The translations under genes were made by a program, and so were the position numbers. This document shows, one piece after another, positions 1 through 64,000 of a stretch of 64,000 nucleotides of DNA. How positions within the stretch are numbered: position 1 is the first letter of the stretch; every line of letters starts with the position of its first letter. The notes beneath the pieces were generated by a model. That model had not been told where the DNA came from. It did not search any database and was given only the letters and a program-made list of their open reading frames with translations. The stretch covers positions 5,022,001-5,086,000 of the forward strand of contig NZ_CP042806.1 of NCBI RefSeq assembly GCF_008000815.1, read 5' to 3'. This stretch comes from Terriglobus albidus (lineage in GTDB: Bacteria; Acidobacteriota; Terriglobia; Terriglobales; Acidobacteriaceae).

Positions 1-1
1 G

Positions 2-415
2 ATTCCGAAGATGATTGAAAAAGCAGGTGATCTTCAGATCAAACAGGCCCTTCAATCACACCTGCAGGAAACTGAAGTCCAGGTCCGCCGCCTCGAAGAG
101 ATTCTCCGGCAGACTACTGGTGAGGCGGAGATGGTCAAATGCAAAGCACTCGCGGCCTTAGTGGAGGAAGCAGAGAACATGATCCAAGATGCTTCCGACG
201 AGTCTGTACGCGATGCCGCCATCATCGCCGCCATCCAACGAATCGAACACTATGAAATCGCCACCTACGGAGCTGTTCGTCACTTTGCCCAGATTTTAGG
301 CGAAAGCACACCGGCACAGCTCCTCGACCAAACCATCAAAGAAGAAGGCCACGCCGATCACCTGCTGAGCAGCATTGCCGATCGCGTCAACCCTTATGCG
401 CAAAAAGCCGCCTAG
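2..415 (+). CDS. DUF892 (YciE/YciF-like) ferritin-like protein, 5' truncated by window edge
   Basis: The readable protein begins at the window edge and runs about 134 residues to a TAG stop. The reading frame is open to the first base, and family members are usually around 165 residues, so the true start is probably upstream. The sequence shows the four-helix ferritin-like pattern of DUF892: LQSHLQETEVQV, LVEEAENMI, RIEHYEIATYG and IKEEGHADHLL carry the acidic/His residues that would ligate a di-iron centre. DUF892 proteins are induced by osmotic, oxidative or general stress in other bacteria; the exact reaction is unknown. It is followed by a GC-rich hairpin, so it looks like the last gene of its unit. 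Family assignment is good; function is inferred only. Confidence 0.8.
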   Translation: MPKMIEKAGDLQIKQALQSHLQETEVQVRRLEEILRQTTGEAEMVKCKALAALVEEAENMIQDASDESVRDAAIIAAIQRIEHYEIATYGAVRHFAQILGESTPAQLLDQTIKEEGHADHLLSSIADRVNPYAQKAA

Positions 416-1203
416 TCTTCTGCAGAAAACCGCCGGGCGCGCCTATCCAGCGGCCCGGCGTTCCTGTTGTGCAACAGATCTCACCTGTGTCGGAAGGAAA
501 GTGACGACGACCGCCCGATCTTCGCCTTGATCGTGGCCTTAAGCTGCAACAACGCCGACCGATGTTCTTCCTTTGTCCGCGCCGAAGAACAGTCCGACGG
601 TACGTACAACTCGTATCGACGCATATTGGCGTCGTGTGCGGTGCAGGTAATGCAGCTATTAGTTGTGAGTAAGAATCAGCGATCGCGTGCCAAGAAACCG
701 GAGCAGCGTCTCGAGAGGTGTCTCGTAAAGCCCGAATGCATCGGCTTCAACACGAAATACTCAAACGGACTGATGATATCGATCAGCAGCAATGCAGATC
801 TGGAGTACTTACGTTCTCTAGCTTTCGCGGAGGTGACCATGGAGTTGATTCGGAGGGACAACGGTCATTGACTCATCTGGCTTTCGTAACGTTGGTTGCA
901 TAACGCACAAAGCCGTCTGCCTTAAAGAAGGCATTTCTCGGCCGCAGGTTGCCCGCAGGCCGACAGTCCGTCATGTTGTGGACATTTGTTCACAGGAATC
1001 TTCAAAGAGGCTAGAATGTGAGGCATGAATTGACGGGATGCGGAAAGCTATTTCGCACTCGAACAATCGGAATCAATATTGTCCCTCTGCGGCTCCTCAT
1101 CCTTGGAAAGCCCATTTGTAGCGGTTCTCTTATACCGCTGAACTTCTTTTCGCTGCTTCGTTGTCTTTGAGCAGCGCTCATCGAAAGAATCGGGGTGAAG
1201 CAG
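416..1203. other. Intergenic region with no recognisable gene
   Basis: About 790 bases. Beyond the hairpin at 431-460 I see no convincing gene. Open frames here (the longest at 467-871) have a composition unlike the neighbouring proteins, no ribosome-binding site and no recognisable motif. The last 150 bases should contain the promoter of the receiver-domain gene, but no strong -35/-10 pair is evident. Confidence 0.5.
431..460 (+). terminator. Hairpin after the DUF892 gene
   Basis: CGCCGGGC (431-438) pairs perfectly with GCCCGGCG (453-460) over a 14-nt loop and is followed by a short pyrimidine run (TTCCTGTTGT). It lies 16 nt past the stop codon, so it is a likely transcription terminator, though the T tract is weak. 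Confidence 0.5.
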
Positions 1204-1593
1204 ATGACGAATGAAAATCGTCCGCTTATCTTCGTTGTTGACGACGAAACACTTATCTCAAGGTCTCTTGCAACCATTCTCAAGCAACAGGGCTTTTCCG
1301 CCTGCGACTTCAACGATCCGCGTCGCGCGCTGGAGATGGCCCTCGTCACACCACCGGATCTGCTTCTCAGCGATGTGATGATGCCCTATCTCACGGGCAT
1401 CGAGCTCGCCATCGCGATGAAAAAGATCACACCATGCAAGGTGCTGCTCTTCTCTGGTCAAGCCGGCACCGTGGACCTCCTGGAGTCAGCTCGAAACCGG
1501 GGCTACGACTTCGAGCTGTTGCACAAACCAATCCATCCCGCAGAACTGCTCCGGGAGATACGTCACTCGCTGCCATTAGAGCTTTGCAATTAA
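1204..1593 (+). CDS. Stand-alone response-regulator receiver (REC) protein
   Basis: A 129-residue protein made up only of a CheY-like receiver domain. VVDDE (residues 11-15) gives the acidic Mg-binding pair, LLLSDVMMP carries the phospho-acceptor Asp57, LLFSGQ gives the conserved Ser/Thr position, and ELLHKP gives Lys108. There is no output domain, so it should act by phosphorylation-dependent protein contact, as CheY or Spo0F do. An in-frame GTG lies nine bases upstream at 1195; ATG 1204 was chosen because a purine-rich GGGGTGAAG precedes it. No histidine kinase is adjacent, so the partner is unknown. It converges with the glycosyltransferase gene across a shared terminator. Confidence 0.88.
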   Translation: MTNENRPLIFVVDDETLISRSLATILKQQGFSACDFNDPRRALEMALVTPPDLLLSDVMMPYLTGIELAIAMKKITPCKVLLFSGQAGTVDLLESARNRGYDFELLHKPIHPAELLREIRHSLPLELCN

Positions 1594-1632
1594 CTCTATC
1601 GGCGATAGTGCCCCGTACCAATGGCGAAAGTG

Positions 1633-1672
1633 AAGATGCCCCGCACCTGACATCACAGATGCGGGGCATCTT
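1633..1672. terminator. Bidirectional terminator between convergent genes
   Basis: AAGATGCCCCGCA (1633-1645) and TGCGGGGCATCTT (1660-1672) form a perfect 13-bp stem with a 14-nt loop. It lies between the stop codons of the receiver protein (+) and the glycosyltransferase (-), so it can end both transcripts. Confidence 0.8.
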
Positions 1673-1689
1673 GTATTTACAGGTGCGCT

Positions 1690-2997
1690 CTAAACTTCCG
1701 CCATCTCCTCTGGTTCGACAGCGATATGGTTACGCAGCAGAGGCTCAATCGCCAGCAACGTATTCTGCAGCGCGTCGCAGCCTTCATACGCACAGCTCAT
1801 CGCCTGCGCTTTCTGGCGATAGCTGCTCTCCGCAAGAATGGAGCGTACCGCATCGCGAATCTGTTCGGCGGTGGGAGTTCCCGTCTTCAGGTCGATACCG
1901 CAGCCGCTCCACGCGACACGCGCCGAGACAAAGGGCTTATCCTCCGAAGCTCCGGCACTTATCAGCGGTACACCCGCACGCAATGCCATCTGAACACCGT
2001 TGTAACCTCCATTGGTCACAAAGACAGCGGTCTTCGGCAGAATGGCGGCATAGGAAAGATAGCCCTCCAGCCGCGCATTCGCAGGCACGCGTACACCGCT
2101 TGCATCACCGCCGCCGGCCGTCGCTACTACCTGCACCGGCTCAGCGGCGAGACCATCCAGCGCGGGCTGCAGCAACTGGTTGAAGTCGTAATTGGCAATC
2201 GTTCCCTGGGTTAAGAAGACCACAGGTTTTGCCGGATCGAGCGACTCGATCCATGACGGAGTTTCCACGTCATCGTGCTTCGGAATCATCGGTCCAACAA
2301 AGACGACGTTCCCCGGCAGCTCTTTCATCGGGAACTCGAAGGCGGAGGTGGTGAACTGCAGAAACAGATCCGGACGCACATACAACTCATCGAAGAGGAA
2401 GGTATCCAGACGCCGCCCACAGCAGGCTTCGATCTTGTCGCTTACATAATCGGTTGCAGGCTGCAATGCCGCGGCGATCTGCTCATTATGCTCCGCATTA
2501 CGCAGCAGGCCTTCGGGAGAGTTGTCCGGCCCGGTGAACGGCGAGACCTCCGCATTACGGCACATGAACGGCACAATACCGCAGGAGACAACCGCCGGTC
2601 GCTCGGCACGCGGGGCCATCAGCAGGGGAAAGATTCCCATGAACAGCAGGTCCGCCATGATGACGTCGACGTCCTCGGCATCGACCAGACGTTTCAACGC
2701 AGCGTACTGTTCGGGAATGGCGTCACCAAAGACGCGCTGCATGTCATAGGTAATCTGCGGCATACCGGGTTCGATACTGCTGCGTTCAGGGAAGTAAACA
2801 TCCTGGTGGCGCATGTCGTAGTTGGCGGCTCCGGCAAGGGGCACATAGGCAAGACCGGCAGCCTCGACGCGATCTCGATAGATCTCGCCGGTCAGTACGG
2901 TAATGCGATATTCATTGGCAGCCAGATGCTCGGCTACCGCCATCATCGGGTTGAAATGACCTGGGACGGGTGTAGCAGCAATCACAACGTGTTTCAT
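1690..2997 (-). CDS. MGT-family (GT1-like) glycosyltransferase
   Basis: A 435-residue GT-B fold glycosyltransferase of the macrolide/UDP-glucuronosyltransferase-like family. The N-terminus HVVIAATPVPGHFNPMM is the typical nucleoside-sugar GT opening with the catalytic-type His (GHFNP). The C-terminal donor domain shows VFLTQGTIAN and VFVTNGGYNGVQMALRAGVP, equivalent to the HGG.N...E/AL..GVP signature; the His of that signature is Asn here. Such enzymes transfer a hexose to a small-molecule acceptor such as a natural product or flavonoid; the substrate cannot be told. ATG 2997 was preferred over the in-frame TTG at 3000, with GAGGAG about 11 nt upstream. It is divergent from the GntR regulator of the lar cluster, with no proof of co-regulation. 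Confidence 0.82.
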   Translation of the reverse strand: MKHVVIAATPVPGHFNPMMAVAEHLAANEYRITVLTGEIYRDRVEAAGLAYVPLAGAANYDMRHQDVYFPERSSIEPGMPQITYDMQRVFGDAIPEQYAALKRLVDAEDVDVIMADLLFMGIFPLLMAPRAERPAVVSCGIVPFMCRNAEVSPFTGPDNSPEGLLRNAEHNEQIAAALQPATDYVSDKIEACCGRRLDTFLFDELYVRPDLFLQFTTSAFEFPMKELPGNVVFVGPMIPKHDDVETPSWIESLDPAKPVVFLTQGTIANYDFNQLLQPALDGLAAEPVQVVATAGGGDASGVRVPANARLEGYLSYAAILPKTAVFVTNGGYNGVQMALRAGVPLISAGASEDKPFVSARVAWSGCGIDLKTGTPTAEQIRDAVRSILAESSYRQKAQAMSCAYEGCDALQNTLLAIEPLLRNHIAVEPEEMAEV

Positions 2998-3311
2998 CAA
3001 ACAAAGAACTCCTCAGTAAAAGTAAGGACGCACGACAAGAGATAAGGATGCGCGGGCACACGGCAGTATGTGCGTTGACGATGTCACACACGCACACCTG
3101 CCCTTATAAGAGCACCCTGAAAACTGCAAACAAAAGAGGGATGTGAGATCTTCTCGCGGACTCGAAGAAGCAGCGCACAGGCTGTCTTCTGAAGGCGGAA
3201 GTACCTCCAGGATGAACATACGCGCGAAGTATCTGAGCGGTTCCCTGAAAATCGATCAAACTTTCAAGAAGAAGTCTCTTGCGGCTCCATCGCGTACCAT
3301 GGTGGCGAAGC
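2998..3311. other. Divergent intergenic region, glycosyltransferase / GntR
   Basis: A stretch of 314 bases that must hold the promoters of both divergent genes. I see a Shine-Dalgarno (GAGGAG) for the glycosyltransferase near 3009-3014, but no clear operator palindrome or strong promoter hexamers. Short open frames here have no recognisable content. Confidence 0.4.
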
Positions 3312-4055
3312 ATGTCCTCGACCAGCCATCCCACACCGCGGCTCTATCAGCGTGTAGCCGAACAGATCTCCGCCTATATGCGCGAACACCGTCTTGAGCC
3401 TGGACAACGTCTTCCCTCGGAGAAAGACCTTGCCCGCAAACTCAACGTCTCCCGGCCGACGATCCGCGAGGCCATGATTGCATTGGAGATCGCTGGTCAG
3501 CTTGAGATCCGCGTCGGCTCCGGCGCCTATATTCGCCAGGCGCCCAATCAGGTTCCACTGCTTCTCGATGCGGGTCCGGGACCATTCGAGTTGTTGAGAG
3601 CACGTCTTTTGATCGAGGGAGAGATCGCCGCCGACGCCGCGCTCAACGCCTCTGCCGAACAGCTCAAACAGATTGAGGCGACCATCCAGGAGATGAAGGC
3701 GCTCGATGCGGCTGGGCAGAACGCGCAGATAACCGATCGCCACTTCCACGTCGCCATCGCCGAAGCAGCGCGCAACAACGTCCTCGCCAGCATTGTGGAT
3801 AGCCTGTGGGCCGGCATCTTTTCGCCCATCTTCCACTCGCTCTCGCACCTTGCCGGACTACAGCATCATCAGCAGATGACGCTGCGCGACCACCAGGCGA
3901 TCTTCACCGCCATCAAAGCGCGTGACCCGCAAGCAGCCCGCGCCGCCATGCGCAACCACCTGCGCCACGTGGAAGACATCCTCGCCGGTCAGCCGGAAAA
4001 GACGGCCCGCCCTAAAAAATCAGCCCGAAAATCCGCTATCCGGAAACCTGCCTGA
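3312..4055 (+). CDS. GntR/FadR-family transcriptional regulator of the lar cluster
   Basis: A 247-residue protein. The N-terminal winged helix (about residues 8-72) reads LYQRVAEQISAYM, LPSEKDLARKLNVSRPTIREAM and IRVGSGAYI, the classic GntR HTH. The C-terminal all-helical FCD ligand-binding domain (about 85-225) has D..FH..IAEAARN and a late HLRHVED, metal-ligand positions of FadR-type FCD domains. The tail is Lys/Arg-rich. A TTG 33 bases upstream is in frame; ATG 3312 fits the family start better. FadR-type regulators with FCD domains usually sense hydroxy-acids or sugar acids, which fits its place directly before larA. A palindrome at its stop codon is a likely operator for itself and the lar genes. 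Confidence 0.88.
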   Translation: MSSTSHPTPRLYQRVAEQISAYMREHRLEPGQRLPSEKDLARKLNVSRPTIREAMIALEIAGQLEIRVGSGAYIRQAPNQVPLLLDAGPGPFELLRARLLIEGEIAADAALNASAEQLKQIEATIQEMKALDAAGQNAQITDRHFHVAIAEAARNNVLASIVDSLWAGIFSPIFHSLSHLAGLQHHQQMTLRDHQAIFTAIKARDPQAARAAMRNHLRHVEDILAGQPEKTARPKKSARKSAIRKPA

Positions 4056-4080
4056 CCAATTCTTGAAATTGGTCAGACAA
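4053..4080 (+). promoter_or_regulatory. Putative FadR/GntR operator before larA
   Basis: TGACCAATT (4053-4061) and AATTGGTCA (4067-4075) form a perfect 9-bp inverted repeat with a 5-base spacer, starting on the regulator's own stop codon. Overlapping it, TTGGTCAGACAA (4069-4080) closely matches the FadR-subfamily consensus TGGTCnGACCA. It lies 64 bases before larA and fits repression or induction of the lar genes by the upstream regulator. The function is inferred. Confidence 0.6.
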
Positions 4081-4143
4081 CTATGACATCCTTAAAATCA
4101 TTGAGGCGGGCGCACCGCCGCCCCACAGGAGACGAAACAACCC

Positions 4144-5457
4144 ATGCCGTGGTTTTCCATTGAGGGTGACGCCCTCACCGAAGCGCAGATCCAATCCGCC
4201 GTTGACCGCCTTCTCACCGAAGCCCGCACGCGCATCAACAAGGACCTGAAGCGCGTTCTGCTGCTTCCCCCGGATCTCACCCGCGCCCACTCCGGCGCCG
4301 GCAAAATCACGGAGCTTCTCTATAAGGCGCTTCCCGACGCCCATGTGCTGGTGATTCCGACGCTCGGCCAGCATGTTCCTCATACCGAAGCCGAGAACAA
4401 GTGGATGTTCGGCGATATTCCGCATGAGCTCATTCTTCCCCATGACTGGCGCAACGGCGTCACCCACATCGGCACCATTCCGGCCTCGCTGGTGAAGGAG
4501 ACCACACAGGGCGCCGCTGACTGGGAGATTCCCGTCGACCTCAACTCCGTGCTGATGGACCAGCAGTGGGACCTCATCATCAACGTGGGCCACGTGGTTC
4601 CGCACGAAGTGCTGGGCTTCGCCAACCACAATAAGAACTACTTCATCGGCCTTGGCGGCAAGGAGACCATCTGCGCCTCGCACATCGCCGCCGCCGTCTA
4701 TGGCATTGAGAACAACCTGGGCTGCCTGATCACGCCGCTGCGCGCCACCTATAACTGGGCCGAAGAGAATCTGCTGAAGCATCTGCCGGATGTCTATCTG
4801 CAGATCGTGATGCAGCGTGACGCCAACAACAAGCTGGTCACCAGCGGTATCTTCGTCGGCGACGATCTCGACACCTATCTGCAGGCCGCCCGCAAGAGTC
4901 GCGAGCAGAACATCACTGTCTTCGACAAGCCGATCAAGAAGGTTGTCGCCGTGATGCAGGCCGATGAGTTCCGCGCGACCTGGGTCGCCAACAAGGCTGT
5001 CTACCGCACCCGCATGGCCATCGCCGACGGCGGTGAGCTGCTGATCATTGCCCCCGGCGTGGAGCGTTTCGGCGAGCAGCCCGAGGTCGATGCCCTGATC
5101 CGCAAGTATGGCTACAAGGGCACTCCACGTACGCTCTCGCTCTACAAGACCGAGGCCGACATGCAGGAGATTCCGCACGGCGTGGCTCACCTCATCCATG
5201 GCTCCAGCGAAGACCGCTTTACCATCACGTACGCTCCCGGCCATCTCAGCAAGGAAGAGATCGAGCAGGTCGGTTACAACTACGCCGACTGCGCCGAGAT
5301 GCAGAAGCGCTACGACCCTGCCGTCATGAAGGAAGGCTGGAACACCATGCCTGACGGTGAGGAGGTCTTCTACATCAGTACGCCTTCGGCAGGCCTGTGG
5401 GCGACCGCGGAGAAACTGCATAACCCCAACCGGCTTGACTACGGCAAGAACCTGTAA
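4144..5457 (+). CDS. larA: LarA-family nickel-pincer racemase/epimerase
   Basis: A 437-residue member of the LarA (DUF2088) family, whose enzymes use a nickel-pincer nucleotide cofactor to racemise or epimerise 2-hydroxyacids by hydride transfer. Visible landmarks are LLLPPDLTRAHSGAG (start of the N-domain), PTLGQHVPHTE (catalytic His of the L.GTH.P motif), and VGHVVPHEVLGFANHNKNYFIG, which supplies the second catalytic His and the cofactor-linking Lys. The canonical GF.GG.K is GFANHNK here, so it belongs to a divergent LarA-like branch. The true substrate (lactate, malate, gluconate or another hydroxyacid) cannot be read from sequence. larE and larB follow closely, which supports cofactor dependence. 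Confidence 0.85.
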   Translation: MPWFSIEGDALTEAQIQSAVDRLLTEARTRINKDLKRVLLLPPDLTRAHSGAGKITELLYKALPDAHVLVIPTLGQHVPHTEAENKWMFGDIPHELILPHDWRNGVTHIGTIPASLVKETTQGAADWEIPVDLNSVLMDQQWDLIINVGHVVPHEVLGFANHNKNYFIGLGGKETICASHIAAAVYGIENNLGCLITPLRATYNWAEENLLKHLPDVYLQIVMQRDANNKLVTSGIFVGDDLDTYLQAARKSREQNITVFDKPIKKVVAVMQADEFRATWVANKAVYRTRMAIADGGELLIIAPGVERFGEQPEVDALIRKYGYKGTPRTLSLYKTEADMQEIPHGVAHLIHGSSEDRFTITYAPGHLSKEEIEQVGYNYADCAEMQKRYDPAVMKEGWNTMPDGEEVFYISTPSAGLWATAEKLHNPNRLDYGKNL

Positions 5458-5471
5458 CGCAGCATCTGTCT

Positions 5472-6317
5472 ATGGACACACTCGCAGCAAAACGCGAAAC
5501 CCTGCGCCGGGAGCTGGCCACGAGCGAACATCTACTCGTGGCCTACTCCGGCGGCGTCGACTCGGCCTATCTTGCGTGGGAAGCCTACCAGGTACTTGGC
5601 GATCGCATGCAGGCCGTCATCGCGGACTCGCCCAGCCTGCCGCGCAAGCATCTCTCGGCAGCTATCGACTTCGCCCAACAGCATGGCATTCCTCTCCGCG
5701 TGATCAACACCCGCGAGATGGAGAAGCCGGACTATGTTCGCAACGACAGCCAGCGCTGCTTCCACTGCAAGGATGAGCTCTTCCATGCCATGGAAGCACT
5801 TAGCCAGGAGCTTGGCATCGCTACCATCGCCTACGGCCGCAACCTCGATGACAACGGTGACTTCCGACCAGGTCAGCGCGCCGCAACCCTGCACAACGCC
5901 ACGGCTCCGCTGGCGGCTGCGCAGCTCGGCAAGCAGGAGATTCGCACTCTGGCTCGTAACGCGAACCTCGCAGTATGGGATAAGCCTGCATCGGCGTGCC
6001 TTTCTTCTCGCCTGGAGTACGGCCGCGAGGTGACGCCAGAAGCCTTGGCGCAGGTGGAAGCCGCCGAAGATGCCCTCAATGCCCTTGGCTTTCTGCAGGT
6101 GCGTGTACGTCATCACGGCACACTCGCCCGTATTGAGATCGCGCGCGAAGAACTTCCACGCGCCTTATCGATGGAAGCGCTCGACAGCATTACCGCCGCT
6201 GTCCGCGCCGCAGGCTTCCAATACGTGACCCTCGATACGCAGGGCTACCGAAGCGGCAGCATGAACGCCATTTTGCCCATTGAGACCCTGACGGCGAACT
6301 TGAACGGCAACCGATAA
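5472..6317 (+). CDS. larE: LarE, pyridinium-3,5-bisthiocarboxylate synthesis sulfur transferase (Fe-S type)
   Basis: A 281-residue PP-loop protein. AYSGGVDSAYL (residues 24-34) is the ATP-pyrophosphatase loop that adenylates the P2CMN precursor. Three cysteines, C96 and C99 in RCFHCK plus C176 in SACLSSR, match the arrangement in Thermotoga maritima LarE, which holds a [4Fe-4S] cluster. The Lactobacillus plantarum enzyme instead has a single sacrificial Cys176. This copy should therefore be the catalytic, cluster-dependent sulfur insertase. It begins 14 bases after larA and is surely cotranscribed. The start ATG at 5472 agrees with family length. Confidence 0.9.
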   Translation: MDTLAAKRETLRRELATSEHLLVAYSGGVDSAYLAWEAYQVLGDRMQAVIADSPSLPRKHLSAAIDFAQQHGIPLRVINTREMEKPDYVRNDSQRCFHCKDELFHAMEALSQELGIATIAYGRNLDDNGDFRPGQRAATLHNATAPLAAAQLGKQEIRTLARNANLAVWDKPASACLSSRLEYGREVTPEALAQVEAAEDALNALGFLQVRVRHHGTLARIEIAREELPRALSMEALDSITAAVRAAGFQYVTLDTQGYRSGSMNAILPIETLTANLNGNR

Positions 6318-6371
6318 CGAATGCGGTTGCCTCTGTGCGCCGCAAGTGTTGAAGGCATCCTGGAAACACAC

Positions 6372-7130
6372 ATGCATCGCGAATCTCTGCTGCAACTTTT
6401 CGAACAACTCCGCACCGGCGCCATCTCCACGGAACAGGCCGCTGATACGCTGACGCACCTTCCCTTCGAAGACACCGGCTTCGCCAAGATCGATCATCAT
6501 CGCACCCTGCGCTCGGGCCTGCCCGAAGTGATCTATGCCGCCGGCAAGACACCGGAACAGACCGCCGCGATCTTTCAACGCATCGCTGCCTCGGGCGTGA
6601 ACGTACTCGCGACCAAGGCAGACGCGGCACATTTCGCCGCCGTGCAGACACTTGTTCCCGGCGCCGAATATCACGCTCTTGCCCAGTGCATCACGTTGCG
6701 GCAGGCGCAGCAGCCACGGCACGAGGGCACCATCGCTGTTGTCTGCGCCGGCACCAGCGATCTTCCGGTTGCGGAAGAGGCTGCCATCACCGCGGATCTC
6801 TTCGGCGGCAATGTTCTACGCATTACCGATGTCGGCGTCGCCGGCATTCATCGCCTGCTCGCACAGCGCCCTCTGCTGCAGACAGCCGATGTCGTCATCG
6901 CCTGTGCCGGCATGGAAGGCGCATTGCCCAGCGTGCTGGGCGGTATGGTGGGTGTGCCGGTCATCGCCGTGCCAACCAGCGTTGGTTACGGTGTCGCCTT
7001 CCACGGCATCACGGCGCTGCTTTCCATGCTGAACTCCTGCTCGCCGAACACTACCGTCGTCAACATCGATAACGGCTTTGGAGCCGCGTATACCGCCACC
7101 CTCATCTGCCGCGGGCAGCAGAAGAAGTAA
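6372..7130 (+). CDS. larB: LarB, pyridinium-3,5-biscarboxylic acid mononucleotide synthase
   Basis: A 252-residue protein resembling PurE-type carboxylases in its C-terminal half: TIAVVCAGTSDLPVAEEAAITADLFG and ACAGMEGALPSVLGGMVGVPVIAVPTSVGYG. LarB carboxylates and hydrolyses nicotinic acid adenine dinucleotide to P2CMN, the first step of the nickel-pincer cofactor. An in-frame start at 6321 exists, but ATG 6372 is preferred: it has TGGAAAC upstream and gives the usual LarB N-terminus (ESLLQLFEQLRTGAIS). It is the last gene of the GntR-larA-larE-larB run. larC, needed for nickel insertion, is not adjacent and not in this window. Confidence 0.88.
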   Translation: MHRESLLQLFEQLRTGAISTEQAADTLTHLPFEDTGFAKIDHHRTLRSGLPEVIYAAGKTPEQTAAIFQRIAASGVNVLATKADAAHFAAVQTLVPGAEYHALAQCITLRQAQQPRHEGTIAVVCAGTSDLPVAEEAAITADLFGGNVLRITDVGVAGIHRLLAQRPLLQTADVVIACAGMEGALPSVLGGMVGVPVIAVPTSVGYGVAFHGITALLSMLNSCSPNTTVVNIDNGFGAAYTATLICRGQQKK

Positions 7131-7279
7131 TCCTTACGCACCCTTGGAATTGCTCTCATTGAAGTATTAACTATCAGACTCACCGAACGAGCGGGAGTTG
7201 GCCGGAGACCAACACTGCTGTCCCTTGTGCCTGCGTTCGACCTTTGACTGTCTCACGCTGGTCGAACGACCATTCCCAT

Positions 7280-7567
7280 CTATAAGTGGTCCAGCAGCTC
7301 AGAAACGGAGATTTCAAAGCCGAGCGCTACGACTGCTATCAGCGAGAGCGTCATCGACTTGCGGCCTCTCTCCACGTCACTAATGTGGCTCCGGTCAATG
7401 CCTAAATGGGTGGCCATATATAGCTGCGTCCACTGGCGCTCTTTGCGCAGATCACGAACACGTGCGCCAAAGCGGGCATCGATGGGCACATATCTGTTTA
7501 TGGAGGAGTATGCCTTCGTTGAAGTAGATTCGTTACCATGCTGCCTGGGTCTTTCATCTTTGACCAT
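7280..7567 (-). CDS. XRE/Cro-CI family helix-turn-helix regulator
   Basis: A 95-residue protein. After about 30 polar residues it has a single HTH_3 domain: FGARVRDLRKERQWTQLYMATHLGIDRSHISDVERGRKSMTLS, with the typical Q-x-x-x-A...S-x-I-S-x-x-E-R-G recognition helix. It ends LGFEISVSELLDHL, as short XRE regulators do. AGAGG sits about 6 nt before the ATG. No toxin or partner gene is adjacent, so it is not obviously an antitoxin. Its target is unknown; the nearest same-strand gene upstream is the small protein at 8068-8247, 500 bases away. Confidence 0.82.
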   Translation of the reverse strand: MVKDERPRQHGNESTSTKAYSSINRYVPIDARFGARVRDLRKERQWTQLYMATHLGIDRSHISDVERGRKSMTLSLIAVVALGFEISVSELLDHL

Positions 7568-8067
7568 ACGGCACCTCTGGGGTCACTTGTTACTCTGCTA
7601 AGCCATAGGATGAATCCACGAACATCTGCACTGCTGAATTCGCTGTTTTATGGACAGCCATTACGAATGTAATGCAACGAGCCTAAATCACTAAGGAACA
7701 CCGCAACGTAAATTATTCTCGACACCGAGCGTAATTTCATGTGAAGGCGCATTGCGTAAGTCTCTGGCAATACAGCCTTCAAGGTTCTCGGCCAGGTGGT
7801 CAGTTGGTGCAAGTCGAAAAATTTTCGCGGACCACCGTTAAAGTCGCTCTAGCTCGTTGCGGCAAGAGCGCTGCGACGAACACCTCGGCGGGCAGAGCTT
7901 AAGACCAAAGGCTTACTCCAAGCACACTGCCGAAAGCGGCTGTCCAGGAAGGACCACTAGCCAGTGCAGCAACCCCCAAAGGACCAAAACACATGAGGGA
8001 GATCTATCAATGCTTGAGTCTTCTGCGTCCCATGATAGGCCGAATTTTTCGGACGCGCACAATTACT
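7568..8067. other. Intergenic region with no recognisable gene
   Basis: Five hundred bases without a convincing gene. A near-palindromic CGAAAAATTTTCG lies near 7816-7828. A GGGAG-preceded ATG at 8010 opens a 48-codon frame that runs antisense to the small gene at 8068-8247; its composition is unconvincing and it is left out. Confidence 0.4.
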
Positions 8068-8247
8068 TCAGTCGCTCGGCTCAGCAAACTGATCATGAGA
8101 GCTTTCCGTGCGGCGATCCCATCCCCCCTCATCTTCGGAGGGCAAGGGACGATTAAGGTGAAATTTCAGCACGTGATGTAGGGACTTGACGCTGTGCTCT
8201 GGCATCTGATCGATGAAATTCTTAAGCTCGTCGCGAGTCGTCATCAT
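8068..8247 (-). CDS. Small hypothetical protein (59 aa)
   Basis: A 59-residue frame starting MMTTRDELKNFIDQMPEH and continuing VKSLHHVLKFHLNRPLPSED. The amphipathic helix pattern and charged residues look like real protein rather than noise. It may be a small regulatory or antitoxin-like protein, but I recognise no family. No good ribosome-binding site is visible before the tandem ATGs at 8247 and 8244. It lies downstream of the TPR/HTH gene on the same strand, separated by a hairpin-forming repeat at 8281-8310. Confidence 0.4.
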   Translation of the reverse strand: MMTTRDELKNFIDQMPEHSVKSLHHVLKFHLNRPLPSEDEGGWDRRTESSHDQFAEPSD

Positions 8248-8280
8248 GCGGGCATAGTACCGAAAGCCTACGCAATCTAA

Positions 8281-8310
8281 GTCGGCTAAAGCCGACACGT
8301 GGCTTAGCAA
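8281..8310. repeat. Dispersed repeat with hairpin, copy 1
   Basis: GTCGGC TAAA GCCGAC (8281-8296) is a perfect 6-bp hairpin just past the stop of the TPR/HTH gene. Bases 8286-8310 match 17002-17026 at 22 of 25 positions, and both copies are preceded by AATCTA and followed by an imperfect ...CCGAT. It may act as a terminator for the TPR/HTH gene. Confidence 0.5.
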
Positions 8311-8317
8311 CGCCCGG

Positions 8318-10024
8318 TTATCGATGACCGTCCAATACACCCGCATTGCGGAGGAGACGACGCACTTTTTTGGGGGATATGGAGAGGCGATCGGCCACTC
8401 GGGAGATTCTCTTATTTTCGCGCATCCACACTTTTGGGATAACCATCCCCGCGAACTCTTCGGTAATCTGCTGGAAGGTCTTGTCGCCCAACACGCCTTC
8501 CGACCATGCGCGGAGCGTGTCATTAATGCCACAGACTCGTAGGACCAGTGTCTTCAATGCGGAGAGTTCTTCGAACAGGTGATCTCGATCTTCTGATCCG
8601 AGCAGAGCGGAAGCGGCGACCGCACACTCATTAGCCACATCCCATTCCTGAAAGAAGTCGCTCGCGGCCGTCATGCCCCGCATAATGTAAGCGCCTGCCA
8701 GCAGCCGACGATTCTGTGTGTGTTGTGCAAGTGCTATCGCTTCATCGCAGTATTGCTTCGCAGTATCGGCATGAACCTCAATATCTTTATCCTCCCCAAG
8801 TCCCTCATCGACTCGTGCATTCTCGGTGGCAGCTTGCAGCATGCGAGCCCTGGCCATCAGTATCTGGTCATTTTTTTTCAATGCAAGAGTGTAGGCTTCA
8901 AGCGCTTCCTGAGCGCCACGTTCGATATCTCCACTGTCCACGTGCAAATGCCCGGCGTTCAAAAGCGCCGATCCGATGCCGCTGGAATACCCATGCGAAG
9001 TGTAGATCTCGATGCCACGTTCCAACTGCGCCAGTGCCTCCCGGCAAATCTCGTTATACCGGGCGTGAAGATTGCCGCGGCTCCGTTCGTTCCCAGCAGA
9101 TTCGGCTCCACTCCGCAATCTGTCAGGCCGCCGGGCTCGTGCGTCAATTCGCTTCCGTAGTTGCAGTGCGAGGAGCCGTTTCGTATAAGCAGCATTCACC
9201 AATGTCCGGGCCAGGTTTCGATGGTCTGCATGCTGTGCCGAATAGATTGCGATAGCCCGGTCAAAATGTGCGAGCGCCTTTGTGTATTGCCCCGCTCTAC
9301 GTACGATCCGGCCACGGGCGGACTCAATATTGGCCAGAGCCAAGTCATAATCAGTTGTTTTCAATACCGCCTCGGCGTGATCCAACAGCTGCAATGCCTC
9401 CTTGTGCAGCCCCTTCTGAAACAATAGCCAGCATTCCTGGATCTGGATGACCGCGGTGGACATGGTTTCCTCGGAAGTCTTCTGGGTCAGACTGCGAGCT
9501 TGCACTATGTGATGGAGTGCCATGTCATATTCACCCTTCTTGCGATGCGACCGTGCCTTCCAGAAGTGCGCAAGGGTCGTGAGTTTTTCATCCTCGAGCT
9601 CTCTCCCGGCCTTGAGGACAACCTCCAGAATCTCGATGGCCGTGTCGGCGTCCTCGGCGGACAGTGCGCGGAACGCTTCGACCATACGCAATCTGAAGTA
9701 ATCCCCGAATGGCATCCTGCGGCGTAATTTGGGCGAGAATCGTTTCAGAAGTAGATCGATGAGCTCATAGTTCCTGTACCCAACATCGACCCACTGTGCG
9801 ATGCAAAGCAGTAGTTCAGCCGAATGCGCGCTCCTGGGATCCAGTTTTATCCATGCCTGCTGCTCTTCAAGCATGTTTATCCCTTTGGCTATTTGTAGCC
9901 TCTTGAGCGCCGCGGTAAGCTTCGTCAGAAACTGTAGTCCAAGAGGCATCGGCCCCAATTCTAGGTCTCGAATCCGTTGCGGTCGAGAAATAGTTTGCTC
10001 GTTCTGCTCGAGCTGATAGCGCAT
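8318..10024 (-). CDS. TPR-repeat protein with C-terminal Fis-like HTH, putative regulator
   Basis: A 568-residue, all-helical protein. From about residue 60 to 490 it shows degenerate tetratricopeptide-like repeats such as TTLAHFWKARSHRKKGEYDMALHHI, LLFQKGLHKEALQLLDHAEAVL and RRAGQYTKALAHFDRAIAIY. The last 50 residues (MRENKRISRVADRLSISPKKVRRLLRNAG) form a Fis/HTH_8-type helix-turn-helix. This suggests a transcription regulator whose TPR domain binds a peptide or protein signal. No enzymatic domain is seen. It is divergent from isocitrate lyase with 130 bases between them, so control of aceA or the PHA genes is a reasonable guess but unproven. There is no signal peptide; it should be cytoplasmic. 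Confidence 0.7.
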   Translation of the reverse strand: MRYQLEQNEQTISRPQRIRDLELGPMPLGLQFLTKLTAALKRLQIAKGINMLEEQQAWIKLDPRSAHSAELLLCIAQWVDVGYRNYELIDLLLKRFSPKLRRRMPFGDYFRLRMVEAFRALSAEDADTAIEILEVVLKAGRELEDEKLTTLAHFWKARSHRKKGEYDMALHHIVQARSLTQKTSEETMSTAVIQIQECWLLFQKGLHKEALQLLDHAEAVLKTTDYDLALANIESARGRIVRRAGQYTKALAHFDRAIAIYSAQHADHRNLARTLVNAAYTKRLLALQLRKRIDARARRPDRLRSGAESAGNERSRGNLHARYNEICREALAQLERGIEIYTSHGYSSGIGSALLNAGHLHVDSGDIERGAQEALEAYTLALKKNDQILMARARMLQAATENARVDEGLGEDKDIEVHADTAKQYCDEAIALAQHTQNRRLLAGAYIMRGMTAASDFFQEWDVANECAVAASALLGSEDRDHLFEELSALKTLVLRVCGINDTLRAWSEGVLGDKTFQQITEEFAGMVIPKVWMRENKRISRVADRLSISPKKVRRLLRNAGVLDGHR

Positions 10025-10154
10025 CGAGATCTCAGATATAGATGCATTTGTCCATCCGTCCGAATCGGACGACTTCGCTTGATCACAACAACATTGTGGT
10101 TTTTACTCGCACAACAAGCAACATCGCACGTCAGCTATATCGGAGAAGAAGGAC

Positions 10155-11477
10155 ATGAGCCAGCAATACGCAACCAACAATTGGAATTCGCCCCGATGGG
10201 GAGGAATCATACGCACGTACTCGATGGAAGACGTGAATCGCCTGCGTGGGACGGTACGAGTCGAGTACTCGCTTGCCCGCGCGGGTGCGGAGAAGTTCTG
10301 GCGCCTTCTGCATCAGGAGGCTTACATCCCTGCGCTTGGCGCACTCACCGGAAACCAGGCGGTGGAGATGGCTCAGGCGGGTCTGAAGGCGATCTACCTG
10401 AGCGGTTGGCAGGTGGCAGCTGACGCCAATCTGGCCGGGCAGATGTATCCCGACCAGAGCCTGTACCCGGCGAATAGTGTTCCAAGCGTGGTGCGGGCTT
10501 TGAACAGCGCGCTGTTGCGTGCTGACCAGATTGCCCATAGTGAGGGCTCGAACTCAGTTGACTGGATGCTGCCGATCGTGGCGGACGCGGAGGCTGGATT
10601 TGGAGGCGTACTCAATGCCTTCGAATTGATGAAAAGCATGATCGAAGCAGGAGCAGCCGCCGTACACTTCGAAGATCAACTGTCTTCTGCGAAGAAGTGC
10701 GGCCATATGGGCGGCAAAGTCCTTGTGCCGACACGAGATGCTGTACAAAAGCTGGTTGCAGCGCGTCTGGCCGCGGATGTGCTCGATGTTCCGACCGTCT
10801 TGATTGCGCGAACGGATGCTGATGCTGCAAAGCTTATTACCAGCGACTGCGACCCAGTTGATCAGCCATTCCTGGCCGGGAAGCAGACGGTCGAGGGATT
10901 CTTTGCCTTCCGAGGTGGACTGGATGCCGCCATCTCACGTGGTTTGGCCTACGCGCCGTACGCTGACATAGTCTGGTGCGAAACTTCCCAGCCAAACATG
11001 CAAGAGGCGCGGCGGTTCGCTGAGGCCATTCATGAAGAATTTCCAGGGAAATTGCTGGCATACAACTGCTCGCCATCGTTTCACTGGAAATCCAAGTTAA
11101 GCGACCGAGAAATCGCACACTTCCAACAAGAACTAGGAGCTATGGGTTATCGCTTCCAGTTTGTTACGCTCGCCGGCTTCCACTCCCTGAATCTATCCAT
11201 CTTCGAGCTGGCCCATGAATACGCACGTTCGGGGATGTCAGCTTACTCTCGCCTGCAGCAGCGCGAGTTTGAGCTGGCAGAGAAGTGCGGATATGGGGCG
11301 GTCAAGCATCAACGCTTTGTCGGGACAGGCTACTTTGACGAACTGGCTAACGTAATTGCATCCGGACAGACCTCGATCCGTGCACTACCGGGTTCAACCG
11401 AAGAAGAACAATTCGAAGTCCTGCCGTTTAAAGAGTCAATCAATTCGGCCACTTCTGCATCTGGAATGCCTGATTGA
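10155..11477 (+). CDS. aceA: Isocitrate lyase
   Basis: A 440-residue isocitrate lyase, the first enzyme of the glyoxylate shunt (isocitrate to glyoxylate and succinate). The catalytic signature KKCGHMGGK has the active Cys182. [31 protein letters not shown] and [11 protein letters not shown] are the metal and substrate-binding blocks. AAGGAC immediately precedes the ATG. No malate synthase is present in the window. The gene stands next to PHA genes, which makes sense because both pathways handle acetyl-CoA. It converges with phaR across a terminator. Confidence 0.95.
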
Positions 11478-11514
11478 TCTAACCGAGCTCGGTTTGCGGA
11501 TCAATCCTCTTGAT

Positions 11515-11540
11515 ACGGTGAGCGGGAGGACGCTCACCGT
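11515..11540. terminator. Bidirectional terminator between aceA and phaR
   Basis: ACGGTGAGCG (11515-11524) and CGCTCACCGT (11531-11540) form a perfect 10-bp stem with a 6-nt loop, two bases beyond the end of phaR and 38 beyond aceA. On the + strand it is followed by CTTACTGTATTTT. Confidence 0.75.
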
Positions 11541-11541
11541 C

Positions 11542-12132
11542 TTACTGTATTTTGGCGCGGCGCCGGCGCGTGGCTGGTTTCTTCGTGTGAGTGGTCTTCT
11601 TGGGACCAAGCTTCGAAACCAACTCTTCCAGTTCCGCCAGCCGTCGCTTCATTTCGTCCACTTCCTCGTTTTCGGGCTTCACCGCATGAGATGTCTGGGA
11701 GCCTCGCGCGGCATGGCCTGTCTCGGACGCGTGAGGTACATCCGTCGCTCCAGGGTTCGCTTCCGGTTGTGGTGGATAAAATCCAAAGGGATTTACGGCT
11801 GGGGAGATCAAGCGGAAGGTGTTCTGGTAAAGATCGAGCATTGCCTTCATGTATTTGAGGGTACTTTCCTGACCGACGCGCCCCGAGGCGATCACCAATT
11901 GACGGAGAACATCGAGCGGGAAATCGGAATTCGTTGTCTTGGCATCTTCTACGATGATTTGCGTCAATATCAGCCGCGTGATGTCTTCGCCAGTAGTCGC
12001 ATCGACAACCTGTACGTCCTCGTCGCGCTGCAGCATTTGGGCTACCTCGTCGAGGTTGACATACCGGCTGTTGGTTGTATCGTAGAGGCGCCGGTTTTCA
12101 TATTTCTTGATCAGGTTGATCTTCGAAGCCAT
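11542..12132 (-). CDS. phaR: PhaR, polyhydroxyalkanoate synthesis repressor
   Basis: A 196-residue protein. The N-terminal PHB/PHA accumulation regulator DNA-binding domain (about residues 5-65) reads IKKYENRRLYDTTNSRYVNLDEVAQML, almost diagnostic. It is followed by the PHB accumulation regulatory region (FPLDVLRQLVIASG) and a Lys/Arg-rich tail (KKPATRRRRAKIQ). In other bacteria PhaR represses phasin and PHA genes and leaves DNA when it binds nascent PHA granules. It is divergent from the phasin gene, and a TGC-rich palindrome lies between them, which fits that model. Here phaR means the repressor, not the class IV synthase subunit of the same name. Confidence 0.93.
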   Translation of the reverse strand: MASKINLIKKYENRRLYDTTNSRYVNLDEVAQMLQRDEDVQVVDATTGEDITRLILTQIIVEDAKTTNSDFPLDVLRQLVIASGRVGQESTLKYMKAMLDLYQNTFRLISPAVNPFGFYPPQPEANPGATDVPHASETGHAARGSQTSHAVKPENEEVDEMKRRLAELEELVSKLGPKKTTHTKKPATRRRRAKIQ

Positions 12133-12154
12133 ATTTATTTTTTGATTTTATCCC

Positions 12155-12182
12155 TTGACAAGCATTCAAGGTGGAGTACATT
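12155..12182 (+). promoter_or_regulatory. Putative sigma-70 promoter of the phasin gene
   Basis: TTGACA (12155-12160), a 16-base spacer and TACATT (12177-12182). The predicted start point, near 12189-12191, falls on the palindrome at 12191-12205, so a bound repressor would block initiation. The perfect -35 hexamer makes this the clearest promoter in the window. Confidence 0.65.
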
Positions 12183-12190
12183 GAGGTAAA

Positions 12191-12205
12191 TGCTGCAGTG
12201 CAGCA
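12191..12205. promoter_or_regulatory. Putative PhaR operator
   Basis: TGCTGCAGTGCAGCA is a perfect palindrome about a central G, containing CTGC/GCAG as in TGC-rich PhaR sites known from Paracoccus and Ralstonia. A further CGCAGCAT half-site follows at about 12210-12218. It sits at the predicted start point of the phasin promoter and about 60 bases from the phaR start, so it may control both genes. Confidence 0.65.
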
Positions 12206-12239
12206 TAGATCGCAGCATATATGTCCTGAGGAGGACTCC

Positions 12240-12824
12240 ATGAGCACTACGCAAGGTTTCACGTCTGCCGCTAAGCAGACAGAAATAGTGGAAAGCATTG
12301 CAACGCTGTACACGAAGGGTGTGGAGCGCCTTGCAGAGGCACAGAAAAAGATGCTCGACGTGGCACAGCAACACAACGTCGAAACGATTGACGCCTTGAA
12401 GAAAATGGGTCTGGGAACGCCGGGCGCACCGGGACTCTTCGTTCTGGATCTGGCTGCTGCGAGCTTTGGCCAATATGCGGATTTGCAAAAGGATGCAATC
12501 GATCTGGCCGTCGAACAGAGCCAAACATTGGCGGGCATTGCCAAGGAGCGCGTCAATTCGGTCTCGAAAACAACTGACGGCGTGACCGCACTGGCACAGG
12601 AGACCGTAGAACGCGCTACTGCACTGCAGAAGAAAGCGATTGAGTTTTCGGCGGCGCAGACCAAGACGGTTATTGACACATTTAAACAACAGTCGGGCGT
12701 TGCTGGAACTCCGGTCGAAGCAGCCGCTACTTCGTTTCAGAACGGAGTGGAGACCATCGCCGAAACCCAAAAGGAGTTGTTGAACATCGCCGGTAAGGCG
12801 TCGCAGACTAAGGCACGCGCGTAA
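12240..12824 (+). CDS. Phasin family protein (PHA granule-associated)
   Basis: A 194-residue helical protein. Repeated amphipathic stretches (VESIATLYTKGVERLAEAQKKMLDVAQQH, FGQYADLQKDAIDLAVEQSQTLAGIAKERV, EFSAAQTKTVIDTFKQQ) and a Lys/Ala-rich end are typical of phasins, which coat polyhydroxyalkanoate granules and limit their size. The frame is open further upstream, but ATG 12240 is clearly correct because a strong GAGGAGGA lies six bases before it. It is preceded by a promoter plus PhaR-type operator and followed by a hairpin. The strong signals suggest high, granule-coupled expression. Confidence 0.85.
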   Translation: MSTTQGFTSAAKQTEIVESIATLYTKGVERLAEAQKKMLDVAQQHNVETIDALKKMGLGTPGAPGLFVLDLAAASFGQYADLQKDAIDLAVEQSQTLAGIAKERVNSVSKTTDGVTALAQETVERATALQKKAIEFSAAQTKTVIDTFKQQSGVAGTPVEAAATSFQNGVETIAETQKELLNIAGKASQTKARA

Positions 12825-12863
12825 ACCGCTTATTTTCGTAATAGTCTTCAATACCGCTCGGAG

Positions 12864-12894
12864 TCGTGAACCGCTTTAGAGCTGCGGTTCACGA
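12864..12894 (+). terminator. Hairpin between phasin and phaE
   Basis: TCGTGAACCGC (12864-12874) pairs perfectly with GCGGTTCACGA (12884-12894), an 11-bp stem with a 9-nt loop, 39 bases past the phasin stop. The following TTGCCTCTC is a weak U tract, so partial termination between the abundant phasin and the synthase genes is likely. Confidence 0.6.
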
Positions 12895-12957
12895 TTGCCT
12901 CTCAGCGGCTGTCTTCAGGTGTAACCTTCAAAGGCCACCCGGGTTAAGGAGCAATGG

Positions 12958-13713
12958 ATGAGTGAAGCTGAAGCGGGAAACACCAATCAGTCTGATCCCA
13001 TGGAAACATTTCGTGAGATGCGGGATGCCTACCTTGATCTTTGGTCGAAGAACATGATCGAGCTCGTGAATAGCGACGGATATGCCCAGGCGTCAGGAGC
13101 GATGTTGGACAACTATTTGTCCGCCTCGGCCCCATTTCGGGAGATCTTCGAGAAGACGATGTCACAGACACTGCAGCAGTTCGGCCTGCCGACGAACGCA
13201 GATTTTGCCGGACTTGCGGGGAGATTGACGAACATCGAGATGCGGCTCGATGACATGGACGCGAAGCTCAACCACATTGAGAAGCTCATTGTGCCGCCAC
13301 AGCAGTTCGACGACCTGAACGCGAAGCTGGACCGCCTTGAGAAGCTCATTGTGCCGTCGCAGCAGTTCAACGACCTCAACGCAAAGCTGGACCGCCTTGA
13401 GAAGCTCATTGTGCCGTCGCAGCAGTTCGACGACCTGAACACGAAGCTGGATCGCATTGAAAAGCTGGTTATGCGGTCTCAGTCTGTCCAGCACGCAGAA
13501 CGAATAGAGCCGACAAAGCCGACGGTCCAGTCAGAACCTAGTCACCAGAAGACGGCTTCAGTAGCTCCTGAGGCTCCAAAGCAGACAGCAGCAGCAAAGC
13601 CACCTGTGCAGACAGCGCCGGTGAGGCAGCCTGGTAGCAGAACGCCGGACGCTGTGCAGAGAGCGATTGCGGTTAAACCGAAGCAACCAACTGCAAAAAG
13701 GGGAGCTAAGTAG
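12958..13713 (+). CDS. phaE: Class III PHA synthase subunit PhaE with internal tandem repeats
   Basis: A 251-residue protein. The N-terminal 85 residues (MRDAYLDLWSKNMIELVN, PFREIFEKTMSQTLQQFGLPTNADFAGLAGRLTNIEMRLDDMDAKL) resemble PhaE/poly(R)-hydroxyalkanoic acid synthase subunits. Residues 102-170 are 3.5 near-identical 20-residue units of the type AKLDRLEKLIVPSQQFDDLN, coded by a 60-bp tandem repeat. The remaining 80 residues are Pro/Ala/Lys-rich and disordered. Class III synthases need PhaE to activate PhaC. AAGGAG lies 7 bases before the ATG. The stop is two bases from the phaC start, so the two are translationally linked. Confidence 0.85.
   Translation: MSEAEAGNTNQSDPMETFREMRDAYLDLWSKNMIELVNSDGYAQASGAMLDNYLSASAPFREIFEKTMSQTLQQFGLPTNADFAGLAGRLTNIEMRLDDMDAKLNHIEKLIVPPQQFDDLNAKLDRLEKLIVPSQQFNDLNAKLDRLEKLIVPSQQFDDLNTKLDRIEKLVMRSQSVQHAERIEPTKPTVQSEPSHQKTASVAPEAPKQTAAAKPPVQTAPVRQPGSRTPDAVQRAIAVKPKQPTAKRGAK
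13261..13470 (+). repeat. 60-bp in-frame tandem repeat in phaE (about 3.5 copies)
   Basis: Units begin at 13261, 13321, 13381 and 13441, each opening (G/A)C(G/A)AAGCT(C/G). The middle two are almost identical; the first and last are more diverged. Each encodes a 20-residue coiled-coil segment plus a VPSQQF linker. The high DNA identity suggests recent expansion by slippage or unequal recombination. Confidence 0.9.
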
Positions 13714-13715
13714 AA

Positions 13716-14783
13716 ATGGCACAAGCGCCGGTTGTAACCGACCAGTACGCTATTCTTGCGCAACGCCTACAGACTCTGACCCGGGTGATGACCACGAATG
13801 CACCGATCGCCCAGACGCCTAAGCAGTTGGTGTGGACGCTGAACAAGGCCAAACTTTACCGTTACGTTCCTGCCGCCTCGCACCAAGAGCGGCATCGAGT
13901 TCCCTTGCTCCTTATTTTCGCGCTCATGAATCGGCCTTCCATTCTCGATCTTCGTCCTGGGAACAGCTTTGTCGAGTTTCTTGTGGAGCGCGGCTATGAC
14001 TTGTACCTGTTGGACTGGGGTATGCCGGGGCCAGAGGACAAGAACCTGAAGTTCGACGACTATACGCTGGATTACCTGCCGAGAGCGATCCGCAAGGTCA
14101 AGACGCTCTCCGGGGTAGAGGAAGTTAGCGTGCTTGGCTGGTGCATCGGTGCCATCCTGACGACTATTTACGCAGCTCTAAGACCAGACGATGGCTTGCG
14201 CAATCTGATCCTGCTGACCGCGCCCCTGGACTTTTCCAACAAGGAGAAGCTGACCTTCGGCCGTTGGACCGACGAAAAATACTTCGATGTCGACAAGGTC
14301 CTCGCTGCCTTCGGCAACATGCCAGGTGAAATGATTGACTACGGTGCGAAGGCCCTCAAGCCTGTAGAGAACTACATTAGCAACTATCTAAAACTCTACG
14401 ACAATCTGGATAATCCTCAAATCGTTGAGGCCTGGCACGCCATGAACACCTGGATCAGGGACACGATCCCCGTGACCGGCGCGGCCTTCCGTCAACTCAT
14501 TATTGACCTGTATCGCAACGATCGGCTCATGAAGGGGGAACTCTTGATTCGTGGAGAGCGAGTGGACCTGAGTCGGCTGCGAGCCAACCTGCTGACCGTG
14601 ATTGCCGAGGGCGATCACATCACCCCACCCTGCCAATCGGAGTCGATCCTTGACAAGGTCAGCAGTTCCGACAAGGAGATCTTCCGCGTCAAGGGAGGCC
14701 ATATTGGCATTATGGTTGGAAATGCAGCACACACACGCACCTGGCCATACATCGAACGCTGGCTCGGCGCCCGCTCCAAGTAG
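13716..14783 (+). CDS. phaC: Class III poly(3-hydroxyalkanoate) synthase PhaC
   Basis: A 355-residue alpha/beta-hydrolase, the usual length of class III PhaC (class I is near 560-600). The lipase-like box is LGWCIG with the catalytic Cys143. The other triad residues are Asp300 in AEGDHITPP and His329 in KGGHIG. YDLYLLDWGMPG is also typical. It polymerises (R)-3-hydroxyacyl-CoA, most likely 3-hydroxybutyryl-CoA supplied by phaA and phaB on the opposite strand, and works as a complex with PhaE. The gene order phaE-phaC is the reverse of that in Allochromatium. Confidence 0.95.
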   Translation: MAQAPVVTDQYAILAQRLQTLTRVMTTNAPIAQTPKQLVWTLNKAKLYRYVPAASHQERHRVPLLLIFALMNRPSILDLRPGNSFVEFLVERGYDLYLLDWGMPGPEDKNLKFDDYTLDYLPRAIRKVKTLSGVEEVSVLGWCIGAILTTIYAALRPDDGLRNLILLTAPLDFSNKEKLTFGRWTDEKYFDVDKVLAAFGNMPGEMIDYGAKALKPVENYISNYLKLYDNLDNPQIVEAWHAMNTWIRDTIPVTGAAFRQLIIDLYRNDRLMKGELLIRGERVDLSRLRANLLTVIAEGDHITPPCQSESILDKVSSSDKEIFRVKGGHIGIMVGNAAHTRTWPYIERWLGARSK

Positions 14784-14831
14784 CGTTTGCTGGGGAGCTC
14801 CTTCTAGAGCACCAGCGGTCCTCTGGATCTC

Positions 14832-15641
14832 CTACATGTAGCAGCCGCCGTTGATGTTGATCTGTTGACCGGTTATGTAATCGCCATAGGTGACCAGAAA
14901 CGACACGGCCGCGGCGATCTCTTCAGGCTGGGCAAAGCGTCCCAGCGGGATTCTCCCGCGAATCTTCTCTCGGATCTCCGAAGATACTCCGGCGAACATG
15001 TCGGTCTCGGTATAACCTGGCGCGATCGTATTGGCGGTGATGTTGTGCTTAGCGACTTCGAGAGCAAGCGATTTGGTAAATGCGATGATGGCACCTTTAC
15101 TGGCTGCGTAGTTGGCCTGGCCGAAGGCGCCTGCCTGCCCCACCACCGAACTGATACTGACGATCCGTCCGAACTTTTGTTCTATCATCGCCGGCAACGC
15201 AGCGCTGGTGCAGTAGAAGTTGCTGTTGAGATTAGTGTTGATCACGTGATCCCATTCGTCACTCACCATTTTGACCATCGATTTGTCACGTGTGACACCG
15301 GCGTTGTTTATCAGGATGTCGAGGCGCTTGCGCGGAGAATCAAGCACATTCTTCACGACCCGGCGCGCGTCCTCCTGATCCGACACGTCGCCCTGGACCA
15401 GCAGGCAATCCAAATCGGCCTCTTGTAGTGCATCGTGGAGTGAGGCTGCACTCTCGCCACTCGTCCGGTAGTTAATGGCGACTGTGGCTCCCTGACTAGC
15501 GAGTGCAATTGCGATAGCACGTCCGATGCCGCGGCCGGCACCCGTGACAAGGGCAACCTTGCCCTTGAGAGACTTCGTTGTAGGAATGTTAAGTTGATCT
15601 ACTGCAATATTGACGTGATCCACTACCGATGCTGTGCTCAT
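14832..15641 (-). CDS. phaB: Acetoacetyl-CoA reductase (PhaB/FabG-like SDR)
   Basis: A 269-residue short-chain dehydrogenase: TGAGRGIGRAIA (NADP-binding), NNAGVTRDKSM, SSVVGQAGAFGQANYAASK with the Ser...Tyr-x-x-x-Lys active site, and a final GGCYM. Its place just after a thiolase and beside PHA synthase points to NADPH-dependent reduction of acetoacetyl-CoA to (R)-3-hydroxybutyryl-CoA. An ATG nine bases upstream (15650) is in frame, but it directly abuts the AAAAAAGG ribosome-binding site; ATG 15641 has correct spacing. The gene is 15 bases from phaA and cotranscribed with it. By sequence alone FabG activity in fatty acid synthesis cannot be excluded. Confidence 0.88.
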   Translation of the reverse strand: MSTASVVDHVNIAVDQLNIPTTKSLKGKVALVTGAGRGIGRAIAIALASQGATVAINYRTSGESAASLHDALQEADLDCLLVQGDVSDQEDARRVVKNVLDSPRKRLDILINNAGVTRDKSMVKMVSDEWDHVINTNLNSNFYCTSAALPAMIEQKFGRIVSISSVVGQAGAFGQANYAASKGAIIAFTKSLALEVAKHNITANTIAPGYTETDMFAGVSSEIREKIRGRIPLGRFAQPEEIAAAVSFLVTYGDYITGQQININGGCYM

Positions 15642-15656
15642 GGCGCCCATCCTTTT

Positions 15657-16841
15657 TTAAGAGTTGACTGCCTCAAAAATTGCAGCGATGCCTTGACCGC
15701 CGCCGATACACATGGTGACCAGTGCGTAGCGACCACCGATCCGGCGCAACTCGTGCAGCGCTTTCACCGTCACAATCGCGCCCGTCGCGCCTAGTGGGTG
15801 CCCTAACGAGATACCGCTGCCGTTCGGGTTGGTTTTGTCAGAGGGGAGGCCGAGATCGGTGGCCACCGCGAGCGCCTGCGCAGCAAAAGCCTCGTTGACC
15901 TCGAATACATCAATCTGATCGATTGTCAGTCCGGTTCGCTGTAATAATCGTCTGACCGCCGAGACTGGTCCGATGCCCATGAACCCAGGCTCCACCCCGG
16001 TTACCGTGTAATCGACTAACTTTGCCAGGGGCGCCAACCCACGCTCTTCAGCGGCCCGACGCTCCATCAGCACCACCGCTGCCGCGCCATCGTTGATGCT
16101 GGATGAATTACCCGCTGTTACTGTGCCGGCTTTGTCAAACACAGGTTTCAGCTTCGTGAGGTTTTGAATGGTTGCATCGGTCCGCGGAGATTCGTCGGTG
16201 TCAAACTGGATCGTGCCGCCTTTGGTTTTGAGTTCGATAGGCACAATCTGGTCCGTAAACTTGCCGCTTGCGATTGCATCCAGAGCGCGGCGGTGGCTCT
16301 CAGCGGCCAGCGCATCCTGAGCTTCGCGGCTAATGTCCCACTTGCGAGCGATGTTCTCGGCTGTGACACCCATATGGATTTCCTCGAACGGGTCTGTCAA
16401 TGCGCCCACCATGGCGTCAACCGCAGCAGTGTCGTTCAGCCGCGCTCCCCATCGCAAGCCGTTCATCCAGTACGGCGCCCGGCTCATCGATTCGGTGCCA
16501 CCAGCCACCGCGGCCTCAGCGTCGCCGTGCACAATTGCCTGCGCAGAGGTGACGATAGCCTGCAGACCGCTGCCGCAAAGCCGATTGAGAGTGAGCGCCG
16601 ATGTTTCGACCGGCAACCCCCCGCGCAACGCGGCGACGCGAGCAAGGTACATATCCTTGGCATCGGTGTGAATTACATTTCCGAAGACGACATGGGCAAT
16701 CTCCGCAGGATCGAGGCCCGAGCGCTCTACGGATTCACGCGTGACCGTTGCGGCCAGTTCGCTGGGCGCCAGATCCTTCAGCGCACCTCCAAATTTACCA
16801 ACCGCGGTGCGCACTGCACTCAAAACGACAACTTCCCTCAT
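15657..16841 (-). CDS. phaA: Acetyl-CoA acetyltransferase (beta-ketothiolase)
   Basis: A 394-residue thiolase, the typical length. LNRLCGSGLQAI holds the active-site Cys, INDGAAAVVLM and NPNGSGISLGHPLGATGA hold the catalytic His, and CIGGGQGIAAIFE carries the second Cys. It condenses two acetyl-CoA to acetoacetyl-CoA, the first step of PHB synthesis. A longer frame to 16886 exists, but ATG 16841 has GAGGAG nine bases upstream and starts with the usual REVVVLSAVRTAVGKFGG. It is first in the phaA-phaB operon and reads away from the SDR at 17405. Confidence 0.94.
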   Translation of the reverse strand: MREVVVLSAVRTAVGKFGGALKDLAPSELAATVTRESVERSGLDPAEIAHVVFGNVIHTDAKDMYLARVAALRGGLPVETSALTLNRLCGSGLQAIVTSAQAIVHGDAEAAVAGGTESMSRAPYWMNGLRWGARLNDTAAVDAMVGALTDPFEEIHMGVTAENIARKWDISREAQDALAAESHRRALDAIASGKFTDQIVPIELKTKGGTIQFDTDESPRTDATIQNLTKLKPVFDKAGTVTAGNSSSINDGAAAVVLMERRAAEERGLAPLAKLVDYTVTGVEPGFMGIGPVSAVRRLLQRTGLTIDQIDVFEVNEAFAAQALAVATDLGLPSDKTNPNGSGISLGHPLGATGAIVTVKALHELRRIGGRYALVTMCIGGGQGIAAIFEAVNS

Positions 16842-17404
16842 CCCTCTGACTCCTCTAAGTTTGCCAAGTTCTTCTTGCACTAACATAAGTGGCTATCTAA
16901 AATGAATAGATCCGCAGATGCATGGGCTGACGCGCGGTTGAATTCATCACGCGTGGTGACTATTGCCCAGCTTACTCAGAATCTAGACAAATCAATGCTG
17001 ACTAAAGCCGACACATGGTTTGGCAATTAATGGTTGCCCGATCCCTTTTGCATTAGGCGAAGAAGGTTGGGCGTCAGACCGTCCTGCTTCGAAGAGTCTC
17101 TGCGATGACAACAGAGCAAAATGGATCGATGAGCTGAGGACAGGACATTTGCTATTTGCCGCTCCATGACATCGCTTCAGCATTGCTTCGCAGCACATTC
17201 ACGGCGCGACATGCCTGATCACTGGGCGGAGCGGTAAGCGCTTCAACATGGAAGGTGGCGAGGTAAAACGCACGGCATTGAATGACTCTGATTACGAGAA
17301 CACAAGGGTGAGGCCACGTTCCTCTAAACGAGGCGGCCCCGGCGTCTAAAAGATGGACGACGAGGCCTTCTATGCATTGCGGTTTCCTGGCGCAGTGGAA
17401 TCAA
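16842..17404. other. Intergenic region with one dispersed repeat
   Basis: About 560 bases with no convincing gene. It must hold the phaA promoter near its left end. Bases 17002-17026 are the second copy of the repeat found at 8286-8310. The rest shows no family signature in any frame. Confidence 0.4.
17002..17026. repeat. Dispersed repeat, copy 2
   Basis: Differs from 8286-8310 at three of 25 positions. The hairpin arm is degraded here (GCTGAC against GCCGAC), so this copy would be a weaker structure. It lies between phaA and the SDR gene. Confidence 0.45.
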
Positions 17405-18232
17405 TTAGAAGTGGAACCCGCCTCCACAAATCAGGGTTTCACCCGTGACATAGTCCGAGAGCGGAGAGCAGAAAAACAGAACCGCACCGGCAGCTTCTTC
17501 GGGCGTACCTAGGCGTCCGAGGGGACAGGCTTTCTTCACGGATTCCAGCATGCTGGGTTGGACGCCAATACGAATCTGGTGACCATGCATTTCCATGTTT
17601 GCGTTGTCGCCGTTGAGCGGCTGCACAAGCCGTGTCTCAATTAAGCCAAAGCCAACAGCGTTTACGTTGACGTTGTACCGGCCCCACTCCTTAGCCAGCG
17701 TTTTGGTCAAACCGATTACACCGGCCTTCCCTGAGGAGTAGCCGGCCTGCCCAGGGTTGCCGTCCGTACCGGCGATGGATGTGATGTTGACTATCTTGCG
17801 CATCACCCGCTCGTTATTACTGGACTCGATTTTTGCGGCTTCGCGAATATGAGCTGAAGCTGCGCGCAGGATCCGGAACGGTGTCACCAGGTGAATTTCC
17901 AGCATGGCTTTGAACTGTTCGTCCGTCGTTTTCTGGATGACGCTGTCCCAGCTGTAGCCTGCGTTGTTAACAATGACATGAAGGGAGCCGAAAGTTCCGA
18001 GTACGGCCTCTACGACCGCTTCCGGCGTCGATGGATCAGTAAGGTCCCCGGTAAAGTGTCGCACTCGCCCTGGTTGACCGAATTCGGCTTCCGCTTCCAG
18101 GAGCAACTTTTCGTCCATATCGCTAAGCATCACATTTGCGCCCGCTGTAATCAGACGTTTTGCGATGGCTCTGCCAATACCCCGTCCAGCACCTGTAACA
18201 AGGGCTGTTCTACCTTCCAACGTAAAGGACAT
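17405..18232 (-). CDS. Short-chain dehydrogenase/reductase (FabG-like)
   Basis: A 275-residue classical SDR with TGAGRGIGRAIAKRL, NNAGYSWDSV, ITSIAGTDGNPGQAGYSSGKAG (active Ser, Tyr-x-x-x-Lys) and a final GGGFHF. Compared with phaB it has an insertion after the active site (NGDNANMEMHGHQIRIG). The residue after the first NADP-binding strand is Asp (LSDMD), which favours NAD over NADP. Likely substrates are 3-oxoacyl thioesters. Its position near phaA-phaB suggests a role in hydroxyacyl-CoA supply or oxidation, but the 560-base gap makes this only a possibility. Confidence 0.82.
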   Translation of the reverse strand: MSFTLEGRTALVTGAGRGIGRAIAKRLITAGANVMLSDMDEKLLLEAEAEFGQPGRVRHFTGDLTDPSTPEAVVEAVLGTFGSLHVIVNNAGYSWDSVIQKTTDEQFKAMLEIHLVTPFRILRAASAHIREAAKIESSNNERVMRKIVNITSIAGTDGNPGQAGYSSGKAGVIGLTKTLAKEWGRYNVNVNAVGFGLIETRLVQPLNGDNANMEMHGHQIRIGVQPSMLESVKKACPLGRLGTPEEAAGAVLFFCSPLSDYVTGETLICGGGFHF

Positions 18233-18643
18233 CTCTCACACTCTCTTCTGTCGATCCAATAAGCAGCGTGCTCCGTCACAGAGAGGATGGCTATCCCACC
18301 CCCCTCTATGTGGGCAAACGAAAGTTGTAGCGAGTCATACCTGGATTTGCAGCTCTGTGGAGCATTACCAGAGCTGTGACATCACAGAAGGACTCCTTGA
18401 GGTGCCTCATAAAAAAATGAAGCAATTCAAGGGCCGAATGGAAAAGCCAAACCTCCGCAAGAATCGACAGCCGAAGCCCGCAGCGCAACGAATTGCGCGT
18501 AAATTGCAAGACGTTTCCGGGGCTTCCAATGGGCGCACTTGGACAAAACTGAACGGAGCTATGCACGTTCGGCAGACTCTGCGTTGAAGGCCTCGGCGAT
18601 CTTCTGTTTCCCGGCGTTATCGACTCTGCGGAGTCCGTCCGCG
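18233..18643. other. Intergenic region with no recognisable gene
   Basis: About 410 bases between the SDR start (left) and the end of the M20 gene (right). It contains the SDR promoter. No conserved protein is readable in six frames and no strong terminator for the hut operon was found. Confidence 0.4.
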
Positions 18644-19771
18644 CTACACGTTTTGCATCAGCGACTTGATACAAAGGACGGCTTCGTGCAACTCAGACAA
18701 CGGGACGCATTCTCGGCGGCTGTGCGCGGTCCGCATATCTCCAGGGCCAAAGACCACGACCTCGTTCGCAACAGATGCGAATACGCTAGCTTCAGAACCG
18801 AATGGAATTGATGTGGCCGATCTCTGAGTGAGCGCTTCAATGGCTCGGACGAGATGCGCGTCTTCGGCGGTCTCAAAACCAGCTTGTTGACGCAATCCCT
18901 TAATCTCAAACCGGAAAGTTGGGTCAGCATCTTTCATCTGTTCAGCAATGCTCGTGATCGATTGAAGAACAGAATTGGAAGACTCTCCTGGAAGAGGCCG
19001 CCATTCAACTTGAAACTTGCATTGCCCTGGAACGACATTCTTTGCCGTACCGCCCATGACCGTTCCAATATTGATCGTGGTATACCCAGGTGTGAAGAAA
19101 TCATTCTGCTTTGTTGCGAATTGCGTGGAAAGTTCCTCAATTGCGGTGATCAATCGAGCTGCACCATAAATAGCCGACTTGCCCTGCTGAGGATGTGCAC
19201 TGTGCGCTTCCTCTCCCACAATGGTGATCTCCGCTAGACAGTATCCCTTTCCTGCCCGCGCCGGGTGCAACGAAGTGGGCTCGCCAATAACGATGCGCCT
19301 TGGCTTGATGAGCTCGGCGGCAATCAAGCGTTTGGCACCCAGGCAGCCGATCTCCTCGTCCGCCGTCAAGACTAAACGCAATCCGCGCTGCAACTCGGCT
19401 GGGTTAACTTCGCTGATGGCCGTCAGGAGACAGGCAAGGAATCCCTTCACATCACAGGCCCCGCAGCCGTAAAGCAATCCATCAGTAACGAACGGTTCGA
19501 GAGCTCTCGTCCAGTCCGCCGCATACGGAACCGTGTCTGTATGGCACATGAAGACCAGATCAGCTTCAGGATCTTCGGGGTCTTGTCCGTCGGGAGCGGC
19601 GATCAGATTGACTTTTTCCAGGCCCGCCGCGTCTGCGTAGGTCATCAATCGAGTGTCCCAGTGAGCCCCCTGCAGGACCCGGGCCGCGTACTCCACGATC
19701 GGACGATTAGAAAGAGAGGAAACTGACGGAATACGAATCAGGTTTTCCAGGTGCTCAACGACTGTCTTCAT
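18644..19771 (-). CDS. M20 amidohydrolase (ArgE-like), likely N-formylglutamate deformylase
   Basis: A 375-residue zinc peptidase/deacylase of the M20 family. FMCHTDTVP, CGACDVKGFLA, LTADEEIGCLGAKR and GEPTSLHPARAGKGY give the metal-binding His, Asp, catalytic Glu and further ligands; GPGDMRTAHSRRE gives the last His. By family it resembles acetylornithine deacetylase. It is the last gene of the hut operon, overlapping hutF by four bases, and no HutG is present. The pathway after HutF needs an enzyme to split N-formylglutamate, so this protein most likely does that job. Assignment to the family is firm; the substrate is inferred from context. Confidence 0.75.
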   Translation of the reverse strand: MKTVVEHLENLIRIPSVSSLSNRPIVEYAARVLQGAHWDTRLMTYADAAGLEKVNLIAAPDGQDPEDPEADLVFMCHTDTVPYAADWTRALEPFVTDGLLYGCGACDVKGFLACLLTAISEVNPAELQRGLRLVLTADEEIGCLGAKRLIAAELIKPRRIVIGEPTSLHPARAGKGYCLAEITIVGEEAHSAHPQQGKSAIYGAARLITAIEELSTQFATKQNDFFTPGYTTINIGTVMGGTAKNVVPGQCKFQVEWRPLPGESSNSVLQSITSIAEQMKDADPTFRFEIKGLRQQAGFETAEDAHLVRAIEALTQRSATSIPFGSEASVFASVANEVVVFGPGDMRTAHSRRECVPLSELHEAVLCIKSLMQNV

Positions 19772-21174
19772 CGGCCCGCACTTTCAGGAGCGTTGTTCTG
19801 CCACACCTTCCCATGAATCTCGTTATAACGAGCAACAATTTCGTTCTGCAGTGGATGCTGTTGATCGCGAACGATGAACCTGCCATTCACGATCACGTCC
19901 CGAATCGCTGACCGATTGAGAGAGAACACGGTCATGGGCAACAGGTCATCAGAGGAGTGCCCGGCTATCGATAGATCGTCGAGATCGACCGTAAAACAAT
20001 CCGCGAATGAGCCCGATGTAAACTCACCCGTCGGGACAGAGAGCGCGCGAGCACCGTTCACCGTTGCACATGCGAAGAGACGCGAAGCGAGAGTCTCTTC
20101 TTCTATCTGATCCAGGATTGCGCGCTCCTGATCGCGGAGCCGTAGATGATAGTCAAGCTCACGTGCGTCCTCGAGCGGGTCGATCTGCGCCTGGCTATCC
20201 GATCCGAGCGCTACGCGAATGCCTGCTCTCATCACGAGGTCGGAAGCAATCACACCATCTCCGAGATTGCGTTCGGTCGTGGGACAGGAGCAGACGGTGG
20301 CTTCGGCTTGAGAGAGCATCTCAATCTCACTGGAGCTAATGTGAATCGAATGCACTGCGGTAAAGTCGGGACCGAGGATGCGGTTCCGGCTTAGGAGTTC
20401 CACCGGAGTGTAGCCGTATTCGCGGACACATGCCGTATTCTCCGCAATCTGTTCTGCCACATGCATATGCAGAGGAAGCTTTCTCGATCGGCTCCACGCT
20501 GCAATCTCCTCCAGATCTGGCAATGGCACAGCGCGAACGCTGTGAGGAGCAACACCAAAACGAACCTCCGCTGCGTTCGCCGGAAACCCTTCCACGAGAG
20601 CGTCCATGTTGAGCAGAAAGTCGTGGGTTGACTCAAAGAATCGCGCTTGGCCTGGATCACGAGGCAGCTCGTATCCCGACCTCAGATATGCGGTCCGAAG
20701 TAGAACGACTCGCAATCCTACTGATTGTGCCGCCGCGATTACCTGTTTACTGAGTAGATTGGGGTCGTCATACGGGCGGCCGTCTGCGCTGGTATGGAGG
20801 TAGTGAAACTCCCCAACTGTTGTAGTCCCGGCAAGCACCATCTCAAGAAAAGCCATCCTTGCCACATCGTAGATTTCCTGAGGGTTCAGTTGAGCTGCAG
20901 CGTGGTACATCGTCCCCCGCCAGCTCCAGAAATCCTTTCCACTCACTATCCTCGATTCGGACTTGCCTCGGATGAGGCGCTGAAAGGAGTGAGAGTGAGC
21001 ATTGACGAAGCCTGGCATGAGCGCTTTACCGCGCAGCTCAATCACCTTGTCGACAGGGCTGTCCGCGTGTGCGGCCAGTTTTACGATCTGACCGGTTTCA
21101 TTTACCAGAAGTCCTCTATTCGAGATGAATGTACCGCCGGAATAGAGCAACCGCGGAAGGTAAAGGGTATTCAT
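19768..21174 (-). CDS. hutF: Formiminoglutamate deiminase
   Basis: A 468-residue amidohydrolase-superfamily protein. GFVNAHSHSFQRLIRGKSE gives the metal-binding His pair, DFWSWRGTMYHAAAQL and VGEFHYLHTSADGRPY are HutF hallmarks, and LHMHVAEQ, VHSIHIS and LGSDSQAQIDPLEDAREL supply the remaining His and Asp. HutF converts N-formimino-L-glutamate to N-formyl-L-glutamate and ammonia, the five-step route of histidine breakdown. The open frame reaches 21372, but that would overlap hutI; ATG 21174 is the proper start. The gene lies 43 bases after hutI and its stop overlaps the M20 start (ATGA). Confidence 0.92.
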   Translation of the reverse strand: MNTLYLPRLLYSGGTFISNRGLLVNETGQIVKLAAHADSPVDKVIELRGKALMPGFVNAHSHSFQRLIRGKSESRIVSGKDFWSWRGTMYHAAAQLNPQEIYDVARMAFLEMVLAGTTTVGEFHYLHTSADGRPYDDPNLLSKQVIAAAQSVGLRVVLLRTAYLRSGYELPRDPGQARFFESTHDFLLNMDALVEGFPANAAEVRFGVAPHSVRAVPLPDLEEIAAWSRSRKLPLHMHVAEQIAENTACVREYGYTPVELLSRNRILGPDFTAVHSIHISSSEIEMLSQAEATVCSCPTTERNLGDGVIASDLVMRAGIRVALGSDSQAQIDPLEDARELDYHLRLRDQERAILDQIEEETLASRLFACATVNGARALSVPTGEFTSGSFADCFTVDLDDLSIAGHSSDDLLPMTVFSLNRSAIRDVIVNGRFIVRDQQHPLQNEIVARYNEIHGKVWQNNAPESAGR

Positions 21175-21217
21175 CGAGCATCCTCGTCCAAATCGAAGTT
21201 GTTCTGAGTGCGGGCAG

Positions 21218-22444
21218 TCATGCCGGGAGCCTTTCTCCACGAATCCACACTTCACGCACAGGATTGGTCCCGAGGGTGTAGACCAGCTCCCGCCAGTCGC
21301 TTCCCTCCAACACCAGAAAGTCGGCCTGCAATCCCATCTCAAGCCGGCCGGCGTCCTCGAGTCCGAGAGCACAAGCAGCGTTTACTGTACCGGCAACCAG
21401 AGCCTCCTGTGCTGTCAGGCCATTTAAACGCGCCGCGAGGGCAAGAGCTGTTGCAGCAGAGAATAGCGGACTCGATCCAGGGTTCAGGTCAGTCCCAACC
21501 GCGACCGCCGCGCCTGCATCCACCAACTGCCTCCCTGGTGCCGCGGGTATCCCGAGATGTAGAGAGACCCCGGGAAGGATCGTCGCTATTGTAGAACTGG
21601 CTGCGAGCATAGCAAGCTGATCAGGACCGCACGCTTCAAGATGATCGACACTCAACGCGCCGATCCGCAGACCAAGCTCTAACCCTCCGATCCGCTGAAA
21701 CTGCTCCGTGTGCAACTTTACCGCGAGGCCATGCTGCTTCGCACTTTGCAGGAGCAATGCAGCCTCGTCCACATGCCACGCTTCCCTTTCAACGAAGACG
21801 TCGACTGCTGTAGCCAGCTTCCGCCTTGCAACCTCAGGAATGAGCTCGGTGCACATCTCTGCGATATATCCGATACGGTCTGCAGTGTCTACAGGGGGAA
21901 TGTGTATCAGTAAGGTAGGCAAAAGGCGAGCGGGTATTGATGCATCAAGTGCCTGAATCACTTCGAGCATTGCAATCTCGACAGCAGGCGTGAAGCCATA
22001 ACCGGACTTCACCTCAATGGTGGTTGCGCCGGATCGCAGCAGCGCATGAATGCGTGGTTCCGCAATCGAGACCAATTCGTCCTTTGTAGCCGCAGCAGTG
22101 GCGCGGATTGTTCTTCGTATCCCACCACCCGCTGCCAGGATTGCTTCGTAGGTCTCGCCCGACGTGCGCGCATCGAAGTCATCCAGCCTGTCACCAGCCC
22201 ATACTGCATGGGTATGCGGATCAATCAATCCAGGAACCACTGCACGATTTCCTACATCGACCGATGCTAAAGCCTCACCGTTCCAGTCGCGCTCCTTCCC
22301 TATCCAGACGATCCGGCCGTTGCAGATGGCGATTGCGGCGCGTTCCATCATATGCAAATCGCGCATTGCCAGACCATGCCTTGCACCGCTCCCTTTAGCC
22401 GTGACGAGTTGCGAGATTCCGGTAATCAGCAGGTCAGCGGTCAT
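21218..22444 (-). CDS. hutI: Imidazolonepropionase
   Basis: A 408-residue amidohydrolase. [19 protein letters not shown] (metal-binding His pair), [38 protein letters not shown] and [11 protein letters not shown] are characteristic of HutI. It hydrolyses 4-imidazolone-5-propionate to N-formiminoglutamate, third in histidine degradation. Its start overlaps the hutU stop by four bases, so translation is coupled. Family length is 400-410, as here. Confidence 0.95.
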
Positions 22445-24099
22445 GGAATACTCGGCAGGTCCAGGCCACGTTGTTTTGCCGTGCTCAGGGCTTTTTCGTA
22501 TCCAGCGTCGGCGTGGCGGATGACTCCCATTGCGGGGTCATTCTTCAGGCACAACCTTAGGCGCTCGTCAGCCTCATCGCTCCCGTCGGCAACTGCAACC
22601 AATCCCGCGTGTTGGCTGTATCCCATACCAACTCCCCCACCATGATGAAAGCTCATCCACGCCGCTCCACTTGCAATTCCGGTTGCGAAGTTGAGCAATG
22701 CCCAATCGGAGACTGCATCCGAACCATCCAGCATTCCTTCTGTCTCACGGAATGGACTGGCTACAGAGCCTGCATCAAGATGATCTCGCCCAATCACGAT
22801 TGGCGCCTTCAAGCGTCCGTCACGCACCATCTGATTGAAGAGCAATCCAGCCCGATCGCGTTCGCAATAGCCGAGCCAGCAAATGCGTGCCGGTAGTCCT
22901 TGAAAGGCAATTTGAGTCGATGCGAAGCTCAGCCATTCGTTTAAACGCCTATCTTCCGGGAAGAGCTCCAGCAGCGCCTGATCCGTCTTTGCAATATCGG
23001 ATGGATCACCGGATAGCGCTACCCAGCGGAAGGGTCCACGCCCCTCGCAAAAAGAATCGCGGATAAAGGCGGGGACAAATCCTGGATAGGAAAAAGCATC
23101 GCTTACACCTGCAAGTTTCGCTTGTGCACGTAAGTTATTTCCGTAGTCGAATGCAACGGCGCCCCGCCGCTGCATCTCCAGAATTGCCTGTACATGCTCT
23201 GCAATCGAGGATTGCACGCGCTCCAGGTACGCTTTCGGATCCTGTGTCCGCAGCGAGTTCAGATCCTCGTCCGCACGAGCAGATGGTAGATAGCCCCACA
23301 TCGGATCGTGGGCGCTCGTCTGGTCCGTGACGAGGTCAGGAGTGAATCCAAGCTGAACCATCTTCGGCAGCAACTCCGCCGCATTGCCGATCAGACCGAT
23401 GGATACCGCCTCGCGTCGCCGCTTGGCCAGCTGGGCCAACTGGATCGCTTCATTCAGAGAGTTAGTCGTCTTGTCGAGATAGCGCGTCTCCAGGCGACGC
23501 CGAATGCGGGCCGGATCGACTTCGATACAGATGCTGACACCGCCAGCGAGCTTGATAGCAAGGGGCTGCGCCCCTCCCATGCCGCCAAGGCCGGCGGTGA
23601 CGGTGATAGTTCCTGCAAGCGTATCGTTGAAATGGCGTTGTGCCGCGCCTCGAAATGTCTCGTATGTCCCCTGCAGAATCCCTTGGGTGCCAATATAGAT
23701 CCACGAGCCCGCGGTCATCTGGCCGTACATCATCAACCCGGCGGCATCCAACTTGTCGAACTCTTCCCACGTTGCCCAACGCGGCACCAGATTGGAGTTT
23801 GCAATCAAGATCCGCGGCGCTAGCCTGTGTGTCTCGAGCACAGCGACAGCTTTGCCGGACTGCACCAGCAGCGTCTGGTTGTTCTCGAGCCGGTCGAGTG
23901 TTTCAACGATCTTGTGATAGCACTCCCAGTTGCGCGCCGCCTTGCCTCGTCCGCCATAAACGATTAACTCTTCAGGCTTTTCAGCTACATCAGGATCAAG
24001 ATTGTTCATCAGCATCCGTTTGGCTGCTTCTTGAATCCATCCACGGGCCGTTCTAGTGTTGCCGCGGGGAGCCCGGATTGGCGAATAGGCTTCTGTCAC
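22441..24099 (-). CDS. hutU: Urocanate hydratase
   Basis: A 552-residue NAD-dependent urocanase, normal family length. Visible blocks are [112 protein letters not shown] and [17 protein letters not shown]. It hydrates urocanate to 4-imidazolone-5-propionate. The start overlaps the hutH stop by one base (TAATG type). The whole hut run is thus one tightly coupled transcript. Confidence 0.96.
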
Positions 24100-25661
24100 T
24101 ACATTGCCTCCACGGACTCAACGCTTTCAACGTGATGCAGTGCATCATCCGCCAAAAAACTCGACGCTTCTTCCATCCGGACAGAGAGGACGCAGTCTTC
24201 ACGCCACGCTGGAATACGCGCGCGGAAGCGAGCACGCGCTTCTTCGAGTGCCGGCGTCGAGGTATCCCCACGAAGGTCCAGCGCGCGAGTTGCTGCCAAC
24301 AACTCTATCGCAACAACCATCCTGGCCAGCGTCACGGCCTGCTCCAGTTTGAGCGCGGAAGTCATGCCCATGCTGACAAAGTCCTCTTGATTACCGCTCG
24401 TAGGAATAGACCCCGTCGATGCGGGAGAGGCCAGGACTCTCAACTCTGCGACCAACGCCGCAGCGGTTACCTGGGCCATCATCAGTCCGGACTCGATCCC
24501 AGGGGTCGATGCGAGAAATGCGGGAAGCCCCTCGTTCAGACCAGGATTCAGCAGCCGCTCCGTCCGTCGTTCCGATATGCCGGCAAGCTGGCACAGGGCG
24601 ATCGCCAGATAATCCAGGGCGAGCGCCAGCGGAGCGCCGTGAAAGTTTCCACCAGAGACAATCGCATCCTCGAATACCAGTGGATTGTCCGTGGCACTGT
24701 TCAGTTCAATCTCGAAGACCCTGCGAGCCTCCGCCAACGTATCCCAGACGGCGCCGTGTACCTGGGGGATGCAACGGAGACAATATGCGTCCTGAATGCG
24801 ACTGCCCTGAATGCGACTGCCCTGGATGCGACTACCCTGGATGCGACTGCCCTCTCCATGCATCCTCGGGATCGAACTCCCCTTTAGCAGACGGGCAAGA
24901 TGGGCCGCACTCAACATCTGCCCCGGATGAGGCCGCGCCGCATGCAAACGCGAGTCGAGTGCGGCTGCAATTCCACGAAGTGCTTCCATGGTCAATGCTG
25001 CGGTAGTCTGGGCAGAATAGAACAGGCTTTCAAGTTCACGTAGCTGCAAGCAGCCCATAGAAAGCATTGCCTGCGTACCATTCAAAAGCGATATACCCTC
25101 TTTGCCCATAAGGGTTACAGGCTTCAACCCGGCGCGCTCCAGGCAAACTCCACCAGGCAGCACTTCACCCTGATACTCCGCCTGGCCCTCGCCTAGCAGT
25201 ACGAGTGCTATATGAGCAAGGGGAGCCAGATCTCCGCTCGCGCCCACGCTGCCTCGCGATGGGATCACCGGAGTGATCTTATGGTTGAGCAGATCGCAAA
25301 TACGCTCACCAACGATGGGCCGTATACCGGAAAGCCCCTTCGCCAGAACGTTGGCCCGAATCAGCATCATGCCCCGCACGACGGGCACAGACAGAGGAGC
25401 ACCCACGCCGCAACAGTGCGAACGAATCAGGTTGACCTGCATTGCTTCGATCTCGGACTCGGCGAGGCGAATATTTGCCAGCAGGCCCACACCCGTATTG
25501 AGTGCATACACAGGCTTCGACCCGCCTAATGCGTCCTCAACTCTCGCACGCGAAATGTTCATCCTTTCAATGGCAGCAGCAGAGACCCGCACCGGCTCTG
25601 CCCTTTCGGCTACCGCAATGACATCGTCAATCGTGAGGCCAGCACCATCCAGGTGAACCAT
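24099..25661 (-). CDS. hutH: Histidine ammonia-lyase with in-frame pentapeptide repeat
   Basis: A 520-residue histidine ammonia-lyase producing urocanate. [14 protein letters not shown] contains Ala141-Ser142-Gly143, which cyclise to the MIO electrophile. [43 protein letters not shown] and [16 protein letters not shown] are further active-site blocks. Just before DAYCLRC, where the family has (V/I)QDAYS, the unit GSRIQ occurs four times in a row, coded by a 15-bp tandem repeat. The C-terminus ends [10 protein letters not shown]. The enzyme is slightly longer than usual (about 505) because of these additions. It heads the hut operon. Confidence 0.94.
24791..24850 (-). repeat. 15-bp tandem repeat (4 copies) within hutH
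   Basis: Four 15-base units of the form CCTG(A/G)ATGCGACT(G/A)C on the + strand, differing at one or two bases. They encode four GSRIQ pentapeptides in the hutH frame. Every change in copy number keeps the frame, so the locus could vary in length without loss of reading. Confidence 0.9.
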
Positions 25662-25768
25662 GTCGCAGATGGTAAGGAAAATGACTCGCGAAGAGAATGG
25701 CCGTTCCCCTGTTCTTCAACACTTGTACGCTTGAATCAACGGTTATAGTCGTCTATATTCGCTGAAAC

Positions 25769-25792
25769 CACTGTAAATAGCCCTTTACAGTG
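25769..25792. promoter_or_regulatory. Putative Lrp/AsnC operator between hutH and its regulator
   Basis: CACTGTAAA (25769-25777) and TTTACAGTG (25784-25792) are perfect 9-base arms around a 6-base centre (TAGCCC). The 24-bp palindrome lies midway between the divergent hutH and Lrp-family genes, 50 bases before the regulator. AT-rich TATATT/TATAGT elements adjoin it. Lrp-family proteins bind such dyads and often respond to the amino acid whose catabolism they control, here presumably histidine or urocanate. Confidence 0.6.
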
Positions 25793-25842
25793 CAAGCTAT
25801 GGGATAACGCCATCGCTACACGGAAAAATCGGAGCTGAGCCA

Positions 25843-26307
25843 ATGCTTCCATCCAGCGGGATCGATCTCATCGACAAGAAAATACTCCAGGAACTCAACT
25901 CCGATGCACGCATCCCGTTCGCAGAGTTGGGCCGGCGAGTCGGTCTCTCTCCCTCTGCAGCTGCCGAACGCGTCCGCCAGCTTGAGAGCCTTGAACTCAT
26001 CAGGGGCTACCGCGCAGAGATCAACCTTCAAGCGCTCGGATTCTCGATCACAGCATTTGTGCGGCTTACCTGCGACGGGAACCATTACAGACCCTTCCTC
26101 AAATTCCTGCCCACTCTCGACGCGGTACAGGAATGCCATCACCTGACCGGAGGCGATGCTTTCCTCCTGAAGATAGTCCTCTCTTCAGTCGAACAACTGG
26201 AAGACTTGATCGAGAAGCTGCTTCCGTATGGAAATCCGACGACCAGCATGGTGCTCTCCACGCCGCTGGAGCGGAAGCAGGATTCCCGACTTTTGAGCAA
26301 CCTCTAG
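25843..26307 (+). CDS. Lrp/AsnC family transcriptional regulator of the hut operon
   Basis: A 154-residue protein. The N-terminal HTH (residues 8-60) reads LIDKKILQELNSDARIPFAELGRRVGLSPSAAAERVRQLESLELIRGYRAEIN, typical of AsnC-type domains. The C-terminal RAM domain contains HHLTGGDAFLLKIVLSSVEQLEDLIEKLLPYG. It is divergent from hutH, with a palindrome between them, so it probably senses histidine or an intermediate and controls hut. The TAG stop codon is formed by the left edge of a terminal-inverted-repeat element (26305-26353), so the original 3' end may have been altered. Confidence 0.88.
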   Translation: MLPSSGIDLIDKKILQELNSDARIPFAELGRRVGLSPSAAAERVRQLESLELIRGYRAEINLQALGFSITAFVRLTCDGNHYRPFLKFLPTLDAVQECHHLTGGDAFLLKIVLSSVEQLEDLIEKLLPYGNPTTSMVLSTPLERKQDSRLLSNL

Positions 26308-26353
26308 GGCATTTTTCCTGTTGCTGGGGTATCCCGGACAGGAAAAGGCTCTA
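26305..26353. mobile_element. Deletion derivative of the TA-flanked MITE-like element
   Basis: Forty-nine bases beginning TAGGGCATTTTTCCTGTT and ending ACAGGAAAAGGCTCTA. They correspond to the left 33 bases and right inverted repeat of the full elements at 52936-53052 and 55391-55506; the middle, including CTGGGGTATCCCGG, matches the left arm of the 55391 copy. Folded as RNA it is a strong hairpin, so it may now end the Lrp transcript. Confidence 0.6.
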
Positions 26354-26585
26354 GTCGACGATACCTTGGCTACAAGCAGCGGATTCGGTCGGTCCATGAT
26401 CGCATCGGAATCGAACCAAATAGCCGAGTCGCCGGCGTTACGGGTCATTTGTAAGTACGTTGGCGCCCAATGACTGTTGACAGCAGCACCGGGGCCGGGT
26501 ATAAGCAAGCCCCACCTCAAAGAGGCGGCGCGCCGCACCGTAACTTCGCGGCGACGACAGCTCGATCCAAGAGGGAGAGACAGCA

Positions 26586-27041
26586 ATGAATCGGAAAATC
26601 ACGGTTGCATTCCTGGCAGTGTGCTGCTTGGCGGTGGCCATCACAATGTTCGCGCAGGGCGGCGGCGACACGTCCGCCAACATCCAGCAACTCGAAAAAG
26701 ACATCCGCCACGCGCAAATGAATAGCGATGCCGCATGGTATCGGCAGCACTTGGCTGAGGGCTATGTCGAAGGGCACAGCTGGGGCGACTGGGCGACCAA
26801 GGCCGAGGCCATCAAGCAAGCACAGGACAAGTCCATCAAGTTCACCAAAGGCGAGCTCAGCGATGTGAAGGTGACGACCTTCGGACCCAACACCGCGGTC
26901 GCACACTATAAGTTCACCTACGATGCCACCTTCAACGGCACGCGCCGTGCTCGCGCGGTGATTTGCAGCGACACATGGATCAACCAGTCCGGCGCCTGGA
27001 AGCTCGCTTCCAACCACTGCTCACACGTCGAGGGAACCTAG
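26586..27041 (+). CDS. Secreted SnoaL/DUF4440-like (NTF2 fold) protein
   Basis: A 151-residue protein with a Sec signal peptide (MNRKITVAFLAVCCLAVAITMFAQ, predicted cut after FAQ). The mature part (IQQLEKDIRHAQMNSDAAWYRQHLAEGYVEGHSWGDWATKAEAI ... AVAHYKFTYDATFNG ... SGAWKLASNHCSH) follows the cone-shaped NTF2/SnoaL fold pattern of DUF4440, in which a periplasmic pocket binds a small molecule. No catalytic residues can be named. A purine-rich GAGGGAGAGACAGCA precedes the ATG. It stands alone between Lrp and an opposite-strand SDR. Confidence 0.75.
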   Translation: MNRKITVAFLAVCCLAVAITMFAQGGGDTSANIQQLEKDIRHAQMNSDAAWYRQHLAEGYVEGHSWGDWATKAEAIKQAQDKSIKFTKGELSDVKVTTFGPNTAVAHYKFTYDATFNGTRRARAVICSDTWINQSGAWKLASNHCSHVEGT

Positions 27042-27281
27042 TGTCCTGAGTCTAAAGTTCTCGTCAAAAATGTTGTCATCCTGAACGTTCGGGGTCCCCG
27101 GCCAGCTGTGCTGGCTGGGGTGATTAGTAAAGGACCTGCTTTTTCAACGCTTCGGATGGCGGGGCTCTTCACGATTTATATTGCGAACTTTAGATTCACC
27201 ACACTAGTTCTGGCATACCGCACCTCCTCCAACGACTGAGGACGGCTCTGTTCCCTGCCCCGACCACAGATGGAAAATGCT
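27042..27281. repeat. Intergenic region with hairpin module and MITE half-site
   Basis: CCCCGGCCAGC (27096-27106) pairs with GCTGGCTGGGG (27110-27120), preceded by GGGGTCCCC. The same module, with different bases in the arms, recurs at 53579-53603. GGAAAATGCTCTA (27272-27284) matches one terminal repeat of the MITE-like element and supplies the stop codon of the SDR on the other strand. Confidence 0.55.
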
Positions 27282-28202
27282 CTAACCATCCCGTGTGGTT
27301 TTACCGCCGTCGATAACCATCTGCGCTCCGGTCATATAGGGAAATTCGTCGGAAGCAAGCGCCAGGGCAAACGATGCGATCTCTTCGGCAGTCGCCATCC
27401 GTTTCATCGGAACATGGGACCTCGCCCACATGTCCGCAGCAGCTTTCCAGACTACATCTGGGACGTTCTCCATGTTGGCTACTCGCCGTACCAACGCGGT
27501 ATCGGTGGTTCCAGGAATGAGGGCGTTGATACGGATACCCTTATCCACATAATCGAGCGCTGCGGACTGGACAAGACCAACGAGTCCGCGCTTGCTTGCG
27601 GTGTAGGCGGAACGCTTCGCCGTCGTCGCGATCGCATTGGAAGATGAGGTCACGACGATATTGCCTCCGCCGGCTGCAAGCATATGCGGAATCTCATACT
27701 TCATCGCGAGGAAGACACCACGCACATTCGTGTTCTGAATATCATCCCATTCGGCGGCGCTGTATTCGTGAAGCGGTTTCTCCAGCGTGATACCGGCATT
27801 ATTGAACGCTACATCCAGACGTCCGTACCGCTGGACGGTCTGATCGACAAAAGATTGCACGCTGCTTTCATCGCGTACGTCTGCGCGAATGTAAACCGCC
27901 TCGCCGCCTTGAGATTTGATAGCACTTTCTACTTCCTGTCCGAGATGCTCGCGACGTCCGCAGAATGCAACCTTTGCCCCCTCGGCAGCAAAAGCGATCG
28001 CGGCGGCTCGCCCTATTCCGGATGTTGCTCCTGTAACAAGAACGACTTTCCTTGCAAACCTGCGGCGCGAGTTGACTTGTGCGGCACTCGTGTGAGCCGG
28101 CGACGCACCGCGGGCGCATCCAGCGACACCTGCCGTTATTGCGCCTGCGGTCATCGCCAGCATCGTACGCCGGTCGAGAGCTGCGTGCTTCTCTTCAGAC
28201 AT
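27282..28202 (-). CDS. SDR oxidoreductase with twin-arginine signal and lipobox-like cysteine
   Basis: A 306-residue protein. The N-terminus has DRRTMLAMTAGAITAGVAGC: a twin-arginine motif, hydrophobic stretch and a Cys29 in a lipobox-like VAGC. From residue 50 on it is a classical SDR: VVLVTGATSGIGRAAA, NNAGITLEKPL, VVTSSSNAIATTAKRSAYTASK (active Ser, Tyr, Lys) and a final DGGKTTRDG. SDRs need NAD(P), which is normally absent outside the cytoplasm, so either cofactor is carried folded through Tat or the leader is a membrane anchor. The stop TAG coincides with a MITE-type terminal repeat. Substrate unknown. Confidence 0.85.
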   Translation of the reverse strand: MSEEKHAALDRRTMLAMTAGAITAGVAGCARGASPAHTSAAQVNSRRRFARKVVLVTGATSGIGRAAAIAFAAEGAKVAFCGRREHLGQEVESAIKSQGGEAVYIRADVRDESSVQSFVDQTVQRYGRLDVAFNNAGITLEKPLHEYSAAEWDDIQNTNVRGVFLAMKYEIPHMLAAGGGNIVVTSSSNAIATTAKRSAYTASKRGLVGLVQSAALDYVDKGIRINALIPGTTDTALVRRVANMENVPDVVWKAAADMWARSHVPMKRMATAEEIASFALALASDEFPYMTGAQMVIDGGKTTRDG

Positions 28203-28235
28203 AAGTGAACTCCTTCGTAATCGGTTCGAGATGAA

Positions 28236-28712
28236 TTAGTAGAGCAAGGAGATCTCGATCACCTTCTCAGGCTGGTCTAACTGAAACTTCGCTTCGGCAA
28301 ACTTGGGAGGCCCCATAGATCTCTTCGGATTGTTTGAGGCGCCATATCCTTCCTTCGGAATGCCGAAGACGTTCTTATCCAGCTGGCCGTTCAGGTTCTC
28401 ATCATGAAAGACCGACACGGCATAGACACCAGGGGGAAGGTCATTCAGCATTACCTGTGCGCTTAGGGTCTGCGGATCGATCTTGACCTGGAGCGTGCGA
28501 AACGCCTTCGACTTATCTGCGGGAAAGCCTGCTCCATCATGGAACAGGGCAATGGCGATCTGCCCTTTGCTGTTTCTCGCACCGGCAACCTGGACCGTGA
28601 GTTTTGAAGTCACCCCGTCTTGCGAGACAAGTCCCGAAGCGATGCCTGACGCGCCCCCAGGAGCTGATGCAAATAAGGCGATCGCAGCAATGCACAGGAA
28701 CAATAGGTCCAT
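28236..28712 (-). CDS. Secreted DUF2141 protein
   Basis: A 158-residue protein with a signal peptide (LLFLCIAAIALFASAPGGASG). The mature part fits DUF2141: LTVQVAGARNSKGQIAIALFHDGAGFP, LNDLPPGVYAVSVFHDENLNGQLDKNVFGIPKEGYGASNN and KFAEAKFQLD. The DxNxNGxLDxN loop resembles a calcium-binding motif. Function unknown; the family is common in outer-membrane-rich bacteria. No good ribosome-binding site precedes ATG 28712, and the DNA immediately upstream belongs to a decayed region, so its promoter may have been disturbed. It is 33 bases downstream of the Tat-SDR start and on the same strand but read before it. Confidence 0.75.
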   Translation of the reverse strand: MDLLFLCIAAIALFASAPGGASGIASGLVSQDGVTSKLTVQVAGARNSKGQIAIALFHDGAGFPADKSKAFRTLQVKIDPQTLSAQVMLNDLPPGVYAVSVFHDENLNGQLDKNVFGIPKEGYGASNNPKRSMGPPKFAEAKFQLDQPEKVIEISLLY

Positions 28713-28810
28713 GGCCGCACGATCCAGGATCGCCTCCGCCCTTTCTTGCCATCTACAACGGACTCCTGATTCTGATCGTCGGTGGGATAACTCTACTGCC
28801 GGGTGCGCTG

Positions 28811-29114
28811 AGAGGGTTCACCATTAACCTTACCGCGAGGGACCGCGGAGTACTCACTGGGTGCTCTGATTCACGAGGACGTCTCCTATCACCGATGCGA
28901 CTGTACGGGCTTCTTTCCCCGAACCGCACATGCGTTTGCCTCCGTGCTGACGGCAAAGACAAGAAGCGGACGGACTGTATTCTCTGTTCCTTCCCTGGTA
29001 TCTCCATACGCGGGTTCGTTTATGGCGGTGAATGCGTGGTATCCGAGCCGTTATGAACCTGCCGATGTGAAGGCGTTAGCGCAGGGAATGATCGGTTATC
29101 TCATCACATTTTGA
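28811..29114 (+). pseudogene. C-terminal half of a rearranged Acidobacteria conserved protein
   Basis: An open stretch without a start codon reads EYSLGALIHEDVSYHRC, DCTGFFPRTAHAFASVLTAK, FSVPSLVSPYAGSFMAVNAW and YPSRYEPADV before a TGA. This matches, from memory, the C-terminal half of a conserved secreted Acidobacteria family whose middle reads roughly 'kED.lyYRCeCtGFFPR.nHA...tltar..dG.rvFSfssLVAPYAG...v..WYP.Rf'. The beginning is shifted: the preceding residues GFTINLTARD are in the next frame, indicating a one-base insertion near 28841-28846. The missing N-terminal half lies at 29475-29690 on the other strand. Confidence 0.6.
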
Positions 29115-29338
29115 AGTTGATGGTGGAGGAAAACTATGCAGCGCTATCTTTCCGCCGGCTTTGAACACAAACGACATGTTTCCTATCCGCAATGGATTCC
29201 CAACCGCGTCCTGTGCCGTGAGCAGATTCAGTCCTGGAATAGCAATGAGCTGTGCAGTGGCCCATGTTACTCTCCTGCAATTCTGGCAGGAACGGCAAAG
29301 AAAAGGAATAAGTGCCGGAAATGACCGAGGGTTCCGTT

Positions 29339-29464
29339 TCAGAACGCTGGGATAGATCGGAGCTGACCATCACCACAACCAATGCGCCGGTTCGTAGCCT
29401 GCGCGTGTGTCGTTACACTTGCGATCCAGACCAAGCAAGCGGCTATCTTCAAGTTGGAGATCAT
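29339..29464 (-). pseudogene. Truncated secreted-protein start (signal peptide only)
   Basis: A perfect AAGGAGG lies seven bases before ATG 29464, followed by a convincing signal peptide (MISNLKIAACLVWIASVTTHAQA). After cleavage only about 18 residues of unremarkable sequence follow before a stop. This looks like the 5' end of an exported protein cut or frameshifted, inside the rearranged stretch 28811-29690. I cannot identify the family. Confidence 0.35.
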
Positions 29465-29474
29465 GTGTTCCTCC

Positions 29475-29690
29475 TTACGCATGCCTTGATCCGTAACGTT
29501 CGCCGTACCCTTGACCGCCCGAATCCCATTCCGGCGGCGCCGGCTTTGCCTGATCGATTCCCGCACCGATGGCCGAGCTGATCAATCCTGGTGGGCCAAA
29601 GGTGGAGTACAGGTAGTTTCGGAACTGTTGCTTGTGATCAGGAAAACGATAGGCGCTGCTGCTATCGTCTCCAGCGCTGGAACGCCTCCG
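29475..29690 (-). pseudogene. N-terminal half of the same rearranged conserved protein
   Basis: The minus-strand frame reads DHKQQFRNYLYSTFGPPGLI, SSAIGAGIDQAKPAPPEWDS and GGQGYGERYGSRHA before a TAA. These are the family's N-terminal blocks ('F.nYl...fGP......a..agi.q....PpEW..G..Gy..R.GS'). Inverting the DNA from about 28811 to 29474 would place the C-terminal half directly after RYGSRH on this strand, giving RYGSRHGFTINLT as expected. The 5' end of this half is also decayed. Confidence 0.6.
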
Positions 29691-29789
29691 TCAGCGCCTG
29701 CGAGAGTGCGGTTTCGAGTGACGTTTAATCTGATCGGCGAATTTATCGCTCCGCGGCGTTGACCAACGGATCAGATAGCGATCGCGTTG

Positions 29790-31199
29790 ATGATCCTGGG
29801 CCTTCTTGTGTGTACAGCCGGTGCGGCCGCCAGTCTCTTCCTTCCTCCTCCCGGCGCCATGGCACACCTCGCCCAGATAGGAAGATTTCAAGGCGTAATT
29901 CTGCTTGTTATTGGCGTGTTCTTCTATTTCTCCCACTTTCGGGCTGCTGATCTCTTCGCAAAGATCGCGCTTCGCCTGATTCTGGGTGGGTTGCTGGCGC
30001 TCGGCGGAGCCCTTCTTTTGTTTGGACCAGTTGCTTCCGCAACTCGTAATATGCCCTTGCCGCTGGCAACCGAAACGCTGCTGGCAGTAGTAATTCTGGG
30101 CGGAGCCATCTTGCTCTACCTGCGATTGGGTCACTGGATTGACCTGCTCGTGGAACGCAGGGTCTTTGGGAAACGGGACCCTCGCCAGATGATCCAGGAC
30201 TTTCGTCAGCAGATCGGATCTCAGAATTCCAGGGCGTCACTCATCGCATCGATCCAATCCGCAGCCATAGAGGCACTCGCAATGAGGCCGGAAGAGATTC
30301 AGGTTGAGCCGGGCCTGCCGGATCACACCGCACCACCGGCCGATCTCCTGATCCCAATTCTTCCATCAAGCAGCAAACCGATTCACCTTGCGGTCTCTCT
30401 GCAAGGGGATCGAAGAACGCTTCTCACGACAGAGATTGATCTACTGCATGAGATCGCCCTGTATACGGGGAAGCGGCTCAATGATCTTGAACGCGAGGAA
30501 GAGAGAATCGAACGGGTTCGCACGGAAGGGAACCTCAGCCGTCAATTGGTGGAAGCGGAGTTACGTGCACTTCGGTCACAGATCAATCCACACTTCCTTT
30601 TCAATTCACTGAATACGATCGCTTCCCTCATACCGTCGGAACCGGAGAAAGCAGAGAAGATGACAATCCGTCTGAGCAGCATCTTCCGGTATGTGCTGAT
30701 CCAATCGGGACGGCCGTTCAGTTCTCTGCACGAAGAGATGGAATTTCTGCGAACCATCCTTGAGATCGAGCAGATCCGCTTCGGAGAGAGGTTGTCCGTG
30801 ACATTCGAGATAGACTCGGCAGCCGAACACCTGATGATTCCGTCGCTGATCCTGCAACCCTTGGTTGAGAATGCGATCAAGCATGGCGTTACCCCGAAGA
30901 TCGGCAAAAGTCATATCCTTGTCGGGGCTCAACTTCACGATGACACGATCCAGATCAGGATTGAAGACGACGGACATGGCCTGCGCACAGACAATGACCT
31001 TGACCGTCGGTTGCGAGCACACATGACGAATGGCACCGGCATTGGTTTACAGAACGTCCGGGAGCGTCTCAGCACTCTCTATGGTACGGCTGCAGCCCTG
31101 ACTCTTACGGATCTCGAAAGTGCCGGATGCAGAGCAACCATGACGATTCCCCTCTATGGAGCGAAGAATGCAAATTCGAGCGTTGCTCGCGGACGATGA
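29790..31199 (+). CDS. LytS-like membrane sensor histidine kinase
   Basis: A 469-residue kinase. Three to four membrane helices fill the first 115 residues (MILGLLVCTAGAAASLFL, FQGVILLVIGVFFYFS, LILGGLLALGGALLLFG, LLAVVILGGAILLYL). After a linker and coiled coil (LEREEERIERVRTEG) comes the His_kinase domain: LRSQINPHFLFNSLNTI with the phospho-acceptor His near 268, and an HATPase with LVENAIKHG, EDDGHG and GTGIGLQNVRERL. It overlaps the next gene by 32 bases, so the LytTR regulator is its partner. An in-frame TTG at 29787 is possible; the frame closes just upstream, and no good ribosome-binding site is seen. Confidence 0.9.
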   Translation: MILGLLVCTAGAAASLFLPPPGAMAHLAQIGRFQGVILLVIGVFFYFSHFRAADLFAKIALRLILGGLLALGGALLLFGPVASATRNMPLPLATETLLAVVILGGAILLYLRLGHWIDLLVERRVFGKRDPRQMIQDFRQQIGSQNSRASLIASIQSAAIEALAMRPEEIQVEPGLPDHTAPPADLLIPILPSSSKPIHLAVSLQGDRRTLLTTEIDLLHEIALYTGKRLNDLEREEERIERVRTEGNLSRQLVEAELRALRSQINPHFLFNSLNTIASLIPSEPEKAEKMTIRLSSIFRYVLIQSGRPFSSLHEEMEFLRTILEIEQIRFGERLSVTFEIDSAAEHLMIPSLILQPLVENAIKHGVTPKIGKSHILVGAQLHDDTIQIRIEDDGHGLRTDNDLDRRLRAHMTNGTGIGLQNVRERLSTLYGTAAALTLTDLESAGCRATMTIPLYGAKNANSSVARGR

Positions 31200-31935
31200 A
31201 CCAGCGGCACGGGCACGGCTGCGCAGATTGCTTGACCGTGATTCGAGCATCCATATCGTTGGCGAAGCGGAAAACGGTGTGGAAGCTCTTCAAGGCATTG
31301 AGCAGCTTCGTCCCGACCTGCTCTTCCTCGATGTTGAAATGCCGGGGCTGAATGGCTTTGAGGTTCTAAAGAGCATTTCAGCGGACAAACCTCGTCCCTT
31401 CACGATCTTCATCACCGGCTTTCACGAATACGCAATGGAGGCCTTTCGAGAGCGCGCGATCGCTTACCTTCTGAAGCCGATCGAAGAAGAAGACCTGCGA
31501 GAGATGGTGGAGCGCGCTGCCGTTCTTATCCAGAATGCCTCGTCCCGGCGGGCCGAGGACGAGAAAGTGAATCGGCTGCTCGGCAATGCACCGCCGTCTA
31601 TGCAGCAGATCGTCGCCAGGAAGGCCAACCGGATCTTCCTGATGAATCCCGCGGATGCAGTTTATTTCTTTATGGACAGTGGCATTCTGCGGATGCGAGT
31701 TGAGAACGATACCTACTGGGTGAACTATCAAATCGGTGAGTTGGAAGAAGCCCTGGAAGGACGTGGCTTTTTCCGCGCTCACCGAGCCTCGCTGGTCAAC
31801 CTGGCTCGCATCAAAGAACTTCGGCTCGATCCTGGAAGCAGTATCGTGCTCGTCATGAATGATGCGAAGAACTCTGAGATCGAAGTCAGTGAGCGGCAGG
31901 CACGTGCTCTCCGCGCACGTATCCCAGGATTGTAG
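31168..31935 (+). CDS. LytTR-family response regulator
   Basis: A 255-residue regulator. The receiver domain (residues 1-120) has ADDE near the start, the phospho-acceptor Asp55 in LLFLDVEMPG, and LLKPIEEEDL with the conserved Lys. The LytTR DNA-binding domain (about 145-250) includes IVARKANRIFLMNPADAVYFFMDSG, YQIGELEEALEGRGFFRAHRASLVNL and a final SERQARALRARI. It works with the upstream LytS-like kinase, whose gene it overlaps. ATG 31168 (with GGAGCGAAGA upstream) was preferred over an in-frame start twelve bases earlier. Target genes are unknown. Confidence 0.92.
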   Translation: MQIRALLADDEPAARARLRRLLDRDSSIHIVGEAENGVEALQGIEQLRPDLLFLDVEMPGLNGFEVLKSISADKPRPFTIFITGFHEYAMEAFRERAIAYLLKPIEEEDLREMVERAAVLIQNASSRRAEDEKVNRLLGNAPPSMQQIVARKANRIFLMNPADAVYFFMDSGILRMRVENDTYWVNYQIGELEEALEGRGFFRAHRASLVNLARIKELRLDPGSSIVLVMNDAKNSEIEVSERQARALRARIPGL

Positions 31936-31983
31936 ATGCCGCTGTGAGACGCTTACTTCTTCGATTCTTCAGCAAGGAAATAA

Positions 31984-32377
31984 GCGGAGCTGTGGCGCAA
32001 CACTCGCGTCGTCAACAAGCGCTTCCCTGAGAAGCTTCGCGCCCGTATGACTACTACCTACAGCGACTTCGCCTTCGCGGCCTCTGATCAATATGCCGCT
32101 GTCTTTCAGCAGATGAAGAATGAGAGCCTTCCCCCTGCTCTATCACTGCTCCGCCGGTAAAGACCGCACTGGCGTTTTCAGCGCACTCCTGTTGCTAACG
32201 TTAGGTGTCCCGGAGAAGACCGTGCTTGAGGACTACGCGCTCACCAACAAGTATCTCCTCGAAAACCCGAACGACCAGACGATGCAGAAGCTCTCTAATA
32301 CACCCGGGAACAGCCAGCTTGCACATCTGACGAAAGAACAACGCGCGATCCTGATGGCCGCCGACCCCGTGCAGTAA
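31984..32377 (+). pseudogene. Frameshifted, N-terminally truncated tyrosine-protein phosphatase
   Basis: One frame reads NKRFPEKLRARMTTTYSDF and DQYAAVFQQMKNESLPP up to about 32135. The next frame continues LLYHCSAGKDRTGVFSALLLL and on to AILMAADPVQ (stop 32377). HCSAGKDRTG is the CX5R phosphatase loop of Y_phosphatase3 proteins. The frames join at a run of five Cs (about 32131-32135), where removing one C restores NESLPLLYHCSAGKDRTG. The family is about 250 residues, so the N-terminal half is also lost. A sequencing error at the C run could explain the frameshift but not the truncation. Confidence 0.75.
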
Positions 32378-32493
32378 GAGGTTCATCCTTACAGCGTTAC
32401 TTATGGTTCCGAGTTGTCGCACGAAACATGCGGCTACCCGGAACCTTTTTATGTCATCAACCTCTGTCCCAGAGCTCTGCGTCGCAGGAGCTA

Positions 32494-33843
32494 TTAAGAG
32501 AGTCCGACCCTCCGTCCGAGGTTCGACGTGAAGACTCGGCTTGGATCGTACTTGGCCTTTGTTTCAAGCCAGGCATCCACCTCGGGGTACATAGTGCGGA
32601 AGGCCACTGCATCTGTGTAGGAATCCTTGCCCAGATAAATCCGTCCTCCTGCGTCAATCACCATTGCGTCCAGCCGCTTGAGCAACGCGGGAGTGTTCTG
32701 CCGTATGGGGAAGTCAATTGCGAATGTGTAACCCTCACGCGGAAAGGACAAGATGCCACCGCTTTCCTTGCCGAGTCTTTTCAGGACGTTGAGAAACGGC
32801 AGTTCACCCGAGGACAAAATGGCCGTAAGGATCTTCCGCATATTTTCCAAGCCGTTCTCGAAAGGGATGACGAACTGGTACTGCGTGAATCCACGGCGAC
32901 CATATCCACGATTCCATTCTGCAACTTTGTCGAGTGGGTAAAAGAAAGCCTCATAGTGACCGAGCGGCGTTGCACTTGCCTGAATCCGCTGAATTGCAGC
33001 ATTGACGATCCGCATACTGAGCGGGTTCAGCGTGACCTCGGGTAATTCGAACGGTACTGTGACCTTCGGTGCCCCTGACACTTTGAAGGGAGTCGCCGCA
33101 AGGCGGGGAGAGAGGTCGCTTAGCTTTGCGTGGTCGCCCACAGTTAGTACCCCTCGTCCGAGCCGGGCACCAGTGGCGAATACATCCAAGGTAGCCACGG
33201 AGTAAGGAAAGGAATGATCGTGCTCATCCAAAACGGCCATCATGCCTTCCAGGTCGTTCGCCTTGATCGACTTCTGATGAAAGTAGGTTGTCTCAATCTG
33301 CCGCAGCCGGATAGTGGCAGTGAGTATGAAGCCGAGCAGGCCCATGTCGCCGAACGTCGCCCAGAAGAGATCTTCGTTCTCGCTCCGGCTTGCGGTGACA
33401 ACATCGCCATTCGCAAGCAAGACAGTCATCGAATCGACACAGTTGCTGAAGCAGCCTTGGGCATGGTGCGCCTTGCCATGGACATCGTTAGCAATGCAGC
33501 CGCCCACGGTGACGAACTTCGTTCCTGGAGTGATCATCGGAAACCAGCCTCTCGGAGCGAAAGTTTCGATAATGCTCTCAAGACTTGTTCCCGCTTCACA
33601 GGTAAGTATTCCAGTCAGGTCATCGAAACCAAGCAGGCGATTCATGGTCGTCGTTACAACCACTTGCCTGTCTGAGTTGATTGCGCAGTCCCCGTAGCTC
33701 CGCCCTAGTCCTCGGGCTACAGTTCCATTCCTATCGAGACAAGCCTCTACTTCCGAGCTGAACTGAGGCCTGGTAACAAAGCATTCAACTCTGCAGTTCG
33801 CTCCCCATCCTGCAAGCAAGGTCTTTTGGCCGGAAGTCTTCAT
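32494..33843 (-). CDS. DprE1-like FAD-binding oxidoreductase
   Basis: A 449-residue VAO-type flavoprotein. The FAD-binding domain shows ARGLGRSYGDCAIN, CEAGTSLESIIETFAPRGWFPMITPGTKFVTVGGCIANDVHGKAHHAQG and FWATFGDMGLLGFI, very like decaprenylphosphoryl-ribose 2-oxidase DprE1. The C-terminus ends DPSRVFTSNLGRRVGL (family: DP.gvf.SdLsRRL.L). In mycobacteria DprE1 with DprE2 makes decaprenylphosphoryl-arabinose; no DprE2 or arabinosyltransferase is next to this gene. An unrelated polyprenyl-sugar or sugar oxidation is possible. No signal peptide is seen. Confidence 0.82.
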   Translation of the reverse strand: MKTSGQKTLLAGWGANCRVECFVTRPQFSSEVEACLDRNGTVARGLGRSYGDCAINSDRQVVVTTTMNRLLGFDDLTGILTCEAGTSLESIIETFAPRGWFPMITPGTKFVTVGGCIANDVHGKAHHAQGCFSNCVDSMTVLLANGDVVTASRSENEDLFWATFGDMGLLGFILTATIRLRQIETTYFHQKSIKANDLEGMMAVLDEHDHSFPYSVATLDVFATGARLGRGVLTVGDHAKLSDLSPRLAATPFKVSGAPKVTVPFELPEVTLNPLSMRIVNAAIQRIQASATPLGHYEAFFYPLDKVAEWNRGYGRRGFTQYQFVIPFENGLENMRKILTAILSSGELPFLNVLKRLGKESGGILSFPREGYTFAIDFPIRQNTPALLKRLDAMVIDAGGRIYLGKDSYTDAVAFRTMYPEVDAWLETKAKYDPSRVFTSNLGRRVGLS

Positions 33844-34182
33844 TCGCCCTCACACCACTGTCAACCGGAAAGTTCTAAATCATTCTAAATTCCCGGTAGG
33901 GCTTAGCTCCGCCCCGCCCACCCTAGCGTTGCGAGGGTGGGGCACCCGGGCGGTATTGATCTCCACAGGGTGCGCTCTATGAACGATGGACGAAGGACCG
34001 AAACATCGTGAACACGGCTACGGGCATTACGCAGGATCTCGATGCGCTCGTCAAGCTCGTTACAAAATGGTTTCCAAATGGAGTTGGGGAAAAGCCTGTC
34101 GGGCACTGGCCGGTTGGGTAGAAACGGAAAGCCCCATTCTGCGGAATGGGGCTTTCCGTTCACTATGAACTATTACTACGTA
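33844..34182. other. Intergenic region with hairpins and a degraded gene end
   Basis: About 340 bases. CCCACCCT and AGGGTGGG near 33919-33942 form one hairpin of the kind seen in other intergenic blocks. TTACGCAGGATCTCGAT at 34027-34043 repeats exactly at 34220-34236 inside the GH5-like gene, and the minus-strand reading here (ERIEILRNARSR) echoes that gene's C-terminus (REIEILRNTARK), suggesting the remains of a duplicated 3' end. The terminator at 34123-34160 is listed separately. Confidence 0.45.
34123..34160. terminator. Strong hairpin terminator after the GH5-like gene
   Basis: AACGGAAAGCCCCATTC (34123-34139) and GAATGGGGCTTTCCGTT (34144-34160) form a perfect 17-bp stem with a 4-base loop. 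It lies 22 bases past the stop of the minus-strand glycosidase and ends its transcript. Confidence 0.85.
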
Positions 34183-35325
34183 CTACGAACCTTGCTTCGG
34201 ATTCATCTTGCGAGCGGTATTACGCAGGATCTCGATCTCTCTCTCACGGTAGGGATGACCGTCAGGGTAGAAAAGATCGTGGAACCAGACGGTAGGCTCA
34301 CGCCCGACGTAAGGGACCTGCCAACTGTCCCACGGCAGATTGGTCTGCATCTTGCCCTGAACCAGGCCCCAGTTGATCATGCCAACGTGGTGTGCTGCCG
34401 CGATCGGCAGAATGGTGTCGATGGTGGAACCGGCACCGCGGGCCATGTACTCCGTGCAGAGAAGCGGCCGGTGCAGCTTCTCCAGGCCGGCCACTCGGCT
34501 CTCGAACTTTTCGGGCCAGGAATAATCATGGAACGAGATGATGTCGCTCTCTGTGAGCTGAATCTTCTCCGTAGCAGACCAGTTCGCCGAATCATCCCAG
34601 GAGTCGTGTGTCCACACACCGCTTGTCAGCGGTTGCTTGGGTCCCTGCGACCTTGCCCAGACAAAGACCTGCGGCAGAAGAGCGTTCATCAACTGCGTCT
34701 TGTCTTTGAGGTTGTTCGGGTATTTGCCTCCGCCCGAGTTGTCGGGCTCGTTCCAGACATCCCATGCAAGAATGCGATCGTCATTGGCAAAGGCGCCAAC
34801 GATTCCCTTCACGTACGCTTCGAATCGGGGCTTATTCGCCGAATCAGCGAGAGCGATCCCAGGGCTCTGCACCCAGCCTGAGTTATGAATGCCGGGAATG
34901 GGGGGATGCTGCGGTCCCAGCTTCGGATCAGGATCCCAGCAGGAATCAAAAAGAACGAGTACCGGCTTGATGTGATGCCGGGCTGCGATGGTGAGAAGAT
35001 TATCGAGCCGCTGCTTGAAGCCTGCTGCGTCCTGCTGCCAGAGAAGATCGTGCAGGAAGATCCGCATCGTGTTCATACCTGCGGATTCAGCCCAGCCGAA
35101 CTCCTTGTCGATCTCGGCAGGGTTGTAGGTCTCGCGCTGGAACATCTCCAGCTCATTGATCGCGTCGACGGGAAGAAAATTACTTCCCACGGGCCAGGGG
35201 TTGGCACGCATGTAGGTCCACGCCTGCTCTTCTGTCCAGCGCTCGCGAGGGGAATTCGCATGCAGAGATGTGGAACCGAAACAGAGCGCGAGCACAGCGG
35301 CCGCAAGAGAGTTGCGAAGGATCAC
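34183..35325 (-). CDS. Secreted GH5-like glycoside hydrolase
   Basis: A 380-residue protein with a signal peptide (MILRNSLAAAVLALCFGSTSLHA). The (beta/alpha)8 fold is indicated by FGWAESAGMNTMRIFLHDLLW, HIKPVLVLFDSCWDPDP, ILAWDVWNEPDN (acid/base Glu of the clan-A NEP motif), IISFHDYSW and RPLLCTEYMARGAG (nucleophile Glu). It probably cuts beta-linked plant or fungal polysaccharide in the periplasm or outside; the exact family (GH5 or a GH5-like neighbour) and substrate are uncertain. It is a single-gene unit closed by a strong terminator. Confidence 0.82.
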   Translation of the reverse strand: MILRNSLAAAVLALCFGSTSLHANSPRERWTEEQAWTYMRANPWPVGSNFLPVDAINELEMFQRETYNPAEIDKEFGWAESAGMNTMRIFLHDLLWQQDAAGFKQRLDNLLTIAARHHIKPVLVLFDSCWDPDPKLGPQHPPIPGIHNSGWVQSPGIALADSANKPRFEAYVKGIVGAFANDDRILAWDVWNEPDNSGGGKYPNNLKDKTQLMNALLPQVFVWARSQGPKQPLTSGVWTHDSWDDSANWSATEKIQLTESDIISFHDYSWPEKFESRVAGLEKLHRPLLCTEYMARGAGSTIDTILPIAAAHHVGMINWGLVQGKMQTNLPWDSWQVPYVGREPTVWFHDLFYPDGHPYREREIEILRNTARKMNPKQGS

Positions 35326-35416
35326 AATGATTTCCTTTCTCGTTATTGAGAAACGATCCTAGCTTGCAGCACACATCACCGGCAAACTGCACCTCGTATC
35401 CTCAGGATCTCCGCAT

Positions 35417-35806
35417 CTATTTCCGAGCCTTGGGCTTGCTCTTGCTCTCCAGGTTGAGCGCCACCGCGGCAAGGATGAGCCGCTTCAGGGCAGCTTCATT
35501 GATCTTGTCCCCTTCGTGGATATCGATTGCTCGCCTGACATTTCCATCCAGGCTGGAGTTGAACAAACCGGAAGGATCATCGAGCGAAGCACCCTTGGCG
35601 AAGGTCATCTTGACCACGTTCTTATAGGTCTCGCCCGTGCAGACAATACCGCCATGCGACCAGACGGGAGTCCCTCTCCACTTCAACTCTTCCACGATCT
35701 CCGGATCTGTCTTGTGGACGATCTCTCGTACCTTCGCGAGTGTCTTTCCACGCCAGTCGCCTAGTTCCTTGATCTTCTCATCGATGAATGCAGCAGCAGA
35801 TTCCAC
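35417..35806 (-). CDS. DUF1801 (YdhG-like) protein
   Basis: A 129-residue protein. DEKIKELGDWRGKTLAKVREIVHKTDPEIVEELKWRGTPVWSHGGIVCTGETYKNVVKMTFAKGASLDDP is a textbook DUF1801 reading. The frame stays open to 35884, but that longer form would begin inside the terminator hairpin of the RND operon. GTG 35806, with AAAGGGG nine bases upstream, is therefore the likely start. Function is unknown. It sits between the RND operon and the glycosidase on the same strand. Confidence 0.82.
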   Translation of the reverse strand: MESAAAFIDEKIKELGDWRGKTLAKVREIVHKTDPEIVEELKWRGTPVWSHGGIVCTGETYKNVVKMTFAKGASLDDPSGLFNSSLDGNVRRAIDIHEGDKINEAALKRLILAAVALNLESKSKPKARK

Positions 35807-35882
35807 AGGACAACCCCTTTCCGACACCGGCTTCAATTTCACTGCATCCGGACAAAAGCTGCAACACGGCAGCATGCACTCC

Positions 35883-35916
35883 AAAAAAAATGGGGCTGGG
35901 CGCGATGCCCAACCCC
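35883..35916 (-). terminator. Rho-independent terminator of the RND efflux operon
   Basis: On the minus strand GGGGTTGGGC (35916-35907) pairs with GCCCAGCCCC (35901-35892) over a 5-base loop, followed by A and eight Ts. It begins 20 bases after the RND transporter stop. Confidence 0.9.
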
Positions 35917-35935
35917 GCCAGGAACTTATCTCGAT

Positions 35936-38900
35936 CTATTCCGGCTCTGCCTCCACATGCGATTGACGGCGCGCCATCAATGGCATCAGGAACAGGATCG
36001 ACATCAACGTCGTAATCATGCCGCCCACAACCACACGCGCCAGCGGCTGCTGGGCTTGTGCTCCGATAGCGTTCATCACTGCAGCCGGCAGCAAACCGAG
36101 ACCGGCCGACATACATGCCATGACGACAGGCCGCAGCTCATCCAGGCTGCCGTGTTTCAGGCCATGCTGAGGATCCTTTTCCTGTGCGCGGCGCAAACCC
36201 GCCAGGAAGACAACAGCACCCAGCGTGGTGACACCGGTCAACGAGGTAAAGCCGACAGCCGCCGAGATACTGAAGGCCGTGTGCGTCAGCATCAACGCCA
36301 GAATGCCGCCGATGTAGCTGAACGGAAGCACCGCCAGCACAATCAGGGCATCCAGCCAGGTCTGGAACTGCAGGTAGAGCAGCACCAGAACGACCAGCAG
36401 GCTGACCGGCACAATCAGCACCAGACGGCTTTGCTCCTTCTTCAGAGAATCGAATTCACCGGCCCAGGTGTACTCGTAGCCCGGCGGCAGCGTGATCTTC
36501 TGCTTCAACTGCTGCTGCAGGTCCACAATCGTCGAGGCCAGGTCACGCTCACGCACACTGAACTTGATGGGGATGTATCGTCGCCCACCTTCGCGATAGA
36601 TGGTGAAGCTTCCCTGCCGGATGCCGATATTCGCCACCTGCGCCAGCGGCACATGGCTTCCATCGGGAGTCGCCAGCATGATCTTCTCGACGGCATCGGG
36701 TGTCGAGCGGAACTCAGCGGGATAGCGCACCGTAAGGTCGAACCTGCGGTCGCCCTGGATTATCGTCGAAACCGGAGCACCGCCGACGGCAGCCTGCACG
36801 GCCGCGTTCACATCACCCGAGGCCAGGCCATAGCGAGCCGCCTTGGCGCGGTCCACTTCGATCACCAGGCTTGGAGCCCCGTTCACCTTGAAGATACCGA
36901 CGTCCTGCACGCCACGAACGCCGCTCATCACGCCCTGCACCTTCTCAGCAATATCGGTCAGCGTCGCCAGGTCATCGCCGAAGATCTTCAGCGAGTTCTC
37001 ACCCTTTACGCCGCTCATGGCCTCTTCGACGTTGTCCTGAATCGCCTGCGAGAAACCGAAGACCACACCGGGATACTTGCTGAGCTCGTGCTGCATCTGC
37101 TCGATCAGCTTGTCCTTCTCCCCGTGCACATCCTTCGGCCACTCGCTTGCCGGCTTCAGGCTGACGCCGAACTCCATATTGTTGAAGGTGGTCACGTCGG
37201 TGCCGTCATCCGGACGCCCTACCTGGCTGACGACCTGCGTCACCTCAGGGAACTTCCCCAGATCGGCACGCACCTGGTCTGAGAGCTTTGCTGCCTGCTC
37301 AAAGGAGATGTCCTGCGGCAACGTTCCACGAATCCAGAGATTGCCTTCTTCGAGCGGAGGCATGAATTCGCCGCCGACAAAGACCAGGAAGCAGACCACC
37401 GCTGCCGCCAATCCGGCAAAGGCAATCGCCCAGATCAGCTTTGCGTGCTCCAGCGCCCAATCGAAGGCAAGGCCGTAATACTTCTCCAGGAAGCGGTTCA
37501 GCCATGTGCCCTGGTGCACCAGCTCTTCTTCGTCGTGCTCTTCCACCGAGTCCTTAACCGGAGCCGTAACAAAGCTCAGCACCGGTGCAAAGACAAGAGC
37601 GAACAACAGCGCGCCTGTCAGCGCAAAGCCGTAAGTCACGCTCATCGGCGCGAAGATCTTGCCGGGAACGCCCTGCATGGTAAACAGGGGAATGAACGCC
37701 ACCAGGATGATGAGCGTCGAGAAGAGTACCGGTCTGGCCGCATCCTTTACGCCCAAAACGATCATCTCCGCGCGCCCATGTCCGGGCTCGCGCCGCGAGA
37801 AGCGGCGATAGATGCTCTCCAGTACAACGATCGATGCATCCACAAGAATGCCGAAGTCGATGGCGCCGATCGAGATCAGGTTGGCCGCTCTTCCGGTAAG
37901 CGTCATCAGCGAGAACGCAAACAGCACAGCGAACGGAATCGTCGCCGCTGCAATCAGCGTGATGCGGAAGTCGCCCAGCATGAGCAGCAGCACCAATGTC
38001 ACCAGGATCAGGCCAGTGATGATGACGTGCTTCACCGTCTCCGTCGTCAGACCGATGAGCCGCGTGCGGTCATAGATCGTCTTGACCTGCATGCCCGGCG
38101 GCAACAGGCCTCCGGTATTCAGCTCGGCCAGCTTCTTCTTCAGGCCTTCCAGTGCAGGCAGACTCTGGCCATCCTTCTGCAGCAGAACGATACCTTCGAC
38201 GATATCGGTCTGGTCGTTGCGGCCGATCTTGCCCAGCCGTGGCTGATAGCCTTCCTTCACATTGGCGACATCCCGCACCAGCACCGGCGTGCCGTTCTTC
38301 TGCGCGATCACGACATTGCCAATGTCGGTCGTGTTCTTCAGCAGGCCCAGAGAACGCACATTCACATTCTGGTCACCAAGCGACAGATAGTTTCCACCGG
38401 CGTTGGCGTTGCTGTTCTGAACTGCAGCGATCAACTGCGAAAGCGTCACGCCGTAGCTAAGCAGCTTATTCGGGTCAGGCTCGATCTGGTACTGCCGTGT
38501 CGTTCCGCCGAAGGTGGTGATGTCGATGATACCCGGCACCTTCTTCAGCTCGCGGCGGACCAGCCAGTCCTGCGTAGCCTTCAACTCATTCAGGTCATAG
38601 CCGGGACCTGCGAGCTGATAGCGGTAGATTTCACCGATCGGCGACCACGGCGACAACTGCGGCTGCAGTCCATTCGGCAACTGGATGGTCTGCAGACGAT
38701 TCAGAATCTCCTGCTTATCGCGGAAGTAGTCTGAATCGAAGCTGAAGTAGAGCTTCACGTCGCTCAGGCCGAAGATACTGATCGACCGGATCTGCTCCAG
38801 GTGCGGTGTACCGTTCAGCGCTGTCTCGATCGGCGCGGTCACCTGCTGCTCGATCTCTTCGGCTGACCACGCCGGGTTCTGCGTAATCACCTCCACCAGC

Positions 38901-39031
38901 GGCGGCGAAGGGTCCGGATATGCTTCGATATCCAATTGCAAAAAACCGAAGGTGCCCGCGACCAGCGCGGCCGCCAGCAGAATCAGCACGACTGCGCGGT
39001 AGCGCAGCAGCGTCTTCAGAAAGGCTTCCAT
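35936..39031 (-). CDS. CzcA/CusA-family RND efflux transporter (HME type)
   Basis: A 1031-residue inner-membrane proton antiporter with the RND plan of 12 membrane helices and two large periplasmic loops. SIGAIDFGILVDASIVVLE is the TM4 motif of heavy-metal RND pumps (DFG..vDgaVV..E), with the proton-relay Asp residues present but Ala-Ser replacing Gly-Ala. It forms the tripartite pump with the two downstream genes, which it follows in the operon. The substrate could be Co/Zn/Cd, Cu/Ag or Ni; no His- or Met-rich region makes a choice possible. The stop is followed by a strong terminator. Confidence 0.9.
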   Translation of the reverse strand: MEAFLKTLLRYRAVVLILLAAALVAGTFGFLQLDIEAYPDPSPPLVEVITQNPAWSAEEIEQQVTAPIETALNGTPHLEQIRSISIFGLSDVKLYFSFDSDYFRDKQEILNRLQTIQLPNGLQPQLSPWSPIGEIYRYQLAGPGYDLNELKATQDWLVRRELKKVPGIIDITTFGGTTRQYQIEPDPNKLLSYGVTLSQLIAAVQNSNANAGGNYLSLGDQNVNVRSLGLLKNTTDIGNVVIAQKNGTPVLVRDVANVKEGYQPRLGKIGRNDQTDIVEGIVLLQKDGQSLPALEGLKKKLAELNTGGLLPPGMQVKTIYDRTRLIGLTTETVKHVIITGLILVTLVLLLMLGDFRITLIAAATIPFAVLFAFSLMTLTGRAANLISIGAIDFGILVDASIVVLESIYRRFSRREPGHGRAEMIVLGVKDAARPVLFSTLIILVAFIPLFTMQGVPGKIFAPMSVTYGFALTGALLFALVFAPVLSFVTAPVKDSVEEHDEEELVHQGTWLNRFLEKYYGLAFDWALEHAKLIWAIAFAGLAAAVVCFLVFVGGEFMPPLEEGNLWIRGTLPQDISFEQAAKLSDQVRADLGKFPEVTQVVSQVGRPDDGTDVTTFNNMEFGVSLKPASEWPKDVHGEKDKLIEQMQHELSKYPGVVFGFSQAIQDNVEEAMSGVKGENSLKIFGDDLATLTDIAEKVQGVMSGVRGVQDVGIFKVNGAPSLVIEVDRAKAARYGLASGDVNAAVQAAVGGAPVSTIIQGDRRFDLTVRYPAEFRSTPDAVEKIMLATPDGSHVPLAQVANIGIRQGSFTIYREGGRRYIPIKFSVRERDLASTIVDLQQQLKQKITLPPGYEYTWAGEFDSLKKEQSRLVLIVPVSLLVVLVLLYLQFQTWLDALIVLAVLPFSYIGGILALMLTHTAFSISAAVGFTSLTGVTTLGAVVFLAGLRRAQEKDPQHGLKHGSLDELRPVVMACMSAGLGLLPAAVMNAIGAQAQQPLARVVVGGMITTLMSILFLMPLMARRQSHVEAEPE

Positions 39032-39033
39032 TG

Positions 39034-40110
39034 CTAGTCTCCTACCGGCGTACGCAGGAACGCCGCTCCCTGGGTCACGACCATATCGCCGTCGTTCAGG
39101 CCGCCGGCAATCTCGACCTTGTCACCATGCGTCGCCCCCAGCTTCACTGTGCGCGCGTCATACTTCTCGCCGTTCTTCACATAGACGCTGGCAATATCAC
39201 CGTCGTGAATGACGGACGCCATCGGCACCAGGATCATCTGCCGCTGTCCCATTCCAATGCGGATGGAACCGAACATCTGTGGCTTCAAACGGTGGCCGGG
39301 GTTGTTCATCACCACGCGCACCTTCAGCGCATGGGTCTGCGGATCGAAGACGTCGCCGATGTTGGCGACCGTTCCATGAAAAGTCTCCCCCGGATATGCC
39401 TGCAGCGTTACATCCGCCGAGGAGTGCGACTTCACAACTGACAGATCATGCTCGAAGACATCGCCGACGACCCACACGGAGTCGAGATTCGCCACCGTCG
39501 CAATGCCATTCGAGGTCTCCAGCGACCGCTGCATCTCGCCGGTCGCGGTTCCAATCTCCAGCACCGATCCACCTATCGGGGAAACTACCGCCGTAGTATC
39601 GGAGGTTCCCGTCTCGCTGAAGCCGAGTTCACGGATCCGCTGCCGCGCGCGCTCCTGCTCGCTGTGTGCCGCATCATCGGCAGCCTTCAACTCATCGAAG
39701 TCCGCCTGGCTCAACACCTCGTGCGCCAGCAACAGCTTGCCGCGATCCAGAGCGCGGTCGGCACGCATTGCTTCGATCTTTGCTTTTTCAAAGTCGCTGC
39801 GGGCCGCAGCCACATCGCCGCTCTGCAGCATGGCCACAGTCTGCCCCTTGCGCACTTCCTGGCCTGGCTGCACTTCCAGGCTCAACAGGCGACCGCTCAA
39901 CGGAGCGTAGACATGCACCATCTTGCTTGGATCCACATCAACGTGAGCGGGAATCTCAAGCCCGTCACTCACCGTCTGCAGATGCACAACCTCGGTCTTG
40001 AGATTGACCTTCGGCTTCGCCTCTGACAAAGCCTTCTCATCACTCTTGCATCCGCTTAATACGCCAAGCGCTGCGCCCGTCATCACCAGCGTCATCACGC
40101 TTTTCTTCAT
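39034..40110 (-). CDS. RND periplasmic adaptor (membrane fusion) lipoprotein, CzcB/CusB-like
   Basis: A 358-residue protein with a lipoprotein signal (LVMTGAALGVLSGC, acylated Cys21). The barrel-sandwich domain (VHVYAPLSGRLLSLEVQPGQEVRKGQTVAMLQSGD), alpha-hairpin (ARSDFEKAKIEAMRADRALDRGKLLLAHEVLSQADFDELKAADDAAH) and beta-barrel (SVWVVGDVFEHDLSVVKSHSSADVTLQAYPGETFHGTVANIGDVFDPQTHALKVRVV) are in the usual order. It links the inner-membrane pump to the outer-membrane channel. It is 2 bases from the pump gene and overlaps the channel gene by four bases. Confidence 0.9.
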   Translation of the reverse strand: MKKSVMTLVMTGAALGVLSGCKSDEKALSEAKPKVNLKTEVVHLQTVSDGLEIPAHVDVDPSKMVHVYAPLSGRLLSLEVQPGQEVRKGQTVAMLQSGDVAAARSDFEKAKIEAMRADRALDRGKLLLAHEVLSQADFDELKAADDAAHSEQERARQRIRELGFSETGTSDTTAVVSPIGGSVLEIGTATGEMQRSLETSNGIATVANLDSVWVVGDVFEHDLSVVKSHSSADVTLQAYPGETFHGTVANIGDVFDPQTHALKVRVVMNNPGHRLKPQMFGSIRIGMGQRQMILVPMASVIHDGDIASVYVKNGEKYDARTVKLGATHGDKVEIAGGLNDGDMVVTQGAAFLRTPVGD

Positions 40111-41354
40111 GGCAGAATCTCCGTGTACGTCACATAACTCAGTTGATGGATCGCAAGCTGCAACTGCGCATTCGCTGTCAGGCTCTGCAGGTTCACCGAG
40201 CGGTAATCCTGCAATGCGCTCAGATAATCAAGCAGCGTTCCCTGTCCGTTGCGATAACTGAACTCCAGGTTGTCGCGTACGCGCCTGGCCTCATCGAGAT
40301 ACTTATCGCGATAGCGTGCCGCCTGCGCCTGGGCTGTTTGATAGGCCTCGTAGGACTGATCCACATCGGCAATGGCCTGGTTGCGGGTAGCGGTCAGCGC
40401 CAGTTTGCTGGATTCCAGTTCGTACTTGGCACGCTCTTTCTCGCCCTGGTTGCGATCGAAGACGCGGAGCGGAATCTGCAGGTTGAAGCCCGCCGTATTC
40501 GCATGTCCGCTATGCTCGTACTCGCCTTCCAGCGTCGGATCGGTCGTTCCATTCGCGTATGCCAGGCGAACACTCGCTTGATTGACAGCGACCTGCTGCG
40601 ATGCAGCCTTTACGTCAGGACGCGTGTCCAGCGCCTTCTGACGCAGGTCGTCCAGCGTCAGCGCCGGAGCGGGCGTATCCAGCGCACCAGTCACATCGAA
40701 GTCCGCCTTCGGGCGCTCAATCCCCATCAGGCTTTGCAACTGTGTCGATGCCTGCTGCAAAGCCAGCCGGGCATTGTCGGTATCGCTTTCGAAACCGGCA
40801 AGCTGCAGCTCTATGCGAGCGAAGTCGTTCCGGCTCATCTGCCCCGCATCCAGGCGCACCTGCATCAGCTCAACCGTCCGGCGATATCCGGTGAGGTTGT
40901 CTTCACTGACGCGAAGGGCGTCCTTCGCGAACAACATCCGGGTAAACGCCTGCTTGATGGCGAAGTCCGTCTGCCGTTGCAGGTCGACTCTCTGCGAATC
41001 GGTCAACGAGGTTGTAGCGCGCGCCAGATCAAGGCGAACGCCGCGCTTGTTGCCGCGCTCGAATAACCGCTGCACACCGGCCGTATAGAAATCCGGTCCG
41101 TTCGGGTTATCGGGACCCAAGGTCACCATCTGTCCGCTGCCCGTGAGTACCGGATTCTGCCGCAGACCCGCCGTAATCTCACCGGCCTTTACCGCTTCTA
41201 CATGCTGCGCTGCCGACAGCAACGACGGATTCTGCTTATGCGCAAAATCCAACGCCTGCGGCAACGTCATCGGCGGCGAAGCGCTCTGCTGCGCCCCGGC
41301 CCATGCTGCTTGCAGGAGAGGCAGCATCAGGCAATATGCCCAGCGCACCTTCAT
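40107..41354 (-). CDS. TolC-like outer-membrane channel of the RND system (CzcC-like)
   Basis: A 415-residue protein with a signal peptide (MKVRWAYCLMLPLLQAAWAGAQ) and two outer-membrane efflux (OEP) repeats: long helical hairpins such as LFERGNKRGVRLDLARATTSLTDSQRVDLQRQTDFAIKQAF and AKYELESSKLALTATRNQAIADVDQSYEAYQTAQAQAARYRDKYL. It is first of the three pump genes and overlaps the adaptor gene by four bases. Length and heptads fit CzcC-type channels. Confidence 0.9.
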   Translation of the reverse strand: MKVRWAYCLMLPLLQAAWAGAQQSASPPMTLPQALDFAHKQNPSLLSAAQHVEAVKAGEITAGLRQNPVLTGSGQMVTLGPDNPNGPDFYTAGVQRLFERGNKRGVRLDLARATTSLTDSQRVDLQRQTDFAIKQAFTRMLFAKDALRVSEDNLTGYRRTVELMQVRLDAGQMSRNDFARIELQLAGFESDTDNARLALQQASTQLQSLMGIERPKADFDVTGALDTPAPALTLDDLRQKALDTRPDVKAASQQVAVNQASVRLAYANGTTDPTLEGEYEHSGHANTAGFNLQIPLRVFDRNQGEKERAKYELESSKLALTATRNQAIADVDQSYEAYQTAQAQAARYRDKYLDEARRVRDNLEFSYRNGQGTLLDYLSALQDYRSVNLQSLTANAQLQLAIHQLSYVTYTEILP

Positions 41355-41430
41355 GGATGCACTCCTTCTTCGTTCTATTTTTGTGAACTTGTGGTGTATG
41401 AAAGCCGCACAGACCTACGGCTCGACGCAG

Positions 41431-41847
41431 CTACAGAACTGCAACTGGTGGCGGACGAACGCCCAGCAGAAGTGCAAAATCTTCATTCAGGAACCGGCGA
41501 ATACGCGTATCCGGACGAGCCAGTACCTGCAAGCGGCGCAGCACAAACAGCAGCGCAATAACCAGGCAGAGCATTTCAAGACACAAAAGCTCGAACTCCG
41601 GCGTTATGGCTTCATGATGACGCCGCATCGTCAGATCCTCAGGCTCGGTCAGCTTGCGAAGCACCTGCATATCGTCCGAGATGGAGATCACCGGTAACAG
41701 CAGGAAGGCCACCATCACGGTCGCCGTCAGAGCACGCCCCATGGGTGCGGTCAGCTTACCGGTGAACACACCGATCCAGACGCCGCTAACCATTGCAAAC
41801 GCAATGACGACCCATGCAAGGTTGAGGAAAGATTCCACTAAAGGCAT
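41431..41847 (-). CDS. Small membrane protein preceding the RND operon
   Basis: A 138-residue protein with three predicted membrane helices (SFLNLAWVVIAFAMVSGVWIGVF, ALTATVMVAFLLLPVISI and LLCLEMLCLVIALLFVL) and a basic C-terminus. No family is recognised. It lies 76 bases upstream of the outer-membrane channel gene on the same strand, so it may be the first gene of the RND operon and could be an accessory or sensor. The middle loop (SDDMQVLRKLTEPEDLTMRRHHEA) contains two His and several acidic residues that might bind metal, but this is speculative. Confidence 0.6.
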   Translation of the reverse strand: MPLVESFLNLAWVVIAFAMVSGVWIGVFTGKLTAPMGRALTATVMVAFLLLPVISISDDMQVLRKLTEPEDLTMRRHHEAITPEFELLCLEMLCLVIALLFVLRRLQVLARPDTRIRRFLNEDFALLLGVRPPPVAVL

Positions 41848-41912
41848 TGTAGAGCAACTTCCGCAGGAAACGTGTCACTCACTGGAACACGCATCTTTTC
41901 CATAAGACGCGC

Positions 41913-43202
41913 TCAGACTCGTTTCAGTACCGGCAATGTTGCCAGTACATTCATTTTGACCGGAGGTGAGAACAGATATCCCTGTGCTTCAGAACATCCA
42001 TGCCGATCCAGAAAGCGGCGCTGTTCTTCGCGCTCTACGCCTTCAGCCACCGTGGGAATACCGAGATGTTCGCTCATCGCCAGTACGGCGCGCGTCAGAG
42101 CACAATCTTTCTGACTCTCCGGAATATTCATCACGAAGCTGCGATCGATCTTCAGGCGATCCACAGGAAAGCGGCGCAGATATCCGATGCTGGAATATCC
42201 GGTGCCAAAGTCGTCAACCACAATCTTTATGCCCATCTCGCGCAAGGCATACATCTGCTGGATCGAGCGTGGATCCTCGCGCAACAGGGTGCTTTCGGTG
42301 ATCTCGAGCTCAACCTCTTCGAGATTGACCCCCGTCTCCGCTACGGCTGCGTCCACCACATCTAACAGTTGAGGATCGGCCAGTTGCGATGCCGTTACAT
42401 TGACGGCCAGACGCAGACGCTCATGTCCTTCCAGGGTCGTCCACTGCCGGCAGGCCTCGCGGAAGACCCACCCACCGATAGCGGTCATCATACCGGCATG
42501 CTCCGCCAGGGGCACAAATGTGCCAGGCATGATCAGTCCGCCGTCTTCGGTGCGCCAGCGTAACAGAGTCTCGGCCCCGGTCATGGCGCCGCTGTTTAAA
42601 CGCACAATGGGCTGGAACTCGAGATACAGACCACCGGTGACCAGCACATTGCGCAGCTCGCGTTCCAGCTCCGCCTGACGCAGCTCCGCCTCTTCTGCCG
42701 CGGAGTCATACAGAAACAGCCGCTCTCCCGTAGACCGGCGGGCCATACCCAACGCCGCATCGGCGCGACGCATCAGGTGAGTCACCGTAGGGTTCGACTT
42801 CGGCAGCAGGCTCACGCCAATGCTCGCCGTCAGACGAAGATCACCGGTCATCCCTACCGATACCGGAATCTTGAAGGTTCGCAGCAGAGCCTCGCCAACC
42901 TGGTTCACCTCTTCCCGGCTGGTCCGGCTCAGCAAAATCACTATCTCATCCAAACGGATCCGGCCGGCAACATGATCCGGCGGGCAGACCTGACGCACCC
43001 GGCTCGCCAGCTCATGCAGGAAACTCTCCGCCTCACCTTCGGGAAGGGACGAACAGATTTCGTACAGACGATGAATGTCGATCAAAAACACGGCCACCTG
43101 CGCCCCGCTGGAGCGGCTTGTATCGATCGCCTCTTGCACACGTGCGCGAAAGAGCTCGCGATCGCTCAACAGCGACTGCGAAGGAATGTCACAGATTCCC
43201 AT
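41913..43202 (-). CDS. Degenerate GGDEF plus EAL domain protein (probable c-di-GMP phosphodiesterase)
   Basis: A 429-residue cytoplasmic protein. The N-terminal GGDEF domain (about 12-165) has GRIRLDEIVILL where GG(D/E)EF should be, so cyclase activity is unlikely. The EAL domain (about 180-425) keeps the key residues: GAETLLRW (Glu of EAL), NVTASQL, EITES, VVDDFGTGYSS, LKIDRSFV, AEGVE and AQGYLFSPP. It should hydrolyse c-di-GMP, with the GGDEF part perhaps sensing GTP. No membrane or sensor domain is present. It is a single gene. Confidence 0.9.
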   Translation of the reverse strand: MGICDIPSQSLLSDRELFRARVQEAIDTSRSSGAQVAVFLIDIHRLYEICSSLPEGEAESFLHELASRVRQVCPPDHVAGRIRLDEIVILLSRTSREEVNQVGEALLRTFKIPVSVGMTGDLRLTASIGVSLLPKSNPTVTHLMRRADAALGMARRSTGERLFLYDSAAEEAELRQAELERELRNVLVTGGLYLEFQPIVRLNSGAMTGAETLLRWRTEDGGLIMPGTFVPLAEHAGMMTAIGGWVFREACRQWTTLEGHERLRLAVNVTASQLADPQLLDVVDAAVAETGVNLEEVELEITESTLLREDPRSIQQMYALREMGIKIVVDDFGTGYSSIGYLRRFPVDRLKIDRSFVMNIPESQKDCALTRAVLAMSEHLGIPTVAEGVEREEQRRFLDRHGCSEAQGYLFSPPVKMNVLATLPVLKRV

Positions 43203-43332
43203 AGTGATGGCCTGAAAAAGATTGCCACTTTATAGCACAATGGCAAACCGCTCAAGTAATACCAAAATAACGCCTTAGGTAAGCGCCATAAATACAACTT
43301 TTGGTTACTTTAGTCGGGGGTTAGCGGGGTGT

Positions 43333-44286
43333 TTACCTGTTTTCCTGGGTGAGGTGCTGCCAGCCGCCTCGGCGAAGACGCCGCTCACGGCCTTTCTGAA
43401 GCAGCGAGACGTTCTTTCCCTCGGTCACGATTCCGATCTTCGTGATCTCTATTCCGTTGATCCTGCGCGGAACAGACCGTCTGCTGGTGAACAGCAACTC
43501 ATAGTCCTCACCGCCGTTGAGCGCCTGATCCAGAGTGCTGTGTGGAGCTAACGGTATCACATCCGCATGAAGACTAGCCCCAACGCCGGAGGCCTCGCAA
43601 AGATGAAGCAGATCGGTAGACAAACCATCGCTCACATCCATACATGAAGAGGCAAGCTTCAGCAGCCGGTGTCCCACCGCAATCCGCGGCTGCGGGAAGA
43701 GATGAGGGTGCATCCCATCCGGCTTCACCTTGCGGAAGGCCTTCGGGTCAGTACGCAGCGCTTCGAACTCTGCGGCAGCACCGCCCAGTCGACCGGTGAC
43801 ATAGATGGCATCCCCCGGCCGGGCTCCACTCCTTAATAGGGCTTTCCCTCGAGGCACAGCGCCGACCACGATGATGTCCGCCACCGTGTGCTTTCCTGGA
43901 GCACCGGCAGTATCTCCGCCAGCCAGAACAACGCCAAACTGATCTGCGACCGCATGCAGGCCGCGCAGGAACTCCCTGGTTTTGGTCCGGTCCTGGGCCC
44001 ACCTAGGGGAAAGAGCCAGGCTGAGGAATGCCGCCAGCGGGCGTCCACCCATCGCGGCGACGTCGCTGAGACCGCGTGCAAGGCAGCGATACCCGGCGGC
44101 AAACGGTGGGTGGAAATCAGCGAAATGGACATCTTCCAGAGAGAAGTCGGTCGTAACCACCAGATCCTCTCCTTTACGGGGGCGCAGAACAGCCGCATCG
44201 TCGCCGATCCCAAAGCGAATGAACTCACTGTTACGTAAGGACTTACGCCTGATTTCCCGTATGAGCTCAAGCTCCCCGTATGGCAT
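43333..44286 (-). CDS. thiL: Thiamine-monophosphate kinase
   Basis: A 317-residue ThiL, phosphorylating thiamine monophosphate to the active diphosphate. FGIGDDAAVLR, VVTTDFSLEDVHF, ARGLSDVAAMGGRPLAAFLSLAL, VLAGGDTAGAP, VTGRLGG, CMDVSDGLSTDL and ALNGGEDYELLFTS are the AIR-synthase-fold blocks that bind Mg-ATP. The open frame extends to 44475, but ATG 44286 gives the normal start YGELELIREIR. It is a single gene divergent from the M23 peptidase. Confidence 0.93.
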   Translation of the reverse strand: MPYGELELIREIRRKSLRNSEFIRFGIGDDAAVLRPRKGEDLVVTTDFSLEDVHFADFHPPFAAGYRCLARGLSDVAAMGGRPLAAFLSLALSPRWAQDRTKTREFLRGLHAVADQFGVVLAGGDTAGAPGKHTVADIIVVGAVPRGKALLRSGARPGDAIYVTGRLGGAAAEFEALRTDPKAFRKVKPDGMHPHLFPQPRIAVGHRLLKLASSCMDVSDGLSTDLLHLCEASGVGASLHADVIPLAPHSTLDQALNGGEDYELLFTSRRSVPRRINGIEITKIGIVTEGKNVSLLQKGRERRLRRGGWQHLTQENR

Positions 44287-44474
44287 ATAAAAACCATACC
44301 CTGAAAGTTGCCATTGGACGGTCTGAGCAATAAAATGAAACAAATCGCCCTGGAGACATCGGCAGACCCAAATGCGAATTAGCAATCTCGATTCGCCAAA
44401 TGGAAATGCCGGGCCTCTGTGCCGCAGACACGCATTCGCGGCCGAAGACTGGGCATAAAGGCTGCGGCAGTCCA

Positions 44475-45449
44475 TTGAAAAAGCGCTTTTACATCGTCTT
44501 CGTTTCGCGCGATGAGCAGGGTAATCTCAATAAGGTTCCCGTCCCTCTGCACTACGCTTATATCTTTGTCGCCGCTGCGGTGGTTGGTCTGTTTACCATC
44601 GTCGGTCTGGCCGGCTCCTACTCCCGCATGCTGATCAAGACTGCGCGCTTCAACCAGATGAGGCAGGATCGCGAGTCGCTGCGGCAGGATTACGCCCGGC
44701 TGCAGAAGGCGAACCACGAGAAGGATGTCCAGGTTGCCTCACTGGGAGCCCTGGCTAATGAAGTCTCCGCTCTGTACGGCCTGACCGCTAGCAAGCTTGC
44801 GGCCGCCTCCTCGGCAAAGTTCCTCTCGTCCCCGTCCAAGACGACTGACCCCACCCTGGCTCCTGTGGCTGACAACAGCTACTTCAAGTCTCTGGACACG
44901 TTCTACGCTCTGCGCAACTCCGCCTCCTCCGGTCTTGCGGCCCGGGTGCTCGCGCCGTCGCTGCAGTCAGCCCGGCTCGGCAGCCTGAACAGCCTTTCGG
45001 ACTGGCAGGCCATCGCTGACGCTCCGTCGCTCTGGCCGGTGATGGGACCCATCACCTCAAGCTTTGGCCAGCGGGAAGATCCTATCCTGGGGAACGGTGA
45101 AGGCGAGTTCCACAAGGGCGTCGACATCTCGGCTCCCTATGGCACTCCTATCCGCGCTACCGCCGACGGTGTTGTAGAGAATGCGGCCTTCGGCAACGGA
45201 TATGGCCGTGAGGTCGTCATCGACCACGGTCACGGACTGCAGACCGTCTACGCACACATGTCCGGCTTTAACGTCACTGCCGGCCAGCAGGTCACCCGCG
45301 GACAGATCATCGGCTACGCCGGCCGTACCGGCCGCTCGACCGGATCGCACCTTCACTATGAGGTCCGCATCCGCAACACACCGGTCAATCCGCACAAGTA
45401 TCTGCGCGAGAGCTTCGCCGGCATGGTCAAGACGGCGGGCGACAGCTAG
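44475..45449 (+). CDS. Membrane-anchored M23 (LytM-type) peptidase
   Basis: A 324-residue protein. After KKRFYIVFVSRDEQG it has one membrane helix (YAYIFVAAAVVGLFTIVGLAGSYSRM), a coiled coil (MRQDRESLRQDYARLQKANHEKDVQVASLGALANEVSAL), a linker and a C-terminal M23 domain. GEFHKGVDISAPYGTPIRATADG holds the first zinc ligands (His, Asp) and YAHMSG ... GSHLHYEVRI the catalytic and last ligands. All ligands are intact, so it may cut peptidoglycan cross-links, or act as an amidase activator of the EnvC/NlpD kind. TTG 44475 was chosen because the upstream part of the open frame looks non-coding. A terminator follows. Confidence 0.85.
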   Translation: MKKRFYIVFVSRDEQGNLNKVPVPLHYAYIFVAAAVVGLFTIVGLAGSYSRMLIKTARFNQMRQDRESLRQDYARLQKANHEKDVQVASLGALANEVSALYGLTASKLAAASSAKFLSSPSKTTDPTLAPVADNSYFKSLDTFYALRNSASSGLAARVLAPSLQSARLGSLNSLSDWQAIADAPSLWPVMGPITSSFGQREDPILGNGEGEFHKGVDISAPYGTPIRATADGVVENAAFGNGYGREVVIDHGHGLQTVYAHMSGFNVTAGQQVTRGQIIGYAGRTGRSTGSHLHYEVRIRNTPVNPHKYLRESFAGMVKTAGDS

Positions 45450-45472
45450 CCTGACAATCGATTGCTTCCCAC

Positions 45473-45501
45473 AAAGGCCCACGCACATGGCGTGGGCCTT
45501 T
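45473..45501 (+). terminator. Terminator after the M23 peptidase
   Basis: AAAGGCCCACGC (45473-45484) and GCGTGGGCCTTT (45490-45501) form a 12-bp stem with a 5-base loop, followed by T. It lies 23 bases past the stop codon. Confidence 0.88.
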
Positions 45502-45586
45502 TGCATTGCGGCCAATCCAGCACCTCGATTAATCGCAGTACACTAACAGGCACAGCACCAAAAATTTGTTCCAGCAAGGATGTTTC

Positions 45587-47134
45587 GTGAAGACTCTCCG
45601 CCTGCTCGTGCCTGCTGTACTCGCTGTATCTGCGGTCGTTCCGTCTGTTGCCCAGACCTCTGGACAGAACGGACCGGTCGCGGAGAAATACAAGGCTGAC
45701 GCCGACAAGATCATCGCCGCGGCGATGAAGGACACCGAAGGCTACGAGACGCTGGCCTATCTGACCGACCATATCGGCAAGCGCCTCTCGGGCTCCGACT
45801 CGCTGCTGAAGGCGCTGAGCTGGGGTGAGGAGACGATGAAGAAGGCGGGCTTCCAGAATGTCAGCATCCAGGAAGCCAAGGTGCCGCACTGGGTACGCGG
45901 ACAGGAGGAAGCTTCGATCGTTGCTCCCTTCTCTAAGCCGCTGCACATGCTGGGCCTGGGTATGAGCGTCGGAACCCCGACTGAGGGCATTACCGCTCCT
46001 GTCATCTTTATCCCGGACCTGGCTGCGCTGGCGAACACCCCCGAGGACCAGATCAAGGGCAAGATCGTCGTCTTCAACCCCGGCTGGCATGGCTACGGCC
46101 TCGGTTCCATCCACCGCACCACTGGTCCATCGCGTGCGGCGGCCAAAGGTGCGGTCGCTGTTCTGGTGCGCTCGGCGACCGGACTTGCCATGCAGACTCC
46201 GCATACCGGCACGCTGACCTACCTGCCCGATATGCCGAAGGTTCCCGCCGCTGCCATCACGGTGGAAGATGCTCTGCTTCTCGAGCGCCTCGCCAAGGAA
46301 GGCCCGGTCCAGGTCCATCTGAAGATGGAAGCACACATGGAGGCGGACCAGAAGGCCGGCAATGTGGTGGGCGAGATCCCAGGAAGCGAGCATCCGGAAC
46401 AGGTGGTCGTTCTGGGCGGACACATCGATAGCTGGGATGTGGGCCAGGGAGCCATGGACGACGGCGGTGGCATCATCTCCTGCTTCGAGGCCGTCAACCT
46501 GATCCACAAGCTCGGCCTGAAGCCCAAGCGGACCATCCGGGTCGTCTTCTGGGTGAATGAGGAGAACGGCGGCGCCGGCGGCCGTGCCTATCGCGATGCC
46601 CTTGGCGATAAGGTCAAGAACCACGTTGCGGCCATCGAGTCCGACGGTGGCGTCGAGCGTCCCGTCGGCATCGGCTATACCGTCATGGGCGGAGGCCCGG
46701 CTTCGGGATCTGCAGCCCGTCGCCAGGCTGGAGCAAGCGCCAACCCGGCAGCGGCCATGGCCGCGATGGCTGCCATGGGTGGCGGAGCTCAGCGCGCTCT
46801 GGATGAAAGCAAGCTGACGCCCGAGGAGAAGAAGTCCTGGGACACGATCAAGCAGATCGCCTCGCTGCTGCAGCCCATCGGGGCGGATTCGGCCTCACCG
46901 GCAGGCGGCGGATCGGACATCGGCCCCATTGTCGCTGCCGGGGTTCCATCGCTCTCGCCGCGTACGGTGGGCGAGCACTACTTCGACTGGCACCACACTG
47001 AAGCCGACACGCTGGACAAGGTGGATCCGGAAGACTTCCGCAAGAACATCGCCCTGCTGGGCGTACTCAGCTACGTGCTGGCCGATATGGACGGCCAGTT
47101 GGTCGGTCACACCTCGGCAGCCCCTGTGGAATAA
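45587..47134 (+). CDS. Secreted M28-family zinc aminopeptidase with PA domain
   Basis: A 515-residue protein with a signal peptide (MKTLRLLVPAVLAVSAVVPSVAQ). A protease-associated insert (about 110-240) precedes the peptidase. Zinc ligands are readable: GGHIDSWDVGQGAMDDGGG (His, bridging Asp), NEENGGAGG (catalytic Glu, Glu), IESDGG (Asp) and FDWHHTEADTLDKV (His). An Ala/Met-rich insertion (AAMAAMAAMGGG) sits in the middle. It probably trims peptides outside the cytoplasm. An in-frame TTG 21 bases upstream exists, but GTG 45587 with AGGA upstream starts the signal peptide correctly. Confidence 0.9.
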   Translation: MKTLRLLVPAVLAVSAVVPSVAQTSGQNGPVAEKYKADADKIIAAAMKDTEGYETLAYLTDHIGKRLSGSDSLLKALSWGEETMKKAGFQNVSIQEAKVPHWVRGQEEASIVAPFSKPLHMLGLGMSVGTPTEGITAPVIFIPDLAALANTPEDQIKGKIVVFNPGWHGYGLGSIHRTTGPSRAAAKGAVAVLVRSATGLAMQTPHTGTLTYLPDMPKVPAAAITVEDALLLERLAKEGPVQVHLKMEAHMEADQKAGNVVGEIPGSEHPEQVVVLGGHIDSWDVGQGAMDDGGGIISCFEAVNLIHKLGLKPKRTIRVVFWVNEENGGAGGRAYRDALGDKVKNHVAAIESDGGVERPVGIGYTVMGGGPASGSAARRQAGASANPAAAMAAMAAMGGGAQRALDESKLTPEEKKSWDTIKQIASLLQPIGADSASPAGGGSDIGPIVAAGVPSLSPRTVGEHYFDWHHTEADTLDKVDPEDFRKNIALLGVLSYVLADMDGQLVGHTSAAPVE

Positions 47135-47156
47135 CGACCGTTACCTTCCGATTACG

Positions 47157-47182
47157 AAAGGCGCTCCTTCGGGAGCGCCTTT
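47157..47182 (+). terminator. UUCG-loop terminator after the M28 peptidase
   Basis: AAAGGCGCTCC (47157-47167), TTCG loop, GGAGCGCCTTT (47172-47182). Perfect 11-bp stem with the very stable UUCG tetraloop, 22 bases past the stop. Confidence 0.92.
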
Positions 47183-47516
47183 CTGTTGGGAGACAAACCT
47201 TTGTCCGAGATTAAATTCAGCCGGACGTTTGAGAAAGATAAAGGTTGCGCTATCAATTGATTAAATTTCTTGACATATCGCCGGGAGCCTCGCAATCTGG
47301 TACCGGCTTCCCAGAAAATCCAGCTTTGGTGCATGTGATTGAGCTCAATTTTTGTACACCAATATGTATACATTTTTCGGGGATGTCCGAAACGCAATGA
47401 CGGCCGCCAGACGCGCGATGAAGAAACGAATGCATCGAACGCTGCGGCATACATAAACACATACGGCACGAGCCATGAAACTCGGCCGACTTTTTTTGTT
47501 TCGAGAGGTCCAATTG
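47183..47516 (+). promoter_or_regulatory. Long leader/promoter region of the TonB receptor
   Basis: A 334-base stretch. TTGACA (47270-47275) with a 17-base spacer and CAATCT (47293-47298) is a plausible promoter, leaving a roughly 215-base untranslated leader. Near 47352-47378 GTACACCAATATGTATAC is an imperfect dyad that could be an operator. GAGAGG sits about 9 bases before ATG 47517. No riboswitch was recognised. Confidence 0.5.
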
Positions 47517-50500
47517 ATGCGAAATACAGCCTCAACCCTCCGCCGCCTGGCGGCTGGGCTAGCTTTGCTTGTATTTGCGATAGTGGCCGTCCCTGCTGCC
47601 TTTGCGCAGGAGACCACTGGCGCGATTCAGGGCACCGTGACCGACCCGACCGGGGCGGTCGTCGCAGATGCTGTCGTGACGGCGACGAGCGATAAGCTAA
47701 TCAAACCCGTCACGGTAAGAACAGACTCACATGGTTTTTACCGGCTGAGCGCACTTCCACCCGGGACTTATGCAATCGCGGTGGAGGGAAGCGGCATGAA
47801 GGCCAAAGCTACTAACCTCACGCTGAATGCTGGCGATCTTCCCAATCTGAACCTCAAGGTTGCTGTTGGCGCAGAAACCATTATCGACGTCACCGATTCG
47901 ATTGCAATGGTGGATACAACGCAATCGAAGGTCGAAACAACCATCGACAGCCAAATTCTGTCGGAGATTCCGAAAGGGCGTTCGTTCCAATCCGTTATCC
48001 CATTCGCCCCCGGCGCTCGCCAGGAGCCATTGCAATCTGCTACCGGCAGCGTTCTCAACGGCAATCGCACTCAGGGCTACCAGATTGACGGAGCATCTGA
48101 CGGTGAGAACGTCTACATGATGGAAGGTGTAAACGTCACTGGCATCGTCGGCGGCGGTGTTGGCTATCAAGTCCCCTTCGAATTTGTACAGAGCGTCCAA
48201 GTTAAAAGCTCGAGCTTTGAGGCCGAATTCGGAGGAGCTATTGGCGGCGTCGTCAATGCTCTACAGCAAAATGGCAGCAATAACTGGCATGGCTCGATCT
48301 TCAGCTACTACCGTTCCAGTGCGCTCAATGCCAACGACCAGTGCAATTGGTCTACCACCTGCGGCCTGTTGAAAACCGGCAGCGCCAGTTCAACCACCCG
48401 TACGGATGCAACCGCCTATTACTTCATCGCCAAGCAAGATCACTATCGCATCGTAGAACCGGGCTTTACCATTGGCGGACCTATTCTGAAGGATAAAGTC
48501 CGTCTCTATAGCAGTTATGTCCCTCAGTTCTACAGGCTTCGCCGTGATGTTAATTTCACGGGAACCAATCCAGGACCGCGTCAGTTCTATCAAAATCAGG
48601 ACATCCACTATGGGTTCTCTCGTGTTGACTACACCCCATTTAGCAAATTGACAACCTTCGCCAGCTGGGAATATCTATACAGCCGCATCGTCGGCAACAG
48701 TCTTCCGAACCCCGACTCTCTAGTTGCAGGGCAAGTCAATACAACTGCAGGAAACGATCCAACAACCTATCGTGCAGACTCTGGCCAGGTTTCTCCAGGA
48801 GCTATTTATCTCTTTGGCGCGAACTACACGGTGAACTCGAAATTCCTTGTTTCCGGACGCTACAGCTATCTGTACAACAACACTTCAGATCGCGGTAAGC
48901 CTACCGGAGTCCGCTACTACTTTGACTCGGGCTCAGTCGATAACACAGGAACAGTTCCGACGAAGGGTTTGGATGGATCGAGCGTTCCCAGTGCCTATCA
49001 ACAAAAGACTGGGTATGCCAATATTGCTGCGAACACGCAGCAACAGTTCAATGTTTTACAGCGTAAGAGTGCTGCGGTTGACTTGTCCTACGTTCAAACT
49101 GGCTGGGCAGGAACTCACAATTTCAAAGGTGGCTGGGCATGGACTAGCGTAGCCAACAACCTTAACAGTGGTTACAAAACAGCGCTCGTATACCAGGAAT
49201 TCGGTATCGACTACACACCACAGACATCAGCTACTGCATGTGATGCTGTGATAGCGCAAAACGTGGCGACTTATGGCTCTTCCGCCGCAGGTCATTGCCG
49301 TGGAAATTACGGCTACTTCTATGTCTATGACTACTCGACGGGTGGCAAGGCTGCTGGTAACAATAGCGGGTTTTACATCCAAGATGGATGGACCGTTGCC
49401 CATACTGGCTTGACCATTAACGCAGGTGTCCGTTTGGAAAAGGAATACCTGCCGCCCTATAGTGCTGGAGCTTCAAGCGTCAACTTCGACCTGACACAAA
49501 AGGTTGCACCTCGTATCGGTGCGGCATATGACGTATTTCACAACGGCAAGCTGAAAGTCTACGGAAGCTATGGCAAGTTCTTCGATGTGATCAAGTACTC
49601 ATTGCCGCGTGGTTCCTTCGGCGGTGAATACTGGCACAACTGCGTATATGCTCTAGACAATCCTAACTACAATGCATTTGTCCCGGGCAATAACGCAGAT
49701 GGCCATGCTTGCCCCACCAGCGGGAGTGCCATCGGTGTCGCAAGCGGCTATCGCTTTATCGAAAACCTTGATCTCCGCAAAAATGTCATCAACCCAACTG
49801 ACCCTGGCGTTGATCCAAATATGAAACCCATGGCACAGCACGAGTTCGTTGTGGGCTCCGAGTGGGCCATCACCCCGAATACAACCTTCACCGCCCGTTA
49901 TGCACGGAAACGTCTTGAGCGTACGGTTGAAGATATCGGTGTAACCGACAACCTTGGTTTCTACATTGGAAACCCGGGCACTACATTCGGTGACCTGCTT
50001 CATCGCGCCCTTCCCGGGTCGGGAATCACGTCTCCGATTTGTCCCTCATGCCCTGCACAACCCGGCGCCATTCGCAACTACGACGGCATTGATCTTCGCC
50101 TGACGAAAACCACCGGCAAGTACTTCTTCTCGGCGTTCTACTCATTCAGCAAATTGCGGGGTAACTACCCTGGTTTGACCTCAACCTTTAACACTGACGG
50201 TGGTGGTGGACGTCAGAGCCCGAACAATAATCGTTCATTCGATCAGCCCCAAATGCAGTTTGATGCACATGGTAACGTCATGAACGGGCCACTGCCGACT
50301 GACCGTCCTAATACCTTTGGTGGTTATGGTTCCTATGGTCAGAAGTGGCTGCTTGGTGAAACCCGTCTCGGTCTGCAGCAGGTCATCTACCAGGGCTCCC
50401 CAGTAAGCACCTCCTGGCCAGTCATTTCGACCTCAGCGGTACAGCAGGTTGAGGGCCTAGGAAACTGGGTGCCAATCACACGAGGCAGTGGCGGTACTAT

Positions 50501-50891
50501 CACTGCTGGAGCGGTCCAGACAGGTCGTCGTACTCCTGCCTATCTACAGACTGATGCAAACCTGACCCATTATGTTCATGTCAGCCAAGATCACGAAAAC
50601 CGCAAGTTCGGGATCGAGATGAACGTATACAACCTGTTCGGCCAACACGCGGTAACCGCTTATAACCAGGTTCCGCTTACTGCCGCTACTTATCCGAGCG
50701 TTTCAACTTCAACAAATCCAACCGGCATCAACTTCAACTCCCTCCTCACTGGCTGGGACTACGTTGGAGTCAGTAACAATGGTTCCGGCCCCTCCAACCA
50801 GGGCAACAAGATCGTAAGCAGCAGCTACGGACTACCGAACCTCTTCCAGAGTGCTCGTCAGATCCGTATCAAGGTTGCTTACACCTTCTAA
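47517..50891 (+). CDS. TonB-dependent receptor-like outer-membrane protein (Oar/CarboxypepD_reg type)
   Basis: A 1124-residue outer-membrane protein. After the signal peptide (LAAGLALLVFAIVAVPAAFAQ) comes a carboxypeptidase-regulatory-like domain (TGAIQGTVTDPTGAVVADAVVTAT ... GFYRLSALPPGTYAIAVEG), then a plug region (QSKVETTIDSQILSEIPKGRSFQSVI, NRTQGYQIDGASDGENVYMMEGVN, VKSSSFEAEFGGAIGGVVNAL). A long beta-barrel follows, ending in the aromatic IRIKVAYTF. This layout is very common and expanded in Acidobacteria, where such proteins import oligosaccharides or peptides. The substrate is unknown; it is a single gene. ATG 47517 was preferred over a start 42 bases upstream. Confidence 0.9.
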   Translation: MRNTASTLRRLAAGLALLVFAIVAVPAAFAQETTGAIQGTVTDPTGAVVADAVVTATSDKLIKPVTVRTDSHGFYRLSALPPGTYAIAVEGSGMKAKATNLTLNAGDLPNLNLKVAVGAETIIDVTDSIAMVDTTQSKVETTIDSQILSEIPKGRSFQSVIPFAPGARQEPLQSATGSVLNGNRTQGYQIDGASDGENVYMMEGVNVTGIVGGGVGYQVPFEFVQSVQVKSSSFEAEFGGAIGGVVNALQQNGSNNWHGSIFSYYRSSALNANDQCNWSTTCGLLKTGSASSTTRTDATAYYFIAKQDHYRIVEPGFTIGGPILKDKVRLYSSYVPQFYRLRRDVNFTGTNPGPRQFYQNQDIHYGFSRVDYTPFSKLTTFASWEYLYSRIVGNSLPNPDSLVAGQVNTTAGNDPTTYRADSGQVSPGAIYLFGANYTVNSKFLVSGRYSYLYNNTSDRGKPTGVRYYFDSGSVDNTGTVPTKGLDGSSVPSAYQQKTGYANIAANTQQQFNVLQRKSAAVDLSYVQTGWAGTHNFKGGWAWTSVANNLNSGYKTALVYQEFGIDYTPQTSATACDAVIAQNVATYGSSAAGHCRGNYGYFYVYDYSTGGKAAGNNSGFYIQDGWTVAHTGLTINAGVRLEKEYLPPYSAGASSVNFDLTQKVAPRIGAAYDVFHNGKLKVYGSYGKFFDVIKYSLPRGSFGGEYWHNCVYALDNPNYNAFVPGNNADGHACPTSGSAIGVASGYRFIENLDLRKNVINPTDPGVDPNMKPMAQHEFVVGSEWAITPNTTFTARYARKRLERTVEDIGVTDNLGFYIGNPGTTFGDLLHRALPGSGITSPICPSCPAQPGAIRNYDGIDLRLTKTTGKYFFSAFYSFSKLRGNYPGLTSTFNTDGGGGRQSPNNNRSFDQPQMQFDAHGNVMNGPLPTDRPNTFGGYGSYGQKWLLGETRLGLQQVIYQGSPVSTSWPVISTSAVQQVEGLGNWVPITRGSGGTITAGAVQTGRRTPAYLQTDANLTHYVHVSQDHENRKFGIEMNVYNLFGQHAVTAYNQVPLTAATYPSVSTSTNPTGINFNSLLTGWDYVGVSNNGSGPSNQGNKIVSSSYGLPNLFQSARQIRIKVAYTF

Positions 50892-50918
50892 CCCCTGGCC
50901 TGAGGATCAGGCTGAAAA

Positions 50919-50942
50919 GGGGGAGCGCTTCGGCGCTCCCCC
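50919..50942. terminator. UUCG-loop terminator after the TonB receptor
   Basis: GGGGGAGCGC (50919-50928), TTCG, GCGCTCCCCC (50933-50942), followed by AATTGTTTT. It lies between convergent genes and can end both. Confidence 0.92.
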
Positions 50943-50965
50943 AATTGTTTTCCGCTTTGTCTTCC

Positions 50966-51826
50966 CTACTCCGGTACGACCCGCCCCCGCTCATCCTGTT
51001 TGAGATATGTCATCGGCAGCTCGTGATCGTGTGGGAAGATCGTCAGCCATCGCTTCGGCAGTGCCTCGGCAAAGTAGCGTTTACGCTCGTCGATGGTGCG
51101 GATTGGGTCCAGGTCGAAGCCCATGGCCCAGCTCACGTCCAGATGATGTCGCGTCGGAATCAGGTCGCTGACGAAGACGGCGTGCTCTCCCCTGCTCTCG
51201 ATATGGACAGCCATCAACTGCTCCGTGTGGCCGGGGTAGAGCTCGACCCAGATGCCGTCGCAGATCTCCGGCGCGGTCATGCGTTCGTCGTCGATCAGCG
51301 TCATCTGGCCGGCTTTGATCAGCGGGTCGTAGTTCGCTGAGGCATAACTGATAGCGTCGCGCTCGTACTGGTGATGACCATGCAGCACCTCGCCGCGATG
51401 CGCGAAGTATCGTGCATTGGGGAAGGTAGGCGTCACACTGCCGTCAGGATGCAGAGTCGTATTCCAACTGCAGTGGTCCCAATGCAGATGGGTGTTGATC
51501 ACGATATCGATCTCTTCCGGAGAGATACCGGCTGCTGCCAGAGACTCCGGAAGCTTCTGCTGGGTCCCATAGATCTCGCGCAGCTTCGGTGACAGCTTGT
51601 TGCCGAAGCCGGTCTCGATCAGCACATTGTGCCTGCCAGTCCGGACTAACAGACAGTTCAGCCCGAACGCGACCCTGTTCTGCTCGTCTGCCTGCACCTT
51701 CTTCGACCATAGCGTCTTCGGTACCACACCAAACATGGCGCCGCCATCGAATAGCACCCTGCCATCGGTACAGACAGTCAGGTGAAAGTCGCCGAGAGCA
51801 CGCTCGGCTCGGATCAGCTCACTCAT
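50966..51826 (-). CDS. MBL-fold metallo-hydrolase
   Basis: A 286-residue metallo-beta-lactamase-fold enzyme. INTHLHWDHCSWN is the HxHxDH zinc motif; further ligands are in YPGHTEQLMAV, VFVSDLIP and FPHDHELP. NCLLVRTGRHNVLIETGFGNKL is typical of lactonase-like and Zn-hydrolase members such as AHL lactonases or methyl-parathion hydrolase. No signal peptide is seen. The substrate cannot be told. The gene lies nine bases after the DUF457 gene and is probably cotranscribed with it. Confidence 0.87.
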   Translation of the reverse strand: MSELIRAERALGDFHLTVCTDGRVLFDGGAMFGVVPKTLWSKKVQADEQNRVAFGLNCLLVRTGRHNVLIETGFGNKLSPKLREIYGTQQKLPESLAAAGISPEEIDIVINTHLHWDHCSWNTTLHPDGSVTPTFPNARYFAHRGEVLHGHHQYERDAISYASANYDPLIKAGQMTLIDDERMTAPEICDGIWVELYPGHTEQLMAVHIESRGEHAVFVSDLIPTRHHLDVSWAMGFDLDPIRTIDERKRYFAEALPKRWLTIFPHDHELPMTYLKQDERGRVVPE

Positions 51827-51835
51827 ACAACGCTC

Positions 51836-52903
51836 TCAATCTCCCTGCTTCTGCACGCTGCCGTCGATCTGCATCTCGACCACTCTGTGATCCGTATTCA
51901 CGGTTGCAACGCCGCGCAGTGGTGTCCGCATCCGCCCGTCCAGAAAGCTGGAGCTGTAACGGAAGCGCAGGTCGTCAAACGTCACCTCGGTCTCGTCGTC
52001 TCCCGGAGCCGCCGAGGCGGCGTCCCGCGCCTGCTCCCTTACCACCGGCCACCGCGCCCAATCCAGATAGACCTCTCCCAGCCAGGAGCGCTTCGCCGCC
52101 AGCGTCGACAGCGTTGTGGGCGGCTTGCGGATCAGGTCATTGCTGGGGTCGCTGGTCATCTCGTCCCGCAGGGTATCCATTACGCCCAGCCGAAAGTACT
52201 TCGGCGTCTCGATCACGACCTGCCATTTGAAGGGATTCACGGGATACGGGTTGGCCGCCACCCGCAGCACGGGCTCGCCGGAGATCTCATTCGCCTCTGC
52301 CAGGCGCACCGCTCTGCCGTGTTCGAAGTCGCGCACCACCCACAGCACGGCCGTGAAGACCAGAGCTGCAATTGACAGGCCTTGCCCACGAAATGCCGAA
52401 CGCCGCGCTCCAACTTCGTTCGCTACCAGGCCGAAGATCGAAGGCAATAACAGCGCACCCAGCAGGAACAGCCACTGCAGCGGCTCCGCGATGAACACCA
52501 ACGACGCCTCATACCAGCGAGGGTTCCAGGGAGCGAACGGCCGCACGCCGTAGTTGTTGGTGTAGTCCAGCAGCAGGTGGCTCAGAAGCGCAATCCAGGA
52601 AAAAACAAAGAGCCAGCCCCAGCGGACCGGCGCCGCCGGAGTACTTCCCTTCGCCGACCGCCACCAATGCACCAGCTTCGCAATCCCGACGATGAAGGCT
52701 GCCTCCAGCGGCAGTGCCCACAGGCTGTGAGTCCATCCGCGATGGTGCTGAAAATAGGCCAGCGGACCGCCAAGGCGATAGACATAATCGATGTCCGGAA
52801 GCTCCGCGGCCAGGGTCATAGCCAACGTGGCATATGCGGCTTTGCGATTGAAACCGGCACGGCTCAACACCGCACCCGTCATGAAATGAGTGACTGGCTC
52901 CAT
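51836..52903 (-). CDS. DUF457/YdjM-like membrane-bound metal-dependent hydrolase
   Basis: A 355-residue membrane protein. MEPVTHFMTGAVLSRAGF, AAELPDIDYVYRL, FQHHRGWTHSLWALPLEAAFI and LLSHLLLDYTNNYGVRPFAPW give the conserved His/Asp pattern of the family (H...D.D....HRG.THS...H..LD). About five membrane helices are followed by a soluble C-terminal part of 130 residues. E. coli YdjM belongs to the LexA regulon; no LexA site was looked for successfully here. It forms a pair with the MBL hydrolase. A MITE-like element lies directly upstream. Confidence 0.83.
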   Translation of the reverse strand: MEPVTHFMTGAVLSRAGFNRKAAYATLAMTLAAELPDIDYVYRLGGPLAYFQHHRGWTHSLWALPLEAAFIVGIAKLVHWWRSAKGSTPAAPVRWGWLFVFSWIALLSHLLLDYTNNYGVRPFAPWNPRWYEASLVFIAEPLQWLFLLGALLLPSIFGLVANEVGARRSAFRGQGLSIAALVFTAVLWVVRDFEHGRAVRLAEANEISGEPVLRVAANPYPVNPFKWQVVIETPKYFRLGVMDTLRDEMTSDPSNDLIRKPPTTLSTLAAKRSWLGEVYLDWARWPVVREQARDAASAAPGDDETEVTFDDLRFRYSSSFLDGRMRTPLRGVATVNTDHRVVEMQIDGSVQKQGD

Positions 52904-52935
52904 TGCACCAGACTACAAGGTGAGTGCAACCAGAC

Positions 52936-53052
52936 TAGAGCATTTTCCCTGTTGGTATAGAGTAGGGCTTCCGCATCTACGGGCGTTTTCCGCAATGAAA
53001 ACGCCGCTGCACAGCCCTTTTCGGGGTACCCAGCAAAAGGGAAAATGCTCTA
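52936..53052. mobile_element. MITE-like element, full copy 1 (117 bp)
   Basis: It begins TAGAGCATTTTCCCTG and ends GGGAAAATGCTCTA, an almost perfect terminal inverted repeat with TA at each outer edge. In the centre GGCGTTTTC and GAAAACGCC form a second hairpin. Read in reverse it is about 85-90% identical to 55391-55506. It lies between divergent genes (DUF457 and the hypothetical at 53078). There is no coding capacity. TA-flanked ends suggest mobilisation by an IS630/Tc1-mariner-type transposase, which is not in this window. Confidence 0.8.
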
Positions 53053-53077
53053 CAAGGTGAGGTGAGAGGATAAAAAC

Positions 53078-53518
53078 ATGCATCCGTTTCCATCCACCCA
53101 CGAGGAGATTGCGGCCTTCGTGTCGGCATTCGAAGCCGGCACGCTTCCGAAGGAATGCTGGACGCATGCCGCCCATATCCTTAGCGGTGCATGGTATGTC
53201 CATGCCCTCGGTCCGGAAGCAGCACTCGCCGAGATGAGGCGGCGCATCCGTGCCTACAACGAATCCGTGGGCACACAAAACACCGATACCAGCGGATATC
53301 ACGAGACGATTACGGTCTTCTGGATCAGGATATTGGCAGCGGAACTCGGCCGGCGTCCTGAGGCAACACGCGCTGCCTTCGTCACCGAGGCGGTTGAACA
53401 CTTTGGCCGGCAGCGCGATATCCTGACGCGCTATTACAGTTTCAACGTTGTGAAATCGACCGAGGCCCGCCGCATGTGGATCGAGCCTGATCTGATGACG
53501 ATTGGCGCGAGCAGCTAA
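53078..53518 (+). CDS. Conserved hypothetical protein
   Basis: A 146-residue soluble protein. It reads EIAAFVSAFEAGTLPKECWTHAAHILSGAWYVHALGPEAALAEMRRRIRAYNESVGTQNTDTSGYHETITVFWIRIL. The pattern WTHAAHL ... YN...G..N....GYHET.T.FW recurs in a widespread uncharacterised family as far as I recall; the conserved His/Trp/Glu could form a metal or active site. No domain name can be given safely. GAGGTGAGAGG lies about 9 bases upstream of the ATG, just beyond the MITE, so the element may carry or separate its promoter. Confidence 0.65.
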   Translation: MHPFPSTHEEIAAFVSAFEAGTLPKECWTHAAHILSGAWYVHALGPEAALAEMRRRIRAYNESVGTQNTDTSGYHETITVFWIRILAAELGRRPEATRAAFVTEAVEHFGRQRDILTRYYSFNVVKSTEARRMWIEPDLMTIGASS

Positions 53519-53578
53519 GGCGTATCGGTTGATCTGAGATAGCCCAGACCATGGGCGAAATGGTGGGAGCAGCGGGGT

Positions 53579-53746
53579 CCCCAACCAGCCTCACTGGTTG
53601 GGGTGTTCAGTGGGCTTCAGCCCGCTGATAAAAGCATAAAAATAAATGGGCTTTAGCCCTGGGTTCTTGGTTCGATCCAGGAGAAAAGGCCCAGGGCTAA
53701 AGCCAGCCTTTCTAGATGCTGTTTGACCGTGGCCTGAAGGCCACGG
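53579..53746. repeat. Composite intergenic hairpin module, copy 1 (orientation A)
   Basis: Four hairpins in a row: CCCCAACCAG/CTGGTTGGGG (53579-53603), AGTGGGCT-AGCCCGCT (53609-53626), GGCTTTAGCCCTGGG with CCCAGGGCTAAAGCC (53649-53663, 53690-53704) and CCGTGGCC-TGAA-GGCCACGG (53727-53746), ending in CTCCCACC. The last three recur in the same order but reversed at 63205-63343. The region 53519-53839 holds no gene. Confidence 0.8.
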
Positions 53747-53839
53747 CTCCCACCGGTTCGAGCTTCGCTCGACTGCCCACCCACGCTCGCGATGGATGGG
53801 GCACCCGGTGCATGGGCTGTCTGGAGCGTATCGATATCT

Positions 53840-55222
53840 CTAAGGCAGAGCGGTTGCCAGCGAAGCCTTGGGCAGCCGCGATTTGCTGGGCTTTTCCTTC
53901 GTCTTCGGCTCGGGCATGTAGTTCTTGTAGATGCTGATGTGGAAGCAGGCCTGCTGGAACTCCTCTTCCACGTCGATCTTGCCTTCCTGCACCAGGGGCA
54001 ACAGGTACGCACGCAGCCAGGCAATCTCTGTCATAGACAGACCGTGCTTGGCCAGATCGACCGCCTGGCCAGTCAGGTGAGGCGAAGCGGTATCTCCCTC
54101 CGCCGGGGCGGCGTTGCCGTTGGTGCGCAGCAGGCGCTGCTGGAACTCCACGGTACGGACGGCTGAGTTTACCTGCAGGGGGCCGTGAAAGCGCTCATAG
54201 TGTGCGCGGCCAAGGTCATTCAAGAACTTCACCGCCCAGGGGCGGGCATACCGTCTGTCTGCTTCCAGACGGTCATCGACCTGCATCACTTTGTTATCGG
54301 GCAGCGCGATGAGCTGTTTGGCTTTGCGCAGACGCACAAGGTCCGCATCATCCTGCACGCGTTCCAGACCGTAACGGTCGGCGACGATATTCTGACGCAC
54401 CAGAATGGCATGCGACCCCAGCAGCGGCGCTGGGACGATCAGACGGCCGCGCCGGAAGGTCAGCTTCGGCTGAGGCAGCGCTGCGGCGGGACTCTCCTCG
54501 ACAAGCTCGGTACGCTTCACGGCAAGCACCGGTGGGGCCGGCAGTTCTGAGGCCGCTCTCTCTTCGATTGCAGGCTTGCGAGCAGATTCGGTTTTCGCCG
54601 GAGTCAGCTTCGGGCGCTCGGCAGGGCCAACCGCCGGCTCGGCAGGCTGCGACTCTTCAGCATCCTCGGTCTGCGAAACATGCACCACCGGCGCCGGCGC
54701 CTCGGCCTTGGGAGGCAGGTGTGTGGTCTTTTCCGGCTCAGGGGCTTCAGTTTCCGCAGGTGGATGCTTCTGTTCCAGTGACTTTCGCTGCTGGGCTGCC
54801 TTCAGGAAATCTTCGGTTGTTGCCTTCTGTCCGTCATCTTTTGCCGGAGCTGCGGGCTTCGCTGAAGCAGCCGGAACAGAAGCCGTCGCCACAGGCTTGT
54901 GGACAGGTTTTGCAACCGGGGATGGAGACGGCGCGTCGTCGGCGACGACCTCGTGGTGGTCTCTCAGCCAGGCGTGGACACGTTCTGCCGCCGCCGCGGC
55001 AGCAGCGCGATTCCCAGCTTCGTCAACAGGAGAGTGGCCGGTGCGTGTCGCCGGAGCAACGGCCTTCGGTTTTGCGGTAGCGGATGCAGACGGACGGGTG
55101 GTCGAGCGTACTGCGGGCGATCCCGCAGCGGGCTTTTTTCCCGGCTTCTTACTCGTGGGCTGCGCCGGCAATTGACCGGCGACAGCAGCCACGAGTAAAA
55201 ACACCCATCCAAGGCGACGCAT
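53840..55222 (-). CDS. Secreted DUF5715 (peptidase M15-like fold) protein with long low-complexity region
   Basis: A 460-residue protein with a signal peptide (MRRLGWVFLLVAAVAGQLPAQ). Residues 22-250 are Ala/Pro/Lys/Glu-rich and disordered. The C-terminal 190 residues carry DUF5715: RRYARPWAVKFLNDLGRAHYERFHGPLQVNSAVRTVEFQQRLLRTNGNA, SPHLTGQAVDLAKHGLSMTEIAWLR and CFHISIYKNY. The S.H..G.A.D and H.s pattern resembles D-Ala-D-Ala carboxypeptidases of the M15/LAS group, so a cell-wall role is likely. The frame is open to 55606, but ATG 55222 is the natural start. It is read away from the cytochrome gene, which starts 160 bases off. Confidence 0.82.
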   Translation of the reverse strand: MRRLGWVFLLVAAVAGQLPAQPTSKKPGKKPAAGSPAVRSTTRPSASATAKPKAVAPATRTGHSPVDEAGNRAAAAAAAERVHAWLRDHHEVVADDAPSPSPVAKPVHKPVATASVPAASAKPAAPAKDDGQKATTEDFLKAAQQRKSLEQKHPPAETEAPEPEKTTHLPPKAEAPAPVVHVSQTEDAEESQPAEPAVGPAERPKLTPAKTESARKPAIEERAASELPAPPVLAVKRTELVEESPAAALPQPKLTFRRGRLIVPAPLLGSHAILVRQNIVADRYGLERVQDDADLVRLRKAKQLIALPDNKVMQVDDRLEADRRYARPWAVKFLNDLGRAHYERFHGPLQVNSAVRTVEFQQRLLRTNGNAAPAEGDTASPHLTGQAVDLAKHGLSMTEIAWLRAYLLPLVQEGKIDVEEEFQQACFHISIYKNYMPEPKTKEKPSKSRLPKASLATALP

Positions 55223-55382
55223 ACACACAACTAAGAAGCCCGCGTCAGGGGCCAGAGCACTTTTAACCCTACCCCCGTCTCGGTAACGCAAAAAGTAACC
55301 AGAAGGATTCTGTGTAGGAATCAGTAAACACCGCCGCGCGAAGAGTTCGCCTCCCCTGCCGTCTCCGCTACGATGAAGAAGC

Positions 55383-55916
55383 ATGCGCATTAGAGCATTT
55401 TCCCTGTTTCTGGGTAACCCGAAAGTGACGTGCAGCGGCGTTTTCATTGCGGAAAACGCCCATAGATGCGGAAACCCTACTCTACACCTGCAGGGAAAAT
55501 GCTCTACGATCTCCAGGGTCTCCTCCGCCACCTGTGCGAGCCTGTTGCTGGCTCTGACCGCCGGCCTCAGCGGCTGTGACAAGCCAATGACTCCGGAAGA
55601 CGTCACCTACAAGAACACCGGTAATCTCTATATCGACCGCGTCCAGCCCATCCTGCAGACCCGCTGCTACCGCTGTCACGCCGGCCTGAACCACGAGAGC
55701 GGCCTTCGGGTCGACAGCCGCGCCTACATGCTGAAGGGCGGCAAACATGGCACGTCGCTGGTTCCCGGCGATCCGGAAAAGAGCCTCATGATCAAGCTGG
55801 TGCGGCACGAGGGGCCTAAGGACGATCCTATGCCCATGCCGAACCGTCGTGGCAAGCTTCCGGAACAGGAGATCCGTGATCTGGAGCGCTGGGTCAAAGA
55901 AGGCGCGTTGGAATAA
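55383..55916 (+). CDS. Cytochrome c (Planctomycete type) lipoprotein with MITE in its signal sequence
   Basis: A 177-residue reading. The mature part is clear: VQPILQTRCYRCHAGLNHESGLRVDSRAYMLKGGKHGTSLVPGDPEKSLMIKLV ... PMPMPNRRGKLPEQEIRDLERWVKEGALE, a PSCyt1-type haem c domain with one CxxCH. It follows a lipobox LSGC at residues 62-65. Between the first three codons and the hydrophobic core lie 38 codons (residues 4-41) that come entirely from a MITE-like element. Removing it restores MRI-TISRVSSATCASLLL and a standard lipoprotein signal. As it stands, export may be impaired; no alternative ATG exists downstream within the signal. Electron carrier role inferred. Confidence 0.8.
   Translation: MRIRAFSLFLGNPKVTCSGVFIAENAHRCGNPTLHLQGKCSTISRVSSATCASLLLALTAGLSGCDKPMTPEDVTYKNTGNLYIDRVQPILQTRCYRCHAGLNHESGLRVDSRAYMLKGGKHGTSLVPGDPEKSLMIKLVRHEGPKDDPMPMPNRRGKLPEQEIRDLERWVKEGALE
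55391..55506. mobile_element. MITE-like element, full copy 2 (116 bp), inside a coding region
   Basis: It begins TAGAGCATTTTCCCTG and ends CAGGGAAAATGCTCTA, a perfect 16-base terminal inverted repeat, with TA at both edges (apparent target duplication). GGCGTTTTC/GAAAACGCC makes the inner hairpin. Net insertion is 114 bases (the element minus one TA), a multiple of three, with no stop codon in the cytochrome frame. It is in opposite orientation to the copy at 52936-53052. Confidence 0.85.
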
Positions 55917-55951
55917 AGCTCTTCCCAACGAAAAGGGCTCCGCAGGCAACG

Positions 55952-55976
55952 AAAAAGGGCTCCGCAGCGGGAGCCC
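55952..55976 (-). terminator. Terminator after infC
   Basis: On the minus strand GGGCTCC (55976-55970) pairs with GGAGCCC (55963-55957), followed by TTTTT (55956-55952). It starts 27 bases beyond the infC stop. Confidence 0.8.
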
Positions 55977-56002
55977 CTCATCGAAGAAACATTGGATTGC
56001 GT

Positions 56003-56632
56003 CTATGCGTGAGAAACAGGCGCGTGTGGAACCGGCGCTGGCTCGGCCGCGCCTTCGGGCTTAGCCGGTGCAGCAGGCTTCTTCGGCTCGGCCTTCTTGG
56101 TCGGAGCCAGAATGGCGTGCAGCGTAGTGCCTTCCATGCGAGGCATAAACTCGACGGTGCCGTTCTCACCCACATCCTGGATCAAGCGGTGGATGATCTT
56201 GTAGCCAAGGTCGCGGTGTGCCATCTGGCGGCCCTTGAAGCGCAGGCTGGCCTTCACCTTATCGCCTTCCTGCAGGAAGCGGACGGCCTGGTTCTTCTTC
56301 GTCTGGTAGTCGTGCTCGTCCACCGTGACGGAGAACTTTACTTCCTTGATGGTGATGACCTTCTGCTTCTTCTTCGCGGCGCGGTCGCTCTTGTCCTTCT
56401 CGTAGAGGAACTTGCCGTAATCCTGAATACGGCACACCGGGGGAACGGCGTTGGGCGAAATCTCCACCAGGTCCAGTCCGCGTTCGCGTGCGATCTTGAG
56501 GGCATCGAATGGCTGCATGATGCCGACCTGCTCGCCATTCTCGTCAATCACACGCACCTCACGGGCGCGGATTCTTTCGTTGGTGCGGATGAAACTCTTT
56601 TGCGATCGCTTGTCGTTAAACGGTGGTGGAAT
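56003..56632 (-). CDS. infC: Translation initiation factor IF-3, AUU start codon
   Basis: A 209-residue IF-3. RTNERIRAREVRVIDENGEQVGIM begins the N-terminal domain, DLVEISPNAVPPVCRIQDYGKFLYEKDK ends it, and KVITIKEVKFSVTVDEHDYQTKKNQAVRFLQEGDKVKASLRFKGRQMAH is the C-terminal domain. A Lys/Pro/Ala tail of 30 residues follows. There is no ATG, GTG or TTG giving a complete N-terminal domain; the frame upstream contains ATT at 56632 six bases after a perfect GGAGG. E. coli infC uses AUU too, and IF-3 represses its own translation by rejecting that start. GTG 56557 would lose the conserved N-terminus. rpmI and rplT do not follow. Confidence 0.92.
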   Translation of the reverse strand: MPPPFNDKRSQKSFIRTNERIRAREVRVIDENGEQVGIMQPFDALKIARERGLDLVEISPNAVPPVCRIQDYGKFLYEKDKSDRAAKKKQKVITIKEVKFSVTVDEHDYQTKKNQAVRFLQEGDKVKASLRFKGRQMAHRDLGYKIIHRLIQDVGENGTVEFMPRMEGTTLHAILAPTKKAEPKKPAAPAKPEGAAEPAPVPHAPVSHA

Positions 56633-56908
56633 AAGAAGCCTCCGGGATCTAAATCTGTGGGTCTAAAGTTTGACGCGCCTGGAGCGCCAAACGGCTCAGC
56701 ACGCAGACGAAAGTATAGCAATTTCGCAGGGTCATTGGTTGGATTCCTCCATGCGGCACGCGGAAAGTCGCCTTCCCGCCCGAAACGGGCATGGCAGCCG
56801 ATGAACCAACCAGCGGAAGGGGCTTCCGCATCCCATCTCCCATCAGTACAACGTTTTATGTTGCAATGTTGATTGCCCACTATAGGGCATGTTAGGAGTT
56901 CTGCCTGA

Positions 56909-57484
56909 ATGAAACGCCGCATTTTGCTCGTCGATGACGAAATTGCCGTCCTCCTCACCTTAAAAGCAGTTCTGGAGATCTCGGGCTTCGACGTCGATAC
57001 CGCCACCTCCGGCCTGGAGGGCCGCCACAAACTCCGCGCAAAACCGTACGACATGGTCATCACGGACATGCGGATGGAACATGAACAAGCCGGCCGCGAT
57101 GTGGTCGGCTACGCCCGCGGACTGCCCAACCCTCCGGCAATTGCGCTGCTGACCGCCTTCCCCGTCGCCGACGATGACTGGCAAGAGATGGGCGCGGACA
57201 AGATGCTGGTCAAGCCCATGCAAACCAGGACCCTGCTGGAACAGATTGAGGCGCTTCTCGAGAAACATCTGGCACGTACGGGAGCCTCAGCCTCAACCCC
57301 GGCGAAAGCAGGCAAGAAGGCCGCAAAGAAGGTAGCCGCCAAGAAAGCGGGGAAAAAGGCTGCAAAGAAGGCGGTGAAACCCGTCGCTCCGGCAAAGAAG
57401 GCCGCGAAAAAGACAGCCGTAAAGAAGGCCGCCGCCAAAGCCGTGAAAAAGGCTGCCGGCAAAAAAGCTGCGAAAAAGCGCTAA
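56909..57484 (+). CDS. Receiver domain fused to a histone H1-like Lys/Ala-rich tail
   Basis: A 191-residue protein. Residues 1-122 are a complete receiver domain: LLVDDE, phospho-acceptor Asp53 in MVITDMRME, and MLVKP with Lys102. Residues 130-191 are almost only Ala, Lys, Pro and Val (TPAKAGKKAAKKVAAKKAGK and so on), like the C-terminus of eukaryotic H1 or bacterial Hc1/AlgP-type tails, which bind DNA without sequence specificity. A phosphorylation-controlled nucleoid or DNA-binding protein is the natural guess. No kinase is adjacent. It is divergent from infC and followed by a strong terminator. Confidence 0.88.
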   Translation: MKRRILLVDDEIAVLLTLKAVLEISGFDVDTATSGLEGRHKLRAKPYDMVITDMRMEHEQAGRDVVGYARGLPNPPAIALLTAFPVADDDWQEMGADKMLVKPMQTRTLLEQIEALLEKHLARTGASASTPAKAGKKAAKKVAAKKAGKKAAKKAVKPVAPAKKAAKKTAVKKAAAKAVKKAAGKKAAKKR

Positions 57485-57499
57485 ACGTTACAGCCGGAA

Positions 57500-57534
57500 G
57501 AAACAGGAGGGGATTTTCCCCTCCTGTTTCTTTT
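57500..57534. terminator. Bidirectional terminator
   Basis: GAAACAGGAGGGGA (57500-57513) and TCCCCTCCTGTTTC (57517-57530) form a 14-bp stem with a TTT loop, followed by TTTT. It separates the convergent receiver-tail and NmrA-like genes. Confidence 0.92.
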
Positions 57535-57538
57535 CCAT

Positions 57539-58378
57539 TTACTGCCACATCTCGCGGTAGTCGGCGGCATACTCCCGAAGCGATCGAGGTGTTTTCCCCG
57601 TCAGCCTCTCGAAGTCACGGGTTGGCTGTGAGAGCCTTCCGGTCCGCGTCACGCGAAACAGGCTGAGGATATAAGCGACATACTCTTCCGGAAGCCCCGC
57701 CTGCGACAGCGTTTTGGCGAACTCATCGTCTTCCATCGGTACATATCGCACCTCGCTTTGTATTGCCTGGCCCAGCACAGCGGCAGCGTCGTCATAGCGT
57801 AGAGCCTCCGGGCCGGTCAGCTGGAAGACTTTGCCGTTTATGTCTTCTCTCATCAACGCCGCTGCGGCGGCCGCGCCTACATCGCGGGCGTCGATGAATG
57901 GAGTCAACGCGTCACCCGCCGGTAGCGGCAAAATGCCGTTGTACTTGATCGGCTCTGCCCACCAGGTATGGAAGTTATCCATGAACCAGTTCGCGCGCAC
58001 AATCACCCATCGCGCAGCTTTCTGCACCACCTCTTCCACGCGGCTCAATGGTTCCTGTTGCAAGATCACGCTTGCGGAGCTAAGCAGGACGATCTTGCAC
58101 TCGCGCTGCATTGCGGCTTCCAGCATAGGAAGCATCACTTCATCCGCAGGCCCCACAGCCGGCTGTGGCTCCATCAAAAAGACCCGATCGACATCTTTCA
58201 GCGATTCTGCAAAAGTCGCCGGATCCGCATAGTCGAAGCGCACGACTTCAACCCCATCGATCGCGGCAACATTCTCCGGGCTACGGCTTGCCGCACGAAC
58301 TTCCTGCCCGGCGATGGCAAGAGCTTCCACCACTGCCGCTCCAACTTTTCCTGTGCTTCCCGTGACCAGTGTCTTCAT
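57539..58378 (-). CDS. NmrA-like NAD(P)-binding protein (atypical SDR)
   Basis: A 279-residue Rossmann protein. MKTLVTGSTGKVGAAVVEALAIAGQEVRAASR is the NAD(P)-binding start; VEVVRFDYADPATFAESLKDVDRVFLMEP and ARWVIVRANWFMDNF are typical of NmrA/QOR2-type proteins that sense or use NADPH. The C-terminal part (FQLTGPEALRYDDAAAVLGQAI) closes the substrate domain. The frame is open to 58891, but ATG 58378 is the clear start and overlaps the DUF1772 stop by four bases, so the two are coupled. Likely a quinone- or redox-related reductase; the exact role is unknown. Confidence 0.87.
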   Translation of the reverse strand: MKTLVTGSTGKVGAAVVEALAIAGQEVRAASRSPENVAAIDGVEVVRFDYADPATFAESLKDVDRVFLMEPQPAVGPADEVMLPMLEAAMQRECKIVLLSSASVILQQEPLSRVEEVVQKAARWVIVRANWFMDNFHTWWAEPIKYNGILPLPAGDALTPFIDARDVGAAAAAALMREDINGKVFQLTGPEALRYDDAAAVLGQAIQSEVRYVPMEDDEFAKTLSQAGLPEEYVAYILSLFRVTRTGRLSQPTRDFERLTGKTPRSLREYAADYREMWQ

Positions 58379-58869
58379 GCTGTCTCTCCTTGTTCGTACC
58401 GCGCAAGAGCGATGGCAAAGAACACCGTGGAGGCCAGCGCCAGGATGGTTCGGGTGTGGTTCCACAGCATCCACACGTTGTAAAACGCTGCCCATGTCTG
58501 CGCTGCATTCGCAGCATGAGCGTCGGCGCTTGCCAGGGTGTTGTTCAACGGAACGTTGCATCCGAAGGTCACGGCGAGCGACAGCAGGTACAAGGCGACA
58601 GCCGTCAGCATCGAGCTTCGGCCCGGCTGCTTCCGAATCACTTGCGTTGCCAGCGCCAGCGAAGCCAGGCCGGTGCCGAACAATGCCAAAGCAAACCAGG
58701 GATTCACCGCCGTAAGATCGATCTGCTGCATGGCCGTGACCGCTGCATCGACAGGCAGCCGCTGCAAGCCCTGCATCACGAAGGTTGAGAAGGCAAAGTA
58801 GGCTCCGCCATCGGCGGCGCTGCCGGCGATACAAAAGAGCGTCAGGGGAACGATGACTCGTGGACTCAT
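58375..58869 (-). CDS. DUF1772 membrane protein
   Basis: A 164-residue membrane protein with four helices (VPLTLFCIAGSAADGGAYFAF, NPWFALALFGTGLASLALA, LTAVALYLLSLAVTFGCNVPLNNTLA and TILALASTVFFAIALARY). VTFGCNVPLNN and WAAFYNVWMLWNHTRT are hallmarks of DUF1772/anthrone oxygenase-like proteins. It is first of a two-gene operon with the NmrA-like reductase and divergent from the AraC regulator, 109 bases away, which likely controls both. Confidence 0.85.
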   Translation of the reverse strand: MSPRVIVPLTLFCIAGSAADGGAYFAFSTFVMQGLQRLPVDAAVTAMQQIDLTAVNPWFALALFGTGLASLALATQVIRKQPGRSSMLTAVALYLLSLAVTFGCNVPLNNTLASADAHAANAAQTWAAFYNVWMLWNHTRTILALASTVFFAIALARYEQGETA

Positions 58870-58978
58870 TACGTCTCTCCTCGTTCTTCAACCTAAGGAA
58901 TGCCGCGCCGCGAAGACATGGGCAGGCGTCTCGCTTTCATTGCCGTCCGTCTCATTCGGGTGCTAACGTCAGTCCGGT

Positions 58979-59905
58979 ATGAGACAGGCTGCCGACGCGA
59001 ATTGGATCAGTGAGATCGCGAGCAATGCCGCGGCGCTGTGCCGTACGCGCACGTCCGCTCCATGGGGCATGGGCATCGCCACCTACGACGGCGTCATGTT
59101 TCATTACGTGGTTGAAGGTTCCTGCTGGCTGCGCGGCTCCGCTGTGCCGACGCTTGAACTTGAGGCCGGTGATCTTGTGCTGGTGCCACAGGGACTGGAT
59201 CATGACATCCTCTCGAGCCTCGATGTCACTCCCGAACCGCTTGAGGATTTTCTGCATTGCCCGTCACGGCCCATCACCGGAGAGACGGTCAGCACGCTGC
59301 TCTGCGGCGTTTACCTCTCAGGCATCAAGATGGTGCACCCCGTTCTGAACGCGCTGCCGCCGGCCATCTATTTCAGCCGCGAAGAGATCGAGAGGAACCC
59401 TTCCCTCTCGTCGACGCTCCGTCAACTCACAGCGGAAAGCGAAGCTCCAGCCCCGGGCAGTGAGACGCTGATCCAGCATCTCCTCGATGCGCTCTTTGTG
59501 TATATCGTGCGTGCCTGGTCTGCCTCGATCAGCGATAACCTTCCCGGCTGGGCAGCGGCGCTTCGCGATCCTAATCTCTCCCGCGCAGTAACGGCGATTC
59601 ACGCCTCCCCTGGCCATCCCTGGACGGTACAGACTCTCGCCGCGGAAGCCGGCCAGTCCCGCGCAGCGTTTGCCCGCCATTTCTCCGCAAGGATGGGTGA
59701 GGCTCCCCTCGCCTATCTCACACGCTGGCGCATGGTCCTGGCCGCTCGCCTGCTCCTCGGACGTGAGACCAGCCTGGCTGAGGTAGCCGAGCATGTCGGC
59801 TATGAATCAGAGTTTGCTTTCAGCCGGGCCTTCAAGCGGACCTACGGCGTCGCGCCGGCAAGCTATCGCAGAACCTGCCTTCGGGATCTGTACCTCACAC
59901 GCTGA
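58979..59905 (+). CDS. AraC-family transcriptional regulator (cupin_6 type)
   Basis: A 308-residue regulator. The N-terminal cupin_6 domain contains MFHYVVEGSCWLRGSAVPTLELEAGDLVLVPQGLDHDI. The C-terminal double HTH (about 195-305) reads LSRAVTAIHASPGHPWTVQTLAAEAGQSRAAFARHFSARMGEAPLAYLTRWRMVLAARLLL and LAEVAEHVGYESEFAFSRAFKRTYGVAPASYRR. This type often controls divergent NmrA/oxidoreductase genes, which is the arrangement here. The inducer is unknown. Confidence 0.9.
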   Translation: MRQAADANWISEIASNAAALCRTRTSAPWGMGIATYDGVMFHYVVEGSCWLRGSAVPTLELEAGDLVLVPQGLDHDILSSLDVTPEPLEDFLHCPSRPITGETVSTLLCGVYLSGIKMVHPVLNALPPAIYFSREEIERNPSLSSTLRQLTAESEAPAPGSETLIQHLLDALFVYIVRAWSASISDNLPGWAAALRDPNLSRAVTAIHASPGHPWTVQTLAAEAGQSRAAFARHFSARMGEAPLAYLTRWRMVLAARLLLGRETSLAEVAEHVGYESEFAFSRAFKRTYGVAPASYRRTCLRDLYLTR

Positions 59906-59941
59906 ATCGCGTCCCTCAGGCCAACACGTTAAACTCACTAG

Positions 59942-60457
59942 ATGCGAACCATCGTCTCCACAGTGCTGCTGATCGTGGCAATTCCATGTGTTTTGCTGTC
60001 AGGCATGTGGACATGGGCATACTTCTCCACACCTGCGGTCGTCACTGAGGCGTATAACCGCGAGCTTGCACGGACCGCGCCAACTATCCGTACAGCGCAG
60101 GTACCGGCGGCCCTGCTGGAGCAGATCCGGAATGCGCGTCCCCTATCCGAGGCAGTTGCGGAGGCCCTGTTCTTCTTCCCCGGCCAGTACCGTCCCAATC
60201 CGATTCGCAATCTGCAGCGCCGCGTCTTTGCCTCCGTACTCGATCACCGTCTGAGTGCAGACGAGCAATTGCAGCTCTACATCAATCACGCCAACTTCGG
60301 ACCGCTGCACAGCGGCCCAACGACGGACAAGGATATCGTCGGTTTCGCGGCCGCCTCCCAGGCATATTTCGATAAACCGCTCACGAACCTGGCTCCGGAA
60401 CAATTGCAGGCACTGCTCGACGCGCTGCAGCACAAATCCATACAATCTGCTCCATGA
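59942..60457 (+). CDS. GT51-like protein lacking the catalytic N-terminal part
   Basis: A 171-residue protein with one N-terminal membrane helix (STVLLIVAIPCVLLSGMWTWAYF). The second half, FASVLDHRLSADEQLQLYINHANFG ... DIVGFAAASQAYFDKPLTNLAPEQLQALLDAL, resembles the later motifs of peptidoglycan glycosyltransferases (ILElYLN.iyFG...G...AaqtYFgk....L...eaAlLa). The early motif with the catalytic Glu (EDxxFxxHxG) is absent: in its place is ILLEQIRNARPLSEAVAEALFFF-type sequence. It may be a non-catalytic regulator of wall synthesis or a divergent relict. It overlaps the next gene by four bases (ATGA). Confidence 0.6.
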   Translation: MRTIVSTVLLIVAIPCVLLSGMWTWAYFSTPAVVTEAYNRELARTAPTIRTAQVPAALLEQIRNARPLSEAVAEALFFFPGQYRPNPIRNLQRRVFASVLDHRLSADEQLQLYINHANFGPLHSGPTTDKDIVGFAAASQAYFDKPLTNLAPEQLQALLDALQHKSIQSAP

Positions 60458-61098
60458 GTGCGGAGTTTACGTCGTTCGATCTTTCGACCATGGCGCCCGG
60501 CGGCGTCTATAAGCTACTGGCTTCCCTCGTCGTGCCGCGCCCCATCGCCTGGGTGGTCTCGCGGTCGACCAAGGGGCATCTGAACGCAGCGCCCTTCTCG
60601 TTCTTCAATATGCTTGCCTCCGACCCGCCAGTCGTCGGTGTTGGATTTGGAATGCACTCCACTGGAGCGGACAAGGATACCTACACCAACATCATTGAGA
60701 CCGAAGAGTTCACCGTTCACATCGTGACCGAAGAGACTGCCGAGGCGATGAATATCACGGCGGTGGAGGCTCCTCATCACGTCAATGAGATTGAGCTTGC
60801 CGGTCTGACGCTGGCTCCCGGCGTGGCTGTGAAGACCCCACGCATTCTGGAGTCGCCTGCTGCCCTGGAGTGCCGCCTGCTGCAGACCATCCAGCCTGGC
60901 CGAACAAGCAAGATCATCCTCGGTGAGGTTGTCTACGCTCACGTACTGACGAGCGCGTTCTCTGATCTGGAGAAGCTGAACATGGACGTCCATGCAATTC
61001 ACCAGATCGGCCGCATGCAGGGTGGCCTGGGCGGCGGTTATACACGCACGCGCGACACCTTCGATATCCCGCGGCCGGTGTGGAAAGAGCGGTCCTAG
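60454..61098 (+). CDS. Flavin reductase-like FMN-binding protein
   Basis: A 214-residue protein of the flavin_reduct (DIM6/NTAB) family. LVVPRPIAWVVSRSTKGHLNAAPFSFFNMLASDPPVVGVGFG is the FMN-binding segment, followed by TYTNIIETEEFTVHIVTEETAEAMNITA and IILGEVVYAHV. Members reduce flavins for partner monooxygenases or bind FMN as stand-alone oxidoreductases. Its ATG overlaps the stop of the GT51-like gene, so the two are co-translated although no functional link is evident. Confidence 0.88.
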   Translation: MSAEFTSFDLSTMAPGGVYKLLASLVVPRPIAWVVSRSTKGHLNAAPFSFFNMLASDPPVVGVGFGMHSTGADKDTYTNIIETEEFTVHIVTEETAEAMNITAVEAPHHVNEIELAGLTLAPGVAVKTPRILESPAALECRLLQTIQPGRTSKIILGEVVYAHVLTSAFSDLEKLNMDVHAIHQIGRMQGGLGGGYTRTRDTFDIPRPVWKERS

Positions 61099-61486
61099 TT
61101 ACTAGTTCCTGGTTGCTAGTTGCCTGAGCGCTTTGACAACCACGGAATTGGGTGCCCCATCCATCGCATCGCGATGGGTGGGAGGTCTCGCGAAGCGAGA
61201 TCTCTTTCCTAGCTTGGGCGATCGTAGGAAACGTATGGGTTGAGAAGCAGATTTCTCCGCTTCCTTTGGTCGCTACGAAATGACAACGAAAAAGACGGTT
61301 CGAGCTTCGCTCGAATAGTTCACCCCTGCGAACCATGTTCGCGGGGACCCCGATTGATGGGCACCCCGTGCACCGGTAAACACCCACCTCTCTCTCCCGG
61401 AGTTCTGAATTGGGAAGCGAAACTCGTTCCCCTGGCTCTTTCTGCCTGCGTTTCTGTCCTATCCCGCTACAGTACTGACAGCAACC
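61099..61486. other. Intergenic region with degenerate hairpin modules
   Basis: About 390 bases. It contains short inverted repeats of the same style as the other intergenic blocks: CCATCCATCGCATCGCGATGGGTGG (61156-61180), TCTCGCGAAGCGAGA (61187-61201), TTCGAGCTTCGCTCGAA (61301-61317) and GCGGGGACCCCGATTG (about 61340-61355). No gene is recognised. The promoter of the Ser/Gly lipoprotein should lie at its right end. Confidence 0.55.
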
Positions 61487-63136
61487 ATGCTTCTCCCCTC
61501 GTGTCCTGACATCCGCAAAAGCGGAGTGACCCTTGCTGTGTTTATGACAGTGCTCCTGGCCGGATGCGGCAGTGGAGGCTCGCTGAGCCTGCTCTCGGCA
61601 GCGGCTTCATCCAGCTCCGGAACGACGACCTCCGGGTCCTCTTCTGGCACATCGAACGGGACCAGCAGTTCGTCCTCGGGTAGTGGCAGCGCAAGTTCAG
61701 GAAGTTCCTCCGGCTCCAGCAGCTCCGGTTCAGGAACCGGAAGCTCTTCTTCAGGCTCCGGCAGCAGCTCTGGTTCAGATACGGGTAGCTCCTCTTCAGG
61801 CAGTGGCAGCACGGGTTCCGGAAGCTCCTCCGGCTCCGGCAGTAACACAGGGTCAGGGAGCGGCAGCTCTTCCGGCAGCAACACTCCCACCATCCTGCTC
61901 TCGCAGCCCTTCATCGGACAGACGACCGGCCAGAACGTCACGTACGTCGCTACGGCAACGGCCAATGCATGTAGTAAGGGCATCGCCTCGATGGGCGTTT
62001 ACGTGGATAACAAGCTCGTCTATGTCGTTCAGGGTGGCTCTCTCAATACGACTCTGTCGCTCACTCCTGGCTCTCACGACACTGTGGTGGAGGCGTCGGA
62101 TCTCTGCGGCAGCTCGTCGAAGCTGTCGGTTCCCATCACCGTCACGGCTAAGACTGAGGTCTGGGTCAACTCTCCGAGTGCAGGTAAATCGAGCACCGTG
62201 CCCGCCTTTGTAGCCTCCGCAACGACAACCTGCGCCTCCGGTATTGCGGCGATGGAGTTGTACGTGGATGGCCAGCTTATCGAGACCGAACAGGGCAATA
62301 CCCTCAACTATCAGGCCGCGCTGTCGCCCGGCGCACACCAGACCGTGGTGCTGTCCCGAGATAACTGTGGAGGCTCCGCTAAGACGCCTATCGATCTTGT
62401 GGTTGTAGGGCTATCGAATACCTTCACCAACCTGCAGGCAAGCCCCACATGGAATATGTCGGGTCAGAAGGCCCCGTACTACGACAACTGCGTCGACCAT
62501 ACTGAACCTGGAGCGTGCGACGGAGTCACCTACTCCTACAACCGGAATATTGCGTCGCCGTCGTTAACAGGATCTGCGACGCAGTTCAACCTTGGCGGCG
62601 CGCTGCCTTACTCTGACGTGCTCTTCTGGAATCACCTGATCGGAGCGTTTTCATCACAGAACCTTCCGGACATTGACCACAAGCTCATCGCAGCGACGAA
62701 GAACTTCACCTACGATGCCTACTTCTACGTCACCAGCTATGACGAAGTGCACACGCAGGCACTCGAATTCGATATCAACTGGTTTCTCAACTCCGCTGGC
62801 ATGACCTGGGGAACAGAGTGCCGGCTTCGCGGCGGTCACGTCTGGGCCTTATGGAACAACATCGATAAGAAGTGGGAGGCTACAGGCATCCCATGCGCCC
62901 CGATGAAGGATGCATGGAACCACGTCACCATCAGCGGAAAGCGCAACGACGACAACACGCTGACGTATCAGACCATCACGCTGAACGGGAAATCGGTTGT
63001 GTTGAACAAGACGATTGCTCCCTTCTGGGTGCCGGCCGACTGGTACGGAGTTACGGTGAATTACCAGATGGATGGCGATGAAAAGCAGACCTCCGTCAAG
63101 AGCTACGTCGACAAGTTCAGCTTCATGTTCTGGTAG
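61487..63136 (+). CDS. Ser/Gly-rich lipoprotein with two Ig-like repeats and a C-terminal lectin-like domain
   Basis: A 549-residue protein with a lipoprotein signal (VTLAVFMTVLLAGC, acylated Cys27). Residues 38-133 are a Ser/Gly tract of short units such as SGSGSSSG, a flexible stalk. Two tandem domains of about 90 residues follow, each with the same signature: GIASMGVYVDNKLVY ... LSLTPGSHDTVVEASDLCGSS and GIAAMELYVDGQLIE ... ALSPGAHQTVVLSRDNCGGS, Ig-like folds with conserved Cys pairs. The last 230 residues (SPTWNMSGQKAPYYDNCVDH ... ALEFDINWFLNSAGMTWGTECRLRG ... VDKFSFMFW) look like an uncharacterised jelly-roll domain. Probably surface exposed, perhaps carbohydrate binding. Confidence 0.8.
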   Translation: MLLPSCPDIRKSGVTLAVFMTVLLAGCGSGGSLSLLSAAASSSSGTTTSGSSSGTSNGTSSSSSGSGSASSGSSSGSSSSGSGTGSSSSGSGSSSGSDTGSSSSGSGSTGSGSSSGSGSNTGSGSGSSSGSNTPTILLSQPFIGQTTGQNVTYVATATANACSKGIASMGVYVDNKLVYVVQGGSLNTTLSLTPGSHDTVVEASDLCGSSSKLSVPITVTAKTEVWVNSPSAGKSSTVPAFVASATTTCASGIAAMELYVDGQLIETEQGNTLNYQAALSPGAHQTVVLSRDNCGGSAKTPIDLVVVGLSNTFTNLQASPTWNMSGQKAPYYDNCVDHTEPGACDGVTYSYNRNIASPSLTGSATQFNLGGALPYSDVLFWNHLIGAFSSQNLPDIDHKLIAATKNFTYDAYFYVTSYDEVHTQALEFDINWFLNSAGMTWGTECRLRGGHVWALWNNIDKKWEATGIPCAPMKDAWNHVTISGKRNDDNTLTYQTITLNGKSVVLNKTIAPFWVPADWYGVTVNYQMDGDEKQTSVKSYVDKFSFMFW

Positions 63137-63204
63137 CCCGATAACGCGAATCCAAGTCCAGAAACCGACAACAAGATTCGAGCGAAACTCGAAACGGGTG
63201 GGAG

Positions 63205-63343
63205 CCGTGGGCTTCTAGCCCACGGTCTATCGGCTCAAGATAGAAATGGGCTTTTAGCCCTGGGCTTTTTCCTAACGGACAGAGAAGGCCCAGGGCTAAA
63301 GCCATTTACTTTTACGCCTTTATCAGCGGGCTGAAGCCCGCTG
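63205..63343. repeat. Composite intergenic hairpin module, copy 2 (orientation B)
   Basis: CCGTGGGC-TTCTA-GCCCACGG (63205-63225), GGCTTTTAGCCCTGGGC with GCCCAGGGCTAAAGCC (63249-63265, 63288-63303) and CAGCGGGCT-GA-AGCCCGCTG (63324-63343), flanked by GGTGGGAG and CTCCCACC. It is the reverse of the module at 53609-53746, including the linker ATAAAGGCGTAAAAGTAAAT. The region 63137-63412 has no gene. Confidence 0.8.
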
Positions 63344-63412
63344 CTCCCACCCAGTTTCGGCTCTGCCCTGAGCGATCGACGACCAATCGAATTGTCGAAC
63401 GCATCCCAGTAA

Positions 63413-63970
63413 CTACTCGACATTCCCCGTTAGGTCCAGGCCGACAATCAGGCTCTTTGCGTCAAGTGTTATCTCCAGGACGGTGCCGTTCTGCCACTCC
63501 CAGTGCAGCAGCGTCGTCTGCGGACGCTTTCCGGGGGTGATAGTGACGCGAGAGCCGTAGGCGGCAAGCGCCTTCGATACAGGGTCACCCATACCGACTC
63601 CGCGGAATGTCGCACAACTGCCCGGTTCGGGTTTACTGACCGCAGGCTGATCCTCGGGCCGGGTGACCGTGGCCGAATAGGTCGTGCGCGCGCCTTTTGG
63701 GTCGGCGTAGCGTGAGAGCACGCGCACATGGCAGGCCGGCGTATCCCACTCCACCGACTCGTCTCCTCCACCCGAGCCGTTGGCGTCGTTTTCCATCATC
63801 ACGGCGTTCTTGTGCAGGTCGACGGGCAATTTATACCGGCCCGCCTGGATATCGACGCCCGCGAGTCTACGCTCCGCCAGCCCCGGAGTAGCGGTCGAGG
63901 CAGGCTTCTGCGCAAGGGCAGGGGTGACGCATAACGGCAGCAACAAGGCGCCGGAGGTTCGCAAACCCAC
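63413..63970 (-). CDS. Secreted hypothetical protein
   Basis: A 185-residue protein with a signal peptide (MGLRTSGALLLPLCVTPALAQ). The mature part reads AGVDIQAGRYKLPVDLHKNAVMMEND, ESVEWDTPACHVRVLSRYADPKGARTTYSATVT, CATFRGVGMGDPVSKALAAYGSRVTITPG and LLHWEWQNGTVLEITLDAKSLIVGLDLTGNVE. Two Cys may form a disulphide. The VGMGDPVSKALAAYG stretch recalls BamE/SmpA-like 'G.....v...lG' motifs, but I cannot assign a family. A TTG at 63994 is in frame; GTG 63970 is preferred because AAGGAG lies 10 bases upstream and the signal peptide begins there. Confidence 0.6.
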   Translation of the reverse strand: MGLRTSGALLLPLCVTPALAQKPASTATPGLAERRLAGVDIQAGRYKLPVDLHKNAVMMENDANGSGGGDESVEWDTPACHVRVLSRYADPKGARTTYSATVTRPEDQPAVSKPEPGSCATFRGVGMGDPVSKALAAYGSRVTITPGKRPQTTLLHWEWQNGTVLEITLDAKSLIVGLDLTGNVE

Positions 63971-64000
63971 AGATTCTTTACTCCTTCTTGGCAACCATAC

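Follow-up and report, generated by a model that had tools for sequence, protein, structure and literature searches.

A MITE-like element in the signal peptide of a Terriglobus cytochrome c lipoprotein gene, and its probable trimming in two related lineages

In-frame fusions of MITEs with protein genes, and parts of signal peptides made by MITEs, are already in print for RPE and for RU-2/YPO1552. In Yersinia, YPO1552 is an RU-2/YPAL fusion in which the element forms residues 1-30 (Delihas 2007; PMC2759123, PMC2229807). The RPE are small palindromic repeats of about 150 bp, with terminal inverted repeats (TIRs) of 12 bp, that have entered protein genes without breaking the frame; of the first 44, close to half were located in genes (PMC10969869, PMC2229807). 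The 107-bp Correia/NEMIS element has TIRs of 24 bp, TA ends with a duplication, and open frames that are fused to genes (PMC2229807), and RUP of Streptococcus pneumoniae, with about 107 bp, TIRs, TA ends and more than 100 copies, is closed by stops in each of its six frames and resembles IS630-Spn1 at its ends (PMC2229807, PMC3049150). Finally, QMITE1/2 of Coxiella extend neighbouring genes or supply their stop, two rows of the published Table 2 being marked '(STOP)' (PMC5896051).

Here we describe a 116-bp element, with ends TAGAGCATTTTCCC, that lies within the leader of a cytochrome c lipoprotein gene of Terriglobus albidus, in a 64,000-nucleotide stretch of DNA (the window; Table 1) from a genome of 6,405,582 bp assembled as a single contig (G000). 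The Yersinia case concerns another element, whereas here a native leader is interrupted and relatives carry two apparently trimmed forms that keep the element end only. The locus is like RPE in the in-frame insertion into a protein gene and unlike it in the TIR length of 16 bp and in the siting of the family, a rough gene caller having placed 0/38 copies within genes. Correia/NEMIS, likened by description, is similar in size, in the presence of TIRs, in TA and in fused frames, but its TIRs measure 24 bp against 16 here. RUP differs in its closed frames, since three of six frames are open in our hand-read family consensus, and in its IS partner, none having been found here at 17 transposase loci of the own genome. 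QMITE1/2 are again other elements, and the siting at stop codons seen here is enriched across the family. What is added to these systems is the family itself, a pair of scars in the leader of a single gene, and the stop-codon enrichment; among the matches listed (titles and abstracts), the open-licence literature on Terriglobus or Acidobacteria MITEs, or on MITEs in signal peptides, gave no description of the 116-bp family.

Table 1. Features discussed in the text, in window coordinates
Feature	Position	Strand	Basis or remark
ORF, 177 aa, PSCyt1 cytochrome c lipoprotein, 38 codons element-derived	55383..55916	+	ORF reading and domain match
MITE-like element, 116 bp including both terminal TAs	55391..55506	+	sequence and family copies
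Left terminal inverted repeat with TA; found too in G008 and G001 leaders	55391..55406	+	
Right terminal inverted repeat with TA	55491..55506	-	
CCTGTTTCTGG, element side of short direct repeat (family version CCTGTTGCTGG); G008 scar junction inside	55403..55413	+	
CCTGTTGCTGG, leader side of direct repeat, within hydrophobic core	55541..55551	+	11-nt match to family consensus
Lipobox Cys codon, residue 65	55575..55577	+	
CYRCH haem-binding motif (presumed)	55665..55679	+	read from sequence and translation
Second full copy in window, common to G001 and G010	52936..53052	-	
Left-end remnant of family, 34 nt	26305..26338	+	

The first-pass annotation of this DNA had proposed a MITE-like element inserted in frame in the leader, with the gene reading through it, and both points hold. 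The element stands directly after codon 3 and has TA at both ends, its two arms are complementary at 16/16 positions, and the ORF runs across it without a stop, for a net gain of 114 bp or 38 codons. Perfect 16-nt inverted repeats within 200 bp were absent from three mononucleotide-shuffled windows; the unshuffled sequence contains that of the element and two more, short-spaced palindromes near 34123 and 57498. As RNA the element folds at -46.5 kcal/mol against a mean of -28.5 (z -5.0), better than 200/200 shuffles. The product matches PF07635 PSCyt1 (E 3.8e-13), contains a CYRCH that we take to be the haem-binding motif, and keeps its LSGC lipobox. In lipoprotein signal peptides the lipobox Cys is expected at about residue 15-35; the Cys65 of the window gene and of its G010 orthologue falls outside this range, and Cys19 (G008) and Cys21 (G001) fall inside it. 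The divergent neighbour (53840-55372, minus strand) encodes a DUF5715 protein (PF18979, E 3.7e-27).

A search of 19 genomes of the genus with the mature protein gave a match in 18, with four close orthologues besides the window gene (87-98% amino acid identity), namely those of G010 (L031) and G008 (L032), both metagenome assemblies, of G001, which is Terriglobus albidus DSM 26559 (L033, same contig), and of G018. In G010 the element occupies the identical site, in frame, with 4/116 differences from the window copy, and G000 and G010 share a right flank of about 40 nt (the TISRVSSATCAS stretch) that is absent from the short-leader forms. The leaders of G008 (19 aa, MRIRAFSLLLALTAGLSGC) and G001 (21 aa, MRIRAFSLLLGVPLTVGLSGC) each contain 23 exact nucleotides from the left end of the element, encoding RAFSLLL; in 300 mononucleotide shuffles per leader the longest chance match to the family end was 9 nt for G008 and 11 nt for G001. 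By eye, the match in G001 continues with one mismatch to a CCG present in some copies. The G008 junction, where element meets leader, lies inside CCTGTTGCTGG, a direct repeat common to the left end of the family and the native hydrophobic core, although at 11 nt this repeat just equals the best match among 300 shuffles of the joined leader. The deletion junctions of G008 and G001, as read from the two leaders, seem to differ. G018 has a different short leader of 21 aa (MRPALLWGGALLSFAALLAGC) in which the longest element match is 6 nt, and its genome has zero matches to the element family. The short-leader orthologues that had been anticipated thus exist. The predicted empty site, ATGCGCATTACGATC, is found in 0/4 of the close orthologues, and the before/after reading of this signal peptide is only partly right, a clean record of that kind not being supported. 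Because the leaders of G008 and G001 still contain 23 exact nucleotides of the element's left end, they are better taken to show the state that followed a deletion than the one that preceded the insertion.

A phylogeny built on the locus with its flanking DNA, 3.2-5.7 kb being compared per pair, joins G010 with G008 and then G000, and leaves G001 and G018 outside, with node supports of 1.000; 78 informative sites favour G010 with G008 against 22 and 14 for the alternatives, the last being the 14/114 that would pair G000 with G010. The scar-bearing G008 and G001 are therefore not sisters, and since the simplest history given this placement is one insertion followed by two deletions, we propose the following order of events. 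In the ancestor shared by the Terriglobus-group genomes G000, G010, G008 and G001, a non-autonomous, TA-targeting MITE would have entered the leader of the cytochrome c lipoprotein gene at the TA of ATGCGCAT-TA-CG. As the net length of 114 bp and the phase of insertion would have kept the frame open, the gene would have gained 38 codons, and the full element would simply have been retained in G000 and G010. In the lineages of G008 and G001, separate in-frame internal deletions would have removed most of the element together with some of the former n-region, so that the remaining leader has 19 or 21 residues and R-A-F-S-L-L-L provides its n-region Arg and opens its hydrophobic core; the contribution to the G001 leader probably reaches slightly beyond these residues, and the G008 deletion may have run through the short direct repeat CCTGTTGCTGG. 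We consider this history likely, judging from the leader sequences and the tree. It has to assume two deletions, with the junctions of G010 and G008 coming from metagenome assemblies, and its ancestral leader of 27 aa is reconstructed from the sequence on either side of the element in the filled gene, while the outgroup G018 has 21 aa, like G001. On its likeliest reading, then, the locus offers a close-relative case in which a MITE entered a signal peptide in frame and was then trimmed twice to leave a transposon end as host coding sequence, and it opens to test what share of an export signal can come from a mobile element. A broader suggestion, which we make tentatively and hold to be less probable than not, is that the left end of the MITE, reading R-A-F-S-L-L-L-G-I-P in one phase, may be a ready-made signal-peptide piece, so that insertion with internal deletion may be a repeatable route to a working export signal, here fixed twice in one gene.

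The alternative that survives best reverses this order. An end-containing short leader, produced by an earlier insertion, would be the older state, and G000 and G010 would have regained the full element by conversion or by a new insertion. The short form does occur in G001, the outermost of the four, with a leader length equal to that of the G018 outgroup, and the few differences between the elements of G000 and G010 are below the level of the gene's silent sites (pS 0.143). The right flank common to G000 and G010 is, however, something that conversion with another copy would not supply, and we regard a regain as unlikely.

Slightly less likely still is that the window gene is dying, its long leader no longer exporting the protein and its reading frame surviving by chance. 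The displaced lipobox Cys, the predicted hairpin at the start and the element codons, which are without sign of protein-level constraint (3 nonsynonymous and 0 synonymous differences between G000 and G010, too few to judge), would all suit such a gene. Yet the mature part is strongly constrained between the same two genomes, with 11 synonymous and 3 nonsynonymous differences (pS 0.143, pN 0.012), and the hydrophobic core beside the lipobox is of the usual strength, its best 9-residue mean being 2.4 and 2.8 in the two genes with the element against 2.3-2.5 in those without. Because pN is so low relative to pS, the cytochrome gene appears to be in use. Codons 42-65 differ at 8/72 bases between G000 and G010, the element itself at fewer than silent sites would give.

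Under the proposed insertion the Cys would have shifted from residue 27 in the reconstructed ancestor (19-21 in the short leaders) to 65, and the long leader may make export weaker or slower. In 200-nt folds, opening the region from -18 to +15 takes 19.1 and 19.3 kcal/mol in the genes with the element against 9.3, 10.5 and 10.6 in those without, which would predict lower translation from the start-adjacent hairpin; in 90-nt folds the cost is the same in all five genes (10.5-12.0). The deletions may then have relieved both the translation and the export losses. Translation could instead begin at the GTG of codon 15 (55425-55427) inside the element, an in-frame codon that G010 retains, but this we think very improbable, as the conservation of the ATG at 55383 and of the sequence upstream of it extends to G018, and the leader, with 50 residues ahead of the Cys, would still be long. 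Least credible of all is the version of the first-pass annotation, in which the window lineage acquired the element recently and its relatives have empty sites, for although short leaders do occur, the same insertion in G010 already contradicts it, the short leaders of G008 and G001 contain the element end, and none of the four close orthologues has the predicted empty site.

The reading of the element as a mobile one, made in the first-pass annotation, is supported. The window genome has at least 41 family matches (40 scored among 324 first-look candidates), and 13 places in it match TAGAGCATTTTCC N60-90 GGAAAATGCTCTA exactly, that is, with both 13-nt ends, against 0 for the reversed control. 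In 724 kb of G000 (G000:C1:4622001-5346000) there are 44 hits, 38 of which cover at least 101/116 positions. Across the genus 5/19 genomes match: G000, G001, G008 and G010 with 266-415 candidates each, and G017 with 2 weak family matches. In a 300-genome sample of the taxonomic family 32 genomes match, in 11/79 genera, three of which have matches limited to stretches of 21-28 nt. A plasmid collection searched with the consensus gave 0 matches at E 0.01, and a gathering-level Rfam scan of the window also gave 0. A pair at 26305/27284, considered as a long sister element, was dropped when only its left site proved to extend into the element, for 34 nt.

To compare filled and empty sites between G000 and G001, 60 hits were tried (44 from G000, 16 from G001), of which 20 could be placed and 9 had a near-empty counterpart. 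A single TA was present at five of these nine, the filled copy having TA at each of its ends in three cases and one changed end in two; the remaining four comparisons were diverged, truncated or ended in TG. The family targets TA, as had been supposed from the TA at both edges of the leader copy. Short (116 bp) and without a transposase gene, with TIRs, many dispersed copies and a target-site duplication, the element has the features of a MITE, and with three open frames of six its occasional in-frame survival is to be expected. At one shared site about 35 nt of the left end remain in G001 (G001:C55:44023-44056) where G000 has about 92 positions (G000:C1:5008576-5008666), and decay of this kind, sparing the left end, may be recurrent. 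Copies also occur head to tail, spaced about 115 bp apart, at G001:C38:28162-28507, G001:C38:5274-5619 and G000:C1:2884157-2884385, the last pair overlapping by 2 bp as if one had inserted into the TA at the other's end.

A profile search of the window genome for a possible autonomous partner returned 2 DDE_3 and 15 DDE_Tnp_1 loci, and a further 10 DDE_Tnp_1_2 hits that scored under the curated cut-off coincide with 10 of the 15. A TIR scan allowing up to 3 mismatches found no matching end pair at these 17 loci: 14 had no site, L143 contained a normal copy of the element, and L140 and L152 had one site each, with one and three mismatches respectively. Neither DDE_3 locus of this genome carries the TIR, and thus the shared ends of an IS630-derived MITE were not found there. 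Ten near-identical copies of an IS (L140-L149, G000), each about 1.29 kb long and containing an open frame of 361 aa, were considered as mobiliser and rejected, their ends being unrelated to the element.

The copies are enriched on stop codons. We surveyed 50 copies of at least 101 positions in the 724 kb of G000 (L069-L088, the window and L116-L128) and 220 kb of G001 (L059-L062 and L109-L115 in G001:C55), and kept the 76 ends whose alignment is complete to the final base, a filter that excludes an in-gene copy of G001 with TG ends and is blind to the window copy, which just 3 codons precede. A coding ORF enters 17 of the 76 ends (13 in G000, 4 in G001), and all 17 terminate at the element's own TAG; at 24 further loci with 34 intact ends, four coding ORFs enter and all four stop on the TAG. 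In three cases, judged by eye, the empty site has its own stop at the same point. Of the 38 G000 copies, 17 sit at a stop codon, whereas stop codons make up 8.9% of all stop-plus-intergenic TA sites; the difference (binomial P 6.7e-9) comes from a post hoc test that relies on a rough gene caller (561 genes) and weights all such TA sites equally. Because the element begins with TAG, insertion at a stop codon is cheap, and this siting suggests a simple reason why such an element can multiply into the hundreds with little harm to genes.

Synteny with G018 was too patchy for a census of in-gene copies (about 67 kb in pieces of more than 500 bp over 480 kb), so codon scores and G001 were used. The codon score flagged 7/38 copies as possible read-through, and the caller that found none in a gene misplaced the window copy before its gene. 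In-gene copies look exceptional, and random in-gene insertions have probably been purged. The neighbouring gene provides a further in-gene copy, and with it a clean in-frame pair with and without the element: in G001 (L061:13348-13902) a small conserved gene of 184 aa contains a full in-frame copy that ends in TG, not TA, while its window counterpart (53078-53518) has 146 aa and, like those of G010 and G018, is without the insert.
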